Shown here in pieces: positions 1 to 64,000 of a DNA stretch of 64,000 nucleotides (positions are counted from its first letter, which is position 1; each line of letters opens with the position of its first letter). The DNA comes from Gammaproteobacteria bacterium LSUCC0096 (GTDB lineage Bacteria; Pseudomonadota; Gammaproteobacteria; Pseudomonadales; Litorivicinaceae), in contig VIEA01000001.1 of the NCBI GenBank assembly GCA_008087055.1, positions 12,514 to 76,513 on the forward strand, written 5' to 3'. Under the pieces are notes generated by a model. The model was not told where the DNA came from. It made no database searches and saw nothing but the letters and a program-made list of their open reading frames with translations. The translations under genes and the position numbers were made by a program.

Positions 1-2
1 CT

Positions 3-518
3 GAGATGCACGAGTACATTCTGAGAAATTGGCGGATCGTTAAAGTGGCGACCACCAAAGCGCAGCGCAAGATGTTCTTCAATCTGAGAAGTGCCAAGAA
101 GAAGTTGGCTTGGTTTACTGCAGATGAAGTGAAAAGTGTTGCGAATGATCTTGGCGTGAGTGAAGACGTTGTTCGTCAGATGGAAGGTCGACTCTCAGCT
201 CAAGACATGGCGTTTGATGGGTATTCAGATGACGATGATGATTTATCGCTATCTCCAGCTCAGTATCTAGAAGCATCAAACGCTGATCCTGCCGACATTT
301 TGGAAAAGCAGGATTGGACGCAAGACTCGACTGATCGATTGTATTCAGCCCTGTCTGATTTGGATGATCGAAGCAAAGATATTTTGGCGAGCCGTTGGTT
401 GGCGGATCAAAAAGCTACCCTGCACGAGCTTGCAGGTAAGTATAATGTCTCTGCGGAACGCATTCGTCAGCTTGAAAAGAATGCGATGAAGAAGGTGAAA
501 ACAGCGCTCGTTGCTTAA
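3..518 (+). CDS. rpoH: RNA polymerase heat-shock sigma factor RpoH (sigma-32), C-terminal part
   Basis: This is the 3' part of the alternative sigma factor that directs RNA polymerase to heat-shock promoters. The frame is open to the window edge (a Glu codon precedes the first Met), so the N-terminal 110 or so residues lie outside. Visible features are the region 2.4-like segment [21 protein letters not shown], the RpoH box (QRKMFFNLR) that is diagnostic against other sigma factors, an acidic linker around residues 74-80, and a region 4 helix-turn-helix ending in [17 protein letters not shown] strong intrinsic terminator follows 17 bases after the stop. The family call is secure from the RpoH box; only the missing 5' end is uncertain. 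Confidence 0.96.
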
Positions 519-535
519 ACGGACGGATGTTTTTC

Positions 536-564
536 AAAAAAAGGCCGCTTATGCGGCCTTTTTT
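536..564 (+). terminator. Intrinsic terminator after rpoH
   Basis: The stem GGCCGC/GCGGCC (543-548 with 553-558) has a TTAT loop, is preceded by a run of A and followed by TTTTTT. The A and T runs extend the stem, so it could act in both directions. It ends only 15 bases before the thiS start codon. Confidence 0.93.
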
Positions 565-579
565 ATTAAGGGAACATGC

Positions 580-777
580 ATGCAAATATCGGTGAATGGA
601 GAGGTTGAGAGAATCGAGCCACAATCTCTTGAGAGTTATCTGACTACAAAATCATTATTAGGTCGCCGAATTGCTGTTGAACGAAATGGCGACATTGTCC
701 CGAAATCGCAATTTTCCGAAGTCATACTAGAGGATGGTGATGTACTTGAGATCGTACATGCCATTGGAGGAGGTTAA
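580..777 (+). CDS. thiS: Thiamine biosynthesis sulfur carrier ThiS
   Basis: ThiS is a small ubiquitin-like protein that carries sulfur as a C-terminal thiocarboxylate to the thiazole synthase ThiG. The 65-residue product ends in the required Gly-Gly (AIGGG). I chose the ATG at 580 because AAGGGA lies 6 bases upstream and the protein then has the normal ThiS length; a longer frame starting in rpoH would add unrelated residues. The adjoining thiG supports the call. The leader between the rpoH terminator and this start is about 15 bases, too short for a TPP riboswitch, so control of this pair is unclear. Confidence 0.93.
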   Translation: MQISVNGEVERIEPQSLESYLTTKSLLGRRIAVERNGDIVPKSQFSEVILEDGDVLEIVHAIGGG

Positions 778-1557
778 GTGACAGACACAATTCAAGTAGG
801 TTCATATACGCTTAAATCCCGATTACTTGTTGGCACTGGGAAATATCGTGATTTGGATGAAACAGGTCTTGCGATTGAAGCAAGTGGCGCTGATGTCGTT
901 ACCATGGCAGTTCGAAGGACTAATTTAGGCCAGAATCCAAACGAGCCCAACCTACTGGATGTGATCTCCCCGGATCGCTACACACTTTTACCGAATACAG
1001 CTGGGTGCCATACGGCGGACGATGCGGTTCGAACCTGTCGGCTTGCGCGTGAATTATTGGATGGCCATAACCTCGTGAAGCTTGAGGTCATTTCAAAGTC
1101 GCGGACTCTCTACCCAGATGTTGTCGAAACATTAAGCGCCGCGCGAACGTTAGTTGACGATGGGTTTGAGGTCATGGTGTATACCTCAGATGATCCATTA
1201 ATCGCGCTTGAGCTCGAAGCGATCGGTTGTGTTGCGGTCATGCCACTTGGTGCACCGATTGGTTCAGGTCTTGGTCTACAAAACCCTTATAATATCCGTG
1301 AAATCCTCGATAACCTGAAAGTACCCGTCATTGTTGACGCAGGCGTCGGTACAGCATCAGATGCGACTGTCGCAATGGAACTCGGTTGCGAAGGTGTTTT
1401 GATGAATACCGCAATTGCCCAAGCAAAAGACCCGATCAAAATGGCGCATGCGATGCGACTTGCTATCGAAAGCGGGCGTCTTGCTTATGAAGCCGGGCGC
1501 ATGCCGAGAAAACGATATGCCGATGCATCGAGCCCAGAGACTGGTTTGATCGAATGA
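778..1557 (+). CDS. thiG: Thiazole synthase ThiG
   Basis: ThiG condenses 1-deoxyxylulose 5-phosphate, dehydroglycine and ThiS-bound sulfur into the thiazole phosphate of thiamine, in the cytoplasm. The 259-residue protein is the usual full length for this TIM-barrel family. The segment VKLEVI carries the Schiff-base lysine, and the C-terminal half has the glycine-rich phosphate-binding stretches [10 protein letters not shown] and [10 protein letters not shown]. Translation starts at a GTG directly after the thiS stop, with GGAGGAG as ribosome-binding site inside the end of thiS. The gene overlaps trmB by four bases (ATGA), suggesting coupling. Confidence 0.97.
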
Positions 1558-2258
1558 CCCAAGAAGCGAAGAAGCGAACGATTCGGAGTTTTGTACTCCG
1601 CGCAGGCCGTATGACTGATGCGCAAGATAGAGCGTATCAGACGCTGTGGGATGAGTATGGCCTCATTTGCAATCACCATAGGCTTGATCTCCAGACAATA
1701 TTCGGGCGTAAAGCCCCGGTCGTTTTTGAAATCGGCTTTGGAATGGGGGATTCGTTGTTGAGCCAAGCGCTGAACGAGCCCGAGCGTGATTTTATCGGTG
1801 TGGAAGTCCATAAGCCTGGTGTGGGCCGCTTGATGAATGAAGCGAAAAAGGTGGGAGTCACCAACCTTCGTGTGATCTGCGAAGATGCTGTTGAGGTTTT
1901 GTCTGACGGTTTAGGGCCTCAATCACTTGAGGGTGTTCAGATTTATTTCCCGGATCCTTGGCATAAAAAGCGTCATCACAAACGACGTATCGTACAGACG
2001 GATTTTATTAATCTTCTCGCCCATCGTGTGCGTTTGGGTGGTTTTTGTCATCTGGCAACCGACTGGGCCCCCTATGCTGAATGGATGGTCGAGAAGTTTA
2101 GTCAAAGTGCTGCTTGGCATAATACGTCTGAAGATGGGGATTTTGTGCCGCGTCCTGAACGCCGTCCGATTACAAAGTTTGAAACCCGTGGTGAGCGGTT
2201 GGGACATGCGGTTTTTGATTTGGTGTATGAGCGAAAGGCTTCAGATCAGCATCTCTAA
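1554..2258 (+). CDS. trmB: tRNA (guanine-N7-)-methyltransferase TrmB
   Basis: TrmB transfers a methyl group from S-adenosylmethionine to N7 of G46 in the variable loop of many tRNAs. The 234-residue protein has the SAM-binding glycine motif [10 protein letters not shown] near residue 65 and the family signature [13 protein letters not shown] near residue 140. The start ATG overlaps the thiG stop. The 3' end overlaps the convergent hemW by 18 bases, so the two transcripts are antisense there. Confidence 0.96.
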
Positions 2259-3362
2259 AACGTGATTGAGGTGGCGCCAGCCAAGCTCGGATGTCTGAAA
2301 GCGTCCGGATGTCAGTAAATCCAGCCTGTCGGCTTCCATCAAATGTTTTGCCCGAAACTCAACGGGATCTAGTCCGGTTCTTTCCTCAAAACACGCATAC
2401 GAGATTCCGGATTTTAATCGTAGTCCATTCATCAAACATTCAGCGCCGAGATGGCCATCTGACAGTGGATGTTCGGTCGCGTGAAAGTCAGTGCGGGCGA
2501 AGTAATTGGATGGCTGCCTGGTTCGTTGCGTGCGAATCACTCCACGTTCGGTCGTGATCTTCCCATGTGCGCCTGCGCCTAGCCCAAAGTAATCACCGAA
2601 CTCCCAGTAATTCAAATTATGTTTGGCTTCTTCTCCAGGCTTGGCAAACGCAGACACCTCATAATGTGCAAGACCCATGGATTCGATGATTTCACTTCCA
2701 ATCTCTTCAGTGACTTCGAGGATGTCTTCATCTGGAAGCTTGGGGGGCTTTGAATAAAATGCTGTGTTGGGCTCAATCGTGAGTTGATACCACGACAGGT
2801 GACTAATCTCGAGGTCTCGGACGACATCTAAGTCTTCGCGCGCAATCGCGGGCGTCTGGCATGGAGTTCCATGCATGAGATCAACATTGATTCGTGTAAA
2901 GCCGACCGCTTTCGCATGCTCGATCATCGCGATCGCTTGGCTTCTGTCGTGAATTCGGCCCAGTGCCTTAAGAACATCGGGATTGAAGCTTTGAACGCCG
3001 ACCGATAGCCGGTTGACTCCTAATTCGTAATAGCCACTTAGATGCCCTAGATCCAACGTCCCTGGATTGGCTTCTAGGGTAATTTCTGTTGTACCTGAGA
3101 TTAAATTGAGCTCCCGGAGCTTTTTAAACAGTGGCTCGAGGTATTGTGGCGGAAAAAGGCTTGGAGTTCCTCCACCAAAGAATAATGAAGTGAAAGGAGT
3201 TGACCCATATCGTTCAAGATCGGCCTCTAAATCGTGGACTAATGCTCTCCCGTATCCTGCAAAGTCCGGATCCACTTGTTCATGACTATTAAAGTCACAA
3301 TAGGGGCATTTCCGAACGCACCAGGGGATGTGAATGTAGAGTGCACGCGGTAGAGAATTCAC
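2241..3362 (-). CDS. hemW: Radical SAM heme chaperone HemW
   Basis: HemW, formerly annotated as an oxygen-independent coproporphyrinogen oxidase, is a radical SAM protein thought to bind heme and deliver it to acceptor proteins. The 4Fe-4S site CVRKCPYCDF lies at about residues 15-24 (CxxxCxxC followed by Phe rather than the extra Cys of HemN). The FGGGTPS SAM-binding motif and HNLNYWEFGDYFGLGAGAHG region fit HemW. At 373 residues it is shorter than true HemN (about 450). It overlaps the upstream rdgB stop by four bases (ATGA) and is the last gene of the minus-strand run. Confidence 0.94.
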   Translation of the reverse strand: MNSLPRALYIHIPWCVRKCPYCDFNSHEQVDPDFAGYGRALVHDLEADLERYGSTPFTSLFFGGGTPSLFPPQYLEPLFKKLRELNLISGTTEITLEANPGTLDLGHLSGYYELGVNRLSVGVQSFNPDVLKALGRIHDRSQAIAMIEHAKAVGFTRINVDLMHGTPCQTPAIAREDLDVVRDLEISHLSWYQLTIEPNTAFYSKPPKLPDEDILEVTEEIGSEIIESMGLAHYEVSAFAKPGEEAKHNLNYWEFGDYFGLGAGAHGKITTERGVIRTQRTRQPSNYFARTDFHATEHPLSDGHLGAECLMNGLRLKSGISYACFEERTGLDPVEFRAKHLMEADRLDLLTSGRFQTSELGWRHLNHVLEMLI

Positions 3363-3955
3363 CTGAGGAGCGATCTGAGTTCGATAACGGCAAGTCCGCG
3401 GTGACTGAGCTGATTCTTCGTTTCTGAATCGAGCTCAGCAGCCGTTTCTTTTAGACCGTCAGGAAGAAAAATTGGATCATAACCAAAACCTCCGGCTCCT
3501 CGGGGCGAATCAATGATTTGTCCATACCATCGTCCGATGACAACGAGAGGATCTGGATCGGTTGCGTGACGAACGAGGGCGAGCGCGCAAATATAGTGAC
3601 CTTTCCGATCGTCGCCGTGGAGACCACTCATGCGATCGAGTAACAAATTTAGGTTATCTTGATCCGAGGCATTACTTCCGGCAAAGCGAGCTGAATAGAG
3701 GCCGGGAGCACCATCGAGCGCAGGAACAACCAGTCCAGAATCATCTGCTAGGGCCGGAAGTTCGGTCACTGCCGAAGCGTGCCGCGCTTTTAATAGCGCA
3801 TTCTCGATAAAACTCAGTCCAGTTTCCTCTGGAGAATCGACGTGAAGGTCGGTTTGAGGAATGACTTCGGTTCCAAAGTCAGAAAAAAGCGTGGAAAACT
3901 CACGTAGTTTCCCTTTGTTTCCGCTGGCTAAAACCAGCCTGGTATCAGTCCACAT
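3359..3955 (-). CDS. rdgB: dITP/XTP pyrophosphatase RdgB (HAM1 family)
   Basis: RdgB hydrolyses non-canonical purine nucleoside triphosphates (ITP, dITP, XTP) to monophosphates, cleaning the nucleotide pool. The N-terminal LVLASGNKGKLREF and the later ADDSGLVV, ARFAG and GGFGYDPIF are the conserved HAM1 motifs. I start the protein at the ATG at 3955 (MWTDTRLVLASGNKGK, 198 residues), which gives an 11-base overlap with the upstream gene; a start 39 bases further up would add residues not typical of the family. rdgB next to hemW and yggT/proC genes is common in gammaproteobacteria. Confidence 0.94.
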   Translation of the reverse strand: MWTDTRLVLASGNKGKLREFSTLFSDFGTEVIPQTDLHVDSPEETGLSFIENALLKARHASAVTELPALADDSGLVVPALDGAPGLYSARFAGSNASDQDNLNLLLDRMSGLHGDDRKGHYICALALVRHATDPDPLVVIGRWYGQIIDSPRGAGGFGYDPIFLPDGLKETAAELDSETKNQLSHRGLAVIELRSLLR

Positions 3956-4379
3956 AAACCTGGTGCTTGAAGTTGATATCGATTGCTTTTGCATTCACCG
4001 GAATGACCTCGAGAACAATCTGGATTTCTTCTTCGCTTGTTACGCGAACAGGTGCGAGGTAGTAGATTGCATCGTCACCTTCATCAATTTCCCGAAAGGT
4101 CAGGGTTTGCGTTTGCCCGAGTAGGTTCTTTGAAAATCCTGTCACCGATGCAGCCACAGCGCCGCGAGCCTGACCGTCGGGCTGAACTTTCAAAACAACG
4201 ACATTGATCAGAGCTTGGCGGCGGCTTCGCTCAAAGCCGTAGGTTGAGGCAACATCTTGAGTTAAAAATGTCGATGGAAAGGGTTGGATCTGTACCTCAT
4301 ATCCCTGTTCTCTGACAATTTCAGTGGCATGGGCACTGAGTGTCCAACAGCACAAAAGGGTCGCGATGATTTGTCGCAT
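3945..4379 (-). CDS. DUF4426 family exported protein
   Basis: The protein has 144 residues when started at the ATG at 4379, which overlaps the metW stop by one base (TAATG). It opens with Arg, a hydrophobic core (IIATLLCCWTL) and SAHATE, a good Sec signal peptide with cleavage after AHA, so the mature protein should be periplasmic. The body looks like a beta-rich domain. It matches, from memory, the DUF4426 family of unknown function found beside metW/rdgB in marine and Pseudomonas-like gammaproteobacteria. No catalytic motif is visible and no function can be assigned. Confidence 0.8.
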   Translation of the reverse strand: MRQIIATLLCCWTLSAHATEIVREQGYEVQIQPFPSTFLTQDVASTYGFERSRRQALINVVVLKVQPDGQARGAVAASVTGFSKNLLGQTQTLTFREIDEGDDAIYYLAPVRVTSEEEIQIVLEVIPVNAKAIDINFKHQVYVD

Positions 4380-4975
4380 TAAGACTCCTTGGTTAGTCGA
4401 TAAACAGCAACTTCTCCAAAGAGATTGGGCCAAACTGTCCCAAGCCAAGTGCGTTTTCCTGATAGGTTTGAAGTGTCCTTGTCGAGGATTCGAATTGAAA
4501 GCGTCTGGCAAAGCTCTTCAAAGTCTCGGAATGTTGAGAGATGAATATTTGGTGTGTCGTACCAAGGGTTTGGAAGCTGCGGGTTGACTGGCATATGGCC
4601 TGATAAACCCAACTGCACCCGGTTCCGTATATATGCAAAGTTAGGGAAGGTCACAATCGCCTCCCGGCCAACACGTAGCATTTCAGCTAACGCGAGATCA
4701 GGTCTGCGAATTGCCTGTAATGTCTGAGTCATGATGACGGTATCAAATTGTTGATCATTGAAGTTTGATAGACCCCTATTCAGATCTTGCTGAATCACAC
4801 TCACTCCCAACTCGAGACAGGTCGCGATTTTGTCTGGATCCAATTCGAGACCGAGTGCATCAATCGCATGCGTCTCTACTAATTGCGCAAGTAGTCGGCC
4901 ATCACCACAACCGAGATCGAGAACCCGTGAATTCTTGGCAATCCAATCTGGAATGCGATAGGAATGCGAAATCAT
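4379..4975 (-). CDS. metW: Methionine biosynthesis protein MetW
   Basis: MetW is a SAM-methyltransferase-like protein that partners with MetX in direct-route methionine synthesis. It may be needed for full homoserine acyltransferase activity. The 198-residue product has the Rossmann motif VLDLGCGDGRLLAQL near residue 19 and a typical MetW C-terminal half (VTFPNFAYIRNRVQLGLSGHMPV). It follows metX by three bases on the same strand, the invariant context for this family. Confidence 0.95.
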   Translation of the reverse strand: MISHSYRIPDWIAKNSRVLDLGCGDGRLLAQLVETHAIDALGLELDPDKIATCLELGVSVIQQDLNRGLSNFNDQQFDTVIMTQTLQAIRRPDLALAEMLRVGREAIVTFPNFAYIRNRVQLGLSGHMPVNPQLPNPWYDTPNIHLSTFRDFEELCQTLSIRILDKDTSNLSGKRTWLGTVWPNLFGEVAVYRLTKES

Positions 4976-4978
4976 GCG

Positions 4979-6109
4979 TTACCCCCCCAGATCCTGATGT
5001 ACACGATCCATGAATGCTTTAAAAATCCGTTCATAGGTCGCATCGGGTATGAGAAACGCATCATGTCCGTGTGTGGATTCAAGTCGTGTATAGCTCACAG
5101 GTTTACCCGCCTGAATAAGGGCATCAACAATCTCTTCAGACCGAGATGGTGAGAAGCGCCAATCCGTTGTGAACGAGAGCACCAAAAATTTGCACTGAGT
5201 TGTACTCAATACTTGAGATAACGGACTCGATTCGTTCTGGGTTGGATCGAAATAATCAAGTGCGCGTGTCATGAGAATGTAAGTGTTGGCATCAAAGCGG
5301 CCGCTGAACTGCTCCCCCTGATATCTCAGGTATTGCTCAACAGCAAAGTTGACGCCTTCCGCATCGCGGTCTTCACGCGGAAGACTCCGACCAAATTTCT
5401 TACCCATAGACACATCAGAAAGATATGTAATGTGTCCAACCATGCGTGCAAGACCAAGCCCTGATGCAGGGATGACATCGTGATCAGCATAATCCCCATC
5501 GAAGAAATTGGGGTCTCGCATAATTGCCTGGCGTGCGACTTCGTTAAAAGCGATATTTTGCGCAGTGAGGCGAGAGGCAGCAGCAATGATGGCGGCAGCT
5601 CCTATCCGTTCCGGATAGGTAATGGACCATTGTAACGCCTGCATGCCGCCAAGTGATCCACCAACAATAGCGGCAAACTTTTTGATTCCTAAATGATCCG
5701 CAAGACGTGCTTGTACATGTACCCAATCAAGTACGGTGACTTCGGGAAAAGAAGGTCCATAGGCTTTGCCTGTATCGGGGTTGATTGATAGTGGACCTGT
5801 CGATCCTGAGCAGCCGCCCAAGTTATTGAGGCTGACTACAAAAAAATGATCTGTGTCGATGCTTTTACCCGGGCCTATGTAATGATTCCACCAACCTGGC
5901 TTATTTGACTCTGATTCGTGGTAGCCGGCGGCATGATGATCGCCACTCAATGCATGACAGACGAGAACTGCGTTTGATTTATTTGCATTTAATGTCCCGT
6001 AAGTTTCGACCATTAGGTCATAGCGCGGTAAATATCCTCCGCGCTCGAGGGTAAGCGGTGTCTCAAAAGGAATAAGTTCGGGGGTAACAACCCCGAGCGA
6101 TGCTGTCAT
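4979..6109 (-). CDS. metX: Homoserine O-acyltransferase MetX
   Basis: MetX acylates L-homoserine, the committing step of methionine synthesis. The alpha/beta-hydrolase fold has its nucleophile in [12 protein letters not shown] (Ser near residue 150), the aspartate around DWRF near 315 and the histidine in THGHDAFL near 350. At 376 residues it has full family length. In gammaproteobacteria that also carry metW the enzyme often uses succinyl-CoA, but acyl-CoA choice cannot be decided by eye. Start ATG overlaps the yggT stop by one base. Confidence 0.95.
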
Positions 6110-6699
6110 TAACTGATTCCAACGAAGAATTGGGCAACTGTCTGCGACATGCCCATTGACCGCGCTGGACTGCGAATCAGCAGGGCTTCAAGCAGGTTGA
6201 TCACTACAAATAAAAGGATCGGAGATAGATCAAGCCCACCAAGATCGGGAACAATTTTCCTAAATGGTGCAAGGAAAGGCTCGGACAGTTGATACAAGAG
6301 CTCGGCGCCTGGGTGTGATGCACCTGGAGCTAACCAAGATAAAATGATCATCCCAAGCAACGCATAAAACACGAGATTAATCATCACGCCGAAGACAGAC
6401 AAGATCGACCAAACGATGAGTTGAGCGATGCCTGGCATGCCACCGAGTAACAACAAACATACGCCGGCTCCAACAGCTTGGATGACAATGGCTGCGACTA
6501 ATATTCCAACGTTGAAGGTCCCGATAGTCGGAAGGCTGCTAAACACCGCAGTCATTGGCGCAGTGAAGCGATTGATGCCTTGGGAAATAGGGTTATAAAA
6601 ATTTGCTTGAGCCAATTGCAGTAAGAAGCGAAGGCTCACCAGCGCCACAATGACTGAAATTGCAGTATTGAGAACGTAAAAAATCAGATTTGCTTCCAT
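6109..6699 (-). CDS. yggT: YggT family membrane protein
   Basis: This is a 196-residue integral membrane protein with two YggT domains, each a pair of hydrophobic helices (for example [24 protein letters not shown] and later [20 protein letters not shown]). Family members are linked to osmotic or potassium stress tolerance and to cell division, but the biochemical role is not settled. I place the start at the ATG at 6699, where AAAGGGAG lies about 4-6 bases upstream, instead of an ATG seven codons earlier. Its position between proC and metX is conserved in Pseudomonas-like genomes. Confidence 0.9.
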
Positions 6700-6737
6700 G
6701 TGACTCCCTTTGTCTGACACTTAGCCTAACGTAAATT

Positions 6738-7553
6738 TTAGGGTGCGTCTTTGGATAGCTCGCCTGCGCGATCTCGGGCCGCAATCAGAGCACGGTCGAC
6801 CAGATCTGCGAAGTCACCTTCATTGAATACGTTTAATGCGGCTTCCGTTGTTCCACCCGGTGAAGTAACTCTCTGCCGCAATACATCAGGACCCACATCC
6901 GATAATTCAACCATTCCGGCAGCGCCTTTTGCGGTTTGAATGACGAGAGCCTTGGCAACATCGGGTGAGAGTCCAAGTCGGATTCCTGAGTTGATTAAAT
7001 TTTCAATCATCGAGAAGAAGTAGGCTGGACCCGATCCAGAGACTGCCGTTACAGCATCAATGGCCTCTTCATTTGGCACCCATAGTGCGTGACCGCATGC
7101 ATCAAAAATTGTCTGCACAGACCCTTTGATATCGGTGCTTAGGGGCGTATCTGATGCGAGAGCAGACATCCCTTCGCCAATCAATGCAGGCGTATTGGGC
7201 ATGACACGGACTACAGGGTTCTCTATACCGTTTAACTGACGACGAATACTGCCAATTGTGATGCCCGCAGCGATTGAGATAATGATTTGCGTTTTTCTGA
7301 CGGAATCAGCAAGGCTAGCGAGAACCGAATCCATGATTTGCGGCTTAACAGCGAGGACAACAAGATCAGATTGTGCCATCACTGGGGCGCTGTCTTGGAA
7401 GCTGGTTACACCCATAGCAGACAGGGCTTGTCTGCATTCTGAATTTGGATCTGAAACAAGAATATCGCTCGAAGACCGACCACTTCTCAAGAGGCCAGCA
7501 ATAATCGCTTGGGCCATGTTGCCGCCGCCAATAAATCCGATCTGATGATTCAT
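6738..7553 (-). CDS. proC: Pyrroline-5-carboxylate reductase ProC
   Basis: ProC carries out the last step of proline synthesis, NAD(P)H-dependent reduction of pyrroline-5-carboxylate. The N-terminal dinucleotide motif is IGFIGGGNMAQAIIAGLL. The C-terminal half carries the P5CR signature VTSPGGTTEAAL, and the middle has AVSGSGPAYFF. The 271-residue length is normal. It overlaps yggS by four bases (ATGA), the classic pairing of these two genes. Confidence 0.97.
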   Translation of the reverse strand: MNHQIGFIGGGNMAQAIIAGLLRSGRSSSDILVSDPNSECRQALSAMGVTSFQDSAPVMAQSDLVVLAVKPQIMDSVLASLADSVRKTQIIISIAAGITIGSIRRQLNGIENPVVRVMPNTPALIGEGMSALASDTPLSTDIKGSVQTIFDACGHALWVPNEEAIDAVTAVSGSGPAYFFSMIENLINSGIRLGLSPDVAKALVIQTAKGAAGMVELSDVGPDVLRQRVTSPGGTTEAALNVFNEGDFADLVDRALIAARDRAGELSKDAP

Positions 7554-8257
7554 ACTGTATCCTTTGGGGGTCGTGCTCCGAAGAGTGCCGTTCCGATTCG
7601 CACCATGGTGCTGCCCTCGATAACTGCGAGCTCTAAATCGTTCGTCATTCCCATCGAGAGGGTATCAAAGATTTCTGGTGTTGGATGGCACCGTTTCAAC
7701 TCATCAAACAGTGATTTGAGCTTTTGATGAGCTCGTTTTAAATCATCATCGCTCACGGGGTCTGGGATCGACATTAAGCCACGGAGTCGCAAGTTAGGTA
7801 ATGCCCAAATGGCTTCAGCTAATTGCTTTAAATTATCAGGCGCTATGCCTGACTTGGTTTCTGCAAGGTCAACGTTGACTTGGATCAGAATATTCAGGGG
7901 CTCACCCGTTCTGGCCTCGTTGAGGCGACTTGCTATTTTTTCACGATCAACCGTATGTACCCAGTCGAATTCAGTGGCGATGATTTTGGTTTTATTGCTT
8001 TGGATATGGCCGATGTAATGCCATTCGAGATCAAACTCACTGAGCGCGTGAATCTTATCGACGGCTTCCTGTACATAATTTTCGCCAAAGCGTTTTTGCC
8101 CGAGCCGAACCAGGACTTCAAGATCAGAAGCTGGCTTTGTTTTAGATACGGCAAGCAAATGAACTGAGCCGGATGACCGATTTGCTGCGACTTCCGCGTC
8201 TCGAATAGACGATTCGATTAGTGAGAATTGATACGTGAGTTCAGCAATGCGATCCAT
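7550..8257 (-). CDS. yggS: PLP homeostasis protein YggS (PLPBP/COG0325)
   Basis: YggS is a cytoplasmic pyridoxal 5'-phosphate-binding protein that helps balance B6 vitamers and amino- and keto-acid pools. The protein has 235 residues in a single TIM barrel resembling the alanine racemase N-terminal domain. The PLP lysine is in LLAVSKTKP near residue 40, and FGENYVQEA, WHYIGHIQSNK and LSMGMTNDLELA are the family signatures. Translation is coupled to proC downstream. No enzymatic activity is expected. Confidence 0.95.
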   Translation of the reverse strand: MDRIAELTYQFSLIESSIRDAEVAANRSSGSVHLLAVSKTKPASDLEVLVRLGQKRFGENYVQEAVDKIHALSEFDLEWHYIGHIQSNKTKIIATEFDWVHTVDREKIASRLNEARTGEPLNILIQVNVDLAETKSGIAPDNLKQLAEAIWALPNLRLRGLMSIPDPVSDDDLKRAHQKLKSLFDELKRCHPTPEIFDTLSMGMTNDLELAVIEGSTMVRIGTALFGARPPKDTV

Positions 8258-8259
8258 TG

Positions 8260-9519
8260 TTACGGCGCGATATGCAGTCCATTAATCCAAGACCCCATAA
8301 CACTCCCAGGTAACGTTTGTCCAAATAATGGGCTGTTCGTTCCAGCGCTCAACCAATGGTCTTGGTCATAGGTTGTTGAGCCATTCGGATCAAAAAGTAC
8401 GCAATCGGCTGGATTGCCGTGTTGAATGATTCCGAGCTCATTTTGGTTAATCACATGGGCGGCTTTGCTTGTCATCGCTCGTAGCGACTGCTCAAAAGAT
8501 ATCTCACCGCTTTGGTCGAGTTTGAGTAGAAGTTGAATCACGCCTTCGATGAGACTCATTCCTTTCTCTGTCTCTGGGAATGGAGCAAGTTTTGCTCCTG
8601 TCTCATGCGGGGAGTGATCGGAAACGATTAAATCAATGGTACCGTCAATGACCCCAGCGATTAGGGCTAGTCGATCGTCTTCCGTTCGCAGTGGACGCTC
8701 CAGATGGAAGTTCGGATCGAGATTGACAATGGCCTGCTCGGAATACAGTAAGTGCCCTAAGGTCACGTCACAGGTGATTTGAAGCCCTTTTGCTTTGGCT
8801 TCTCGAATACGTGCGACTGATGTCTTGGTAGTGATTCGAGAAAAATGCGCGCTCACCCCGGTCGCTTCGACTAAGTCTAGATCGGCACCAAGACCCAAGG
8901 TTTCAGATAAAGGAGAGTTCAACGAGAGGCCAAGTCCAGTTCCTATTTGTCCCGCGTGCGCGCAACCCCCAGCAAAGTCTCTTGATTCAGAATCCAATAT
9001 CACTCGGATACCAAGGCTTTGTGCATACTTGAGGGCATTAAATTCGATTTTCCTCGAGGTGAATGGGCGATTGCCTTGCGCCAAGGCGACACATCCCGCG
9101 TCGATAAGCGCCGCCATCTCGGACAGGTGATTTCCTTCGCCACCTTGGGTCAGCATGGCGGTCGGCAGAACTCGACAATGTCCTGATGCTTTGGCTCGTT
9201 CAAGCACAAGGCGAACGTCGGCAGGAGAGTCGACTACAGGGTCTGTCGCAGGTGTTGCCACCACAGATGTGACTCCGCCGGCGACTGCTGCTCGTGTCTC
9301 AGAGGCAATGGTCCCTTTATGCTCAAGGCCTGGCTCTCTTAAATTCACTCTGAAGTCGATTAGACCGGGTACAAGCCAAGCTGATTCTCCATCGATCTCC
9401 GCTGGATTAGTCAGGGTGTTCGGGTCAACGAAAACACCGTTGTCGATGCCGATCTCTGTCGCACCATGCAATGGGCTGTCTGGCGAGATGATATGAACAT
9501 TTCGAATAATCACACTCAC
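8260..9519 (-). CDS. pyrX: Dihydroorotase-like non-catalytic subunit of aspartate carbamoyltransferase (PyrX/PyrC')
   Basis: This 419-residue amidohydrolase-fold protein resembles dihydroorotase but has lost the first metal-binding HxH: the usual DxHxHLREPG reads [10 protein letters not shown], with Arg and Asn in place of the histidines. In Pseudomonas and relatives such a pseudo-dihydroorotase is encoded directly after pyrB and is needed to assemble the dodecameric transcarbamoylase. The same arrangement is seen here, with a four-base GTGA overlap with pyrB. The late segment SDHSPHE is still dihydroorotase-like. I infer a structural role; a catalytic PyrC should be encoded elsewhere. Confidence 0.9.
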
Positions 9520-10490
9520 GAGTGACCCCCTTGCTGAGTCGACAATGTCATTGCCATAACAGCCATTCGGATCGCGATCCCATTGGTTACTTGATCGAGA
9601 ATGACTGCCTGGGGGCCATCTGCGACTTCATTAGCGATTTCAACACCTCGGTTGATCGGACCAGGGTGCATCACAATTGCATTCTCTTTTGCGAGCTTGA
9701 GACGCGATTCAGTCATCCCGTAGAGATTAAAAAATTCACGTTCGCTCGGTAATAAAGCGCTAGTCATCCGTTCTTTTTGCAGTCGGAGCAGGACCACCAC
9801 ATCGACGTCACGCAAGCCATCGTCGATGCAGTGAAAGGTACGCACGCCGAGATACCCTAGGTCGGAAGGGAGTAACGTGCCGGGTCCGATGGCTCGAATA
9901 TCAGGACAGCCCATGCCTCGAAGCCCATGGATTAGAGAACGGGAGACACGCGAGTGTTTAAGATCGCCAACAATCGCGACCGAGAGATTGGCTGGATCAC
10001 CTTTGTGTTTCCGGATCGTCATCAGGTCGAGGAGTGCTTGAGTCGGGTGTGCATGCGTTCCATCGCCTGCATTGATAACAGCGATATTGGGAGTCACACG
10101 ATCGGCGATGAAAAACGGTGCTCCACCAGCACTATGGCGAACAACGAAGAGATCTGCTTGCATCGCTTCGAGATTTTTTAATGTGTCGAATAGTGTTTCG
10201 CCTTTCGACGCGGAGCTGGTCCGAATATCGAGCGTGACAACATCAGCGCTTAATCGGTGAGCCGCGATATCAAACGTGGTTCGGGTGCGTGTTGAATTCT
10301 CAAAGAACAAATTCACAACTGTCTTCCCACGCAGTAGCGGAACCTTTTTGACGGGTTGTCCTTGGGAAGACAAAAACGTTTCGGCGGTATCGAGAAGTTC
10401 AGTAATGAGAGATTTTGGAAGGCCTTCGGTCGTCAGGAGATGTTTCAATCGTCCGTCTGGTGTGAGCTGGAGCGCAGCTGGACCGTGCAT
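9516..10490 (-). CDS. pyrB: Aspartate carbamoyltransferase catalytic subunit PyrB
   Basis: PyrB forms N-carbamoyl-aspartate from carbamoyl phosphate and aspartate, the first committed pyrimidine step. The carbamoyl-phosphate loop is [12 protein letters not shown], followed by the mobile SSASKGET loop, HPTQALLD and the C-terminal [11 protein letters not shown]. The 324-residue size and the coupled pseudo-dihydroorotase suggest the class A (Pseudomonas-like) enzyme, which has no PyrI. It lies eight bases downstream of pyrR. Confidence 0.97.
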
Positions 10491-10498
10491 GGCGTTCC

Positions 10499-11002
10499 TT
10501 ATTCCGAGTCCGGGGTCATGAGCACTAAAGGCTCAGGTCCGATTAGTTTACACCGTCCAGCCCCCTCTTCGCCAAGAGATTCTCCAAGGAAAGTTGGTTC
10601 GATGGGTAATTCACGCCCGCCACGGTCAAATAAAATACCGAGATTGATTGCGCCGGGGCGTCCGTAGTCAAAGAGCACATTGAGGGCTGCGCGAATGGTG
10701 CGGCCGGTAAACAACACGTCATCAATAAGCAAAATATTTTCGCCATTAAGCTGCTGAGGCATCCTGTTTGTCGTTCCCGATCGTTTGAGCCCGCTGGTTT
10801 CAAAGTCATCGCGATAAAGGGAGATGTCGAGGGTTGCAGGCTCATCCCACTCAAGGGCCTCGCAAAGACGTGCGGCGATCCAGGCGCCACCTGTGTGAAT
10901 CCCGACCACCAATGGGGCGTTATCAACGTAGCCATTGCGAACTTGGCTGATTAGATTTTGTAGTGCGGTTTCAGTTGCCTTTTGAGAACGAATCTCATGC
11001 AT
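10499..11002 (-). CDS. pyrR: PyrR bifunctional pyrimidine regulator / uracil phosphoribosyltransferase
   Basis: The phosphoribosyltransferase-fold protein has the PRPP-binding signature [18 protein letters not shown] near residue 90. The start at the ATG at 11002 gives a 167-residue product, the usual PyrR size, overlapping ruvX by eight bases; an earlier start at 11062 would overlap ruvX by 68 bases and add 20 low-complexity residues. In Gram-positive bacteria PyrR attenuates pyr transcription. In gammaproteobacteria with pyrR-pyrB-pyrX its regulatory role is less clear. The 8-base gap to pyrB leaves no room for an attenuator. Confidence 0.92.
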
Positions 11003-11408
11003 GTTGCTCTCCAAGCCAGCGCTCAAGGATGACGCTTGCGGCTGTTGCGTCGAGTTTTCCATCTTGGTCGCCCGCCTTACCTTTGTAATTCAAATGCGCA
11101 CGTGCTTCGCGGGTACTGTGATACTCATCAATGAATGCTACTTGTACACCAAATCGACCGTGGATGCGTTGGCCGAATTTTTTCGCACGCTCAGCCATGT
11201 CACTCATGGCTCCGTCTTCATGCAACGGTAGCCCAACCACGACAACATCAGGTTTCCATTCAGCTAAAAGCTTTTCGATTGCATCCCATTGAGGCGTTCC
11301 ATCTTTGGCTGGTAGGGCCGTAAGGGGGCTAGCTGTTTGGGTCAGTGTTTGCCCAGTTGCAACTCCGATGCGTGACAGCCCATAATCAAAGCCGAGCGCC
11401 AATGGCAT
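10995..11408 (-). CDS. ruvX: RuvX/YqgF, pre-16S rRNA nuclease / Holliday-junction resolvase-like
   Basis: This is a compact 137-residue RNase H-like protein. The N-terminal GFDYGLSRIGVA contains the first catalytic Asp, VVVGLPLHEDG is the central motif, and DEYHSTREA and KLDATAASVIL supply the remaining acidic residues. Family members process the 16S rRNA 5' end and were earlier proposed as Holliday-junction resolvases. The yqgE-yqgF(ruvX)-pyrR-pyrB order is widely conserved. Its start overlaps the yqgE stop by one base. Confidence 0.94.
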   Translation of the reverse strand: MPLALGFDYGLSRIGVATGQTLTQTASPLTALPAKDGTPQWDAIEKLLAEWKPDVVVVGLPLHEDGAMSDMAERAKKFGQRIHGRFGVQVAFIDEYHSTREARAHLNYKGKAGDQDGKLDATAASVILERWLGEQHA

Positions 11409-11977
11409 TAGGCGTGGCCTGCACCTTGGGACAGTTGAATGGGATCAATACCGAGTTGAGCCAGTGCAGCACGCTGCCGATCTGCGGTTGGAATCTGGAA
11501 AATCACATCAGCATCCCATGGCACGTTGATCCAGGTGTTAGCTGCCATTTCTGATTCTAACTGGCCTTCAGACCAGCCCGAATATCCCAAGATGAAAATC
11601 GCATCTCCTTGGTTAAGCGCATCAATAGCAAGCGGCAACACGTCGGGGCTTGATGCAAGATAGAGCCCGTCGAGTACTTCCACGACGTCATCTGTAATTG
11701 GATGATTGGAGAGTAAGAATCCGCGTTGAGGCTCGACCGGTCCACCGTTCATAACAGGTACATCCGGATCCAGCGCATCTGCCGCTTCAAGACCGAGTTG
11801 CTCAAATATTTCTTGAACAGAGAATTCTGTTGGTTTGTTGACAATAAATCCCATTGCCCCTGTTTCACCATGCTCGCACATGAGTACCAGTGATGAGTCG
11901 AAAACGCCGTCTTTGAGGTCTGGCATTGAGACTAAAAATTGGCCGTTAAACAGTGTTTGCCCTGAATCATCGCTCAT
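11408..11977 (-). CDS. yqgE: UPF0301/AlgH family protein YqgE
   Basis: This is a cytoplasmic protein of the UPF0301 (DUF179) family. In Pseudomonas the member AlgH was linked to alginate regulation, but its biochemistry is unresolved. The family motifs are FLVSMPDLKDGVFDSSLVLMCEH at the N-terminus and the later FNGGPVEPQRGFLL-like stretch (here MNGGPVEPQRGFLL). I start at the ATG at 11977 (MSDDSG); an in-frame GTG at 11995 is an alternative. The gene sits between gshB and ruvX as in many gammaproteobacteria. Confidence 0.92.
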   Translation of the reverse strand: MSDDSGQTLFNGQFLVSMPDLKDGVFDSSLVLMCEHGETGAMGFIVNKPTEFSVQEIFEQLGLEAADALDPDVPVMNGGPVEPQRGFLLSNHPITDDVVEVLDGLYLASSPDVLPLAIDALNQGDAIFILGYSGWSEGQLESEMAANTWINVPWDADVIFQIPTADRQRAALAQLGIDPIQLSQGAGHA

Positions 11978-12017
11978 GGATTGGATCTCTTTCACGAATG
12001 CATATCCCTAGTTTATC

Positions 12018-12971
12018 TCACTCATTGAAAAGTGCTTGGAAAAAGTCTTTCGCGATCGTTGTACCTGCTTGTGCGTCAATTTCTCGAACACAGGTCGGGC
12101 TTGTTACATTGATCTCTGTGAGATGGCCGCCAATGACGTCGAGTCCAACGAATAACAATCCACGCGCTAAGAGAGTTGGACCTACAGTTTCAGCGATTTC
12201 TCGTTCGCGATCTGAAATCAGCATTGCAACTCCACGTCCGCCAGCAGCCAGGTTCCCACGGGTTTCACCTTGCGATGGAATTCGCGCGAGGACATGTGAA
12301 ATTGGTTTGCCGTGGAGTACCAGAACGCGTCGATCACCATCGACGATTTCAGGCCGATATTCTTGCGCCATGACCAGCCGGGACTCGTTTGGAGAAAGAG
12401 TCTCTAAGACTGCTCCAAGATTTAGGCCATCAGCGGTGATTCTGAAGATTCCAGAGCCGCCCATTCCATCAAGCGGTTTAAGGATGATGTCGCCCTGTAC
12501 CTTTTGAAAGTTGCGGATATCGTCATGTTTTGACGAGACGACCGTCTTTGGCATCAAACCGCTGAATTCTGTTGCGAATAGCTTTTCATTACAGTCGCGA
12601 ATCGCTTGAGGGTTATTTACGACTTGGACCCCCTGGTGTTTGGCCCGTTCCAGAATGTGAGTGCCATAGAGATATTCGCTATCAAATGGCGGATCAACAC
12701 GGATTAAGATGACATCTAGACTGGTTAGCGATGCCTGGACGGGATCGCCAAGGGTGGCAAAGTTGTCTTTTACGCCATCGATGACTTTGACCTCGTGCAT
12801 GATGGCTTTCGCCTCACCATGATCGAGAGAAAGGCCGTTCTTCGGGAGATACACAATCTCGTGGCCAAGTTCTTGTGCTGCGAGCATCAAAGCAAAGCTG
12901 GTGTCTTTGTATGGCTTGATGCTCTCAATAGGATCCATCCAGAATCCGATGCGCTTGGTCTGTGTTCCCAC
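12018..12971 (-). CDS. gshB: Glutathione synthetase GshB
   Basis: GshB joins gamma-glutamylcysteine and glycine using ATP. The 317-residue protein has the prokaryotic N-terminal domain (GFWMDPIESIKPYKDTSFALM) followed by an ATP-grasp domain with ILKPLDGMGGSGIFRI, LVMAQEYRPEIVDGDRRVLVL and the C-terminal VGLDVIGGHLTEINVTSPTCVREID. It lies between rsmE and yqgE on the same strand with short gaps. gshA is not in this window. Confidence 0.97.
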   Translation of the reverse strand: MGTQTKRIGFWMDPIESIKPYKDTSFALMLAAQELGHEIVYLPKNGLSLDHGEAKAIMHEVKVIDGVKDNFATLGDPVQASLTSLDVILIRVDPPFDSEYLYGTHILERAKHQGVQVVNNPQAIRDCNEKLFATEFSGLMPKTVVSSKHDDIRNFQKVQGDIILKPLDGMGGSGIFRITADGLNLGAVLETLSPNESRLVMAQEYRPEIVDGDRRVLVLHGKPISHVLARIPSQGETRGNLAAGGRGVAMLISDREREIAETVGPTLLARGLLFVGLDVIGGHLTEINVTSPTCVREIDAQAGTTIAKDFFQALFNE

Positions 12972-12980
12972 GTGTCTTTC

Positions 12981-13688
12981 CTAGTATTGGCCGTATTGCT
13001 GTCCGAGCAAAGTGAGACCAACAATCGCTGCGGTCTCTGCTCTCAATATTCTGGGGCCAAGTGACATCGGTTTCACCTGCTTTTTTAAAAGGGCGTCGAT
13101 TTCCGCATCACTAAAGCCACCCTCGGGACCGATCAACAAGAGTGACTCTTGTGCCGAATTGATTTGGACCGAGACCGTTGCTGGATGGGCAACGATTACT
13201 TGTTCGGGGAGGGGGAGCTCATTCAGTTGCACCGGCTTGTGAAGGTGAGGAAGCCAGTTATTTTCTGATTGCTCGCATGCGCTAACCAATATTTCTTGCC
13301 AATGACTCCATTTTTTTGCGAGTCGATCAGCTTTGGGTGGTGAATCCGTGAATTGAGTAATGATCGGCTGGATTGCAGTCACACCGAGTTCGGTTGCTTT
13401 CTGTAATGCCCAGTCAAAACGGTCTGATTTAATGAGTGCAAGGCCGAGCGTCACCGGCATGCGGTGATCTGGGGTCTCTGAAATATTATCAATTTGAACA
13501 GTTGTTTCGCGTTTGCTGATGTCTTTGATGATTGCTTGGCATACAAAGCCCTTACCATCAAAAAGCTCAATCGTTTGTTCTGTCTTTGCGCGTAATACGC
13601 GTGATAGGTAGTGATGATTGCGTTCAGATAAAACCACCTCGCCTGTCGCGCGACTGAAGGTGTCCGCATACAGACGAGGGGTTCTCAT
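12981..13688 (-). CDS. rsmE: 16S rRNA (uracil1498-N3)-methyltransferase RsmE
   Basis: RsmE is a SPOUT-class methyltransferase that modifies U1498 of 16S rRNA. The 235-residue protein has an N-terminal PUA-like domain (RTPRLYADTFSRATGEV, HHYLSRVLRAK) and the knotted C-terminal SAM site LLIGPEGGFSDAEI and LGPRILRAETAAIVGL. It is two bases downstream of the ahcY stop and ten bases upstream of gshB. The rsmE-gshB adjacency is common in proteobacteria. Confidence 0.95.
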   Translation of the reverse strand: MRTPRLYADTFSRATGEVVLSERNHHYLSRVLRAKTEQTIELFDGKGFVCQAIIKDISKRETTVQIDNISETPDHRMPVTLGLALIKSDRFDWALQKATELGVTAIQPIITQFTDSPPKADRLAKKWSHWQEILVSACEQSENNWLPHLHKPVQLNELPLPEQVIVAHPATVSVQINSAQESLLLIGPEGGFSDAEIDALLKKQVKPMSLGPRILRAETAAIVGLTLLGQQYGQY

Positions 13689-13690
13689 GA

Positions 13691-15082
13691 TTAGTACTTG
13701 TAGGCTTCAGGCTTGAATGGGCCGTCGACTGAAACGCCAATGTACTTCGCCTGTTCTTCTGTCAGCTTGGTGATCACACCACCAAAGCCTTCGACCATGC
13801 AGCGCGCAACTTCTTCATCAAGCTGCTTTGGCAGTACTTCAATCTGAATATTGTTGGCCTTTTCTGCTTCAGGAAGTTTTGCAAAGCCACGCTGATACAT
13901 TTCGATCTGAGCGAGGACCTGGTTTGCAAATGATCCGTCCATGATGCGAGAAGGGTGACCAGTCGCGTTACCGAGGTTTACGAGGCGACCTTCGGCAAGT
14001 AACAACAAGTAGTCGTCATCTGAATCAGAACGGAAAACTTGATGTACTTGAGGCTTCACTTCTTCCCAGCGCCAGTTTTTGCGCATATAGGCAGTATCGA
14101 TTTCATTGTCGAAGTGGCCGATATTACAAACGATCGCTCCCTTCTTCAGGCACTGAAGCATCGCGCTATCGCATACATCGATGTTGCCAGTCGTTGTCAC
14201 GAGCACGTCGGTATCGTCAAGAAGACGCGTGTTGATATCCTTTGCTTGGCCTGTTTTCAAGCCTTGTTGATATGGGCTAACGACTTCAAATCCGTCCATA
14301 CAAGCCTGCATCGCACAGATTGGGTCAGATTCTGTGACACGAACAATCATGCCTTCCTGACGAAGACTTTGTGCTGAGCCCTTGCCCACATCGCCGTAAC
14401 CGATGACCAGTGCCCGCTTGCCTGACAGAAGCATGTCTGTACCGCGCTTGATCGCATCATTCAGCGAGTGACGGCAACCGTACTTGTTGTCGTTTTTCGA
14501 CTTGGTCACTGAATCATTGACGTTGATTGCAGGGATCTTTAGCTCACCGTTATTCAACATTTCCACCAAACGATGAACGCCTGTTGTTGTTTCTTCAGTG
14601 ACACCGTGAATGTGAGCGAGCATCTCTGGATACTTCTCGTGAACCATTGCAGTCAAATCGCCGCCATCGTCGAGAAGCATGTTTGCGTCCCAAGGCTTGC
14701 CATTTTTCAAAATGGTCTGCTCAACACACCACTCGCCTTCCTCGTTGGTTTGGCCTTTCCATGCGTAGACAGGGATTCCCGCAGCAACCATCGCAGCAGC
14801 AGCTTCATCTTGTGTTGAGAAGATATTGCAAGAGCTCCAGCGCACTTCCGCGCCAAGAGCAACCAGTGTTTCGATGAGTACAGCTGTCTGCACAGTCATG
14901 TGGATACAGCCGATAATTTTTGCGCCTTTCAGAGGTTGCTCGGCTGCATATTTGTCGCGAAGACGCATCAATGCCGGCATTTCATTTTCTGCCAGGCGAA
15001 TTTCTTTGCGTCCCCAATCTGCCAATGACAGATCTTTGATTTTGTAATCGCCGTTTAATAGGTCGTTTGGTAGTGCGCTCAT
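13691..15082 (-). CDS. ahcY: S-adenosylhomocysteine hydrolase AhcY (SahH)
   Basis: AhcY splits S-adenosylhomocysteine to adenosine and homocysteine, clearing the product of SAM-dependent methylation. The 463-residue protein has the insert-bearing proteobacterial form with [19 protein letters not shown] near the active site, the NAD-binding motif [15 protein letters not shown] near residue 225 and the C-terminal PFKPEAYKY. It is 18 bases downstream of metK, so the SAM-making and SAH-removing genes probably share one transcript. The short gap excludes an SAH riboswitch in front of it. Confidence 0.98.
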
Positions 15083-15100
15083 GATGTTGCCTCTCTTTGA

Positions 15101-16264
15101 TTACAGCTTCGCGGCTGCTTCAGCTAGTGCTTGCGCGCGATCTGTGCGCTCCCAAGTTAGATCCAAGTCATCGCGTCCAAAGTGGCCGTATGCCGCTGTT
15201 GGGCGATAAATCGGGCGATTCAGATCGAGCATGGTTGAGATTGCTCTCGGGCGCAAATCGAAGTGCGCGCGAACCAGCTGATCCAGTTGTGCGTTGGTGT
15301 AGTTTGACGTACCGAATGTTTCAACTCGTATCGATGTAGGTTCTGCAACACCAATTGCATATGAAACTTGGACTTCACAGCGGTCAGCTAGACCGGCAGC
15401 AACCAAGTTTTTCGCAACATAACGCGCGGCATAGGCTGCAGAACGGTCAACTTTCGATGGGTCTTTTCCAGAGAAAGCGCCGCCGCCATGGCGTGCCATA
15501 CCGCCGTAGGTGTCAACAATAATTTTGCGGCCGGTGAGGCCTGCGTCACCGACGGGTCCGCCAATAACGAATCGACCTGTCGGGTTGATGTGATATTTGG
15601 TTTGATCATTCAGCCAAGCTTCGGGTAGAACAGGTGCAATGATGTGTTCTTTAACTTCGCGCTGAAGTTGCTCGAGTGAAACGTCTTCATCATGTTGCGT
15701 TGAGAGAACAACAGCGTCGATACCGACAATCGTGTCACCATCGTAAGCAAATGTGACTTGGCTTTTTGCGTCTGGACGAAGATATGGAAGGTCACCATTT
15801 TTACGAACTTCTGCTTGGCGACGCACCAGTTTGTGAGAGTAATGAATTGGAGCAGGCATTAGGCTCTCTGTTTCATTTGTTGCGTAGCCGAACATCAAGC
15901 CTTGGTCGCCTGCGCCTTGTTCGTGAAATTCTGTTTCATCAACGCCTTGTGCGATGTCTTGCGACTGCTTGCCGATACCGTTTAATACCGCACATGTGTT
16001 GCCATCAAAACCAAGTGATGAATGGTCATATCCAATATCGAGGACGACTTGGCGGATGATGTCTTCGATATCCACCCAGGTGTTGGTGCGTACTTCACCA
16101 GAGACGAGGACCAATCCAGTTTTAACCATCGTCTCGATTCCGGCGCGTGTGTGTTTGTCATCTGTAATCAGCGCATCAAGGATCGCATCCGAGATCTGAT
16201 CAGCCATTTTATCTGGATGACCTTCAGATACAGATTCTGAGGTGAAATAGGTCAAATCGGTCAT
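15101..16264 (-). CDS. metK: S-adenosylmethionine synthetase MetK
   Basis: MetK forms S-adenosylmethionine from methionine and ATP. The 387-residue protein is full length, with [24 protein letters not shown] at the start, the [15 protein letters not shown] hexapeptide region near residue 120, and [23 protein letters not shown] near residue 260. It is divergent from tkt over a 151-base spacer that contains a strong promoter with an embedded palindrome (separate entry), so regulation by a repressor is likely. It leads the metK-ahcY pair and perhaps the longer minus-strand run. Confidence 0.98.
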
Positions 16265-16297
16265 TGCAAGTGTCCTGAGTCCGTAAAAGCAAACATA

Positions 16298-16325
16298 ATT
16301 GTATAAAGATATCTTTATATGTCAA
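16298..16325 (-). promoter_or_regulatory. metK promoter with palindromic operator in the spacer
   Basis: On the minus strand TTGACA (16325-16320) and TACAAT (16303-16298) are separated by 16 bases. A perfect 18-bp palindrome, TATAAAGATATCTTTATA (16302-16319), fills the spacer and enters the -10 box, an ideal position for repression. Pseudomonas carries an ArsR-family regulator gene between metK and tkt, and SAH-responsive ArsR-type SahR proteins control these genes in proteobacteria; by analogy this may be such a site. No regulator gene is present in this window. Confidence 0.75.
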
Positions 16326-16415
16326 TGTGATGCCGAAATCCTGTCTTGTGGTTCTCGTCAGGTTTCATAACAATGCCTGTTCCAAATTTTTCTCGGTGAT
16401 TAGAAAGGACGTCAT

Positions 16416-18395
16416 ATGACTGACCGCAGGACGCTCGCCAACGCGATTCGATTTCTAAGTATTGATGCTGTGCAGGCAGCCAATTCAGGGCATCCAGGAG
16501 CCCCAATGGGGATGGCTGATATCGCCGAAGTTCTATGGCGAGGTGTACTTCGTCATAACCCACAGAATCCGCAATGGGCCAACCGAGATCGATTCGTTTT
16601 GTCGAATGGACACGGCTCTATGCTGATCTATTCATTGCTTCATTTAACTGGATATGACGTCACGATTGATGATTTGAAATCATTCCGTCAGCTTCATTCC
16701 CGAACTCCTGGTCACCCGGAGTATGGCTATACGGCTGGTGTTGAGACGACGACTGGCCCGTTAGGTCAGGGGCTTGCTAATGCTGTCGGGATGGCGCTCG
16801 CTGAGAGAACATTGGCTGCTCAGTTCAACCGAGACCAGTTTTCAATCGTCGATCATTACACCTATTGCTTCGCAGGCGACGGCTGCTTGATGGAAGGGGT
16901 GAGTCATGAGGCGTGTTCGCTTGCCGGTACGTTGGGGCTTGGTAAGTTAATTGTTTTCTACGATGACAATGGCATCTCGATCGATGGCGATGTACGCGGA
17001 TGGTTTAGCGATGACACTCCCGCGCGATTTGAATCATATGGATGGCAGGTGATTCGTGGTGTTGACGGACATGACGCGACAGAAGTTGAAACAGCGTTAA
17101 AAACAGCGCGCCAGGAAACGTCTCGTCCAACGCTGATTTGTTGCCGGACAGTGATTGGGTTCGGATCGCCAAATCTCGCGGGCAGTGAAAAAACACATGG
17201 CGCTCCACTTGGAGATGCAGAGATTCAGGCAACTCGCGAAGCAATGGGCTGGAACCATGGTCCATTTGAGGTTCCTGCAGACATCCAATCAGCATGGGAT
17301 GCAAAAGAGCAGGGTGCTAAAGCTCAGGCCGAATGGGATCAGCTGTTCGCAGATTACCAAAAGCACCATCCAGAGTTAGCTTCTGAGTTTGAACGCCGTA
17401 TGCAGGGTGATCTACCTCAGAATGCGCTTGTCGCTCTCGATAAAGTGATTGCTGAAACGCAGTCAGAAGCTCCGAAACTTGCCACTCGGAAGGCGTCACA
17501 GAATGCGATTGAAGTGGTTGCGAAGCTCTTCCCAGAAACATTGGGTGGATCGGCAGATTTGGGTCATTCAAACTTGACTGTATGGCCGGAATGCCAGGCC
17601 AATAGTAAAGAAAACCCGAGTGGGAATTACATGCACTATGGAGTGCGCGAGTTTGGTATGTGCGCGCTAATGAATGGCGTGGCATTACACGGTGGCTTCC
17701 TTCCTTTTGGTGGCACCTTCCTCATTTTCATGGAATACGCTCGGAATGCGGTGCGAATGGCCGCACTCATGAAGCAGCGCGTGATTTATGTCTTTACTCA
17801 CGACTCCATTGGCCTCGGTGAAGATGGGCCGACACACCAGCCAATTGAGCAGCTCGCAAGTTTGCGATCAACTCCTGGTTTGGAGACATGGCGTCCATGC
17901 GATACCACTGAAACCTTTGTCGCTTGGAAAGAGGCTGTCAGCTATCAGGGGCCGACCGCACTTGCGCTGTCGCGCCAGGGGCTCGCAAACCAGCCACGTG
18001 ATGAACAACAAGTCGCAGACATCGCACGTGGTGGTTACGTGCTGAAAAAAGAGACATCTGCATTGGAGTTGATCTTGATTGCTACAGGCTCTGAGGTTGA
18101 ATTAGCTGTAGCAGCTTCTGAGTCACTCGGCGGTGGGGTTCGAGTCGTATCGATGCCATCGACGAGCCGATTTGATCAGCAAGATGCAGCCTTCCGGGAG
18201 TCTGTGCTCCCTGCGGCCTGTACGAAGCGTTTGGCGATAGAGGCTGGCCATCCTGACGGATGGTACAAGTACGTTGGGCTTCAAGGCGATGTCATTGGGA
18301 TGCAAACCTTCGGTGAATCGGGACCTGGTGGTGATGTGATGAAGCACTTTGGATTCACGGTCGATCATGTTGTCAGCAAGGCAAAGGCGCTCTAA
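16416..18395 (+). CDS. tkt: Transketolase
   Basis: Transketolase moves two-carbon units between pentose-phosphate and glycolytic sugars using thiamine diphosphate. The 659-residue protein has [21 protein letters not shown] at the N-terminus, the ThDP/metal motif [15 protein letters not shown] around residue 150, and the pyrimidine-domain segment [20 protein letters not shown] near residue 465. An AAAGGA site lies upstream of the ATG. It begins a run tkt-epd-pgk-fba that covers pentose phosphate, erythrose 4-phosphate and triose metabolism, as in Pseudomonas. Confidence 0.98.
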
Positions 18396-19412
18396 TTGGC
18401 TTGGCGACTTGGAATCAATGGCTATGGCCGAATCGGTCGGTGCGTTGTTCGAGCACTAGCCGAGCGGGGTCTTTTTGATCGTATCCAGCCGGTTCTGATC
18501 AACGATCCGGCGGATGCCGAGAGTCTCATCCACCTGACACATTACGATTCCACACATGGACGGTCGGAGCGTTTGTTTCAAAATGATCCGACGGGTGGTT
18601 ATTTGCTAAATGGCCGTTCGATCGCGTTAACGCAATCAATGACACCAGGAGCAATCGATTACCATCAGACACCAGTCGATGTGGTCTTGGAGAGTTCGGG
18701 CCGATTCGCCAACCGCGAATCAGCAGATGCGCATCTCAGTGCTGGCGCTCCAAGGGTACTCATCGGCGCTCCTGGAGGCCCTGATGTCGATCTGACAGTT
18801 GTTTTTGGTCTGAATCACTTAAGTCTCAACGACTCTCATCGAGTGATTTCGGCAGCGAGTTGTACGACGAACTGTCTTGCTTTGGGTGTGTCTGGTTTAA
18901 CGCGATCGGTTGAGATTGAACGCGGCTTTTACACAACAATTCATGCTGTCACCAATGATCAAGTGTTGATCGATAGCGCACACCGAGACCCACGTCGCGG
19001 TCGCTCAGCACATAGCTCAATGATCCCAACAAGCACTAACGCGATTAAAGCACTTGAGTGGGTAATGCCTGAACTATCAGGCCGTATTCAAGGGTTCTCG
19101 ATGCGAGTTCCCACGCAAAATGTTTCTTGTGTGGACCTTACGGTGGAGTTCAGTCGCGAAGTGACCGAGACCGAGATTATGGATGCGATGCATCAATGGT
19201 CACAAATCCAAGGCGGACTATTCGCTGTGAATGAAGAGCCGCTCGTGTCAATTGATTTTAACCATCATCCAGCATCATCGATTTTTGATGCCACGCAGTT
19301 GATGGTCAATGGGCGACTGGTGAAGTTGCTCTTTTGGTATGACAACGAATGGGGATACTCCAATCGGGTCATCGATCTATTGCTGCATTGGCAGTCTATT
19401 TCTAGGGAGTGA
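18396..19412 (+). CDS. epd: Erythrose-4-phosphate / glyceraldehyde-3-phosphate dehydrogenase (Epd-like)
   Basis: This 338-residue NAD-binding dehydrogenase of the GapA/Epd superfamily has the dinucleotide motif [10 protein letters not shown], the catalytic cysteine in SAASCTTNC near residue 152 and its histidine partner in [10 protein letters not shown]. The C-terminal half resembles E. coli Epd ([24 protein letters not shown]). Position between tkt and pgk also favours erythrose-4-phosphate dehydrogenase, feeding pyridoxal phosphate synthesis; a glycolytic or gluconeogenic GAPDH role remains possible. Translation apparently starts at a TTG directly after the tkt stop, with AAGG nine or so bases upstream inside tkt. 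Confidence 0.85.
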
Positions 19413-19417
19413 ATCAA

Positions 19418-20575
19418 ATGATAAAAACCATGTCTGATTTGAACGTGCAAGGAAAGCGTGTATTAGTTCGTCAGGACTTAAATGTTCCAGTCAAAGATGG
19501 CCAAGTGACATCGACTGCACGTATTGACGCTGCTTTACCAACGCTTGAAGCACTGCTTGCGCAAGGCGCAAAAGTCGCTGTGATGAGCCACTTAGGTCGC
19601 CCTGAAGAGGGTGCGTGTGAACCAGAATTCAGTTTGGCGCCCGTTGCAAAAACGTTATCTGATAAGTTGGGTCGTCAAGTCCCACTTATTACAGACTGGA
19701 TCGACGGGTTTGAGCAAACCGATGATTTGGTACTCCTTGAGAATGTTCGCTATCTGAAGGGCGAAAAGAAAGACGATGAAGTGCTTTCCAAGAAGATGGC
19801 TTCCTTATGCGATGTGTACTTAATGGATGCATTCGGGACAGCGCACCGCGCGCAGGCATCCACACATGGTGTTGGTCGATTTGCTCCTGAAGTAGCCGCG
19901 GGCCCATTAATGGCAGCTGAGCTCGACGCTCTTGGCAAAGCACTTGCGAATCCAGAGCGCCCAGCTGTTGCAATCGTCGGGGGTTCTAAAGTGTCGACCA
20001 AGCTTGATGTCTTAACAGAGCTTGCAAACCAAGTGGATCAAATCATCGTTGGCGGCGGGATTGCCAACACCTTCTTGGCAGCAGCCGGTTTTCCTGTTGG
20101 TAAATCACTGATGGAAGCGGATTTGATCGATACGGCCAAAGCATTGATGTCCAAAGTCGATATTCCGTTACCTGTCGACGTTGTCGTTGCTACTGAGTTT
20201 TCCGCTGATGCGACAGCAACGGTGAAGCGAGTCCAAGACGTTGCTGATGACGACATGATCCTTGATGTTGGCCCTGAAACGCAGGCCTCCTACCAAGGCA
20301 TGATGGCATCTGCCAAGACCATCTTGTGGAATGGTCCGGTTGGTGTGTTTGAGTTCCCTCAGTTTGAAGGTGGAACACGTGCCCTTTCGGTGGCCATTGC
20401 CGCGAGTGCTGGTTTCAGTCTCGCAGGCGGTGGTGACACGCTAGCGGCGATCGATCAGTTTGGAATCTCTGATCAAATTAGTTATATCTCAACCGGCGGT
20501 GGTGCTTTCCTCGAGTTTGTCGAAGGGAAAGAGCTTCCGGCGGTTCAAATGTTGAAATCCAGAAACGATTCATAA
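19418..20575 (+). CDS. pgk: Phosphoglycerate kinase
   Basis: Pgk interconverts 1,3-bisphosphoglycerate and 3-phosphoglycerate with ADP/ATP. Signature segments are [31 protein letters not shown], and the nucleotide-binding [13 protein letters not shown] near the C-terminus. I chose the ATG at 19418 because AGGGAG lies eight bases upstream; an in-frame GTG at 19409 overlaps the previous stop and is an alternative. The product is 385 residues, normal for the bacterial enzyme. It is followed nine bases later by fba. Confidence 0.97.
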
Positions 20576-20584
20576 GGAGTCTTC

Positions 20585-21649
20585 ATGGCATTAATCAGTT
20601 TGCGCCAAATGCTGGACCATGCTGCGGAGCAGGGATACGGCGTTCCAGCGTTCAATGTGAACAACCTTGAGCAAATGCGCGCAATTATGGAAGCCGCAGA
20701 TGCAGTTGATGCACCTGTGATCGTGCAAGCCTCTGCCGGTGCAAGAAAATATGCGGGTAGCCGCTTCCTGAGCCACCTCATCGAGGCAGCCATCGAAGAA
20801 TTCCCTCATATTCCAGTGTGTATGCATCAGGACCATGGAGCATCTCCAGATGCCTGTCAGCAATCCATCCATCTGGGCTTTTCTTCGGTCATGATGGATG
20901 GCTCGCTGATGCCCGATCAGAAAACGCCTGCAAGTTACGACTACAATGTTGAGGTGACCGCTTTAACCACGCGGATGGCCCATGCCTGCGGCGTCTCAGT
21001 TGAGGGTGAGCTTGGATGTTTGGGCTCGTTAGAAACAGGACAAGCTGGCGAAGAAGATGGCGTTGGTGCAGAAGGAACTCTGTCGCATGATCAGATGCTG
21101 ACTGATCCTGATGAAGCTGCTGACTTTGTTAAAGCGACTCAGGTTGATGCGCTGGCGATAGCGATCGGAACATCGCATGGTGCTTATAAGTTCACACGTC
21201 CACCAACCGGAGACATTCTTGCGATTGATCGGATTAAAGCGATCCACCAACGCATTCCGGATACGCATCTCGTGATGCATGGATCCAGTTCTGTCCCTCA
21301 GGACTGGCTTGCGATCATCAATGAGTACGGCGGAGAGATCCCGGAGACTTATGGTGTTCCAGTCGAAGAGATTCAGGAAGGCATTAAGTATGGTGTTCGC
21401 AAAGTGAATATCGACACGGATTTACGCTTAGCATCGACGGGTGCGATTCGACGCTATCTCGCGAATAATCCAGCCGAATTTGATCCGCGGAAATACTTCA
21501 AAGAAGCGACCAAAGCGATGAGCGATATCGTGAAAGCACGCTATGAAGCATTTGGCTGTGCGGGCCAAGCCTCAAAGATCAAAGTGATCGGTCTTGAAGC
21601 GATGGCGCATCGCTATTCGTCCGGTGAATTGGATCCAAGGATCTCCTGA
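20585..21649 (+). CDS. fba: Class II fructose-bisphosphate aldolase
   Basis: This zinc-dependent aldolase cleaves or forms fructose 1,6-bisphosphate. The 354-residue sequence has [12 protein letters not shown] near the N-terminus, the metal-binding CMHQDHGAS near residue 80, VEGELGCLG, the [11 protein letters not shown] loop and VMHGSSSVP. The length and the C-terminal [10 protein letters not shown] region match the Calvin-type (CbbA-like) class II subgroup, whose members also act in gluconeogenesis and glycolysis. A good AAGGAG site precedes the ATG. Confidence 0.97.
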
Positions 21650-21659
21650 TCGCAGATGG

Positions 21660-21676
21660 GGAGGCTGAGGGCCTCC
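21660..21676 (+). other. Hairpin after fba, possible weak terminator
   Basis: GGAGGC (21660-21665) and GCCTCC (21671-21676) form a six-base-pair GC-rich stem with a TGAGG loop. No T-tract follows, so it is not a standard intrinsic terminator. It may stabilise the 3' end of the fba transcript or terminate with Rho. Confidence 0.35.
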
Positions 21677-21745
21677 TCAGGGACCTAGGATTCCCTTTAT
21701 CAAAATTTTTTACGAGCTCTATACTCCAATGGTGAGTTCTTTTGA

Positions 21746-21776
21746 TTGGTGTTACATGTCACGCACCTGATATGAT
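21746..21776 (+). promoter_or_regulatory. Possible mazEF promoter with extended -10
   Basis: TGATATGAT (21768-21776) is an extended -10 sequence. A poor -35 candidate, TTGGTG, starts at 21746 with a 19-base spacer. The spacer contains the imperfect inverted repeat GTTACATGTCAC (21751-21762, one mismatched pair), which could be the antitoxin's operator. The predicted start of transcription falls at or just before the GGAGG site of the antitoxin gene, so the assignment is tentative. Confidence 0.35.
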
Positions 21777-21793
21777 TCTATGGAGGAAATTCG

Positions 21794-22015
21794 GTGGAGT
21801 TAGGCTTGATGAGTGTGTCTGAGCGCGTGGGACGATACCGAGATCGCTTAAGGGCGCAAGGTCTCCGTCCTGTTCAAATATGGGTTCCTGATACGAGGAG
21901 TCCCTATTTTTTAGAAGAATGTCGCCGTCAGTCGCTTCTAATCAAAGACGACCCACTCGATGACGATATCAATGAATGGTTGGGCAAGGTGGCTGACACG
22001 GATGGCTGGCAGTGA
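21794..22015 (+). CDS. MazE-type antitoxin (DUF3018 family)
   Basis: The 73-residue protein carries the family signature RVGRYRDRLRAQGLRPVQIWVPDTRSPYFLEECRRQS, typical of DUF3018 antitoxins paired with MazF toxins, and an acidic C-terminal half that would wrap the toxin. The GTG start at 21794 is chosen because GGAGG stands seven bases upstream; an ATG at 21809 is the alternative. It overlaps the toxin gene by four bases (GTGA). The pair sits alone between fba and serA, an insertion into otherwise conserved housekeeping genes. Confidence 0.88.
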   Translation: MELGLMSVSERVGRYRDRLRAQGLRPVQIWVPDTRSPYFLEECRRQSLLIKDDPLDDDINEWLGKVADTDGWQ

Positions 22016-22335
22016 GACGCGGTTGTTTAGTCACGGTTACGCTGCAGGGCGATTACGGTAAGCCGAGGCCTGCGCTTATTGTTCAATCAGATTTTTTTGA
22101 AGGACATCCATCAGTGACTGTTCTGCCAATCACAAGTGATTTGAATTCGGCGCCATTATTTCGAATTACAGTTGGTCCAGGCGAAGCGACAGGTCTTACT
22201 AAGCAATCTCAAATTATGGTCGACAAAGTTCAAACGGTGTCAAAAAAACGGATTGGCAAAGTTATAGGATCTGTCGATGACGCTGAGCTGCTACAAGTCA
22301 ATCGAGCTCTCGCGGTTTTTCTCGGGATTGTTTAG
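22012..22335 (+). CDS. MazF/PemK family endoribonuclease toxin
   Basis: The 107-residue toxin is a predicted sequence-specific mRNA interferase of the MazF/PemK SH3-like barrel family. Visible motifs are the N-terminal RRGCLVTV, the GDYGKPRPALIVQSD loop with the conserved Gly-Lys-Pro-Arg-Pro, VTVLPITSD, and QIMVDKVQTVSKKRIGKVIG near the C-terminus, as in active members. It starts at a GTG overlapping the antitoxin stop, so toxin output is tied to antitoxin translation. No frameshift or loss of motif residues is seen. Confidence 0.9.
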   Translation: MRRGCLVTVTLQGDYGKPRPALIVQSDFFEGHPSVTVLPITSDLNSAPLFRITVGPGEATGLTKQSQIMVDKVQTVSKKRIGKVIGSVDDAELLQVNRALAVFLGIV

Positions 22336-22348
22336 GTCACTCTCAAAG

Positions 22349-22377
22349 CCGACCCCACGTGAGGGTCGGATTTAATT
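22349..22377. terminator. Terminator between convergent mazF and serA
   Basis: CCGACCC (22349-22355) and GGGTCGG (22363-22369) form a seven-base-pair stem with a CACGTGA loop, followed on the plus strand by ATTTAATTT. It lies between two convergent genes and could serve both, though the minus-strand T-run is short. Confidence 0.7.
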
Positions 22378-22383
22378 TAAGCT

Positions 22384-23610
22384 CTAAAACAATACGCGGC
22401 AGCGAATTGTCCCTTCGATTTCAGAGAGTTTTTCGAGAGCCACATCGGAGTAGTCTCGATCAACGTCGATAACGACATAGCCAATTTTGTCTGACGTTTG
22501 TAGGAACTGAGACCCAATGTTGATGTGATTCTCTGCAAAAACTGAGTTAATTGCAGAGAGCACGCCTGGCCGATTCTCATGTACGTGTAAGAGCCGGTGA
22601 TGATTTGGGTGTGGAGGTAGTGCGACTTCTGGGAAGTTCACGCTCGTCAGAGTCGACCCGTTATCTGAATAACGCACAAGCTTTTCAGCGACTTCAACAC
22701 CAATATTTTCTTGAGCTTCTTGCGTTGATCCACCGATGTGAGGTGTCAGAATCGCGTTATCAAAACCACGTAACGGCGAGATGAACTCGTCATTGTTTGA
22801 TTTCGGCTCAACAGGGAATACGTCAATCGCGGTACCGAGCAAATGCTTCTCTTCGAGCGCTTTCGTAAGCGCATCGATATCGACAACCGTGCCACGAGAC
22901 GCGTTGATCAGGATGCTCTTTGGCTTCATCTGACTGATTCGTTCTTGATCCATCAAGTTACGCGTCGATGGGAGATCTGGGACGTGCAGTGTCACGATAT
23001 CTGCCTGACCGAGGAGTCCTTCAAGTGATGGTATCTGTGATGCGTTACCGAGCGGCAGTTTTGATACCACATCATAGAAAATCACTCGCATGCCGAGGCT
23101 TTCAGCAAGGACTGACAGCTGTGAACCAATTGAACCATAGCCAACGATACCCAGTGTTTTACCGCGGATCTCGAAGGAGTCGCTGGCAGTCTTAGCCCAG
23201 CCACCGCGATGCGCTTGTGCATTTTTTTCTGGAATACCGCGGAGCAATAAAATCGCTTCGGCTAGAACTAGCTCGGCTACCGAGCGCGTATTCGAGTAGG
23301 GAGCATTAAAAACGACGACACCGTGCTCTGTTGCAGCTGCAAGATCCACTTGGTTGGTGCCGATGCAATAGCAGCCTACAGCGACTAATTTATCCGCGGC
23401 TTCAAAAATATCGCGCGTGAGGGTTGTTCTCGAACGAATGCCTAAAAAATGAACACCTTCGAGCTTTGCTTTCAGTTCATCGCCAGTGAGGGCGGTCTTT
23501 ACGGTCTCGATATTCTCGTAGCCTGCGTCACGGAAAATACGCTCTGCAGATGGATGGATGCCTTCAAGAAGAAGAACTTTGAGCTTTGATTTGTCGAACG
23601 AAGTAGTCAT
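22384..23610 (-). CDS. serA: D-3-phosphoglycerate dehydrogenase SerA
   Basis: SerA oxidises 3-phosphoglycerate to phosphohydroxypyruvate, the first step of serine synthesis. The 408-residue protein has the NAD-binding motif LGIVGYGSIGSQ near residue 160, catalytic-domain segments VGCYCIGTNQVDL and ILINASRGTVVD, and PHIGGSTQEAQENI with the catalytic histidine. A C-terminal ACT domain (HENRPGVLSAINSVF...) suggests feedback inhibition by serine, as in the E. coli-type enzyme. serB, the last serine step, is at 55680 in this window. It is immediately downstream of rpiA. Confidence 0.97.
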   Translation of the reverse strand: MTTSFDKSKLKVLLLEGIHPSAERIFRDAGYENIETVKTALTGDELKAKLEGVHFLGIRSRTTLTRDIFEAADKLVAVGCYCIGTNQVDLAAATEHGVVVFNAPYSNTRSVAELVLAEAILLLRGIPEKNAQAHRGGWAKTASDSFEIRGKTLGIVGYGSIGSQLSVLAESLGMRVIFYDVVSKLPLGNASQIPSLEGLLGQADIVTLHVPDLPSTRNLMDQERISQMKPKSILINASRGTVVDIDALTKALEEKHLLGTAIDVFPVEPKSNNDEFISPLRGFDNAILTPHIGGSTQEAQENIGVEVAEKLVRYSDNGSTLTSVNFPEVALPPHPNHHRLLHVHENRPGVLSAINSVFAENHINIGSQFLQTSDKIGYVVIDVDRDYSDVALEKLSEIEGTIRCRVLF

Positions 23611-24288
23611 TTAAGCGTCTCGTGAAAATTCAAGAATGTTGTTGTCTGATGCGACTAGCAAAATGTCAGCAGGGCGTTTCGCAAATAAACCGCAAGTGAC
23701 AACACCTGGAATTTGGTTAATCGCTAATTCTAATCCTTTTGGGTCGGTAATGGACATGCCGTGCACGTCCAAGATTAGATTGCCGTTGTCAGTGATCACA
23801 CCTTGGCGATATTCAGGATCACCACCAAGTTCGACCATTGCGCGCCCAACTAAGCTTCGCGCCATGGGAATTACTTCCACTGGAAGTGGGAATGTGCCAA
23901 GAACGTCAACGCGTTTCGAGTCATCAGCGATACAAATGAATTGGACCGATGCTTCTGCGATGATTTTTTCACGGGTTAATGCTGCGCCACCGCCTTTGAT
24001 GAGATTAAGTCTTGGGTCAGCTTCATCGGCCCCATCGACATACACAGGCAAAGTGCCTGTTGCATTGAGATCGAGTAACTCGATTCCGTAGTGAGTGAGC
24101 CGCTCTTCGGTTGCTTTTGACGAGGCGACCGCACCTAGTACTTGGATTTTGCTCTCAGCCAGAACATCAATGAAGCAATTGGCAGTCGAGCCGGTGCCGA
24201 TTCCTATCGGTGTTTCAGAATCGAGAAGGTGCCGGACTTTTTCAAAAGCAGCCTCCGCTACTTGACGTTTTTTCGCATCCTGACTCAT
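23611..24288 (-). CDS. rpiA: Ribose-5-phosphate isomerase A
   Basis: RpiA interconverts ribose 5-phosphate and ribulose 5-phosphate. Motifs include [35 protein letters not shown] with the catalytic acid, and the KxxxF-type region near residue 130 ([10 protein letters not shown]). I start at the ATG at 24288 (MSQDAKK) because GGAG lies about eight bases upstream; an ATG four codons earlier at 24300 is possible. It is divergent from ilvA over about 80 bases and abuts serA with no gap. Confidence 0.96.
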
Positions 24289-24371
24289 CGTGATCTCCAT
24301 AAAAGCGGGGCAAAATCATAGCTGTTAGCAGGCTCAGACGCTATGATAAAGCGCTTAATTTTGGAATTCTC

Positions 24372-25886
24372 ATGTTTGACACCCTGATCAAAAAGATTTT
24401 GTCGGCGCGCGTTTATGACGTGGCGATTGAAACTCCCGTTCACCAGGCGCCTTTTTTATCCAAGCGACTTGGCCGCCCAATTCTTCTAAAACGTGAAGAT
24501 TTGCAGCCTGTGTACTCGTTTAAGTGCCGGGGTGCTTACAACAAAATGGTCGGTATTTCGAAGGAAGTTCTTGCCAAAGGCGTGATTGCTGCGTCTGCAG
24601 GTAATCATGCGCAGGGTGTTGCCCTCGGTGCGCAGAAATTGAAGATCCCGGCCGTCATCGTGATGCCAACCACGACGCCTGCGATCAAAGTGCGCTCGGT
24701 CAAAGCGCGCGGTGCCCAAGTTATCCTCCACGGCGACAGTTTTGATGAGGCTTTTGCCAAAAGTCAGGAGCTTGTTGCTGAATACGGATACACCTACCTG
24801 CATCCATTTGATGACCTTGAAGTCATTGCGGGCCAAGGAACCGTTGCTGTTGAATTATTGAGACAAGTGACACGTCCAGTTGATGCAGTATTTATTCCGG
24901 TCGGTGGTGGTGGATTAGCTGCAGGAATGGCGGCATACATCAAATATGTTCGTCCTGAAATTAAAGTTATTGCTGTAGAGCCTGAAGATGCTGCGTGTCT
25001 TGATGCCGCAATGAAGGCCAAAGAGCGCGTGGTTCTTCCGCAAGTTGGTTTATTCGCCGATGGGGTGGCTGTAAAGCAGATCGGGGAAAATACGTTTAAC
25101 GTCCTCAAAGACACGTGTGATGAAGTCATCACAGTAACCACAGATGAAATCTGTGCCGCGGTTAAAGATGTGTTTGATGATGTACGTAGCGTCAATGAAC
25201 CCGCTGGTGCTCTTGCGGTCGCTGGTTTGAAAAAATATGCCGAGAGAGAAGGCGCGGGTGAGGCGTTGGTTGCTGTTCTCTCGGGCGCTAATGTGAATTT
25301 CGACCGAATTCGTCATGTTGCAGAACGTGCCGAGGTGGGGGAGAAGCGTGAGGCAATTTTGGCAGTGACGATCCCAGAGCGCCCGGGTGCTTTTAAGGCG
25401 TTTTGTGAGCAAATCGGTAATCGAAACATTACCGAATTTAACTACCGATTCGCTAATGAAGAGCGAGCCCACATTTTTGTGGGTGTGACAACAGATCCTA
25501 CAACCGATGATCGGGCGCAACTGGTTGATCGACTCAATGAAGCAGGCCTTCCCGTTAATGATATGACTGATAATGAGCTGGCGAAGCTTCACATCCGTCA
25601 CATGGTCGGAGGCCGAAGTCCTGAGGCAGGTTCTGAATTAGTGTTTCGTTTCGAATTCCCAGAACGACCTGGCGCGCTTCTGAAGTTTTTAAACAAGATC
25701 GGTTCGCGCTGGAATATTTCCGCGTTTCACTACAGAAACCATGGGGCCGCTTATGGACGGGTTCTTGTATCCATGCAGGCGGCGCTTTCAGAGCGAGACG
25801 AGTTGTCGAGTTATTTTGACGATATTGGGTACACGTATTTCGATGAAACGGAAAATCCGGCAGTTAGCCTCTTTATGAAAAGTTGA
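24372..25886 (+). CDS. ilvA: Threonine ammonia-lyase IlvA (biosynthetic threonine deaminase)
   Basis: IlvA converts threonine to 2-oxobutyrate, the entry to isoleucine synthesis. The 504-residue protein has an N-terminal PLP domain with the Schiff-base lysine in YSFKCRGAYNKM, followed by SAGNHAQGVA and GGGGLAAGMA. Two C-terminal ACT-like regulatory modules follow, each opening with PERPGA (around residues 335 and 430), which marks the long, isoleucine-inhibited form. The adjoining rpiA is divergent, an order also seen in Pseudomonas. A possible TATGAT -10 lies about 20-30 bases upstream without a clear -35. Confidence 0.97.
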   Translation: MFDTLIKKILSARVYDVAIETPVHQAPFLSKRLGRPILLKREDLQPVYSFKCRGAYNKMVGISKEVLAKGVIAASAGNHAQGVALGAQKLKIPAVIVMPTTTPAIKVRSVKARGAQVILHGDSFDEAFAKSQELVAEYGYTYLHPFDDLEVIAGQGTVAVELLRQVTRPVDAVFIPVGGGGLAAGMAAYIKYVRPEIKVIAVEPEDAACLDAAMKAKERVVLPQVGLFADGVAVKQIGENTFNVLKDTCDEVITVTTDEICAAVKDVFDDVRSVNEPAGALAVAGLKKYAEREGAGEALVAVLSGANVNFDRIRHVAERAEVGEKREAILAVTIPERPGAFKAFCEQIGNRNITEFNYRFANEERAHIFVGVTTDPTTDDRAQLVDRLNEAGLPVNDMTDNELAKLHIRHMVGGRSPEAGSELVFRFEFPERPGALLKFLNKIGSRWNISAFHYRNHGAAYGRVLVSMQAALSERDELSSYFDDIGYTYFDETENPAVSLFMKS

Positions 25887-25918
25887 TTCTCACAAGTTCG
25901 CTTAACTTACTATAAAAG

Positions 25919-25946
25919 TTGACATTTTTATTTTTTGTCGTATTCT
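25919..25946 (+). promoter_or_regulatory. Sigma-70 promoter in front of the 30-codon ORF
   Basis: A consensus TTGACA (25919-25924) and TATTCT (25941-25946) are separated by 16 bases of T-rich DNA. The predicted start of transcription is near 25953, 22 bases before the ATG at 25975. No annotated gene other than the short ORF would be served by it. Confidence 0.65.
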
Positions 25947-25974
25947 GCACGAAATTTGAACAGGTGCAGGATGC

Positions 25975-26067
25975 ATGAATCGTCGTGATCCACTCAAAAT
26001 GCTAATGATGATTGGCGGTCTGATTTTGGCCGTCACAGTCGCGCACAGCGCAATTATCGGCGGATAA
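25975..26067 (+). CDS. Putative 30-residue single-span membrane peptide
   Basis: The ORF begins ATG AAT CGT CGT and encodes 30 residues: a basic start (MNRRDPLK), one hydrophobic helix (MLMMIGGLILAVTVA) and a short tail HSAIIGG, with the basic end predicted inside by the positive-inside rule. AGGTG and AGGA motifs lie 3 to 10 bases upstream, and a near-consensus promoter precedes it. It overlaps the convergent ygfA by 14 bases. I recognise no family; it resembles small membrane subunits or regulators in general layout only. The ORF could be fortuitous and the promoter could drive a small RNA instead. Confidence 0.45.
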   Translation: MNRRDPLKMLMMIGGLILAVTVAHSAIIGG

Positions 26068-26608
26068 AGCCAGCTTCTGTGACAATCCAGTCGAAGGGTT
26101 GATCCCAAGGATCGGGCTCGAATACGGCCTGTTGTGATGTGAACGCAACTCCGATCCTTAAGGGTGCTTTTTGTTTGCAGTGTTCTAAAGCGCGGTCGTA
26201 GAAGCCGCCGCCCATGCCTAAACGATATCCTCGCTGATCAAATCCACTGCATGGCATGATGAGCCACTCCAGTGCGCCGAATTCAATTGTCTCGGTCTGC
26301 GTTGATGTTTGGATGCCAAAGCGACCGTCTGTCAGCTGTTCCTCGTGATCGAGTGCCGCCATTTCCATCGTGGTTTTCGAGAGAATCCGAGGAATGTATA
26401 GCCGGTGCTTTGAATTCAATAGGTTTGTGTGAAGTGATTTCAGATCGACTTCGGAACCGACCGCCATGTATGACCCAATATTAATAGCTTGGCTTGGCAG
26501 CACTTTCAGCAGGTGATTAGTGATTGAGTTGCTCAGTTGTTCTCGTGTTTTGGCCGGGAGATTGTTGCGCGTCTCAATGAGTTGCGCTCTGACCGTATCT
26601 TTAGACAT
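26054..26608 (-). CDS. fau: 5-formyltetrahydrofolate cyclo-ligase (YgfA/Fau)
   Basis: This enzyme converts 5-formyl-THF to 5,10-methenyl-THF with ATP, recycling an inhibitory folate. The 184-residue protein shows GMGGGFYDRAL, the family's substrate-binding loop, near residue 135 and FDWIVTEAGF at the end. The gene follows the 6S RNA gene on the same strand, reproducing the E. coli ssrS-ygfA order; the shared transcript ties it to 6S RNA processing. Its first codon abuts the 3' end of the RNA. Confidence 0.95.
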   Translation of the reverse strand: MSKDTVRAQLIETRNNLPAKTREQLSNSITNHLLKVLPSQAINIGSYMAVGSEVDLKSLHTNLLNSKHRLYIPRILSKTTMEMAALDHEEQLTDGRFGIQTSTQTETIEFGALEWLIMPCSGFDQRGYRLGMGGGFYDRALEHCKQKAPLRIGVAFTSQQAVFEPDPWDQPFDWIVTEAGFIRR

Positions 26609-26611
26609 AAA

Positions 26612-26781
26612 AGACCCAAGTTGCCGCTGTCAGTTTAGCCCTTGAACCCAATGGTTCAAGGCGGGAAACGCAAACACACATTAGGCTTTCCGTGAACGGA
26701 CATGCACACCGTGTGCTTTGTGCTTCCCTGGAATAAGATTATCGGCTCAGGGACATCACCGACTGGCGTACAACTCAGGAG
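26612..26781 (-). ncRNA. ssrS: 6S RNA (SsrS)
   Basis: 6S RNA mimics an open promoter and sequesters sigma-70 RNA polymerase. On the minus strand, the segment CCCTGAGCCGATA near the 5' end and CCTTGAACC-ATTG-GGTTCAAGG near the 3' end match the enterobacterial RNA. The ends pair in a ten-base-pair closing stem (CCTGAGTTGT at 26779-26770 with GCAACTTGGG at 26624-26615). A TATACT -10 at 26792-26787 sets the start near 26780. It lies between zapA and ygfA exactly as in E. coli. Ends are approximate to a few bases. Confidence 0.93.
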
Positions 26782-26792
26782 TTGTGAGTATA

Positions 26793-27089
26793 TCAGCCTG
26801 TCTCTGTCTCAGACAGACGTTCGAGTGTCGTGCCAATGCGATCCGCGAGACGCTTAAGCTCATCATCATGTCCTGTGGTCTCGCCTGTAAGGTGTTCGTG
26901 AGCGATATTGAGCGCGGCCATGACAGCTAGGCGCTCGAGCGCGCTATTTCCTGTCTTGTCCTGAATCTCGCGCATTCGGTTGTCGACAAATTCAGCGGCT
27001 GCTTCGAGCTCATGCTCTTGGCCTGCTGGGCAGGCGACTGGGAATTCTCGTCCTAGAATTTGGACGCGGACAGTCGCGATTTCGGTCAT
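26793..27089 (-). CDS. zapA: Cell division protein ZapA
   Basis: ZapA bundles FtsZ filaments at the division site. The 98-residue protein has the family N-terminus VRVQILGREFPVACPAGQEHELEAAA and a C-terminal region predicted as a coiled coil. It overlaps the upstream ZapB-like gene by four bases (ATGA), and its 3' end abuts the 6S RNA promoter, so the -10 box of ssrS touches the zapA stop codon. Confidence 0.94.
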   Translation of the reverse strand: MTEIATVRVQILGREFPVACPAGQEHELEAAAEFVDNRMREIQDKTGNSALERLAVMAALNIAHEHLTGETTGHDDELKRLADRIGTTLERLSETETG

Positions 27090-27292
27090 GACAACACCTC
27101 ATAATTCTTGAGTCGTCCGAGGACAGCATCGATGTGTTGACGTGCTTCATCACGCTGCTTCAGTAGCTCTGCACGCGCACGCTTCAACTCACCCTGCTGC
27201 TTCCGCAAGTGGCGATTCTCTTGATTTAGACGTTCTGAAAGTTGGATCAGTTTCTCAACTTGCTGTTCCAACTCCTGCAAATCATTACGCAT
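27086..27292 (-). CDS. ZapB-like coiled-coil protein (TIGR02449 family)
   Basis: This 68-residue protein is nearly all heptad-repeat coiled coil (LQELEQQVEKLIQLSERLNQENRHLRKQQ...), with leucines and charged residues in register. It matches, from memory, the TIGR02449 family found directly upstream of zapA in Pseudomonas and relatives, and resembles ZapB in size and architecture. A role with ZapA at the FtsZ ring is inferred from the coupled arrangement, not from a conserved catalytic feature. Confidence 0.85.
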   Translation of the reverse strand: MRNDLQELEQQVEKLIQLSERLNQENRHLRKQQGELKRARAELLKQRDEARQHIDAVLGRLKNYEVLS

Positions 27293-27317
27293 TTACGTTT
27301 CCCGTTGACTCATGCGC

Positions 27318-27346
27318 ATCATACGTCTGCTCACTCTCAGGTACAA
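27318..27346 (-). promoter_or_regulatory. Promoter for the ZapB-like gene, zapA and ssrS
   Basis: On the minus strand TTGTAC (27346-27341) and TATGAT (27323-27318) are 17 bases apart. They lie in the divergent spacer between the ZapB-like gene and ygfB, about 25 bases upstream of the start codon. The -35 is only partly consensus. Confidence 0.5.
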
Positions 27347-27382
27347 CAGACGTGATACAGTTGCGTCTTCAGGAGGTACCCA

Positions 27383-27946
27383 ATGATCGCAGAGTTATAC
27401 CGTTCAATGGACGATTGGTTAGTCGACCAAAATTCCGACATTCGGGCTTCCGAAGTCCAAGGTTTATTGGCGGGGCTGATGGCTGCCAATATCCAATTGC
27501 GACCTGAGGAATATGTGGCTCGTCTGGCCGAATATGCGGATCTCCAGCCGGGTGTGATCACCCAAATTGCTGAGATGCTTGAGACGCTTTTCGGAAGTCT
27601 TCATGAGAGCTGGACCGGTATCGGTTTGGATTTTGAAATGCTGTTGCCTGAAGACGATGAATTAATTGAGGAGCGAGCCGATGCTCTTGGGGCATGGTGT
27701 GAGTCTTTTCTGGCCGGTCTCGGTCTATCGGGTCAGTTGTCCAAGGACAAAAAATTGTCTGAAGACGTCCGCCAAGCGTTGGAGGATTTGTCTGAGATCG
27801 CGCGGATTGAAGCGGATGGTGATGATGAGTCCCTTGAAAAAGCATTTGCCGACGTCAGTGAACACGTGAGACTGGCTGCATTATTAATCGCGACGGAGTT
27901 GCGCGGTGACCAAAATGAGGCGCCAATTGAGCCAATCGTGCATTAA
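27383..27946 (+). CDS. ygfB: UPF0149/YgfB family protein
   Basis: This is a 187-residue acidic, mostly helical cytoplasmic protein. The N-terminus (SDIRASEVQGLLAGLMAA) and central ALGAWCESFLAGLGL are the UPF0149 hallmarks; the SEC-C zinc tail found in YecA is absent. In Pseudomonas aeruginosa YgfB has been tied to control of a beta-lactam resistance amidase through AlpA; here function is unknown. AGGAGGT is a strong ribosome-binding site. The ygfB-pepP-ubiH-ubiI order matches E. coli. Confidence 0.92.
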   Translation: MIAELYRSMDDWLVDQNSDIRASEVQGLLAGLMAANIQLRPEEYVARLAEYADLQPGVITQIAEMLETLFGSLHESWTGIGLDFEMLLPEDDELIEERADALGAWCESFLAGLGLSGQLSKDKKLSEDVRQALEDLSEIARIEADGDDESLEKAFADVSEHVRLAALLIATELRGDQNEAPIEPIVH

Positions 27947-29251
27947 GTGAGTACGTTGATGTTTTCTTTGCATGTCTATGATGAACGCCGCAGTCGCCTA
28001 AAGGCACTAATGCCAGAGAAATCGCTGGCCATAATTTCGGCGGGCCACGAAACGATTCGCAATCGGGACGCTGAGTATCCGTTTAGACAGTCGAGTGATT
28101 TTTGGTACCTCACCGGATTTACCGAGCCAGACGCAGTCCTTGTGATGGGACCAGGGCAGCCGGATCGATTATTCGTTAGACCAAAAAATCCTGATCAGGA
28201 AGTCTGGACTGGGCGTCGCCTCGGACCCGAGCATGTGAAGACGCGACTCGGTATCGATGAGGGATATCCAATAGACGCCCTTGATGCTGAGCTTGGGCGT
28301 TTATTGGCAGATGTTGCTTGGGTTGAGTATCCGTTTTATTGCCAGAAATCATCTGAGATTGTTGATCGCGCGATTAAGGCTAAAGGAATTAAATCAAGGC
28401 GGCAGGACCTGTTATCGCATCGTGTCGATTTATCACGTCATTTACACCAGGCGCGTTTGATTAAATCGCGCGAAGAAGTCGATGCCATGCGCGAAGCGGG
28501 ACGAATTTCTGCATTGGGTCACATCGCAGCGATGCAGGCCTGCGAGCCCGGAATGACGGAAGATCAACTAGCATCTATTGTTGAGCACTGCTTCCGCATG
28601 GAAGGTTCGCCAGCTGTCGCTTATCAAACGATTGTTGGGGGTGGCGATAACGCGTGCATCCTGCACTACATCGATCGAAGTGATCGGCTACATTCCGGCG
28701 ATTTGGTCTTGATTGATGCCGGATGTGAAATTCAAGGATATGCAGGCGATATCACGCGAACATTTCCGGTGAATGGTTCATTCACGAGTGCTCAAGCAGA
28801 GCTGTATGACGTTGTTCTGAGTGCACAGGCTGAAGCAATTGAGGCGATGGTTGTTGGTAAGTCGATCAAGCTTTTCCATGAAGCTGCTCTACGTCGACTC
28901 ACTGAGGGCTTGATCGAGCTAAAAATCATCAATGGTCCACTCGAGACTGCGCTGGAAAATAAGCGTTATCTTCCCTACTACATGCATGGAACAGGACACT
29001 TTTTGGGTCTCGATGTACATGATGTTGGCGCCTATGAGGACGATGGTAAGCCTGTTGAGCTCGCTGAAGGCATGGTGATTACATGTGAGCCGGGGCTTTA
29101 TATTAGTAAGTTATCGGATGCACCGGCGAGATATCGAGGTATCGGTATTCGCATTGAAGACGATGTCTTAATCACTAAGCGAGGCCCTGAAGTTTTAACA
29201 TCGCTCGTGCCAAAGGAACGGGCCGATATCGAAGCCCTGATGCGAGGCTAG
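27947..29251 (+). CDS. pepP: Xaa-Pro aminopeptidase PepP
   Basis: PepP removes N-terminal residues preceding proline. The 434-residue protein has the AMP_N domain (YDERRSRLKALM, DFWYLTGF) and an M24 pita-bread domain whose two-metal ligands are visible: the aspartates of LIDAGCEIQGYAGDITRTF, His in HGTGHFLGLDVHD, and glutamates in TCEPGLY and IRIEDDVL. It starts at a GTG immediately after the ygfB stop; an in-frame ATG four codons later is possible. Confidence 0.95.
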   Translation: MSTLMFSLHVYDERRSRLKALMPEKSLAIISAGHETIRNRDAEYPFRQSSDFWYLTGFTEPDAVLVMGPGQPDRLFVRPKNPDQEVWTGRRLGPEHVKTRLGIDEGYPIDALDAELGRLLADVAWVEYPFYCQKSSEIVDRAIKAKGIKSRRQDLLSHRVDLSRHLHQARLIKSREEVDAMREAGRISALGHIAAMQACEPGMTEDQLASIVEHCFRMEGSPAVAYQTIVGGGDNACILHYIDRSDRLHSGDLVLIDAGCEIQGYAGDITRTFPVNGSFTSAQAELYDVVLSAQAEAIEAMVVGKSIKLFHEAALRRLTEGLIELKIINGPLETALENKRYLPYYMHGTGHFLGLDVHDVGAYEDDGKPVELAEGMVITCEPGLYISKLSDAPARYRGIGIRIEDDVLITKRGPEVLTSLVPKERADIEALMRG

Positions 29252-29253
29252 TC

Positions 29254-30357
29254 GTGGAGATTAGTATCATTGGTGGTGGACCGATTGGATTGATCGCAGC
29301 ACGTGCTTTGCTAGAAGACGGCAATCAAGTCCGATTGTTTGATCCATCGATCAGTAAGCCAAAAATGTCGCTCGCGCTGGCCGAGTCCACGTTGCGGTTA
29401 CTTGAGAGCATCGGGGTTGAACTTGGAGCGGGACAAGACCTGACTGAAATACTCGTGAACGAGAAAGGATTGCCTGGTTCGATATTGTTGCATGCATCGG
29501 AGTGCGGATATCCACGTTTTGGTCGAGTCGTCTGTTCTCAAGCGCTCGAAGAGGCTGTGTCTTTGCATGTGTCGAAGTCTGTTGAGACAGTTTCGGTTGA
29601 AACGATCCATGCGCGAAGTGCCCAGGCGAATCCGCGTATTCGGTTAGCAACTGGCGAAGAAGTGACTCCAGATTTAGTGATTTTGGCTGACGGTGGACGC
29701 AGTCATTTGACTGACTCGTTAGGGCTCGAGGCGCAGTATAGACCGTTTGGGCGTTCTGCAATTTTGGGCCGTCTTCGTGTCGGTACTCCGTGTCTCGGTA
29801 GGGCATATGAGCGCTTCATTGGAACAGGGCCTTTGGCACTATTGCCTGTTGAAAACGACGTATACGGATTCGTTTGGTCTCTGAATCCGGACCATGCTGA
29901 GCGGTTGCAGCAGTCTACCTCTGATCTGATCGAGGCATTGAAAGATGCGATTCCTGAGGAGCTCGGTTCAATTGAAATTGCGAGCGATCCAGTGGTGATT
30001 CCTCTGGTGGAACGGTGGATCGATCAACCCTATCGGCCGGGTATTGTATTGATAGGTAATGGGGCGCAGACGATCCATCCCGTCGCAGGCCAAGGTCTTA
30101 ATTTGGCTCTTCGCGGTGTCATGCAACTGACCGCCGAGCTTAAAAAGTCGGACCCGGATACGGCCGTGCGAACTGCATTTGCCAATTGGAAGCCTAATCG
30201 GGACAAAACACGACTGGCTTCATCGAGTTTAGAAGCATTATTTGATCGCGATGTATTTCCTCGAAAAATTCTCACCAGTCTTGGCATGGCAGTCGCTGAT
30301 CAAAGCCCGTGGCTTAAGACAAAAATTGCTGAAGCCGGAATGGGAGTTGTTTCTTGA
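29254..30357 (+). CDS. ubiH: Ubiquinone biosynthesis FAD-dependent hydroxylase, UbiH family (first copy)
   Basis: This is a flavin monooxygenase of the UbiH/UbiI/UbiF group that hydroxylates the ubiquinone ring precursor. It shows the FAD-binding IIGGGPIGLIAARALLEDG at residue 4, a DG-type segment VILADGGRSHLTD in the middle, and NGAQTIHPVAGQGLNLALRG near residue 270. It starts at a GTG two bases after the pepP stop and overlaps the next hydroxylase by four bases (TTGA). By position it corresponds to E. coli ubiH, acting at ring carbon C1. Assignment of the ring position rests on gene order. Confidence 0.88.
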   Translation: MEISIIGGGPIGLIAARALLEDGNQVRLFDPSISKPKMSLALAESTLRLLESIGVELGAGQDLTEILVNEKGLPGSILLHASECGYPRFGRVVCSQALEEAVSLHVSKSVETVSVETIHARSAQANPRIRLATGEEVTPDLVILADGGRSHLTDSLGLEAQYRPFGRSAILGRLRVGTPCLGRAYERFIGTGPLALLPVENDVYGFVWSLNPDHAERLQQSTSDLIEALKDAIPEELGSIEIASDPVVIPLVERWIDQPYRPGIVLIGNGAQTIHPVAGQGLNLALRGVMQLTAELKKSDPDTAVRTAFANWKPNRDKTRLASSSLEALFDRDVFPRKILTSLGMAVADQSPWLKTKIAEAGMGVVS

Positions 30358-31475
30358 GAACTGCGGTCATTGGTGGAGGTTCAATTGGCTTGGCGGCTGC
30401 TTTGGCATGTCAGGGGGCTGGCCACTCAGTCACGGTGTTTGACCCGAATGGCTTTGTCCCGAAAGCATTGTCTGGAGAGGCTGATGCGAGGGTCTGGGCG
30501 CTAGGGCAAAAATCAACGAGCCTCTTGGCGGATCTCGGTGCGTGGACTCCTGATGAGCGGGTTTGCGGGTATCAATCAATGCACGTGATTGACGCTCGCA
30601 GTGATGCCAAAGTGACATTTACAGAGTCTTCCCTTGGTTATTTGGTTGAAGCTGATTGGATTCGTAATCAATTGCTAACCCGAGTGACTGACTTAGGTAT
30701 TCACTGTGTTTGTGACCGGGTCGGATCAGTATCGGAACGAGGTGTTTTGATGCTGCCAAATGATCAAGTTGAGGCTGACTTGGTGATCTTCGCAGAAGGT
30801 AGGCAGGCACAAACAGCCATCGCTTCAGGATTTGAAGTTGTCGACGGTGGCTATCGCCAGCGTGCAGTTGTTGGAACGCTAAGATGCGAGAAACCGCATC
30901 ATGGAGAAGCGTTTCAAATATTCACTGAGTACGGACCACTTGCACTTCTACCTCTACCCAATCGTGATAATGAGCATCGCGTGAGCTTGGTGTGGTCGTT
31001 GGATCAAGAAACTGCAACTGAACTTCAAGAATACGCGATTGAAGCGCTCGCTTTGAAGATCAGTCAGACGAGTGAGTGGATGCGTGGCGCATTAGAATTT
31101 GTGAATGATCCAATTTGGATCCCGCTGTCTCAGCACTCTTTAAAGCGCGATTCTTTGGGATGTTTGTTGGCTATTGGTGACACTGCTCATGGCATTTTAC
31201 CGTTAGCAGGGCTCGGCGCGAATCTCGGATTTGGAGATGTCAGTTCTCTGCAGCAGACGCTTGAGAGACACCCGAGCGCCCATGGTGATCGTATTGCCCG
31301 AACTGTCGCCCGCGAGCGTCGTTTTGACCAGCGGACTGTTGCCATGGTGATGGGTCTTTTTTCAAATGTGTTTCGCTCCGACCAACCATTGCTGCAATTG
31401 GGTCGGAGTGTTGCCTTACGCACAGCGGATCGCCATGCAACGATCCGTTCGTTGATTCAGGAGTTAGCTGGTTAA
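30354..31475 (+). CDS. ubiI: Ubiquinone biosynthesis FAD-dependent hydroxylase, UbiH/UbiI family (second copy)
   Basis: This is the second flavin monooxygenase of the pair, with AVIGGGSIGLAAALACQGAG at the N-terminus, VIFAEGRQAQ in place of the usual DG motif, and IGDTAHGILPLAGLGANLGFGDV near residue 275. The 373-residue length matches the family. It begins at a TTG overlapping the previous stop and ends overlapping the riboflavin synthase start (TAATG). By synteny it corresponds to E. coli ubiI (visC). Sequence identity between the two copies looks low, consistent with different ring positions. Confidence 0.85.
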   Translation: MRTAVIGGGSIGLAAALACQGAGHSVTVFDPNGFVPKALSGEADARVWALGQKSTSLLADLGAWTPDERVCGYQSMHVIDARSDAKVTFTESSLGYLVEADWIRNQLLTRVTDLGIHCVCDRVGSVSERGVLMLPNDQVEADLVIFAEGRQAQTAIASGFEVVDGGYRQRAVVGTLRCEKPHHGEAFQIFTEYGPLALLPLPNRDNEHRVSLVWSLDQETATELQEYAIEALALKISQTSEWMRGALEFVNDPIWIPLSQHSLKRDSLGCLLAIGDTAHGILPLAGLGANLGFGDVSSLQQTLERHPSAHGDRIARTVARERRFDQRTVAMVMGLFSNVFRSDQPLLQLGRSVALRTADRHATIRSLIQELAG

Positions 31476-32086
31476 TGTTCACAGGGATTGTCCAAGGGTT
31501 AGGTGAGGTCACAGACATCGAGGATCGTGGTGGAATCCGTCGCCTTCAGATTCGACTACCTTCAGGTCGTGATCAGGGGCTTGAGACAGGCGCATCCATA
31601 GCGATTAATGGCGTATGTTTGACCGTTGTCGGTTGGGATCAAGAGGGTGTCCAGTTTGATGTGATCGACGAGACATTGCGGCTCACGAATCTCGGTGCTT
31701 TAGAAACTGGTTATTTCGTCAATGTGGAGCGAGCAGCTCGTTTTGGAGATGAAATTGGTGGCCATGTGTTGTCCGGGCATATTCATGGCCAAGCAAAAGT
31801 AACCGAAGTGGTAGAGTCTGAGGCTAATCTGGCTGTATGGTGGAATGTTCCTGACCATCTCAGAAAGTATGTCTTACCAAAAGGCTATGTCTCACTGAAC
31901 GGATGCTCTTTGACCGTTGGTGAGACCGAACGTGATGGACAGTTCAGTATTCATCTCATCCCCGAAACTCGAGAGCTAACGACCTTTGGTCGTGTCGCTG
32001 TGGGTGATTCGTTAAACCTTGAAATCGACTCTCAAACTCAGGCTATCGTCGATACAGTTGAGCGAGTGTTGGACCAGCGTTTGTGA
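31475..32086 (+). CDS. ribE: Riboflavin synthase alpha chain
   Basis: Riboflavin synthase dismutates two 6,7-dimethyl-8-ribityllumazines to riboflavin and the pyrimidine precursor. The 203-residue protein has the canonical start MFTGIVQGLGEV and two lumazine-binding repeats of about 95 residues, each with an INGVCLTV or LNGCSLTV motif. GGHVLSGHIHG separates them. It is coupled by a GTGA overlap to epmB and follows two flavoenzyme genes, which may be coincidental. No FMN riboswitch is possible in this overlapping arrangement. Confidence 0.96.
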   Translation: MFTGIVQGLGEVTDIEDRGGIRRLQIRLPSGRDQGLETGASIAINGVCLTVVGWDQEGVQFDVIDETLRLTNLGALETGYFVNVERAARFGDEIGGHVLSGHIHGQAKVTEVVESEANLAVWWNVPDHLRKYVLPKGYVSLNGCSLTVGETERDGQFSIHLIPETRELTTFGRVAVGDSLNLEIDSQTQAIVDTVERVLDQRL

Positions 32087-33066
32087 GCACTTGGCAGCGT
32101 ATTTTAGCTCATGCTGTGACGAGCTCAGATGTGTTGATGGCGCGTCTGGATTTGGATGCAAATGAGGTCCTCGGGGTTGACTCTGCGCCCGATTTTTCGA
32201 TGCGTGTGCCTGAGCCATTTATTTCCCGCATGGTGTCGGGAGACCCAAAAGATCCCTTGCTGAGACAGGTGCTGTCGGTTGTCGACGAGCGTCAAGTGAT
32301 GCCCGGTTTTAGCCCCGATCCTCTGGATGAACGTGGTAGTCCTTTGACCGGGGTATTGCACAAATATCGTTCACGAGTGCTTCTGATCTATCGTGGTGGA
32401 TGTGCGATCAATTGCCGTTATTGTTTTCGGAGGCATTTTCCATATCAAGAGCAGACACTCACTTCTCGTGATGTCGATGCACTGCTGGATTATTTAACCC
32501 AACATCCCGAAGTGAACGAAGTGATTCTATCAGGCGGTGATCCTTTGATGGCTGATGACGCATCGATTAGCCAATTGTTTTCGCGCATCGAATCTGTTTC
32601 GACAATCAAACGGTTGCGCATCCATAGCCGTTTACCTGTGGTCATTCCGGAGCGTGTGACCGAATCCTTATGTGGTGCGATTGCGTCGACACGATTGCCT
32701 GTTGTCACAGTGCTTCATATCAATCATGCCAATGAAATTGATGCTTCTGTCGAAAATGCAGTAGCTCGCCTGAAAAAGGTCTGCAGATCGGTGCTGAATC
32801 AGGCAGTTATTTTGAGAGGTGTGAATGACACAGCAAAGTGCTTGATTGAGTTGAGTGAGCGGTTGTTTGAGGCGGGGATAGATCCTTATTATCTGAACGT
32901 GTTGGATCGCGTTGCTGGTGCGCATCACTTTGATGTGAGCGACGAAGAGGTGGCTTCGTTGTATCAAGCGTTGCTCGACGCATTGCCTGGGTATCTCGTT
33001 CCGAAACTTGTCAGGGAAGTGCCAGGCGTTGGACATAAAGTGCAATGGAAGGAATCGAATCGCTGA
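32083..33066 (+). CDS. epmB: EF-P beta-lysylation protein EpmB (lysine 2,3-aminomutase-like)
   Basis: EpmB is a radical SAM enzyme that makes (R)-beta-lysine from lysine for modification of elongation factor P. The 327-residue protein is short like EpmB and unlike catabolic KamA. The cluster motif is CAINCRYCFRRHFPY (CxxxCxxC) near residue 106. ILSGGDPL and RIHSRLPVVIPERVT follow. The substrate EF-P and the ligase EpmA are encoded at 61420-62939 in this window, which strengthens the assignment. Confidence 0.93.
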   Translation: MSTWQRILAHAVTSSDVLMARLDLDANEVLGVDSAPDFSMRVPEPFISRMVSGDPKDPLLRQVLSVVDERQVMPGFSPDPLDERGSPLTGVLHKYRSRVLLIYRGGCAINCRYCFRRHFPYQEQTLTSRDVDALLDYLTQHPEVNEVILSGGDPLMADDASISQLFSRIESVSTIKRLRIHSRLPVVIPERVTESLCGAIASTRLPVVTVLHINHANEIDASVENAVARLKKVCRSVLNQAVILRGVNDTAKCLIELSERLFEAGIDPYYLNVLDRVAGAHHFDVSDEEVASLYQALLDALPGYLVPKLVREVPGVGHKVQWKESNR

Positions 33067-34643
33067 TGATGTCGACGGTGCTGATTTGGATTGCAGGAGC
33101 TTGGGGTGCAGGACAGTTAGCGCGATGGCTCGCCTTACCGCCACTGGTTGGCTATTTAACAGTTGGTGCGTTGTTTGCCGCTAATGGGCTTGGTGATGTG
33201 AACCACTGGCTCGATGTGCCATCTGAAATCGGTGTTGAGTTGCTGCTCTTTGCAGTTGGCTTAAAAATGAATCCAAAATCGATTTTTCGGTTTGATGTCG
33301 CTTTCGGCACCATCCTGCATTTGATCTTGTCAGCCCTGATTTTGGCGGCCGCTTTGACTCAGGATTTGTCGTTTGAGATGAAGATCGCGCTCGCTCTAAC
33401 GCTTGGTTTTTCAAGTACGGTGGTCGCTGCGAAAGGGCTTGAGGCTCGTCGAGAAATCCGAGCCTTCCATGGTCGATTGTCGATCAGTATTCTCGTGTTG
33501 CAGGATTTGGTCGCGGTCACCTTGCTCGCGATCGGCGGCGACTCTGCACCATCGCCGTACGCGCTCGGTTTGCTGCTAATTCCGCTCGTAGCGCCTTTGC
33601 TACGAAAAGGGTTAGAAAAACTGTCCCCAGAGCCCGAGTTACATCTTTTAGTTGGGGTATTGATTGCTCTAGTCCTTGGCGCTCAGTTGTTCAAAGCAGT
33701 TGGTGTTAGTGGCGAGCTTGGCGCGTTGGTCATGGGGATGGTGTTTGCAAATCATCCAGTCGCAAAAGGGATCGCAAATTATCTCTGGGGTATCCGAGAA
33801 TTGTTGCTGATCACCTTTTTCTTGCGCGTGGGTATGCAAGTTCCGATCGACCTTCAGGTGGTTATGGATGCACTACCGCTTTTGTTGTTGCTGCCGGTCA
33901 AGTTGACTGTGTTATTCGCGCTTTTGTTGCTGATTCGTCTTCGAGCATATACCGCCTTTTTGATGTCGGTCACTCTCTTCTCGTACTCGGAGTTTGCGCT
34001 GATCGTGGCCGCTGCTTGGGCAGATAGCGGCTTAATTCCAGCATCGGTTCTGCCGGTGGTTGCAGTGGCTGTCACATTGAGCTTTGTCATTTCCGCACCA
34101 CTGAATCGATTTGCACATGAGCTTTATGAGCGATACGAGGGGTTACTCAGTCGTTTTGAACGTACGGATCGACATCCAGACGAACAGCCGCTGACCTTAG
34201 GCGGGGCGCACGTGCTTGTGATTGGGATGGGTCGAATTGGTACAGCTGTTTTTGACAGCTTGTTAGAGGATGGTGAAAAGGTTGTCGGTATCGATGCGGA
34301 CCCGGGGAAACTTGAATCGCATCGTGAGGCGGGCCGTCGCGTAGTATTTGCTGATGCTGAGGATCCTGGTTTCTGGAATAACCTCCGGTTTGGTCGACTC
34401 GAGGCTGTTGTATTAACAATGCCTGAGCCTGAATCGCAGTGTTGGGCAACCAATCGTTTGAGAGAGCGCGGATTTTCTGGAGTGATTGCGGTTAGTACGC
34501 GCTCACGTCATACCGTTGCGCGCGTTGAGGAAGCAGGCGCAAATCTCATCTATGACGCTCACGACGCAGCAGGTCTTGGTTTGGGCAAAGCTGTTCTTAA
34601 CTGTCTTGACGGCGAGCGATCAGAAAATCCCGAGCCTCATTAA
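33066..34643 (+). CDS. CPA2-family monovalent cation:proton antiporter with RCK (TrkA-N) domain
   Basis: This is a 525-residue inner-membrane protein with about 12 hydrophobic helices forming a Na+/H+ exchanger-type domain (residues 1-360), with LPPLVGYLTVGAL, VELLLFAVGLKMN and LGFSSTVVAAK typical of CPA2. A C-terminal nucleotide-binding TrkA-N domain begins with HVLVIGMGRIGTAVFDSLLEDGE. The layout matches YbaL/KefB/KefC-type potassium or sodium efflux systems; ion and partner cannot be decided. I start at the ATG at 33066 overlapping the epmB stop; an ATG at 33045 is possible. The 3' end overlaps the convergent DnaJ-domain gene by 47 bases. Confidence 0.88.
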   Translation: MMSTVLIWIAGAWGAGQLARWLALPPLVGYLTVGALFAANGLGDVNHWLDVPSEIGVELLLFAVGLKMNPKSIFRFDVAFGTILHLILSALILAAALTQDLSFEMKIALALTLGFSSTVVAAKGLEARREIRAFHGRLSISILVLQDLVAVTLLAIGGDSAPSPYALGLLLIPLVAPLLRKGLEKLSPEPELHLLVGVLIALVLGAQLFKAVGVSGELGALVMGMVFANHPVAKGIANYLWGIRELLLITFFLRVGMQVPIDLQVVMDALPLLLLLPVKLTVLFALLLLIRLRAYTAFLMSVTLFSYSEFALIVAAAWADSGLIPASVLPVVAVAVTLSFVISAPLNRFAHELYERYEGLLSRFERTDRHPDEQPLTLGGAHVLVIGMGRIGTAVFDSLLEDGEKVVGIDADPGKLESHREAGRRVVFADAEDPGFWNNLRFGRLEAVVLTMPEPESQCWATNRLRERGFSGVIAVSTRSRHTVARVEEAGANLIYDAHDAAGLGLGKAVLNCLDGERSENPEPH

Positions 34644-35103
34644 TTAAAGCAGCGAGGTAATCTGTCCCATCCTTATCAGGATGCATTTTACCCATGAGCT
34701 TTCTGTGCGCAGCTCTGATTTCAGCAGGCGTCGCATTTTCATCGACACCGAGAATTTCAGCAGCACGCTTTGCCGTCATCGGTTCGTCGCGCGAACTACG
34801 CTGTTGGTTGGCATGTGCTGCACCGGCTCCTGCCGCTGCACCTAAACCTAGAATTTGACGTAGTTGTGGGAACATCGATAAAAGGCCGCGCATGCTCCAT
34901 AAACGTCTGCCAAATGCTGCAACTGGGGCTGCTAAAGCTGCCATTGCAGGAAGCTTCCCGGTTACGACGAGTAATAAAATACCAATTGCGACCGCACCAC
35001 CGATCACTTTCCATTTATTTTCTGCAATCCAGCCTTTTGTTGATCCGCGAGTGAGCAGATAAAACAGCGCAAGGACCACTAAGGCGATGATGAGTATTCT
35101 CAT
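34597..35103 (-). CDS. Membrane-anchored DnaJ-domain protein
   Basis: This 168-residue protein has two hydrophobic segments near the N-terminus (ILIIALVVLALFYLL and VIGGAVAIGILLLVV), a Gly/Ala-rich linker, and a C-terminal J-domain (about residues 112-165) with the HPD motif in KMHPDKDG. The arrangement of an N-terminal anchor and a C-terminal J-domain resembles DjlA/TIM14-like co-chaperones that recruit DnaK to the membrane. The target is unknown. It is divergent from the MerR/B12 regulator with only 51 bases between start codons, so the two may be co-regulated. Confidence 0.85.
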   Translation of the reverse strand: MRILIIALVVLALFYLLTRGSTKGWIAENKWKVIGGAVAIGILLLVVTGKLPAMAALAAPVAAFGRRLWSMRGLLSMFPQLRQILGLGAAAGAGAAHANQQRSSRDEPMTAKRAAEILGVDENATPAEIRAAHRKLMGKMHPDKDGTDYLAALINEARDFLIARRQDS

Positions 35104-35112
35104 GTTCTACAT

Positions 35113-35145
35113 TTGTCTGGACAAAACTGGGACAACATTGCCACA
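35113..35145 (+). promoter_or_regulatory. Candidate operator: ACA triplets at exact 11-bp spacing before the MerR/B12 gene
   Basis: Three successive 11-base units end in ACA: TTGTCTGGACA, AAACTGGGACA and ACATTGCCACA. The first also forms the inverted repeat TTTGTC-TG-GACAAA. MerR-family cobalamin photoregulators of the CarH type bind operators built of 11-bp direct repeats, so this may be an autoregulatory site. It ends nine bases before the chosen ATG and also covers the DnaJ-gene upstream region. The repeats match each other only partly. Confidence 0.4.
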
Positions 35146-35154
35146 CTAACAGGT

Positions 35155-36162
35155 ATGGCTTCACTAGAAACGATTTCAAGTATCGACACGGCACCTCGCC
35201 ACCCGATCCGATTGGTTGCTAATCGAACGGGTTTAACAGTCGATTTGATTCGCGCTTGGGAGAAACGTTACCACGTTGTTGATCCTGCGCGTAGTGATAC
35301 CAAGCGTAGACTGTATAGCGACTATGACATTGAGCGTTTGAGACTTATTCGGATTGCAAAACAAAACGGTCGCCGTTTGGTTGATGTTGCCCCTTTAACA
35401 CTCGAAGCGCTTCGAGATGTGGTCTCTGAAGATAGTCGTTACGATCAAGCACAAGATAATCAGGCCGAAGTCTATCGGCCCAGTTGGACCAGCCCGCTTG
35501 AGTCAACTGATACCCAGGATGACGTTGATGCCATGTTGTTTGCGGTACAAACAATGGATCAACATCGGTTTGACCAATTGTTGCAGGAAGGATTGGTTAA
35601 GCAATCGCTGCCAGCGTATCTTGAAACAGTTATTGGACCACTGCTGCGTGAAATTGGTGAATCCACCAGACTGGGTAAATTGCGGATCGCCCACGAGCAT
35701 ATGGCGACTGCGCACTTAAGAACGTTTATCGGCGCACTTCGATTCCGAGAGACTTATACCGGCAGCGAGCCGAAAATCGTTATTACCACACCAACAGGAC
35801 AACTCCACGAACTCGGTGCTTTGATGGTTGCAGCGTTAGTGTCTGTTGATGGATGGCTACCTGTATATTTAGGTCCGAATACACCAGCTGATGAAATTGT
35901 TGCCTGTGCTCTGCAGTCCGGAGCGCGAGCTGTCAGTTTGTCGTTGACTTATCCGGCTGATGATCCACGCATACCGACGGAACTGACGCGTTTGAGATCG
36001 CAGTTGGATGGGAAAATCCCATTGTTCGTTGGAGGGTCGGCAGCAGCGCATCATCATGAACTCATCGACCGGCTTGGCCTTGAATCGCCGCTGACTTTGG
36101 ATGCGTTACGCGAATCGTTGAGAGCAGTCCGTGATGGCCGATATCAGGGGCGAATCAAATGA
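35155..36162 (+). CDS. MerR-family regulator with cobalamin-binding domain (CarH/LitR-like)
   Basis: The 335-residue protein (start ATG 35155) has an N-terminal MerR winged helix (IRLVANRTGLTVDLIRAWEKRYHVV... YSDYDIERLRLI), a helical cap domain and a C-terminal Rossmann B12-binding domain. GQLHELGALM carries the lower-axial histidine (about residue 218), and YLGPNTPADEI follows as in CarH. In the cap, the CarH photosensor pattern W-x9-EH reads T-x9-EH (GESTRLGKLRIAHEH), so the adenosyl-capping Trp is Thr. DNA binding and B12 binding seem intact; light sensing is doubtful. A TTG at 35113 could give a longer N-terminus. It overlaps the next gene by ATGA. Confidence 0.88.
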   Translation: MASLETISSIDTAPRHPIRLVANRTGLTVDLIRAWEKRYHVVDPARSDTKRRLYSDYDIERLRLIRIAKQNGRRLVDVAPLTLEALRDVVSEDSRYDQAQDNQAEVYRPSWTSPLESTDTQDDVDAMLFAVQTMDQHRFDQLLQEGLVKQSLPAYLETVIGPLLREIGESTRLGKLRIAHEHMATAHLRTFIGALRFRETYTGSEPKIVITTPTGQLHELGALMVAALVSVDGWLPVYLGPNTPADEIVACALQSGARAVSLSLTYPADDPRIPTELTRLRSQLDGKIPLFVGGSAAAHHHELIDRLGLESPLTLDALRESLRAVRDGRYQGRIK

Positions 36163-36479
36163 CGCTAACTGATCTCAAAGTATTGATCGCGAAAGGGCAG
36201 TCCCCGACTCTTGAGATCCATGCATTTGAGGGAATCATTTATCTCGTCAAAATCATCACGGACGTTGGCGAGACGATGTTAAAAAAAACCGATGGCGATA
36301 ACCAAGTATTCAAGTCATCAACACAGGCGGGTATTGCGCTCGCAGACGTCGGTGGAACTGAAGCGACCATTGTTCATCAATGTGCATATGACGAAGTCAT
36401 TGGTCACGAAAAATGCAAGGCAGAAGATCCTGCATTGCGTACCCCGATGGATCTTCGCTTACTCGCAGGACTTGGCTAG
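36159..36479 (+). CDS. DUF6482-like small protein
   Basis: This 106-residue soluble protein is translated in overlap (ATGA) with the MerR/B12 regulator gene. It has a short helix-plus-strand start (MTLTDLKVLIAKGQSPTLEIHAFEGIIYLVKI) and a central segment with FKSSTQAGIALADVG, features I associate with the DUF6482 family of gammaproteobacteria. No catalytic motif, signal peptide or membrane segment is visible. Two cysteines occur in the C-terminal half. The tight coupling suggests a partner of the regulator, but function is unknown. Confidence 0.65.
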   Translation: MTLTDLKVLIAKGQSPTLEIHAFEGIIYLVKIITDVGETMLKKTDGDNQVFKSSTQAGIALADVGGTEATIVHQCAYDEVIGHEKCKAEDPALRTPMDLRLLAGLG

Positions 36480-37336
36480 CTCGCGAGCTGGTTTCTTCGT
36501 TCGCAAAGCTCCGCATAATCTGGGGTGTTGTCACCTGTTAAAATTCCATGGCGAATCGCGAAATCAATGATCACGAGATTGCAGTTGTATTTAAATACAT
36601 CAGTGGTCTCGATCAGTGATAGTACGTCATCAATCGGCAATCTTTCGAACGACTCGACCTCACCGTCCTGACAAACTGGAACGAAGCTGTCGGGAAGCTC
36701 CAAATCATAACAATACAAAATGTCGCGTTTTAATCCGCGCCCATCGGTGTGACGATAGCTGATCGTCCCCGTCGCAACCGACTGGCTCGCCTGTGTCTCA
36801 GAAATACCGGCTTCTTCGAAGCACTCTTTGAGTAAGTTTTCGAATAGCCCAAGGCCAGCTGGCTGGCCACCGCCAACCATATTGTCGAGTTTTCCTGGAA
36901 AAGTGGGTTTTTGTTCTGACCGTTTCGCTACCCACAATTCAATGCCTTTGTGTGTTCTGACATAGCCGTTGAGATGCACGCCAAACGTCAGGCAACCGAG
37001 TGGCGCAGTCAATGTTCGCTCCATCACGAAACGAGTTGGGTCGGTGACAGACGCTTTTACGGGAAAAGGCTCGCCCACCCAGCTCCACAGTAATCCTTCC
37101 TCGTAAGTGTCTTTTGCAAATCGAGCGAAGAGTTGATTGAGCTTCCCCTCAGATAAGCTTGGAATCACAAGCCCCTGTTCTGATTCTTGCCATAAACCGA
37201 AACTCAACCCACGATCTCTGAAACTGTCTTGCACATAACCAAGTAATGCATCGTCTTGAAACCAGGGTGTCCATGATTGAAGGTCGGCATTATGCGCGCG
37301 GTCGAAATGGTCAAGAAAACTCAAGAGCGGCTCCAA
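36476..37336 (-). CDS. NUDIX hydrolase with N-terminal DUF4743 domain
   Basis: The 286-residue protein combines an N-terminal DUF4743-like region (residues 1-110) with a NUDIX domain of the type seen in plant and yeast thiamine-pyrophosphokinase-like Nudix enzymes (Nudt20/24, YJR142W). The NUDIX box GGGQPAGLGLFENLLKECFEEAGI keeps the metal-binding EExG core (ECFEEAGI) but has Leu where the first Glu of the consensus normally stands and Lys for Arg. Relatives act on oxidised thiamine diphosphates or other nucleoside phosphates; the substrate here is not predictable. It overlaps genes at both ends. Confidence 0.85.
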   Translation of the reverse strand: MEPLLSFLDHFDRAHNADLQSWTPWFQDDALLGYVQDSFRDRGLSFGLWQESEQGLVIPSLSEGKLNQLFARFAKDTYEEGLLWSWVGEPFPVKASVTDPTRFVMERTLTAPLGCLTFGVHLNGYVRTHKGIELWVAKRSEQKPTFPGKLDNMVGGGQPAGLGLFENLLKECFEEAGISETQASQSVATGTISYRHTDGRGLKRDILYCYDLELPDSFVPVCQDGEVESFERLPIDDVLSLIETTDVFKYNCNLVIIDFAIRHGILTGDNTPDYAELCERRNQLAS

Positions 37337-38334
37337 TAACTCGCAAAAAATGGAATGAGAACCCCCATCGCGAGTACGCGGATGAGGTGATGTGTCGTGA
37401 CATAGAGTCCATCAGCACCGGCCTCTAATGCAACCACAGGCATGACCTGGAATCCCCCGGGCATGAATGCGAGAGCTGCGTCGATCAATGGAAATCCGAG
37501 TAATTGGTACACAGCGAAACTGCCAGCAAAGGCTAGGCTCACCGCCGCTAAGGTAGAGAGCGCAGCAGGGGGAAATGTTTTGAGCAGAACGCGGAGACCC
37601 TGCCCGATGATGTCGATCCCAATGCGCCAGCCAAATAGCATCATGGCAAGTCCGATGAATACGGGTGGGGTATTGAGATGTACGATTTCAAAGAGACTAA
37701 GGATCGCGCCACCGAAGATTCCGACAATTAGCCCAGGTGTTGTGACCTTAAAATGACGTAGAACTCCCGTCAGCAGCCAGGCGATTGGAAGGACAAAGAT
37801 CCATGAAATAAAGTCTGACTGTTCGAAAACAAAGGGTGTTTTAACTTGCTCAGGTACGACAAAGAGCACAGGGACCATCAGTGTGAGGAAGGCGAGTCGT
37901 AGACTCTGATAGACCGCTACTTGTGATAACGCTCCACCATAATGTTCGGTGGCAGCGAGTGCTGAGGATAAATTACCTGGCGCTGCAGCCATGTGCGCGC
38001 TAACAGCATCGAGCTTGAGCATGCGCTGATTGAGTTTGCCAACGATCCAGAAAATAAACACCATGGTGACAATCATGATAAGAAGACTCACGGGCCATAA
38101 TTGAATCCGTTCAAAGATATCGGGAGTCACTTGGTTACCGAGTGCGAGACCGATGAGCAATACGGCAAAGTGGTGGGCATCGACACCTGGCTTTTGATGG
38201 ATTCCTGAGAAATGCGCTAAAAATGCAACAGCGAACATCGGTCCAATCATGGCACCGAGTGGAAAGTTCATTGTCTCAAATGCAATCGCTGAAGCTGCTG
38301 AGGTTAAGCCAAATACGAGGAGTGGCTGACGCAT
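37321..38334 (-). CDS. AbrB/AmoA family integral membrane protein
   Basis: This is a 337-residue polytopic membrane protein with about nine or ten hydrophobic helices. Two related halves each contain an AbrB duplication motif: MIGPMFAVAF and AAAPGNLSSALAATEHYGG in the first half, FMPGGFQVMPVVALEAGAD in the second. The family (COG3180, misnamed ammonia monooxygenase) has unknown transport function; E. coli AbrB affects aidB expression. It overlaps the NUDIX gene by 16 bases and abuts the Rieske gene (TAATG-type junction), so it may ride on the suf transcript. Confidence 0.85.
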   Translation of the reverse strand: MRQPLLVFGLTSAASAIAFETMNFPLGAMIGPMFAVAFLAHFSGIHQKPGVDAHHFAVLLIGLALGNQVTPDIFERIQLWPVSLLIMIVTMVFIFWIVGKLNQRMLKLDAVSAHMAAAPGNLSSALAATEHYGGALSQVAVYQSLRLAFLTLMVPVLFVVPEQVKTPFVFEQSDFISWIFVLPIAWLLTGVLRHFKVTTPGLIVGIFGGAILSLFEIVHLNTPPVFIGLAMMLFGWRIGIDIIGQGLRVLLKTFPPAALSTLAAVSLAFAGSFAVYQLLGFPLIDAALAFMPGGFQVMPVVALEAGADGLYVTTHHLIRVLAMGVLIPFFASYWSRS

Positions 38335-38654
38335 TAGGCGTCTTCAAGTTGAAGCTCGATCACTCCGTCATCGTTGATCCGAATAGGGAAAGTCGATACC
38401 TGTCCATAGGCGGGTGCAGAGAGCGCTTGGCCCGTTTTGACGCAAAATCGGGCGCCATGTCGCGGACACTCAATTTCGCCATTCATGTAGAGACCACCGC
38501 AGAGTTCTGCGCCATCATGTGTGCACAGATCTTCAATCGCGTAGACATGGTCGCCTTCGCGGAAAACCAAGACATCAACATCATCGAACTCAAAACGCTC
38601 GTAAGCGCCATCAGCGAGCGCATTAATCGTTGAGATTTCGATCCATTGACTCAT
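38334..38654 (-). CDS. Rieske-type [2Fe-2S] ferredoxin of the suf locus
   Basis: The 106-residue soluble protein has the Rieske ligand motifs CTHDGAEL (Cys-x-His) near residue 43 and CPRHGARF (Cys-x-x-His) near residue 63, with a beta-sandwich typical of non-heme Rieske ferredoxins (NirD/BphF-like). It lies at the 3' end of the suf gene run, eight bases after sufT. Such proteins are common at the end of suf loci in Gram-negative and actinobacterial genomes and may be a cluster acceptor or electron donor; that role is inferred. Confidence 0.9.
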   Translation of the reverse strand: MSQWIEISTINALADGAYERFEFDDVDVLVFREGDHVYAIEDLCTHDGAELCGGLYMNGEIECPRHGARFCVKTGQALSAPAYGQVSTFPIRINDDGVIELQLEDA

Positions 38655-38662
38655 AACACCTC

Positions 38663-39217
38663 CTAGAATAAACCCGCTTCCAAGCGAGCTTCCTCAGTCA
38701 TTCTGCTGGCGTCCCAAGGAGGATCAAAGACCATTTGTATGTCGGCTTGATCGACTCCCGAGAGTGCCTCAATTTTATCTTTGATGTCTCGTGCCATGAT
38801 GGGCCCCATGCCACAGCCTGGTGCTGTCAACGTCATGTCGACTCGAACGTGTGTCCGACCATCAATCAGTGTCGAGACTCTCAAGTCGTAGATTAAACCA
38901 AGTTCTACGATATTGACTGGAATTTCTGGATCATAACTTTGTCTGAGTACATCCCAAACTTGATCTTCAAGCGAAAGCGAACCCTCGGTATCGACCTGCT
39001 CTGGTACTTCGACGCCGAGCTTTGCGAGATCCTCTGTTTCAATTCGTACTAAACGGCTGCCAATATCGAGGGTTAAGGTGTCACCAAGCGCTTGCGTGAC
39101 CGTGACTATTTCTCCGATACCGAGAGTTAACGGGATGCCTTGAGGAACTTGTTTACCGGTGACGTTCTCGAGAACAGTGAGTTCTGATCCTTTGTCTAGT
39201 TCGGCAAAGGCAATCAT
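38663..39217 (-). CDS. sufT: SufT, MIP18/DUF59 iron-sulfur assembly factor
   Basis: SufT is an auxiliary factor in maturation of iron-sulfur proteins. The 184-residue protein has a family-specific N-terminal half (GIPLTLGIGEIVTVTQALGDTLTLDIG) and a DUF59/MIP18 C-terminal domain: WDVLRQSYDPEIPVNIVELGLIYD and the cysteine-bearing TAPGCGMGP. It overlaps sufS by one base and is part of the suf run. The long N-terminal extension distinguishes SufT from simple PaaD-like DUF59 proteins. Confidence 0.92.
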   Translation of the reverse strand: MIAFAELDKGSELTVLENVTGKQVPQGIPLTLGIGEIVTVTQALGDTLTLDIGSRLVRIETEDLAKLGVEVPEQVDTEGSLSLEDQVWDVLRQSYDPEIPVNIVELGLIYDLRVSTLIDGRTHVRVDMTLTAPGCGMGPIMARDIKDKIEALSGVDQADIQMVFDPPWDASRMTEEARLEAGLF

Positions 39218-40437
39218 CAGTCTGTCAGCATCCCAATCACGCGATCGAGCGCTTCGAGGAAGCGATCTACTTCATCGATCGAGTTGTAGAAAGCAACTGA
39301 CGCTCTTGCTGTACCTGGTAAACCGAAGTGCTCCATTGTTGGCATTGCGCAATGATGACCAGTTCTTACGGCGATACCGAGTTGGTCAAGAAGTGTTCCG
39401 ACGTCTGTTGGATGGGCGCCTTTGACATTAAATGAACAGACGCTGACCCAATGCTTTGGATGACCCAATACATCGACCTTGTCTCGACTGAGCATGGCTT
39501 CTATCAGGTGTTGATGGACGCGGTGTTCATGAGCGACAGCGCCGTCGAAATCGATTGATTCGAGATAATCGAGTGCCTTGGCAAACCCAATTGTATCGGC
39601 AATGTTGGGTGTGCCTGCTTCAAACTTCCAAGGCAACTCGTTATAAGTAGTTCCACTGAAGCTCACGCGGTCAATCATATCGCCGCCGCCTTGCCATGGC
39701 GGAAGTGATTCAAGTAGTTCGCGTTGTCCGAGCAAAACGCCAATTCCGGTTGGACCGCAACACTTGTGTGCACTCACTGCATAGAAGTCGGCTTGGAGAT
39801 CTTTGACATTGACTCGCATGTGCGGTGCAGCCTGTGCACCATCGATGACAGAGAAGGCGTTATTTTCTTTGGCCAGTTGAATGAAGCCTGTGACGTCATT
39901 CAGTGCACCAATCGCATTTGATACGTGCCCGACTGCGATGATGGCGACATCGTGCTCATGACAGAGCGCTTTTGCTGATTCCAAACACAAAGTGCCGGTC
40001 GCATCTACCGGAATCGGGATCACCCGAATCCCGACACGAGACTCAAGTTGCTGCCAAGGGACGATGTTTGCGTGATGTTCTGTCTCGCCAACCAATACCA
40101 CATCACCTGACTTGAGCCGGGTTGCGAGGGTATTGGCGACGAGATTTAGTGCCTCAGTAGCCCCTCGAAGCAGGATCACCTCACCAGTATCGTCGACGCC
40201 AAACCACTTACCAATGCGGGCACGAGCGCCTTCATAGGCATCCGTAGCCTCGCCACTTAAGGTATGCACTCCACGATGAACATTTGAGTTGTATCGATCG
40301 TAATAATCACTAATTGATTCGATGACCACCGAGGGTTTTTGAGATGTCGCGGCATTATCGAAATAGACAAGAGGTTGTCCGTGGACTTCACGTTTCAAAA
40401 TAGGAAAGTCACTACGAACGCGCGCCAAATCAAACAT
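39217..40437 (-). CDS. sufS: Cysteine desulfurase SufS
   Basis: SufS removes sulfur from cysteine as an enzyme persulfide for cluster assembly. The 406-residue type II desulfurase has LVYFDNAATSQKP, GHVSNAIGA, the PLP lysine in AVSAHKCCGPTG near residue 225 and the active-site cysteine in RTGHHCAMP near residue 363. It overlaps sufD by eight bases and precedes sufT. SufE, its activator, is encoded at the other end of the locus. Confidence 0.96.
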   Translation of the reverse strand: MFDLARVRSDFPILKREVHGQPLVYFDNAATSQKPSVVIESISDYYDRYNSNVHRGVHTLSGEATDAYEGARARIGKWFGVDDTGEVILLRGATEALNLVANTLATRLKSGDVVLVGETEHHANIVPWQQLESRVGIRVIPIPVDATGTLCLESAKALCHEHDVAIIAVGHVSNAIGALNDVTGFIQLAKENNAFSVIDGAQAAPHMRVNVKDLQADFYAVSAHKCCGPTGIGVLLGQRELLESLPPWQGGGDMIDRVSFSGTTYNELPWKFEAGTPNIADTIGFAKALDYLESIDFDGAVAHEHRVHQHLIEAMLSRDKVDVLGHPKHWVSVCSFNVKGAHPTDVGTLLDQLGIAVRTGHHCAMPTMEHFGLPGTARASVAFYNSIDEVDRFLEALDRVIGMLTD

Positions 40438-41626
40438 CGACAGATTCCTTGAGCTCAGCGATCAGTTCGCCGTGCTTCAGTTCACCCAATAGTTGTGTCT
40501 CAACTAATTCTCGTATGTCTGGATGTTCGATTTCCTCAACGATTTTTTCAGCGAAGGCGTACTGCAAAAATGCGCGTGCGTCCGCTTCAGACAGTCCACG
40601 ACTTTTTAAATAGAAGAGTTCTGTCTTGTTAAGACTGCCAACCGTGCAGCCGTGTGAGGCAGTGACATCATCGGCATAAATTTCGAGTTCCGGCTTTGGA
40701 TTTACACGAGCAGATCCCGATAACAGTAAGTTAGCAATGGATTGCTCTGTTGCTGAACGCTGTGAATCCTTTCGGATCAGGACTCGACCATTGAACGTTG
40801 CTTCGCCTTTGCCATCGACCATATTCCGGAAGGTCATCTCGCTGTTGGTATCTCCAACAACGTGGTCAATTGCGAGGTGCGTATCGTGATATTGCGACCC
40901 ATTTGTGATTGCAAGTCCGTTAACAGAAGCCGAGGCTTCACGACCAGCCAGTGCAATATAGATATCATTGCGCGCTAATTTTGATCCGAATTCGATCGTT
41001 TGCAGTCGGTAGGATGAATTTTCACCGCATTCAACATCGAGATTTGAAAACACGTGAGCTGCTGGATTGGCCGCTTGGAAGCGCACATGAGTCACTGATG
41101 AATCACGTGCTAGTGTTATCAGGCAACGGAGTGAACTGAGGTTTGCCTTATCAGCATCAGTTGATTCGAACTGTTCAACGAGTGTCAGCTGGGCGCCCGC
41201 TTCAACACGGATGATGAGCGTCGAAAAGCCTGCCGAATTGGCTTGATTCGCGAGATGATGAAGGTTGAGGACAACTGACGCAGTGGTTTGGATAGTCAGT
41301 GCCAGTCGAGAGTTTTCAAGTGCGGCCTGGGTAAGACCAAATCCATGTGCCTGATTAATCTCATCAATGCGTTTCTGCTCAGAGGCCGTCAGCGTATTAT
41401 CAGACACTGCCAATCCGTCGGCCGTGGGGACGTTAACAAACTCCCCCCCGGTTAAAGCAAATTGCTCTGTAGCCTTAGGGTTTGCGGGCTGCCATGTTGT
41501 GCGGGCAAGACCTCGGGTGGGTACATACTTCCATGACTCGACACGTTTTGTGGGTAAGCCAACCGCTAGCGCCTCTGGCGCGTGGACGTCCTTGACATCA
41601 GCTAACCACTCACTGAATCCGCTCAT
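40430..41626 (-). CDS. sufD: Iron-sulfur scaffold component SufD
   Basis: SufD pairs with SufB in the SufBC2D scaffold. The 398-residue protein has a divergent N-terminus (RVESWKYVPTR) and the SUF beta-helix core with SANGLAITNGSQYHDTHLAIDHVVGDTNSEMTF-like region (here shorter segments such as NGSQYHDTHLAIDHV), KPELEIYADDVTASHGCTVG and LFYLKSRGLSEADARAFL. It overlaps sufC by four bases. The His and acidic residues near ADDVTASHG that help form the SufB-SufD interface are present. Confidence 0.95.
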   Translation of the reverse strand: MSGFSEWLADVKDVHAPEALAVGLPTKRVESWKYVPTRGLARTTWQPANPKATEQFALTGGEFVNVPTADGLAVSDNTLTASEQKRIDEINQAHGFGLTQAALENSRLALTIQTTASVVLNLHHLANQANSAGFSTLIIRVEAGAQLTLVEQFESTDADKANLSSLRCLITLARDSSVTHVRFQAANPAAHVFSNLDVECGENSSYRLQTIEFGSKLARNDIYIALAGREASASVNGLAITNGSQYHDTHLAIDHVVGDTNSEMTFRNMVDGKGEATFNGRVLIRKDSQRSATEQSIANLLLSGSARVNPKPELEIYADDVTASHGCTVGSLNKTELFYLKSRGLSEADARAFLQYAFAEKIVEEIEHPDIRELVETQLLGELKHGELIAELKESVDV

Positions 41627-42366
41627 GCTGCTTCGAACCCTTCGTAACCTTCGCGCTCAAGCTGCTTAGCAAGCGTATGGTCACCTGACAATTTGATTTC
41701 GCCATTTGCGAGAACGTGAACAAAGTCAGGCTTCACAATGTCGAGTAAGCGCTGATAATGCGTGACAAGCAACACGCTACGGTCTGGTGAGCGCATTCGG
41801 TTTATTCCCTCTCCAACGATGCGAAGTGCGTCGACATCGAGGCCAGAGTCGGTTTCATCAAGGAGCGCGAGCGTCGGTTCGAGCAGTTGCATCTGCAGAA
41901 TTTCGTTGCGCTTCTTCTCGCCTCCCGAGAACCCTTCGTTAACATTCCGGTGTAAAAACGCTTCGTCCATCTGCATTACTTTCAGTTTTTCGCGAACGAG
42001 CTTTAGGAACTCAGCTGCTTTTAACTCAGGTAACCCACGATGCTCGCGAATTGCATTAACGGCCGCTTTCAAGAGATAAATATTTTTAACGCCGGGAATT
42101 TCAACAGGATATTGGAACGAGAGAAACAGACCGGCCCAAGCACGCTCTTCGGGCTCCAAATCGAGTAAGTTTTGACCCATGTAGATCACTTCGCCGTCGG
42201 TGACTTCATAATCATCACGGCCAGCAAGAACCGACGATAGTGTGCTTTTACCAGAGCCATTCGGGCCCATGATGGCGTGCACTTCACCTGCATTGATTTC
42301 AAGATTGATGCCTTTGAGGATGGGCTTGTCACCAACCCGTGCGTGTAAGTTTCGAATAGACAGCAT
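41623..42366 (-). CDS. sufC: SUF ATPase SufC
   Basis: SufC is the ABC-type ATPase that drives conformational change of SufB-SufD. The 247-residue protein has Walker A GPNGSGKST near residue 35, the Q-loop in LSFQYPVEIPGV, the ABC signature FSGGEKKRNEILQ and Walker B LALLDETDSGLDVDAL; the H-loop is VTHYQRLLD. No membrane partner is encoded, as expected. It overlaps sufB by one base. Confidence 0.97.
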   Translation of the reverse strand: MLSIRNLHARVGDKPILKGINLEINAGEVHAIMGPNGSGKSTLSSVLAGRDDYEVTDGEVIYMGQNLLDLEPEERAWAGLFLSFQYPVEIPGVKNIYLLKAAVNAIREHRGLPELKAAEFLKLVREKLKVMQMDEAFLHRNVNEGFSGGEKKRNEILQMQLLEPTLALLDETDSGLDVDALRIVGEGINRMRSPDRSVLLVTHYQRLLDIVKPDFVHVLANGEIKLSGDHTLAKQLEREGYEGFEAA

Positions 42367-43808
42367 TAGCCCACTGCTCCTTCAAGTGTGATACCAAGGA
42401 GTGCTTCGGCTTCGACAGCAAACTCCATCGGAAGTTTTTGGAAGACTTCTTTACAGAAGCCATTCACCACCATGTTGAGTGCATCCTCTTCACTCATGCC
42501 GCGCGTTCTTAAATAGAACAGCTGATCATCACTGACCTTTGAGGTGGTTGCCTCATGTTCAAGCTGAGCGCTCGGCTCTTCGGCTTCAACATATGGAAAC
42601 GTATGCGCGCCACACTGGTCACCAATCAAGAGTGAGTCACACTGTGTGAAATTCCGCGCGTCGACAGCGCCCGGGAGTACTTTGACTAATCCACGATAGG
42701 CATTCTGACCACGTGCTGTCGAGATACCTTTTGAGATGATTGTTGACCGTGTTCTCGGACCGATATGAATCATCTTGGTACCCGTATCGGCTTGTTGCTT
42801 CTTACCGGCGACAGCGACAGAGTAGAACTCGCCAACCGAGTCCGCACCTTTCAGGACACAGCTCGGATATTTCCATGTGATCGCTGATCCTGTCTCGAGC
42901 TGAGTCCAACTGATTTTGGCGCGATCTCCGCGGCACTCACCGCGCTTGGTGACGAAATTGTAGATCCCGCCTTTGCCTTCGTCATCGCCAGCGAACCAGT
43001 TTTGAACAGTGGAGTATTTGATTTCGGCATCAGTCTCAGCAACCAGTTCGACAACCGCTGCATGTAATTGATTTTCATCACGCTGAGGCGCGGTACAACC
43101 CTCAAGATAGGAAACGTATGAGCCCTCTTCCGCAACGATTAACGTCCGTTCAAACTGCCCTGTATTTTGCTGATTGATCCGGAAATAAGTTGAAAGCTCC
43201 ATCGGACAACGGACGCCTTTTGGAATATAAACAAACGAGCCATCTGAGAAGACCGCAGAGTTTAGAGCGGCGTAGTAGTTATCGTTTTGTGGAACGATTG
43301 AACCCAAGAATTTTTTCACAAGCTCAGGGTGTGAATGCACAGCTTCAGATAATGGACAAAAGACCACACCTGCTTCGTGCAACTTTTCTTTGAATGTGGT
43401 GACAACGCTGACCGAATCGAATACAGCATCCACGGCGACGCCCGCGAGCATTTTTTGCTCTTCAAGTGGGATTCCGAGTTTGTTGTACGTTTCGATCAAC
43501 GCAGGATCGACCTCATCCAGGCTCTTTGGTCCATCACCTTGCTTTTTCGGTGCAGAAAAATAGCTAATGGATTGAAAATCGATTGGTGGGTACTCGAGAT
43601 GTGCCCAATCTGGCGGCGTCATTTGCAGCCATTTCGCATAGGCTTCTAAGCGCCACTCCAAGAGCCACTCGGGCTCCCCTTTGCGAGTCGAAATTTCACG
43701 AATGACATCCTCACTTAGGCCAGGCGGTAGCGTGTCGGATTCAATATCAGTCACGAACCCGTATTTGTAGTCCTGGTCGACTAACTGATCGATCTCTTGC
43801 TGACTCAT
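42366..43808 (-). CDS. sufB: Iron-sulfur scaffold component SufB
   Basis: SufB is the main scaffold on which the nascent cluster forms. The 480-residue protein is full length with the N-terminal [27 protein letters not shown], the [22 protein letters not shown] central region, and the C-terminal [23 protein letters not shown] containing the conserved cysteine (equivalent to E. coli Cys405). [15 protein letters not shown] ends the helical tail. It follows the regulator gene with a one-base overlap. Confidence 0.97.
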
Positions 43809-44260
43809 TAATGCACCTCCAAAGTCTCGATGCGACGATCTGATCGCGCATAGAGCGTATGTGGGCTAATCAGGTCTTCTAACGTTGTTTTTGTCAGAAT
43901 ATGGTTGACCTGATCACCTAATTCCCGCCACCGCGACATCACTGAGCAGTGGTCGGTAAGTCGGCACAGTGCTTCATCTGTGCCGCACTCAGTTATGGCC
44001 ATTGGTCCTTCAATCGCCTCGATAATTGTTTTCACCGGAATTTGTGATGGAGCTTTAGCCAAGCTGTAGCCACCGCGAGCGCCTTGGGTTGAGTTTAAAA
44101 CGCCACCTTTCACCAGCAACTTGAGTAACTTGATGCAAGTTGGCTTTGGAACAGATGACTCATCAGAGAGTTGTCCTGCCGACCACAAAACGTCTGGATG
44201 CCTCGCCATCTGAGCTAAGATGACAGAAGCATAATCAGTTAGTTTTGATAGTCGAACCAT
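43808..44260 (-). CDS. Rrf2-family [Fe-S] regulator of the suf operon (IscR/SufR-like, TIGR02944)
   Basis: The 150-residue Rrf2-family protein has an N-terminal winged helix ([52 protein letters not shown]) and three spaced cysteines in [21 protein letters not shown], matching the cluster-binding pattern of IscR, although the histidine ligand is not obvious. The gene leads the sufBCDST run with an overlap into sufB. An IscR-type inverted repeat covers its own promoter, which suggests iron-sulfur-dependent autoregulation. Confidence 0.92.
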
Positions 44261-44291
44261 CAGCGCACCACAAATTTTTCCCGATGCGCAT

Positions 44292-44320
44292 TATATAGGA
44301 CCAGATAAGTCCTATATCAA
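44292..44320 (-). promoter_or_regulatory. suf operon promoter overlapped by an IscR-like inverted repeat
   Basis: On the minus strand, TTGATA (44320-44315) and TATATA (44297-44292) are 17 bases apart. The inverted repeat ATATAGGAC-N7-GTCCTATAT (44293-44317) spans 25 bases, the length of IscR type 1 sites, and shares their outer ATA/TAT and inner GAC/GTC. It is about 31 bases upstream of the regulator's start codon. Confidence 0.8.
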
Positions 44321-44324
44321 GAGG

Positions 44325-44747
44325 TTAGGATGATTTGGCCGCTAAGTGTGCTGCTTCAGCTTTTAATCGTTGTAGCATCGAGGCAAGGCCGTTCGCTCTC
44401 GTTGGTGACAAATGCTGAGACAGCCCAATTGCTTCGACAAACTGAGGCTCTGTTTTGACGATGTCCTCTGCGGATGCATCGGAATATAAACGAACCACAA
44501 GTGCAATTAAGCCAGATACGATGGCTGCATCAGAATTGGCGCGGACGTTAACGTGTGACGCATCTCCATCGATGACCATCCAGACTTGAGATTGGCAACC
44601 CCTGACCAAGTTGTTTTCATTTTTTTCTTCCTCTTCAAGAGGTTCGAGCTCTTTACCGAGATCAATCAGATATTGATATTTGTCCATCCAGGAATCAAAA
44701 AACTGAAACTCGTCGATGATTTCTTGCTGTCTGTCACTCAATTGCAT
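44325..44747 (-). CDS. sufE: Cysteine desulfuration protein SufE
   Basis: SufE accepts persulfide sulfur from SufS and stimulates it. The protein has 140 residues from the ATG at 44747; a GTG four codons earlier is an alternative. The active-site cysteine lies in NLVRGCQSQVWM near residue 46, and LSPTRANGLASML is the C-terminal signature. The gene lies just upstream of the suf promoter on the same strand and is divergent from the CnoX-like gene, so it may be transcribed separately from the rest of the locus. Confidence 0.95.
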   Translation of the reverse strand: MQLSDRQQEIIDEFQFFDSWMDKYQYLIDLGKELEPLEEEEKNENNLVRGCQSQVWMVIDGDASHVNVRANSDAAIVSGLIALVVRLYSDASAEDIVKTEPQFVEAIGLSQHLSPTRANGLASMLQRLKAEAAHLAAKSS

Positions 44748-44817
44748 GTGCGGTCTCACTTCAGAAGGTCACGACAGGGTATACTCCGTCGCAAATTTAC
44801 GAAACTGACAGGTTGTT

Positions 44818-45681
44818 ATGTCCAACGTTTATTCAATCCAAGTCACATCTGAAACATTTGAGACAGATGTTCTAAAAAAATCACAGGAAACTCCTGTTTT
44901 AGTCGATTTTTATGCCGAGTGGTGTGGCCCTTGTAAAAGCTTAGGTCCGATTCTTGAGCGACTCGCTGATGAATATGCTGGAGCATTTATTTTAGCCAAA
45001 GTCGATTCTGATGCAGAGCAAATGCTTGTTGCAGGAATGGGCGTTCGTTCCTTGCCGACCGTTGTGCTTTTCAAAAACGGCCAACCGGCTGATCATTTTA
45101 TGGGTGCGCTTCCGGAAGGCGAGATTCGCGCTATGCTTGATAAGCATGTTGAGCGGACAGAGGCGTCTCCGCTTGAGCGTGCGGCTGAGCTTGTGGAATT
45201 GGGCCAATATGATGAGGCGATCGCCCTTTATCAGTTGATCACGGCTGATGATCCTGAAAACTATGATGTGTATCTCGATATGGCCCAGGCGCTACTCAAA
45301 AAAGGTGATTTAGAGAGCGCTGAGGCAATCATTGAGCGCCTTCCTGATGCGCAGAAAATGGATCCGCGAGCAAAATCGATTCTTGCTGGGAAGGCATTTC
45401 AGGATCTACTTGCTGGTGCACCTGATCGGGCAACCTGTGAATCGCGCGTTGCCGCCAACGAGAAAGACAGTGAGGCGCGGTATTTCTTGGCTGCACATTT
45501 GATGGTTTCTGACGATGTCGAAGCAGCGATTGATCATTTGTTGACGGTTGTTCGTTCGGATCGCCAATACAATGAGGATGCTGCGCGATTGCTGTTGATT
45601 CAGATTTTTGATCGGTTAGGTAACGAAGATCCGCGTGCGCGGGCGGGCCGCAAACAACTCGCTGCATTGTTGATGGTGTGA
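44818..45681 (+). CDS. CnoX/YbbN-like thioredoxin with TPR-like C-terminal domain
   Basis: The 287-residue protein has a thioredoxin domain (about residues 1-110) with an intact WCGPC redox centre and cis-proline SLPT, followed by a helical domain of TPR-like repeats (LVELGQYDEAIALYQLI, MAQALLKKGDLESAEAII). This layout is that of CnoX/YbbN, a chaperone-redoxin that protects substrates and works with GroEL. E. coli CnoX lacks the first active-site cysteine, whereas this one keeps both, so it should have real thiol-disulfide activity. A TATACT -10 candidate lies at 44780-44785. Confidence 0.88.
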   Translation: MSNVYSIQVTSETFETDVLKKSQETPVLVDFYAEWCGPCKSLGPILERLADEYAGAFILAKVDSDAEQMLVAGMGVRSLPTVVLFKNGQPADHFMGALPEGEIRAMLDKHVERTEASPLERAAELVELGQYDEAIALYQLITADDPENYDVYLDMAQALLKKGDLESAEAIIERLPDAQKMDPRAKSILAGKAFQDLLAGAPDRATCESRVAANEKDSEARYFLAAHLMVSDDVEAAIDHLLTVVRSDRQYNEDAARLLLIQIFDRLGNEDPRARAGRKQLAALLMV

Positions 45682-47330
45682 TCGTGAGCGAAAAACCAAC
45701 GAATTTCATTCGGTCAAAAATTGCGGATCAAATCAAGCAGGGCCAGATTCAGGAGATCATCACGCGATTTCCACCCGAGCCGAATGGGTATTTGCATGTC
45801 GGTCATGCGAAAAGCATCTGCTTAAATTTTGGTTTAGCCGAGGAATTCGGTGGCCGTTGTAATCTTCGGTTTGATGATACAAATCCCGAGAAAGAGTCTC
45901 AGGAGTATATCGATGCGATTGAGGCAGATGTGCGTTGGCTTGGCTTTGAGTGGGCCGAGCTCTGTCACACGGCGGATTACTTTGATCAGCTCTTCGACTG
46001 GGCGTTGCATCTGATTCGGAATGGCGACGCGTATGTCGATGAGCAATCTGCCGAAGAAATGCGGGCAAATCGCGGTACGCTTACTGAGCCAGGGATCGAC
46101 AGTCCGTATCGTGATCGCTCGCCTGAGGAAAACGAAGCGCTGTTCCTTAAAATGCGCGATGGCGAGTTGCCCGAAGGTGCTGCGATTTTGAGAGCGAAGA
46201 TCTCGATGTCTGCGCCAAACGTGAACCTCCGTGACCCTGCGTTGTATCGCATTCGGCATATTTCGCATCCGCGCGCTGGCGACCGGTGGTGTATTTATCC
46301 CACGTATGACTATGCTCATGGGCAAAGTGATGCAATCGAGGGGATTACACACTCTCTGTGCACACTCGAATTTGAAGATCATCGACCGCTCTATGAGTGG
46401 CTTCTGAAAAAACTCCCGGTGCCGAGTCGGCCGAAGCAAACTGAGTTTAGTCGGCTTGAACTCGAAGGAACGGTGACGAGTAAGCGCAAGTTGAATGCCC
46501 TGGTTCAAGAGGGTCACGTCTCTGGTTGGGATGATCCTCGGATGCCGACAATCGCTGGCATGCGACGCCGGGGTTATTCACCCGAAGGGATCCGATTGTT
46601 CTGCGAGCGTATTGGTGTCACCCGAAAGCCCAACACCATCGAACTACAGATTCTTGAAGGCTCGATTCGGGATGATCTCGAAGGCCGTGCACACAAAGCA
46701 ATGGCTGTCTTGGATCCTCTTAAAGTGATTGTCACAAACTGGGATCAGGCACCTTTAGAACTGGATGTTCCTTGGCATCCAAAGCGACCTGAGCTTGGAT
46801 CTCGCACGATGGTTTTTGGTCGTGAGCTGTATATTGATCGCTCTGATTTTGAGCTTGAGCCACCGGAGGGATTCTTTCGCTTAGTTCCAGGCGGGAGCGT
46901 GCGCCTGAAGTACGGATTCATTGTCGATTTTGAGGACGTGATAATTGATGCTGATGGACGTGTGTCTGAAGTCCACGTTCGATATGACCCTGAGACACGG
47001 TCAGGGCAAGATCAATCAGGCCGGAAGGTTAAAGGAACGATTCATTGGGTTCATGCAGAGTCTGCGAATGAAGTCGATGTTCGAATGTATGATCGTTTGT
47101 TCACAGTGCCAGACCCCGGTAACTACGATGACCCTGGGTCAGTCATCAATCCAGAGTCATTGGTTCATGGCAAGGCAATGGTTGAACCTGCACTTGGTCA
47201 ACTGATGCCAGATGCGTATTTCCAGTTCGAGCGTGTCGGGTTTTTCAAACAAGACCCAGAGAGTCGAGATGGCCAGATGATTTATAACCGTTCTGTTACG
47301 TTGAAAGACGCGTGGGCCAAGAAAAAGTAA
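45678..47330 (+). CDS. glnS: Glutaminyl-tRNA synthetase
   Basis: GlnS charges tRNA-Gln directly with glutamine. The 550-residue class I enzyme has the HIGH-type motif PPEPNGYLHVGHAKS near residue 34, the FDDTNPEKE segment, and the KMSKS-type VTSKRKL near residue 268, followed by the beta-barrel anticodon domain. The GTG start overlaps the previous stop by four bases (GTGA); a second GTG two codons on is equally possible. GlnS type (not GatCAB-only) is typical of gammaproteobacteria. Its end overlaps murQ by 19 bases. Confidence 0.97.
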   Translation: MIVSEKPTNFIRSKIADQIKQGQIQEIITRFPPEPNGYLHVGHAKSICLNFGLAEEFGGRCNLRFDDTNPEKESQEYIDAIEADVRWLGFEWAELCHTADYFDQLFDWALHLIRNGDAYVDEQSAEEMRANRGTLTEPGIDSPYRDRSPEENEALFLKMRDGELPEGAAILRAKISMSAPNVNLRDPALYRIRHISHPRAGDRWCIYPTYDYAHGQSDAIEGITHSLCTLEFEDHRPLYEWLLKKLPVPSRPKQTEFSRLELEGTVTSKRKLNALVQEGHVSGWDDPRMPTIAGMRRRGYSPEGIRLFCERIGVTRKPNTIELQILEGSIRDDLEGRAHKAMAVLDPLKVIVTNWDQAPLELDVPWHPKRPELGSRTMVFGRELYIDRSDFELEPPEGFFRLVPGGSVRLKYGFIVDFEDVIIDADGRVSEVHVRYDPETRSGQDQSGRKVKGTIHWVHAESANEVDVRMYDRLFTVPDPGNYDDPGSVINPESLVHGKAMVEPALGQLMPDAYFQFERVGFFKQDPESRDGQMIYNRSVTLKDAWAKKK

Positions 47331-48217
47331 CACTACCGCCAACGGAAATCGTCGATCCGTCAGGTCGAGAATTTGATCGACTGCCGGTTGCCCAGCAGTT
47401 AGATCGACTTTTGGCGTCACAGGCTCATGCGATTGAGGCTGTCCGGAAAATCACAGATCAGCTCGCTTCTGCTGTCGAAGCCTCGGCGATGCGCCTTCGC
47501 GCAAGTGAAGGTCGATTGGTCTATGCCGGTGCGGGCTGTTCTATTCGTATTGGTGTTCAGGATGGTGTTGAGTTGGTCCCGACATTTGGATGGCCACTGT
47601 CACGTCTGGCATATTTGATTGCCGGGGATCGGAAAGCATTGTCTGAATCCGTTGAGGGCGCCGAAGATGATGCCAATGATGCGCGCGCTCAAGTTGAGAA
47701 CTCTGATATCACTTCATCAGATGTCGTGATTGGTGTTGCAGCCTCGGGCAACACGCCATTCACTTGTCAGATTCTCGCATCAGCCAGAGAAAGGGGCGCT
47801 TTGACTATTGGGGTGAGTTCAAACCCAGCGGGTCGACTGGTTGAGATCGCAGAACATGGGTTAGTTACTGAAACAGGCGCTGAAGTGCTCGCCGGTTCAA
47901 CCCGATTGGGTGCAGGGACAGCACAGAAAGCGCTTTTGAACGCATTCTCTACAGCATTGATGACCGGGCTTGGACGTGTCCTTGGCAATGAGATGCTCTG
48001 TGTACAGGCAACCAACGCCAAGCTGAAAGATCGTCAGGCTCGAATTTTAGCAGGCCAAATTGATGGATTGGATCAGGCGCATGCGTATCAGTTGTTGAGT
48101 GAATTGAACTGGGATTTGCGAACAGGCCTGTTGGTGGCATCGGGTTGGGATGCGACAGACGCTCGAGAGGCTCTCTCCGATGAGCGTCCTTTCCGCGAGT
48201 TGTTAAGCTCCAGCTGA
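47312..48217 (+). CDS. murQ: N-acetylmuramic acid 6-phosphate etherase MurQ
   Basis: MurQ removes lactate from MurNAc-6-phosphate during recycling of cell-wall sugars. The 301-residue SIS-domain protein has VYAGAGCSIRIGV, SDVVIGVAASGNTPFT, VSSNPAGRLVEIAEHGLVTETGAEVLAGSTRLGAGTAQK and the C-terminal helical segment, all characteristic of MurQ. It starts at a GTG inside the glnS 3' end. Its stop overlaps the convergent SulP gene by 15 bases. anmK and a MurNAc PTS are not in this window, so the source of its substrate is not shown. Confidence 0.92.
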   Translation: MGQEKVTLPPTEIVDPSGREFDRLPVAQQLDRLLASQAHAIEAVRKITDQLASAVEASAMRLRASEGRLVYAGAGCSIRIGVQDGVELVPTFGWPLSRLAYLIAGDRKALSESVEGAEDDANDARAQVENSDITSSDVVIGVAASGNTPFTCQILASARERGALTIGVSSNPAGRLVEIAEHGLVTETGAEVLAGSTRLGAGTAQKALLNAFSTALMTGLGRVLGNEMLCVQATNAKLKDRQARILAGQIDGLDQAHAYQLLSELNWDLRTGLLVASGWDATDAREALSDERPFRELLSSS

Positions 48218-49939
48218 TTGAATTTTAGCGTTCCGTTCGCAGTCTGGATCGAGCGTGCACATCGCCTCGTAGTGCGACAAGAAAATTTGGCCGGTGAGAT
48301 GTGTCTTAAACCCAACGCGGTCAAGTCGATCCATCACGGGCCCTTTGACTTCTGATAAGTGGAACTTAATGCCTTGTGAGTTAAGGCGTTCGTTGATGGA
48401 TTCCAGAACCTCAAGTCCTGAAGCATCGATCTCGTTAATGGCATTACAGAGCAATACCAGATCGGTCAGGTTTTTGTTGGTGTTGAGTACTTCGTTGACT
48501 GCATCTTCGAAGGTGTGACCGTTCAAGAAATAAAGCATTTCATCTAGGCGAACAGCGAGCACCTTTTCACTTTTTAATACGTCATGCCTGTCTACATTCC
48601 GAAAGTGCTGAGTGCCCGGTATTTGCCCGATTACTGCGAAATGAGGGCGTGCGATTTTTGCGAGCAAAAAGCTGATCGATACCAAAATACCGGCGATAAT
48701 TCCGGCTTCAACACCAATCCCGAGTACAACGAGGATTGTCGTCGCCATAGCCCAAAAATCAGGTTTTGAGAAAACCCACACGCGTCGAATCGCCTTGAGA
48801 TCGACCAGCGATAACACGGCAACGATAACGGTCGCCGCGAGGACTGCTTTAGGTAAATATTCAAAAAGTGGCGTCAGGAATAATGCGGTCATTGCAATCA
48901 TCACTGCTGTCATGACACCTGCAAGTGGAGTTCGGGCGCCGGCATCGAAATTGACGACAGAACGACTAAATCCACCGGTGACTGGAAAGCCCCCGCCAAG
49001 ACCGCTTGCAATATTGGCAGCACCCAGGCCAATCAGTTCCTGATTCGGTTGAATTCGCTCGCGTCGTCGAGCAGCCAGTGTGTGACCAACACTCACTGAT
49101 TCAACAAAGCCGACGATCGAGATTAAAAAAGCTGCTGGTAGGAGTTCTTTTGCAAGAGTCAGATCGAGGGCTGGAAATGTGGGTACTGGGAGACCTTCTG
49201 GGATCACGCCGACAATTGAAACACCCGACTGATTTAAGGCAAAAAGACTAACGACTGCCGTAGAGACAATAACAGCCATTACGGGCCCGGCTTTTGTCAC
49301 GGTTCCTGCGATTCCTGACTGCATGCCAGTTTTCATTAATAGTGGTTTCAGACCACTGCGAACCCAAAACAAAAATGTGATGGATAGCACGCCAATGATC
49401 AGTGTGGGTAAGTTTGTGTCATCGAGGTGCGTTGCCAAATCGTGCAAGATGGAAGGCATGTCATGTCCATGCACAGGTACGCCTAAGATGTGTTTTAACT
49501 GACTAAATGCAATTAATACTGCAGACGCACTGATGAACCCAGAGATCACAGGGTGTGAGAGAAGATTTGCAAGAAAACCAGCGCGTGCAAACCCAAGCCC
49601 CATCAATATGATTCCGGACAAAAGGCCAAGAAGGATCGCCGCGCCTAAGTATTCAGGTGAGCCTTGAGTAGCCACTTGGCTGACGGCTGCCGCGGTCATG
49701 AGAGAGACAACAGCCACCGGTCCAACTGCGAGCGTCATGCTTGAGCCAAACAGCGCGTAGGCAAATAGCGGCAGGATGGATGCATACAAGCCAACTTCAG
49801 GCGGCAGTCCGGCAAGCATCGCATAGGCGAGTGACTGCGGAATCAGCATGATGGTGACGATAACGGCCGCAACCGTATCGTCACTCAGTTTGGATTGATT
49901 GTAGGTCTTAATCCATTCAAGTATTGGTAGTCTTAGCAC
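48203..49939 (-). CDS. SulP-family anion transporter with STAS domain
   Basis: The 578-residue inner-membrane protein has the SulP signature MLIPQSLAYAMLAGLPPEVGLYASILPLFAYALFGSS, about 12 hydrophobic helices, and a C-terminal STAS domain (about residues 450-560) with LCNAINEIDASGLEVLESI. Family members carry sulfate, bicarbonate or other anions. It overlaps the sulfide:quinone oxidoreductase gene by 23 bases, so export or import of sulfur oxyanions made by this module is a reasonable inference. The start is a GTG at 49939. Confidence 0.9.
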   Translation of the reverse strand: MLRLPILEWIKTYNQSKLSDDTVAAVIVTIMLIPQSLAYAMLAGLPPEVGLYASILPLFAYALFGSSMTLAVGPVAVVSLMTAAAVSQVATQGSPEYLGAAILLGLLSGIILMGLGFARAGFLANLLSHPVISGFISASAVLIAFSQLKHILGVPVHGHDMPSILHDLATHLDDTNLPTLIIGVLSITFLFWVRSGLKPLLMKTGMQSGIAGTVTKAGPVMAVIVSTAVVSLFALNQSGVSIVGVIPEGLPVPTFPALDLTLAKELLPAAFLISIVGFVESVSVGHTLAARRRERIQPNQELIGLGAANIASGLGGGFPVTGGFSRSVVNFDAGARTPLAGVMTAVMIAMTALFLTPLFEYLPKAVLAATVIVAVLSLVDLKAIRRVWVFSKPDFWAMATTILVVLGIGVEAGIIAGILVSISFLLAKIARPHFAVIGQIPGTQHFRNVDRHDVLKSEKVLAVRLDEMLYFLNGHTFEDAVNEVLNTNKNLTDLVLLCNAINEIDASGLEVLESINERLNSQGIKFHLSEVKGPVMDRLDRVGFKTHLTGQIFLSHYEAMCTLDPDCERNAKIQSAGA

Positions 49940-51149
49940 GTTCCGGTTTTGCGAGAAGTTCTCGTCCTTTGAGCATGAGATCGAAGTACATCGGAATGAG
50001 GTACTTGGCTTTAACAGCCCACCACATTGACCGAGGTACGGTTGGATCTAGTCCTTTAATTGTTGGCAGGAGCTTCCCGCCATATCCAAATTCAGCCATG
50101 ACGACCTTGCCGCGTTCAACCGTGAGTGGGCAACTACCATATCCATCATACTGATGATCTGGGGTGTCATGGTCCATGAACTGTTTGATGTTACGAGCGA
50201 CAACAGGCGCTTGTTTTCGAACAGCCGCTGCAGTTTTGGCGTTAGGCGCACTAATCACGTCACCCAAACCAAAAATATTTGGGTATTTCGTGTGCTGCAG
50301 TGTGTCTTGATTCACGTCTAACCAACCTGCTTCACTTGAGAGTGGGCTATTTTTAATAAAGTCAGGTGACGTCTGTGGTGGTACTGCGTGAAGATAATCG
50401 AAGGTCTCTTCAACTTCAGTCACGTTGCCTTCAGCGTCCGTTACATTAAACGTTGCAATTTTATTGGGCCCATCCACATGGATCAGATTCGAATTGAATT
50501 CGAGCTTCGCACCGTACTTCTCAACATAGGAATTTAAGACCGGAACAAAGTCAGCGACTCCAAAGAGGACAGCGCCTGCATTTCTGAATTGGATGTCTAT
50601 CGCGTTTAAGCATCCCTGTTCGCGCCAATAATCGGCGGCTAGATACAGCGCTTTTTGAGGAGCGCCAGCGCATTTGATTGGCATCGGTGGTTGCGTGAAG
50701 ATCGCTTTTCCTGATTTCAGGTTTTTAATGCACTCCCAAGAATACGGAGCTAAATCATAGCGATAGTTGCAAGACACGCCATTCTGTCCAAGAGTGTCTT
50801 GCAGCCCAGGCACTGCGTCATAGTCAACTTTTAATCCAGGTGCGACGATCAACACTTTGTAGGTCACGTCATCGCCATTGGCGAGCGTAATAAAATCACT
50901 GTCTGGATGGAATTCTGTGACTGCTTCTTGAACCCATGAGACCTTTTTTGGAATCACTGAGTCCATTGACCGCACAGTTTTTTCTTGAGGCATAATGCCA
51001 CTGCCGACAAGGGTCCAACCAGGTTGGTAGTAGTGCTCATCTGCAGGATCAAAAACACTGATCGAGAGTTTGGGGTTTTGTTTCAACAGAGACGCTGCAG
51101 CGGCTAGCCCACCAGCTCCAGCTCCAACAACTGCGATATCGACTTGCAT
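49917..51149 (-). CDS. Sulfide:quinone oxidoreductase (type II-like)
   Basis: This FAD enzyme oxidises sulfide to a persulfide or polysulfide and passes electrons to the quinone pool at the membrane. The 410-residue protein has IAVVGAGAGGLAAAASLL at the N-terminus, PPMPIKCAGAPQKALYLAADYW with one conserved Cys, FGLGDVISAPNAKTAAAVRKQAPVVA, and GYGSCPLTV with the second Cys. These features fit the HMT2/type II SQR group rather than NADH dehydrogenase II. Neighbouring persulfide dioxygenase and rhodanese-like phosphatase genes support the role. Confidence 0.9.
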   Translation of the reverse strand: MQVDIAVVGAGAGGLAAAASLLKQNPKLSISVFDPADEHYYQPGWTLVGSGIMPQEKTVRSMDSVIPKKVSWVQEAVTEFHPDSDFITLANGDDVTYKVLIVAPGLKVDYDAVPGLQDTLGQNGVSCNYRYDLAPYSWECIKNLKSGKAIFTQPPMPIKCAGAPQKALYLAADYWREQGCLNAIDIQFRNAGAVLFGVADFVPVLNSYVEKYGAKLEFNSNLIHVDGPNKIATFNVTDAEGNVTEVEETFDYLHAVPPQTSPDFIKNSPLSSEAGWLDVNQDTLQHTKYPNIFGLGDVISAPNAKTAAAVRKQAPVVARNIKQFMDHDTPDHQYDGYGSCPLTVERGKVVMAEFGYGGKLLPTIKGLDPTVPRSMWWAVKAKYLIPMYFDLMLKGRELLAKPERAKTTNT

Positions 51150-51195
51150 GACTTTGGCCCTCTACGTGGTTTTATTGTGTCAGTCTGCGCGTGAT

Positions 51196-51606
51196 TTATG
51201 ACAAACGATGTGCGATGTCGACGATACTTAAACCAGCGTTGTCGACTGTCTCAACGAGTGTATTCACGTCTTGCTTTCCAGCCTCTGAGAGCGCCCACAA
51301 TTTGGCGCAACGCGCACCAGAGCGGCAGTAGGTCAGGACAGGTGCAGGGACTTCGGAGAGCAAAGCTGCATGCTGCTCAACATCAGAGTCTGTAATGTTC
51401 GCGCCATTGACTGGCAGATAACGGAATTCAAGACCCAGTGCATTCGCCTTTTGTGCCATTGCATCGGCTTCGGCGTGCGGTTCCCCTTCTTCATCTGGCC
51501 GATTACAAATCACGGCTTTGAAACCAGCTTCTTTGACTGCGTCCAAATCATCGAGTGTGAGTTGGTCAGCAACAGAGAGATCAGTGGTCAATTCACGAAT
51601 TATCAT
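51196..51606 (-). CDS. DUF442/TIGR01244 family sulfur transferase-phosphatase-like protein
   Basis: The 136-residue protein has the dual-specificity-phosphatase-like fold with active-site loop YCRSGARCAKLWAL (Cys-x5-Arg type) near residue 93 and AVICNRPDEEGEP. In Blh-type proteins this domain is fused to a metallo-beta-lactamase persulfide dioxygenase and is thought to handle sulfane sulfur like a rhodanese. Here it is a separate gene ten bases upstream of, and on the same strand as, sqr and downstream of the dioxygenase gene. A phosphatase role is not excluded. Confidence 0.88.
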   Translation of the reverse strand: MIIRELTTDLSVADQLTLDDLDAVKEAGFKAVICNRPDEEGEPHAEADAMAQKANALGLEFRYLPVNGANITDSDVEQHAALLSEVPAPVLTYCRSGARCAKLWALSEAGKQDVNTLVETVDNAGLSIVDIAHRLS

Positions 51607-51615
51607 GGTGCCTCC

Positions 51616-52476
51616 TTAGACGGCATCGAGCGGGATTTTAAGATAGCGTACGCCATTATCCTCTGCCGGAGGTAGTTCTCCTGCCCGCATATTGACTTGA
51701 ACTGATGGCAAGATGAGTGTCGGCATGTTGAGCGTCTTATCTTTCGATGAACGCATCGCTACGAACTCGTCTTCTGAAATTCCATCATGGACGTGCAAAT
51801 TTGATGCTTTTTGCTCGCCAACAGTTGTTTCGTACTTCATTTCACGACCATTCGGCATGTAGTCATGACACATAAACATGCGAGTTTCTGGTGGAAATGC
51901 CAGCAGTTTCTGGATGCTTTGATAAAGAATGCGCGCATCGCCGCCTGGGAAATCACAACGTGCTGTCCCAAAATCCGGCATAAACATGGTGTCGCCAACA
52001 AACAGGGCGTCGCCGACATGATAAGTCATGCATGCGGGAGTGTGGCCTGGGGTGTGCATCGCTGTGGCAGTCAATTCTCCAATTGAAAATGTGTCGCCAT
52101 CTGTAAACAAATGATCAAACTGAGATCCGTCACGACGAAACTCAGGTTCAGCGTTGAACAGATTACCGAAGATGTTTTGGACATCGGTGATGTGAGCTCC
52201 GATGCCAATTTTGCCACCGAGTTTATTGTGTAGATAAGGAGCGGCTGATAGATGGTCTGCGTGGACATGTGTTTCCAAGATCCACTCGACCGCGAGGCCT
52301 TCAGCTTCAATCATCGCGATCACTTGATCTGCACTTTCTGTTTTCGTTCGACCGCTAGCTGCTTCATAATCAAGCACCGAGTCGACGATGGCGCAGGATG
52401 AAGAGTTTGGATCTTTGACGATATAAGTCAGAGTCCAGGTGGCCGGGTCAAAAAAAGCACGAACGTCAGGTTTCAT
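51616..52476 (-). CDS. Persulfide dioxygenase (ETHE1/Blh-like metallo-beta-lactamase)
   Basis: The 286-residue metallo-hydrolase-fold protein keeps the single-iron site of ETHE1-type enzymes: ETHVHADHLSAA (HxHxDH), HTPGHTPA and the later CHDYMPNGREMKYETTVGEQKASN. Such enzymes oxidise glutathione persulfide to sulfite. It is the first gene of the minus-strand module, followed by the DUF442 gene, sqr and sulP, and is divergent from two YeeE/YedE transport genes. Together these suggest sulfide detoxification with sulfite or thiosulfate as product. Confidence 0.92.
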   Translation of the reverse strand: MKPDVRAFFDPATWTLTYIVKDPNSSSCAIVDSVLDYEAASGRTKTESADQVIAMIEAEGLAVEWILETHVHADHLSAAPYLHNKLGGKIGIGAHITDVQNIFGNLFNAEPEFRRDGSQFDHLFTDGDTFSIGELTATAMHTPGHTPACMTYHVGDALFVGDTMFMPDFGTARCDFPGGDARILYQSIQKLLAFPPETRMFMCHDYMPNGREMKYETTVGEQKASNLHVHDGISEDEFVAMRSSKDKTLNMPTLILPSVQVNMRAGELPPAEDNGVRYLKIPLDAV

Positions 52477-52506
52477 CTCGATCTCCTTGCTCTTAGAGCA
52501 TTTGGT

Positions 52507-52518
52507 TATAAGCTTATA
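52507..52518. promoter_or_regulatory. Palindrome in the divergent promoter region of the sulfur module
   Basis: TATAAGCTTATA is a perfect 12-bp palindrome 30 bases upstream of the dioxygenase start and 60 bases upstream of the YeeE gene. Nearby is a direct repeat ATTCGATAGTATTCG (52534-52548). ArsR-type BigR/SqrR repressors control comparable operons and bind AT-rich inverted repeats, but no such regulator gene is in this window. Confidence 0.4.
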
Positions 52519-52577
52519 TCAAGCAGTGCAGATATTCGATAGTATTCGCTACGGTTTAACATTGAGGTGTATCAACT

Positions 52578-53006
52578 ATGACTGAATTTACTCCGATTCT
52601 CTCTCTATCGGGAGGGGTTTTGATCGGATTATCGGCGGCGGCGGCATTTGTTCTGTTCGGACGGATCATTGGGATGACCGGAATTTTAGCCCGTACGCTT
52701 GATTTTGATTTTGGTGAAGGCTCCTGGCGGCCATTTTTCTTGATTGGTTTGGTCGTAACGCCCTTGGTGCTTTCGATGATCGCGCCATCACCGCATGGAT
52801 TTGAGCCAATGGGTCTGGTTCCAATGATTATTGGTGGATTTTTGGTTGGCTATGGTTCACGTGTTGGTTCAGGTTGTACCAGTGGCCATGGTATTTGCGG
52901 GATCTCAAGGCTGTCCAAGCGATCAATTGCGGCAACCTGCACATTCATGACAACTGCAGTCATCACAGTCTTTGTCATCCGTCATGTTCTTGGAGGTGCG
53001 CTATGA
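52578..53006 (+). CDS. YeeE/YedE family sulfur transport membrane protein, first subunit (PmpA-like)
   Basis: This is a 142-residue protein with about four hydrophobic helices. The family cysteine motif is GSRVGSGCTSGHGICGISRLSKRSIAAT, where the SGCTSGHGICG loop probably guides thiosulfate or sulfide-type ions through the pore. It overlaps its partner by four bases (ATGA). Paired half-size YeeE/YedE proteins are found beside Blh, SQR and BigR genes in many proteobacteria. Direction and substrate are inferred. Confidence 0.9.
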   Translation: MTEFTPILSLSGGVLIGLSAAAAFVLFGRIIGMTGILARTLDFDFGEGSWRPFFLIGLVVTPLVLSMIAPSPHGFEPMGLVPMIIGGFLVGYGSRVGSGCTSGHGICGISRLSKRSIAATCTFMTTAVITVFVIRHVLGGAL

Positions 53007-53410
53007 CTCAAATCATTGCACTAGTAATCGGCGCTTTGTTCGGTGGTGGTTTGTATCTTGCAGGAATGACTAACCCATCAAAAATTGTCAACTTCTTGGA
53101 TATTGCAGGATCTTGGGATCCCAGTTTGATTTTTGTGATGGGCGGAGGAATTCCAGTTGCGGCGATCGGTTTCTTGATGCTTAAAAAGCGTGAAAAACCG
53201 ATGATATTTGATGATATCCAAGTCCCGAGCTACGGGGTGATTGATAAACCATTAATTATCGGCAGTGGGATTTTTGGAATTGGCTGGGGTGTTTCGGGTC
53301 TTTGCCCGGGTCCTGCATTCGCATCTGTCTTGATGGAGCCTGCTGTAATCATTCCTTATTTGATCGCTTTAGTTATCGGTAGTCTTGCTTACGAACGAAT
53401 CCACCGGTAG
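53003..53410 (+). CDS. YeeE/YedE family sulfur transport membrane protein, second subunit (PmpB-like)
   Basis: The 135-residue protein begins at the ATG at 53003, overlapping the first subunit's stop; a longer frame starting at 52874 would run inside the first gene. It has three to four hydrophobic segments, [21 protein letters not shown] near the N-terminus, and the second half of the pore signature, [15 protein letters not shown], with the conserved Cys. It should form one transporter with the first subunit. Confidence 0.9.
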
Positions 53411-53445
53411 CGTTTGATTTTTCCAACGACTCAAAGGGTTCTTCA

Positions 53446-55683
53446 TTGGCGCTTGAATCTACCGAAGCTTTCGAACGGCTTCCAGTAAAAACCTATACAG
53501 AAAAGGCGTACCTCGATTACTCGATGTACGTCATTCTGGATCGAGCTCTTCCGCATATCGGAGACGGATTAAAACCAGTGCAGCGGCGTATTGTGTACGC
53601 GATGAGCGAACTGGGTCTGTCCGCTCAATCCAAGCACAAGAAATCGGCAAGGACGGTTGGTGATGTGCTCGGTAAGTTTCACCCGCATGGTGACTCAGCA
53701 TGTTATGAAGCGATGGTGTTGCTTGCACAGCCGTTTTCGACGCGCTATCCGCTCGTTGACGGTCAAGGTAACTGGGGTAGTCCAGATGACCCGAAAAGCT
53801 TCGCAGCGATGCGCTACACCGAGGCGCGCCTTACACCCATAGCGAAGATGCTGTTGGATGAATTGGGTCATGGCACTGTTGATTGGCAGCCCAACTTTGA
53901 TGGAACGCTAAAAGAGCCAAAATTACTTCCCGCTCGGGTGCCATCGATCCTTCTCAATGGAACGACGGGTATTGCGGTGGGTATGGCGACTGACATACCG
54001 CCACACAATCTACGTGAAGTGGTCAATGCTGCCGTTCATTTATTGGATGACCCCGAGGCCTCTGTCGGCGATTTGATGCGGTTTATTCCAGGGCCAGACT
54101 ATCCAACGACTGCCGAAATTATCTCGCCTCATGCAGATCTGGCGAAGGTTTATGAAACCGGCAACGGATCGATCCGGATGCGAGCGACTTATGTGTCTGA
54201 AGATGGCGACATCGTCATTAATGCGCTTCCGCACCAGGCTTCGCCAGCAAGGATTCTTGAACAAATCGCTGCACAAATGCAGGCCAAGAAATTACCAATG
54301 ATTGTTGATTTGCGTGACGAGTCTGATCATGAGAATCCAATCCGCTTGGTATTAACGCCCAGATCAAATCGTGTGAACGCTGAAGAAGTAATGACGCACT
54401 TGTTTGCAACGACGGATCTCGAAAAAACATATCGCGTGAATTTGAACATGATCGGCGTTGATGGTCGTCCACAGGTGAAATCACTGCGCGCGATTTTGAG
54501 TGAATGGCTGGATTGGCGTCGCCAGACTGTGACTCGCCGATTAACGCATCGTCTCGACCAGGTGATGGACCGTCTACATGTTTTAGAAGGGTATTTGGTC
54601 GCTTATCTGAATATTGATGAAGTGATTCGGATCATTCGTGAAGAAGACGAGCCGAAAATCGAATTGATGGAGCGTTTTGGGCTGAGTGAAGTTCAAGCGA
54701 ATGCCATCCTTGATTTGCGTTTGCGCCACTTAGCGAAACTTGAAGAAGTTAAAATTCAAGCCGAGCAAAAAGAACTTGAGAAAGAGCGCAAGTATCTTGA
54801 AGGCGTGCTTGGTTCGCGCACGAAAATGACTCAGCTGATGCGCGATGAGCTAACCAAGGATGCGGAGACTTATGGTGACGAGCGTCGGTCGCCGATTGTT
54901 GTTAGGCAGGAAGCGCGCGCTCTTCGAGAAGATCAGTTGGTCGCATCCGAGCCTGTGACGGTCGTCTTGAGCGACAACGGTTGGATTCGGTCTGCAAAAG
55001 GCCATGACATTGATCCTGAGGCGCTCGCATATAAATCGGGTGATCAGTTCCTTGTATCCGCGCAGGGTCGTTCGAACCAACCATTGGTTGCATTTGATAC
55101 GACGGGACGTGCGTATTCAGTGCAAACCCATACGCTGCCTTCAGCGAGGAGTCAGGGAGAGCCGTTGTCAGGTCGGATTGACCTAGCGCCCGGTGCCAAA
55201 GTGACCCAGCTCGCATTGGCTGATGAATCTACAAAATGGGTTTTGGCAACTGATCACGGCTATGGATTCATTTGTAAGCATGGCGATTTGCTCGGGCGAA
55301 ATAAGGCGGGCAAGTCTGTCGTAAATTTGGGTGATGCCAAGCTGTTACCGCCCTCTGTTATGGGAGATGCGGAGCTATCGCGTATTGCAGTCGCAGTATC
55401 GAGTGGGCATCTACTCGTGTTTGAAGCGCATGAACTCCCCGAGCTTGCCAAAGGTAAAGGCAATAAATTGGTCCAAATACCGCCTGCATTGCTTAAAGAG
55501 GGGCATCGCGTGACCGCGATCACCGTTCTACCGCCTCTTCGATCACTGCGTGTCATCGCAGGTAAGAGACATGTCACTTTGTCCCCATCGGATCTTGAGA
55601 ATTTCGTCGGCGAGCGTGCGCGTCGAGGGAAACTTCTGCCGCGAGGATTCCAGCGTGTGGATAAGCTTGAGGCGGAATCGTGA
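53446..55683 (+). CDS. parC: DNA topoisomerase IV subunit A
   Basis: ParC is the DNA-cleaving subunit of topoisomerase IV, which decatenates chromosomes. The 745-residue protein has the winged-helix [13 protein letters not shown], the quinolone-resistance region [15 protein letters not shown] with wild-type Ser and Glu, and the catalytic tyrosine in [10 protein letters not shown] near residue 125. The C-terminal domain is shorter and more degenerate than in GyrA, with no GyrA box, so ParC is favoured. It starts at a TTG with AAAGGG upstream. parE is not in this window. serB follows with a GTGA overlap. Confidence 0.95.
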
Positions 55684-56537
55684 GGCTTCTCTGGTTTGTC
55701 AGTGAAGCCAGTCACATCGAAGCACTTGAAACGGTACTCCAGGAAGCGAATCTAGCGGGTGAGCAGCGACTTCTCCGTAGCCCGGGAGATCTTTTGGTTC
55801 CAGCAACCTGTGACTGTATTGAGTTGCATCTTGATACAGTGGATGAAGAGCTTCTCTCGGCACGAGCTGAACTCGTCAAAACAGATTATTTGTTCGTTCG
55901 TGAAGAGCGGCCGAAACTCGCGCTGTTCGATATGGACTCAACACTGATCCAGCAAGAGGTCATCGATCAGTTGGCGACTGCTTTTGGGTTAGGCGAGCAG
56001 GTTTCAGCAATCACTGAGCGTGCGATGCGCGGTGAGCTCGACTTCATAGAGAGCTTTACAGAGCGTCTTGGGTTGCTGCGTGGGCTTGCTGAATCGAAGC
56101 TCGACGCCGTGTATCAGAACCTCACCCTGATGCCTGGTGCAGATATTTTGACGGCTAACCTATCGAGCGCTGGTGTTCGGTTAGGTATCGTGTCTGGCGG
56201 CTTCTCTTACTTCGCCGATCAAATTGGCGATCGTTTGGGAATGGATTTTGTTTTATCCAACACCCTTGAGTGTCAACACGGTGAAGTGACTGGTCGCGTT
56301 GTTCCACCCATCATTGATGGTTCGATGAAGTTGCAAACACTCGAGAGTGAAGCGCGCGTACTGGGTATTACTTTGGGTGAGACGATGGCCGTTGGCGATG
56401 GAGCTAACGATATACCCATGCTCACTGCGTCTGGAATCGGTGTTGCACACCATGCGAAACCTAAGGTGCGTGATGAGGCGAACCATTGTCTCAATTACCA
56501 TGATCTGAGCGCACTGTCTTATCTGGTTAAATTCTGA
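55680..56537 (+). CDS. serB: Phosphoserine phosphatase SerB
   Basis: SerB performs the final step of serine synthesis. The 285-residue protein has an N-terminal ACT-like region (residues 1-75) and a HAD phosphatase domain with DMDSTLI near residue 83, SGGFSYFAD and [11 protein letters not shown]. It is translationally coupled to parC by a GTGA overlap, as seen in other gammaproteobacteria. serA, the first step, is at 22384 on the other strand. Confidence 0.96.
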
Positions 56538-56606
56538 TTGCCAGATGCGTCTTGCGGTGAGTATTGGTAAACTCGCCGCCTCTTTAAATGTTTCTAGGGA
56601 CGGAGT

Positions 56607-58860
<2,254 letters not shown>

Positions 58861-58867
58861 TGTGCAA

Positions 58868-58885
58868 GGGCAGCACAGGCTGCCT
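58868..58885 (+). terminator. Weak hairpin after purA
   Basis: GGCAGC (58869-58874) and GCTGCC (58879-58884) form a perfect six-base-pair stem with an ACAG loop, flanked by AA and TT. The following TTCTAT is poor in consecutive T, so termination may be partial and hfq may still receive read-through from purA. Confidence 0.45.
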
Positions 58886-58916
58886 TCTATAAACAACAAA
58901 AACGCATACATAGACC

Positions 58917-58972
58917 GTCGTGGGCAGAAATGCCCAAACTTAGGGACCGAAGAGGATGATTGGTCCCACGAC
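58917..58972 (+). promoter_or_regulatory. Structured hfq leader with competing helices
   Basis: Two local hairpins can form: GGGCA/TGCCC (58922-58926 with 58931-58935) and GGGACC/GGTCCC (58943-58948 with 58962-58967). A long-range helix, GTCGTGGG (58917-58924) with CCCACGAC (58965-58972), would disrupt both because it uses the same GGG and CCC. The leader ends 22 bases before the hfq start, with GGGAGG as ribosome-binding site. A switch is an inference; Hfq of E. coli represses its own leader. Confidence 0.5.
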
Positions 58973-58994
58973 CGTCCGGTATCGGGAGGTAACT

Positions 58995-59261
58995 ATGTCA
59001 AAAGGGCACTCGCTACAAGACCCTTTCTTAAATATTTTGCGCAAGGAACGCGTTCCCGTTTCGATCTTCTTGGTCAACGGAATCAAGCTCCAGGGTCAAA
59101 TCGAATCATTTGATCAATTCGTCGTTCTTCTCAAGAACACAGTTAGCCAAATGGTCTACAAGCATGCGATCTCGACTGTTGTCCCTGCTCGCAATGTGAA
59201 GATCCCTGCTACTGGTATGGAAGACGAAGACGGCGACGATCGATACGATCTCGATAGCTAA
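58995..59261 (+). CDS. hfq: RNA chaperone Hfq
   Basis: Hfq is an Sm-like hexameric RNA-binding protein that pairs small RNAs with mRNAs. The 88-residue protein starts at the ATG at 58995, where GGGAGG is well placed; an earlier ATG at 58956 lacks family similarity. The core matches Hfq closely: [30 protein letters not shown] (Sm1) and [11 protein letters not shown] (Sm2 with the YKHA proximal-site motif). The C-terminal tail is short and acidic, as in many non-enteric gammaproteobacteria. hflX does not follow; rpsF comes next. Confidence 0.98.
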
Positions 59262-59334
59262 AAAAGACTAACCATTGCAATAGGGTGCAGGGTCGACTAG
59301 ACTCCCGCGCCCTACTGTCTGTCTAACAGATGGT

Positions 59335-59378
59335 CTCCTTGCCATTCGGATGGGCCGAATGGTGAAACCCGTAAGGAG
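59335..59378 (+). promoter_or_regulatory. S6:S18-type autoregulatory leader of rpsF
   Basis: CTCCTT (59335-59340) can pair with the Shine-Dalgarno AAGGAG (59373-59378). Inside is a perfect eight-base-pair hairpin, CCATTCGG/CCGAATGG (59342-59349 with 59355-59362), and between them the unpaired TGAAACCCGT contains CCG (59369-59371). A bulged CCG flanked by a stem and a hairpin is the reported binding motif of the S6:S18 complex, which represses rpsF translation. The start codon is at 59384. Confidence 0.8.
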
Positions 59379-59383
59379 TCACA

Positions 59384-59836
59384 ATGAACCATTACGAAAT
59401 CGTTTTGCTGTTCCATCCGGATCAGTCAGAGCAGGTTCCAGCCATGATGGAACGGTACACAAACGCCGTGACTGAAGGCGGTGGATCTGTCCATCGCTTT
59501 GAAGATTGGGGTCGTCGCCAGTTGGCTTATCCGATCAATGATCTGCACAAAGCACACTATATTCTTTGGAATATCGAATGTTCTGTTGAAGTTCTCGATG
59601 AACTGACAACAACCTTCCGTTTTAACGATGCTGTGTTACGTAACATGGTTATCAAGCGGAAAGACGCTGTCACAGAAATCTCTCCAATCAAAGCTGCTGA
59701 AAGCCGTCAGGATCGTGACCGCTCAGAGCGTCGCCGCGATCGCGATGCCGAGCAATCAGAAGATGCAGACGTTGAAGACGCAGAAGCTAGCGACATCGAT
59801 GATGTTGTTGATGCTGAAGAAGCAACTGAAGAGTAA
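59384..59836 (+). CDS. rpsF: 30S ribosomal protein S6
   Basis: S6 pairs with S18 on the platform of the small subunit. The 150-residue protein has [21 protein letters not shown] and the central [23 protein letters not shown], both diagnostic. A long, highly acidic C-terminal tail ([28 protein letters not shown]) extends the protein beyond the usual 95-135 residues; enteric S6 carries post-translational glutamate tails there. It leads the rpsF-rpsR-DUF2232-rplI operon. Confidence 0.98.
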
Positions 59837-59847
59837 GGAAGAGAGAT

Positions 59848-60078
59848 ATGTCACGTTTTTTCCGTCGTCGTAAATTCTGTCGTTTCTCGGCTGAGAATGT
59901 CACAGAAATTGACTACAAGGATCTGGATACACTGAAGCAGTACGTTACCGAGACTGGTAAAATCGTACCTTCACGTATCACTGGAACAAGTGCAAAGTAC
60001 CAGCGTCAGCTCGCTACTGCGATTAAGCGCGCGCGTTATTTGGCATTGCTTCCGTATACGGATTCGCACGATATCTAA
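59848..60078 (+). CDS. rpsR: 30S ribosomal protein S18
   Basis: S18 is the S6 partner in the 30S platform. The 76-residue sequence [25 protein letters not shown]... [35 protein letters not shown] is nearly identical in form to other gammaproteobacterial S18. It is 11 bases downstream of rpsF with a GGAAGAG site. The canonical priB between them is absent. Confidence 0.99.
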
Positions 60079-60093
60079 TTAACAGGGGATCCC

Positions 60094-60969
60094 ATGGCAC
60101 GGCTGGCGCACTATTTAATGGCGTCTGAGTGGCGAGCAGCATTGATTGCGTCATTGCTGTTGTTTTTACCGCTACTGTCATGGGCGGGTGCTTCGGTCGT
60201 TGCGTTATACGCACTCCGTCGAGGCCTCGATAAGTCTCTGATGGTGACCGTGGTCCCAATGCTTGTCGCATCGGTGATGGCATTTGGATTCGGTGACTCA
60301 GCCATGTTACTGGTATTGGTGATTACGGTTGTTTTGGCGGCTGTACTTCACCGGACACTAAGCTGGCTTGCAGTTCTCATGGTAGGGCTGGGTTTATCGC
60401 TAGTTTTAGTGTTTTTAGTTGGCGCGCTCTATGAAGAGACGCTGAAGGGCTTGGTTGTAGCGATCAAAGAAGTGGTCGCTCCACCGGCGCAACTCACCGC
60501 TCTTGGAGTGGATGGGGCCACAGTGGATGCATGGATGGCATCGCTCTCTGTTGGCGCACTGAGTTTTGTGCACATGGTCAGTGCCTTATTTGCACTGACA
60601 TTTGCGCGAGCTTTGCAGGCTCAAGCTTACAATCCTGGTGGATTTAAAGCCGAGTTTGAGGCGGTCATGTTGCCGCCAGTGTTTGCAGTTGGGTGTCTGG
60701 TCCTGGCAGCCACGGGTTTTTTGATCGATCCGTGGATGCTCCGGTTTTCTCCGGTTGGTGCGCTGCCTTTGATGTTTGCCGGTATTGCATTGGTGCATGG
60801 GCTGACGAGCATGAGGGAGTCGAAAGGACTCATCATCATGTTCTACACAGCATTGGTATTTTTTACGCCATACCTCTTATTGTTGTTGGCGTTATTGGCG
60901 GTCATTGACGCGTATGTGGATTTTCGGACACGTGCTCGTCAAGAACCTCCAGAAGATGAGGATGAATAA
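60094..60969 (+). CDS. DUF2232/YybS-like integral membrane protein
   Basis: This 291-residue protein has about eight hydrophobic helices (for example ALIASLLLFLPLLSWAGASVVALYAL and GLIIMFYTALVFFTPYLLLLLALLAVI) and an acidic C-terminal end. It sits between rpsR and rplI, the position of an uncharacterised DUF2232 membrane protein in Pseudomonas (YybS in Firmicutes). The stop abuts the rplI start (TAAATG). Function unknown; a link to ribosome genes rests on gene order alone. Confidence 0.85.
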   Translation: MARLAHYLMASEWRAALIASLLLFLPLLSWAGASVVALYALRRGLDKSLMVTVVPMLVASVMAFGFGDSAMLLVLVITVVLAAVLHRTLSWLAVLMVGLGLSLVLVFLVGALYEETLKGLVVAIKEVVAPPAQLTALGVDGATVDAWMASLSVGALSFVHMVSALFALTFARALQAQAYNPGGFKAEFEAVMLPPVFAVGCLVLAATGFLIDPWMLRFSPVGALPLMFAGIALVHGLTSMRESKGLIIMFYTALVFFTPYLLLLLALLAVIDAYVDFRTRARQEPPEDEDE

Positions 60970-61416
60970 ATGGAAGTAATTCTGCTTGAGAAAGTCGGTA
61001 AGCTTGGTGCTCTTGGTGACCGAGTCACTGTGAAAGGCGGTTACGCTCGTAACTTCCTGCTCCCACAGGGCCGCGCCGTATTGGCAAACGAAGCAAACAT
61101 TGCCGAGTTTGAAACACGCCGTGCAGAGCTTGAGAAAGCTGCGCAAGAGCAATTGGATGCAGCGGCAGCGCGCGCTGAAAGCTTGAACGGCAAAACAGTA
61201 GCGATCACAGCAAAAGCCGGTGATGAAGGTAAGCTGTTCGGTTCTATCGGTACTCGCGATATCGCTGAAGCTGCTGAGGCAGCTGGTTTGTCATTGGATA
61301 AGAGTGAAGTTCGTCTTCCTGAAGGTCCTCTGCGCACAACTGGTGAGCACGAAGTGCAGTGTCAGGTTCACGCTGAAGTGTTTGCAACAATCACAGTTGC
61401 CATCACTGGAGAGTAA
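60970..61416 (+). CDS. rplI: 50S ribosomal protein L9
   Basis: L9 is a two-domain protein bound at the base of the L1 stalk. The 148-residue protein has the N-terminal [35 protein letters not shown], a long connecting helix and the C-terminal domain with [15 protein letters not shown]. The start codon directly follows the DUF2232 stop. Length is normal. Confidence 0.98.
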
Positions 61417-61419
61417 TTC

Positions 61420-61995
61420 ATGGCGTCGTTCTCAACTAACGAGTTCAAATCGGGCCTGAAAGTATTGATTGATGGCGACCCTTGCACGATCGTTGAAAAC
61501 GAGTTCGTGAAGCCAGGAAAAGGTCAGGCGTTTAACCGCGTTAAGATCAAAAACCTGAAAACGGGTCGTGTCGTCGAAAAGACTTTTAAGTCAGGAGACT
61601 CAGTTGAGGCGGCTGATGTGATCGATCTCGACATGGAATTTTTATATGCCGATGGCGAGTTCTACCACTTCATGATGACCGATGGCTCATTTGAGCAGCA
61701 CGCAGCCGATGCAAAAGCTGTCGGTGATGCGTCTAAGTGGCTCAAAGAGCAAGAGACTTATATCATCACGCTATTTAACGGCGCGCCTTTGGCGGTGACA
61801 CCTCCGAATCACATCGAGTTGGAAGTTGTTGAAACAGATCCTGGCCTTAAGGGTGATACAGCGCAAGGTGGTTCGAAGCCTGCGACTCTATCAACAGGCG
61901 CTGTCGTGAACGTGCCACTCTTCATCGAAATCGGTGAAGTGCTCCGTGTTGATACACGGACTGGCGATTACGTCTCTCGCGCTACGAAAAAATGA
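61420..61995 (+). CDS. efp: Translation elongation factor P
   Basis: EF-P rescues ribosomes stalled at polyproline motifs. The 191-residue protein has the acceptor loop [11 protein letters not shown] with Lys34 in the position modified by beta-lysine, and the three OB/KOW-type domains ending in [16 protein letters not shown]. It overlaps epmA by four bases (ATGA), and epmB is at 32083, so the beta-lysyl modification pathway is present apart from the hydroxylase EpmC. Confidence 0.97.
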
Positions 61996-62939
61996 TGGGT
62001 CGGCCAACGGCCACAAAGACCATTCTCGAAGCCCGCGCCAGTTTACTGTCCGGGCTTCGTTCGTTTTTCGAGGCAAGACAATCGCTCGAAGTCGATGTCC
62101 CCGCGATTGCCAAAGCCCCAGCATCTGATCCGTGGCTTGATAGTTTTACGGTCAACGACCCAGCGGGATTGCACGTTGGCTATTTGCTCACCTCCCCAGA
62201 GACTTATCTCAAACGTCTGCTATCGGAGTACCAATGCCCCATGCATGCGATTGGCAAAGCCTATCGCGCTAACGAAGAGGGATCTGAGCACGCGATTGAG
62301 TTTACGATGCTCGAATGGTACCGGCCAACAGCCATTCGTCCCTTTCAGACGATGGTGTCTGAAATCCAAGATTTGATCGAAACACTGACAGAATGTGGTC
62401 GGCCCGAGGTGATCTCTTATAGAGACGTTTTTGAGGCAACTTACGGGCTGAATCCGCACCAGGTCGAGGCAATGGATTTAGTTGGTTTCGCGAGTGATCT
62501 GCTCGGCCCCAAGGCGGCCGCTTCACTCGACTTGGATAGTCTTCTCAATGTGCTTTTTGCAACTGAGATTGAGCCACATCTGGCCAACCATATTGTGATT
62601 GATTTTCCCGCGATTCAATCAGCACTCGCTCGTATTGAATCGGATGGTGCAGACACAGTTGCAAAGCGTGCCGAGCTATATATTTCAGGCAGTGAGATCG
62701 CTAATGGTTACCACGAGCTGACAGACCCGATTGAGCAATCAGCTCGATTTGACGAGGACAACCGACGCCGCGAGTTATTGCATCGACCGGCTGTGCCGAA
62801 AGACGATGCCTTAATTGATGCATTGACGTCTGGTTTACCAGAGAGCTACGGTGTTGCCCTAGGTGTTGATCGACTTCTCAAGGTGATGACACAGTCAAAA
62901 ACCCTCTCAGAGTGCATGACGTTTACAGGACATTTATGA
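61992..62939 (+). CDS. epmA: EF-P--(R)-beta-lysine ligase EpmA (GenX/PoxA)
   Basis: EpmA is a class II lysyl-tRNA-synthetase-like enzyme lacking an anticodon domain that attaches beta-lysine to EF-P. The 315-residue protein shows [35 protein letters not shown] (motif 2) and [15 protein letters not shown] (motif 3). It is coupled to efp upstream and orn downstream through four-base overlaps, an unusually tight substrate-enzyme arrangement. Confidence 0.96.
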
Positions 62940-63484
62940 AAGACGCGTTGAATTTAATTTGGATTGATTTGGAAATGACAGGGCTCTCACCTGAAAACGA
63001 CCGAATCATCGAAATCGCGACCGTTGTCACCGATAAAGATTTGAATGTCCTTGGTGAGGGTCCTGTGTATGCAATCAGTCAGCCGCAAGCAATGCTCGAT
63101 GGCATGGATGAGTGGAATACGCGGCAGCATGGTAAGTCAGGGCTTACGGAGCGTGTACAGAAATCGAGCGTGACAGAAGAGGAGGCGGAGACAAAGACTA
63201 TTGAGTTTTTGAGTGAGTTTCTAGACCCACGGCAGTCTCCGATGTGTGGCAATTCAATCTGTCAGGACCGACGTTTTTTGGCGCGATACATGCCCACGCT
63301 CGAAGCGTTCTTTCACTACCGCAATCTCGATGTTTCGACGCTCAAAGAGCTCGCCCGACGGTGGAATCCAAAAGCATCCGAAGGCCTTGTGAAATCAGGA
63401 CAGCATCTGGCACTTGCTGATATCCATGAGTCGATTGATGAACTTAAGCATTACCGGACTCATTTTCTGAAGCTCGACTCATGA
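62936..63484 (+). CDS. orn: Oligoribonuclease Orn
   Basis: Orn degrades 2- to 5-nt RNAs, including pGpG, the breakdown product of cyclic di-GMP. The 182-residue DEDDh exonuclease has [10 protein letters not shown] (catalytic Asp and Glu), [15 protein letters not shown] and [14 protein letters not shown] (His and Asp). I start at the ATG at 62936, overlapping the epmA stop by four bases; an in-frame ATG at 62912 lies inside epmA. The 3' end overlaps the convergent queG by 41 bases. Confidence 0.96.
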
Positions 63485-64000
63485 GGCGAGATACGGCCCA
63501 ATCGATATGTTCGTCGAGTACTGCGCCCTGATTGCCACGTTTGAGCCTTAAAATCTCAATGGTTTGGGCGATATGACTCACGCTATTGCCAAGCCCAATG
63601 GCAATATTTTCGAGAAATTTTACATAGCCCGCACGCCGTAGCGGACTTCCCTCCGTTTTCGAGAGAAACTCTTTTTCGTCCCACTGAAACAAATCAATCA
63701 GCGGTTGGTTATCGAGAGCATGCCTTGGAGCGAACGCCGGATCTCCGACGGATGCGTACCGGTTCCATGGGCAAACCAACTGACAGTCATCGCACCCAAA
63801 GACCCGATTGCCCATCGGAGCTCTTAATTCTTCGGGGATGGGTCCTTTGTGCTCAATCGTTAGGTAGCTAATACACCGTGTTGCATCGAGCTGGTAAGGC
63901 TTAGGGAACGCATTTGTTGGGCATATATCGAGGCAGGCAGTACAGGATCCACACCGAGATTGCTCAATTTCTTGGGTGAGCGGTAATGGGCAGTCCGTGA
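63444..64000 (-). CDS. queG: Epoxyqueuosine reductase QueG, C-terminal part
   Basis: QueG reduces epoxyqueuosine to queuosine in tRNA using cobalamin and two 4Fe-4S clusters. The frame is open to the window edge, so about half of the protein is missing. The ferredoxin-like signature [16 protein letters not shown] and the second cluster set [14 protein letters not shown] are visible, with a C-terminal HEAT-like helical tail. A shorter frame beginning at ATG 63815 is only an internal start. It needs cobalamin, the cofactor also predicted to be bound by the MerR regulator at 35155. Confidence 0.95.

Follow-up and report, generated by a model that had tools for sequence, protein, structure and literature searches.

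Introduction

CarH of Thermus thermophilus, a class I LitR protein, is composed of a MerR domain, a four-helix bundle, and a B12-binding Rossmann domain. CarH proteins are defined by the cap motif Wx9EH together with a classic B12 motif (PMC8156234), and the cap Trp is regarded as one of their defining features. This Trp packs on the adenosyl group of the cofactor and favors assembly in the dark (PMC8221060, PMC10442372). MeCbl binds to CarH with little domain assembly (PMC8221060), and the protein remains monomeric with OHCbl or MeCbl (PMC10442372). The operators published for CarH consist of 11-bp repeats in tandem, of the form nnnnTnnACAn. Thermus CarH binds three of them, and CarH proteins also recognize operators in which one or two full repeats are accompanied by degenerate ones (PMC9304148).

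Other described relatives are CarA of Myxococcus xanthus, CtMerR of Chloracidobacterium (PDB 8JBS), and the class II LitR proteins PplR and PmlR2 of Pseudomonas. CarA has the MerR/B12 build and retains the EH pair and the B12 motif, while its cap Trp is gone together with four flanking residues (PMC9304148), and it works without B12 (PMC9304148, PMC8156234). CtMerR has the Trp and is light-responsive (PMC11796333). The class II LitR proteins keep only the four-helix bundle and are believed to no longer sense light directly through B12 (PMC9758184). No account of a CarH relative with Thr in the cap, or of the regulator of the OM252 group, was found in the literature searched, which was partly accessible and mostly without subscription papers.

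Gene and protein architecture

The regulator has the domain set of CarH. The window, meaning the whole stretch of 64,000 nucleotides that was analyzed, comes from Gammaproteobacteria bacterium LSUCC0096, and the features discussed are collected in Table 1. The regulator gene begins with ATG and encodes 335 amino acids; a TTG in the same frame at 35113 falls inside the conserved upstream element. All Pfam domains score above the cut-off: an N-terminal MerR DNA-binding domain (MerR_1, PF13411, residues 18-77, 4.7e-13), the four-helix bundle (B12-binding_2, PF02607, 126-195), and the Rossmann domain (B12-binding, PF02310, 207-303). The presence of both B12 domains distinguishes the protein from class II LitR.

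Table 1. Positions of the regulator gene and associated features in the window
Feature	Position	Strand	Basis
Candidate operator, TTGTC-TG-GACAA dyad with ACA three times, 11 bp apart	35112..35147	+	Upstream sequence comparison
MerR/cobalamin-binding transcriptional regulator, T-x9-EH cap, CarH-like, Trp-less	35155..36162	+	ORF, Pfam, CarH alignment
Codon of Thr171 (equivalent of CarH Trp131), ACC	35665..35667	+	CarH alignment
DUF6482 gene, start overlaps regulator end by 4 bases	36159..36479	+	
Terminator-like hairpin closing the two-gene unit	36474..36493	+	Pattern match only

By sequence the nearest solved structures are Thermus CarH/LitR (E 4.5e-24 and 8.8e-24). A ligand-free AlphaFold2 model built from an 18-row family alignment has a pLDDT of 77.9 and fits the CarH cobalamin domains over 190-198 residues at 2.2-2.8 A by VIA. 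The VIA Z scores of this model are 21.7 and 21.3 for photocobilins, about 20-21 for CarH cobalamin domains, and 20.8 for CtMerR, and these predicted matches are ties. The NCBIfam equivalog model for CarH (NF052513) gives 110.2 bits, below its cut-off of 400. As far as can be computed, the regulator would work like CarH. Judged by its sequence, it falls outside the published definition of CarH, as it has neither Wx9EH nor the strict form of the classic motif.

The cap position

Thr occupies the position of the cap Trp. In a HMMER alignment with Thermus CarH, the regulator segment GESTRLGKLRIAHEH falls on GEAWHRGEIGVAEEH, pairing T171 with W131, R172 with H132, E181/H182 with E141/H142, and H218 with H177. 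In the model, T171 is predicted to end a long helix (152-172), with the EH pair in the next one (178-194). The pattern is Tx9EH in all 22 family homologues with a readable cap, including that of the window; a 23rd (L025) ends before the cap and is outside this count. Filling of the site by another Trp was ruled out, as the three Trp residues of the protein (35, 111, and 234) all lie outside the cap, and W234 is common to the Trp-bearing sisters. The preliminary description had reported T-x9-EH in place of W-x9-EH, and the alignment bears this out; no characterized light-sensing group in which Thr is standard was found in the literature searched, as far as it was accessible. Its phrase "light-sensing Trp" is loose, since the chromophore is adenosylcobalamin.

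Family distribution and history of the Trp loss

Thr in the cap is a family-wide feature. Named relatives of the regulator, at 69-98%, are Litoricola/Litorivicinus, HIMB30, and gammaproteobacterial records, all belonging to the OM252 group; all 18 of these loci have Thr, and their genomes overlap those of the 22 homologues. A first survey gave a match in 24 of 57 genomes, consisting of the 22 family members with a readable cap, the truncated one, and one member of another family with Trp. Two genomes of the same genus that lack a match are 68% and 82% complete. In wider searches, 32 of 293 genomes of the order had a match at E 1e-12; at E 1e-35 the figures were 48 of 369 for the class and 10 of 397 for the phylum. 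The cap residue was read from fetched loci only.

The tree suggests that the Trp was lost within one clade. Among 60 aligned rows the cap residue is Trp in 31, Thr in 17, Cys in 11, and Val in one. In a tree built without the Trp column, the Thr rows form one group (SH-aLRT 98) within a clade of 39 rows. All 21 rows outside this clade carry Trp, so the loss is derived, and with Thr in every one of the 22 family homologues these sequence data rule out a chance substitution. The Cys group has a support of 65, and the tree requires three changes of the cap Trp (to Thr, Cys, and Val). A single clade of Thr and Cys rows is not rejected (p-AU 0.533), so both may stem from one loss. Rechecking of 15 homologues outside the tree found W-x9-EH in 11 and no such motif in four, and Trp is therefore not universal outside the family. 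A homologue on a Gemmatirosa plasmid (L167, 5001-5936) has Val as its cap residue and Glu in place of the lower His, and from its sequence it probably does not bind B12.

Residues T171, R196, and P236 occur in every Thr row and in none of the 31 Trp rows, which fits a changed cap. It is conceivable, though very improbable, that the space of the Trp takes a second small ligand beside cobalamin, or that the regulator senses the methyl/aquo redox state of cobalamin.

The clade forms a natural series: Trp with a full site beside photolyase genes, a full B12 site capped by Thr or Cys instead, and Cys without the cobalt-binding His. These natural variants could be used to separate what the cap contributes to adenosyl choice, assembly, and light response. 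Signature searches that demand GxxW would miss the Thr and Cys group.

The cobalamin-binding site

Most of the published B12 motif, D/ExHx2G-x41-SxT/V-x22-27-GG, is present in the regulator. The preliminary description had called the motif intact, which is correct for His218, Gly221, Ser263, Thr265, Gly293-Gly294, and the published spacings; the acid is replaced by Gln216, so the strict pattern does not match. The lower His, EH, and GxxxP are shared with Thermus CarH. The differences besides the cap Trp are His132 to Arg, Glu175 to Gln, and loss of the salt-bridge pair R176/D201, which corresponds to L217/N242. Gln at the acid position also occurs in 11 of the 31 Trp-bearing rows, and the salt-bridge Arg is missing in the five Trp sisters compared; the Gln216 and salt-bridge changes may thus be earlier than the Trp loss. 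CarH Gly160 aligns with Thr or Val, in a loop where the alignment is uncertain. Because of Gln216, L217/N242, and the Thr or Val near Gly160, assembly may differ from that of CarH.

Conservation suggests that the site is still used in the Thr family. All 12 B12-motif columns, which were chosen by the analyst from published motifs, are invariant in the 17 Thr rows, compared with two of 12 in the 11 Cys rows. Over the whole domain 75 of 206 columns are invariant in the Thr rows (hypergeometric P 3e-6 for 12 of 12, relatedness ignored), and domain identity to the window protein drops to 50%. The dN/dS of the regulator is 0.015-0.035 in four of five pairs, the fifth being incomputable; since dS is saturated in some pairs, only purifying selection is claimed.

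CarA of Myxococcus is the closest precedent for the regulator, and it raises the alternative of a cobalamin-independent repressor whose B12 site is kept without a regulatory role and which is switched by a partner, possibly DUF6482. The CarA precedent shows that the motif and the EH pair can persist in a B12-independent protein without the Trp, the Cys neighbors show a scaffold that can do without the lower His, and the overlapping partner gene is conserved. The regulator, however, keeps the x9 spacing with no deletion where CarA has lost the flanking residues, and 12 invariant motif columns are unexpected for an idle site at 50% domain identity, even though CarA keeps the motif. We regard this alternative as distinctly unlikely.

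We prefer a cobalamin-dependent reading because the B12 motif is under strong constraint. Our best explanation, offered tentatively and with less than even confidence, is that the regulator is a cobalamin-dependent autoregulator of the merR-DUF6482 unit with an altered adenosyl cap and a relaxed choice of upper ligand. We infer that it binds cobalamin base-off with His218 on the cobalt and acts as a DNA-binding repressor. Replacement of the capping Trp by Thr would remove the contact that lets CarH read the adenosyl group and that favors its dark assembly, and by analogy with CarH and CarA the Thr protein would lose the adenosyl-specific lock. It would then answer mainly to cobalamin occupancy, and any light response would be weaker or differently wired than in CarH. 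The Glu of the EH pair touches the adenosyl group in CarH, and with this Glu/His pair kept (E181-H182) the regulator may still bind the adenosyl ligand. By analogy, the pair suggests that the ligand, and perhaps photoswitching, persist.

In the Cys group the lower His is gone from nine of 11 rows (Cys-cap sisters L067-L075). In three of five Cys-type stretches (L112, L115, and L118) a divergent gene of the fatty-acid-desaturase type adjoins the regulator, as checked with Pfam in L118 only. A FabA-type gene is also nearby in L112 (by eye) and L118 (by Pfam).

Cobalamin in the cell

The genome content indicates that the cell uses cobalamin. OM252 has been described as a B12 auxotroph, with btuB in one genome (PMC8269220). 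The only other B12-type match to the regulator query in the window's genome is MetH, which scores 1377 bits with NCBIfam (cut-off 1011). The genome has a PduO-type adenosyltransferase, and no CobA-type enzyme was found in it. The PduO type is present in 13 of 13 family genomes tried (in two pieces in G020), and lack of AdoCbl was ruled out for the family as a cause of the Trp loss. In the Cys group, both enzyme types are absent from five of five genomes of 1.0-1.1 Mb, in which the lower His is absent too (L071-L075). The lower His is also missing in G346, G482, G663, and G477, four further genomes of the Cys group, yet these have the adenosyltransferase, so absence of the enzyme does not explain the whole group. 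An Rfam scan found no cobalamin riboswitch in the window. Its one match was a 6S RNA (RF00013, 111.8 bits) at 26609-26784 on the minus strand, beside a short ORF at 26793-27089.

The partner gene and the upstream repeats

Among the 22 family genomes whose regulator is full-length, 21 have a DUF6482 gene adjoining it; L019 is the exception, and the gene is also absent in L041. The hairpin that may close the two-gene unit belongs to a pattern with five occurrences in the region, where shuffled sequence gave 1.7 on average. DUF6482 is present in 70 of 145 genomes of the order, and no MerR/B12 gene was found in its flanks in the 30 loci fetched from the 70 matching genomes. The model of the DUF6482 protein has a pLDDT of 85.9, and its top VIA Z of 5.8 is uninformative. 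No paper on DUF6482 was found in the literature searched.

The sequence upstream of the regulator ATG, TTTGTCTGGACAAAACTGGGACAACATTGCCACACT, contains a candidate operator that probably controls the regulator gene itself. Its ACA triplets are at 35121, 35132, and 35143, and the full TnnACA is found in the first of the three repeats only. Of 20 upstream regions from the genus, 18 contain ACA-n8-ACA-n8-ACA at the exact 11-bp spacing, and the two exceptions (L009 and L021) have one changed repeat each. In L020 the upstream sequence differs and the left dyad half is missing, while the repeats are kept. L022 and L023, from the second genus of the family, seem to have 11-bp repeats on the opposite strand and are excluded from the 18 of 20. 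Single-base shuffles of the 51-nt region gave the triple in 5 of 20000 cases, and it occurs once in the whole window with both strands searched. Its sharper form, GGACA-GGACA-ACA, has a single mismatch-free copy in the genome. The Trp-bearing sisters L062-L064 have TTGTC-GGACA dyads upstream of their regulators. Thermus CarH likewise has an element with an 11-bp period upstream of its own gene, and by our preferred explanation the regulator would bind the tandem repeats and autoregulate the unit that it forms with DUF6482. No sigma-70-like promoter was called at the candidate operator.

No second target in the genome is claimed, as the scan counts are near those of the controls. The dyad pattern gave nine places against eight in the control, and the two-repeat pattern with two mismatches gave 59 per strand against 56 and 54. 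The triple was found at the regulator's own promoter without mismatch and at two places with one mismatch, against one in the control. Five places match the two-repeat pattern with one mismatch. L129 is within an ORF, L130 and L131 are neighbors upstream of an integrase-like ORF, L132 is intergenic, and the fifth is L133; the ORF names were assigned by eye. The L133 element, GGACA-n6-GGACAA at 1501-1517 (G000:C1:1408006-1408022), is about 35 nt upstream of a csrA-like ORF; with scan counts at background, it could be a second regulator site or the GGA sites of CsrA itself.

Photolyase neighborhood and light

Gene order suggests that the regulator has been separated from a light-related cluster. 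In the nearest Trp-bearing group (family code f28), seven genomes have a regulator match, and homologues of photolyase, FAD amine oxidase, DUF1365, and CMAS are found in five of five long stretches. A photolyase homologue also flanks other Trp-type loci, including L055, L082, L084, L085, L087, and L090. The same four-gene cluster is found in the window's genome (C1:834.5-839.2 kb, L127) with no MerR/B12 gene beside it; it shares a contig with the regulator, at a distance of about 790 kb. A search for photolyase homologues in flanks of up to 6 kb around the Thr-type loci found none. Because photolyase is absent beside the Thr-type genes, the regulator appears to be uncoupled from the light cluster in the OM252/Litoricola family. 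The cluster was rejected as a trans target: the 650 nt before the photolyase gene lack the triple and have a lone GGACA at -96 and TTGTC-n4-GACAA at -419. A TTGTC/GACAA dyad found by pattern falls within the photolyase ORF.

Light absorption by cobalamin needs no Trp, and light sensitivity of the regulator is therefore possible. In this alternative the protein would still be an adenosylcobalamin photoreceptor. Thr would open the cap slightly, with the adenosyl group retained by the EH pair, and its release by light would still switch DNA binding, perhaps via the Glu-water-cobalt route of CtMerR. The regulator retains the GxxH, EH, and GxxxP elements of the published light signature, and Arg at the H132 position is shared with photoactive CtMerR (PMC11796333) and with the Trp-bearing sisters. 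The photolyase cluster of the nearest Trp-bearing group, the adenosyltransferase, and the planktonic life of the hosts also agree with it. However, the GxxW part of the signature is missing, and with it the adenosyl contact that stabilizes the dark, assembling form of CarH (PMC8221060, PMC10442372). The photolyase-free flanks of the Thr-type genes and the absence of the triple at the photolyase gene also weigh against it, and we consider a retained photoreceptor somewhat unlikely.

Sensing of cobalamin independently of light, which the preliminary description put forward as a possibility, is allowed by these data and has a partial precedent in CarA. A stronger form is that in these marine plankton, which are reported to be B12 auxotrophs, a CarH-type photoreceptor became a transcription factor that senses cobalamin status regardless of light. 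Loss of the Trp would then have removed the dependence on the adenosyl group and light, and cobalamin occupancy alone would set binding to the 11-bp repeats. We consider this conversion unlikely. B12 dependence is not new, as CarH needs B12 in the dark, but B12 dependence without light control would be new if true. We know of no B12-dependent, light-independent protein of the CarH type, and a B12-dependent CarH-type regulator without light control was not found in the literature searched.

A second group without the cap Trp (L065/L066 and L110/L111) has Cys at this position and keeps the B12 site, including EH and the lower His. In L111 a photolyase homologue is located about 5 kb from the Cys-type regulator.
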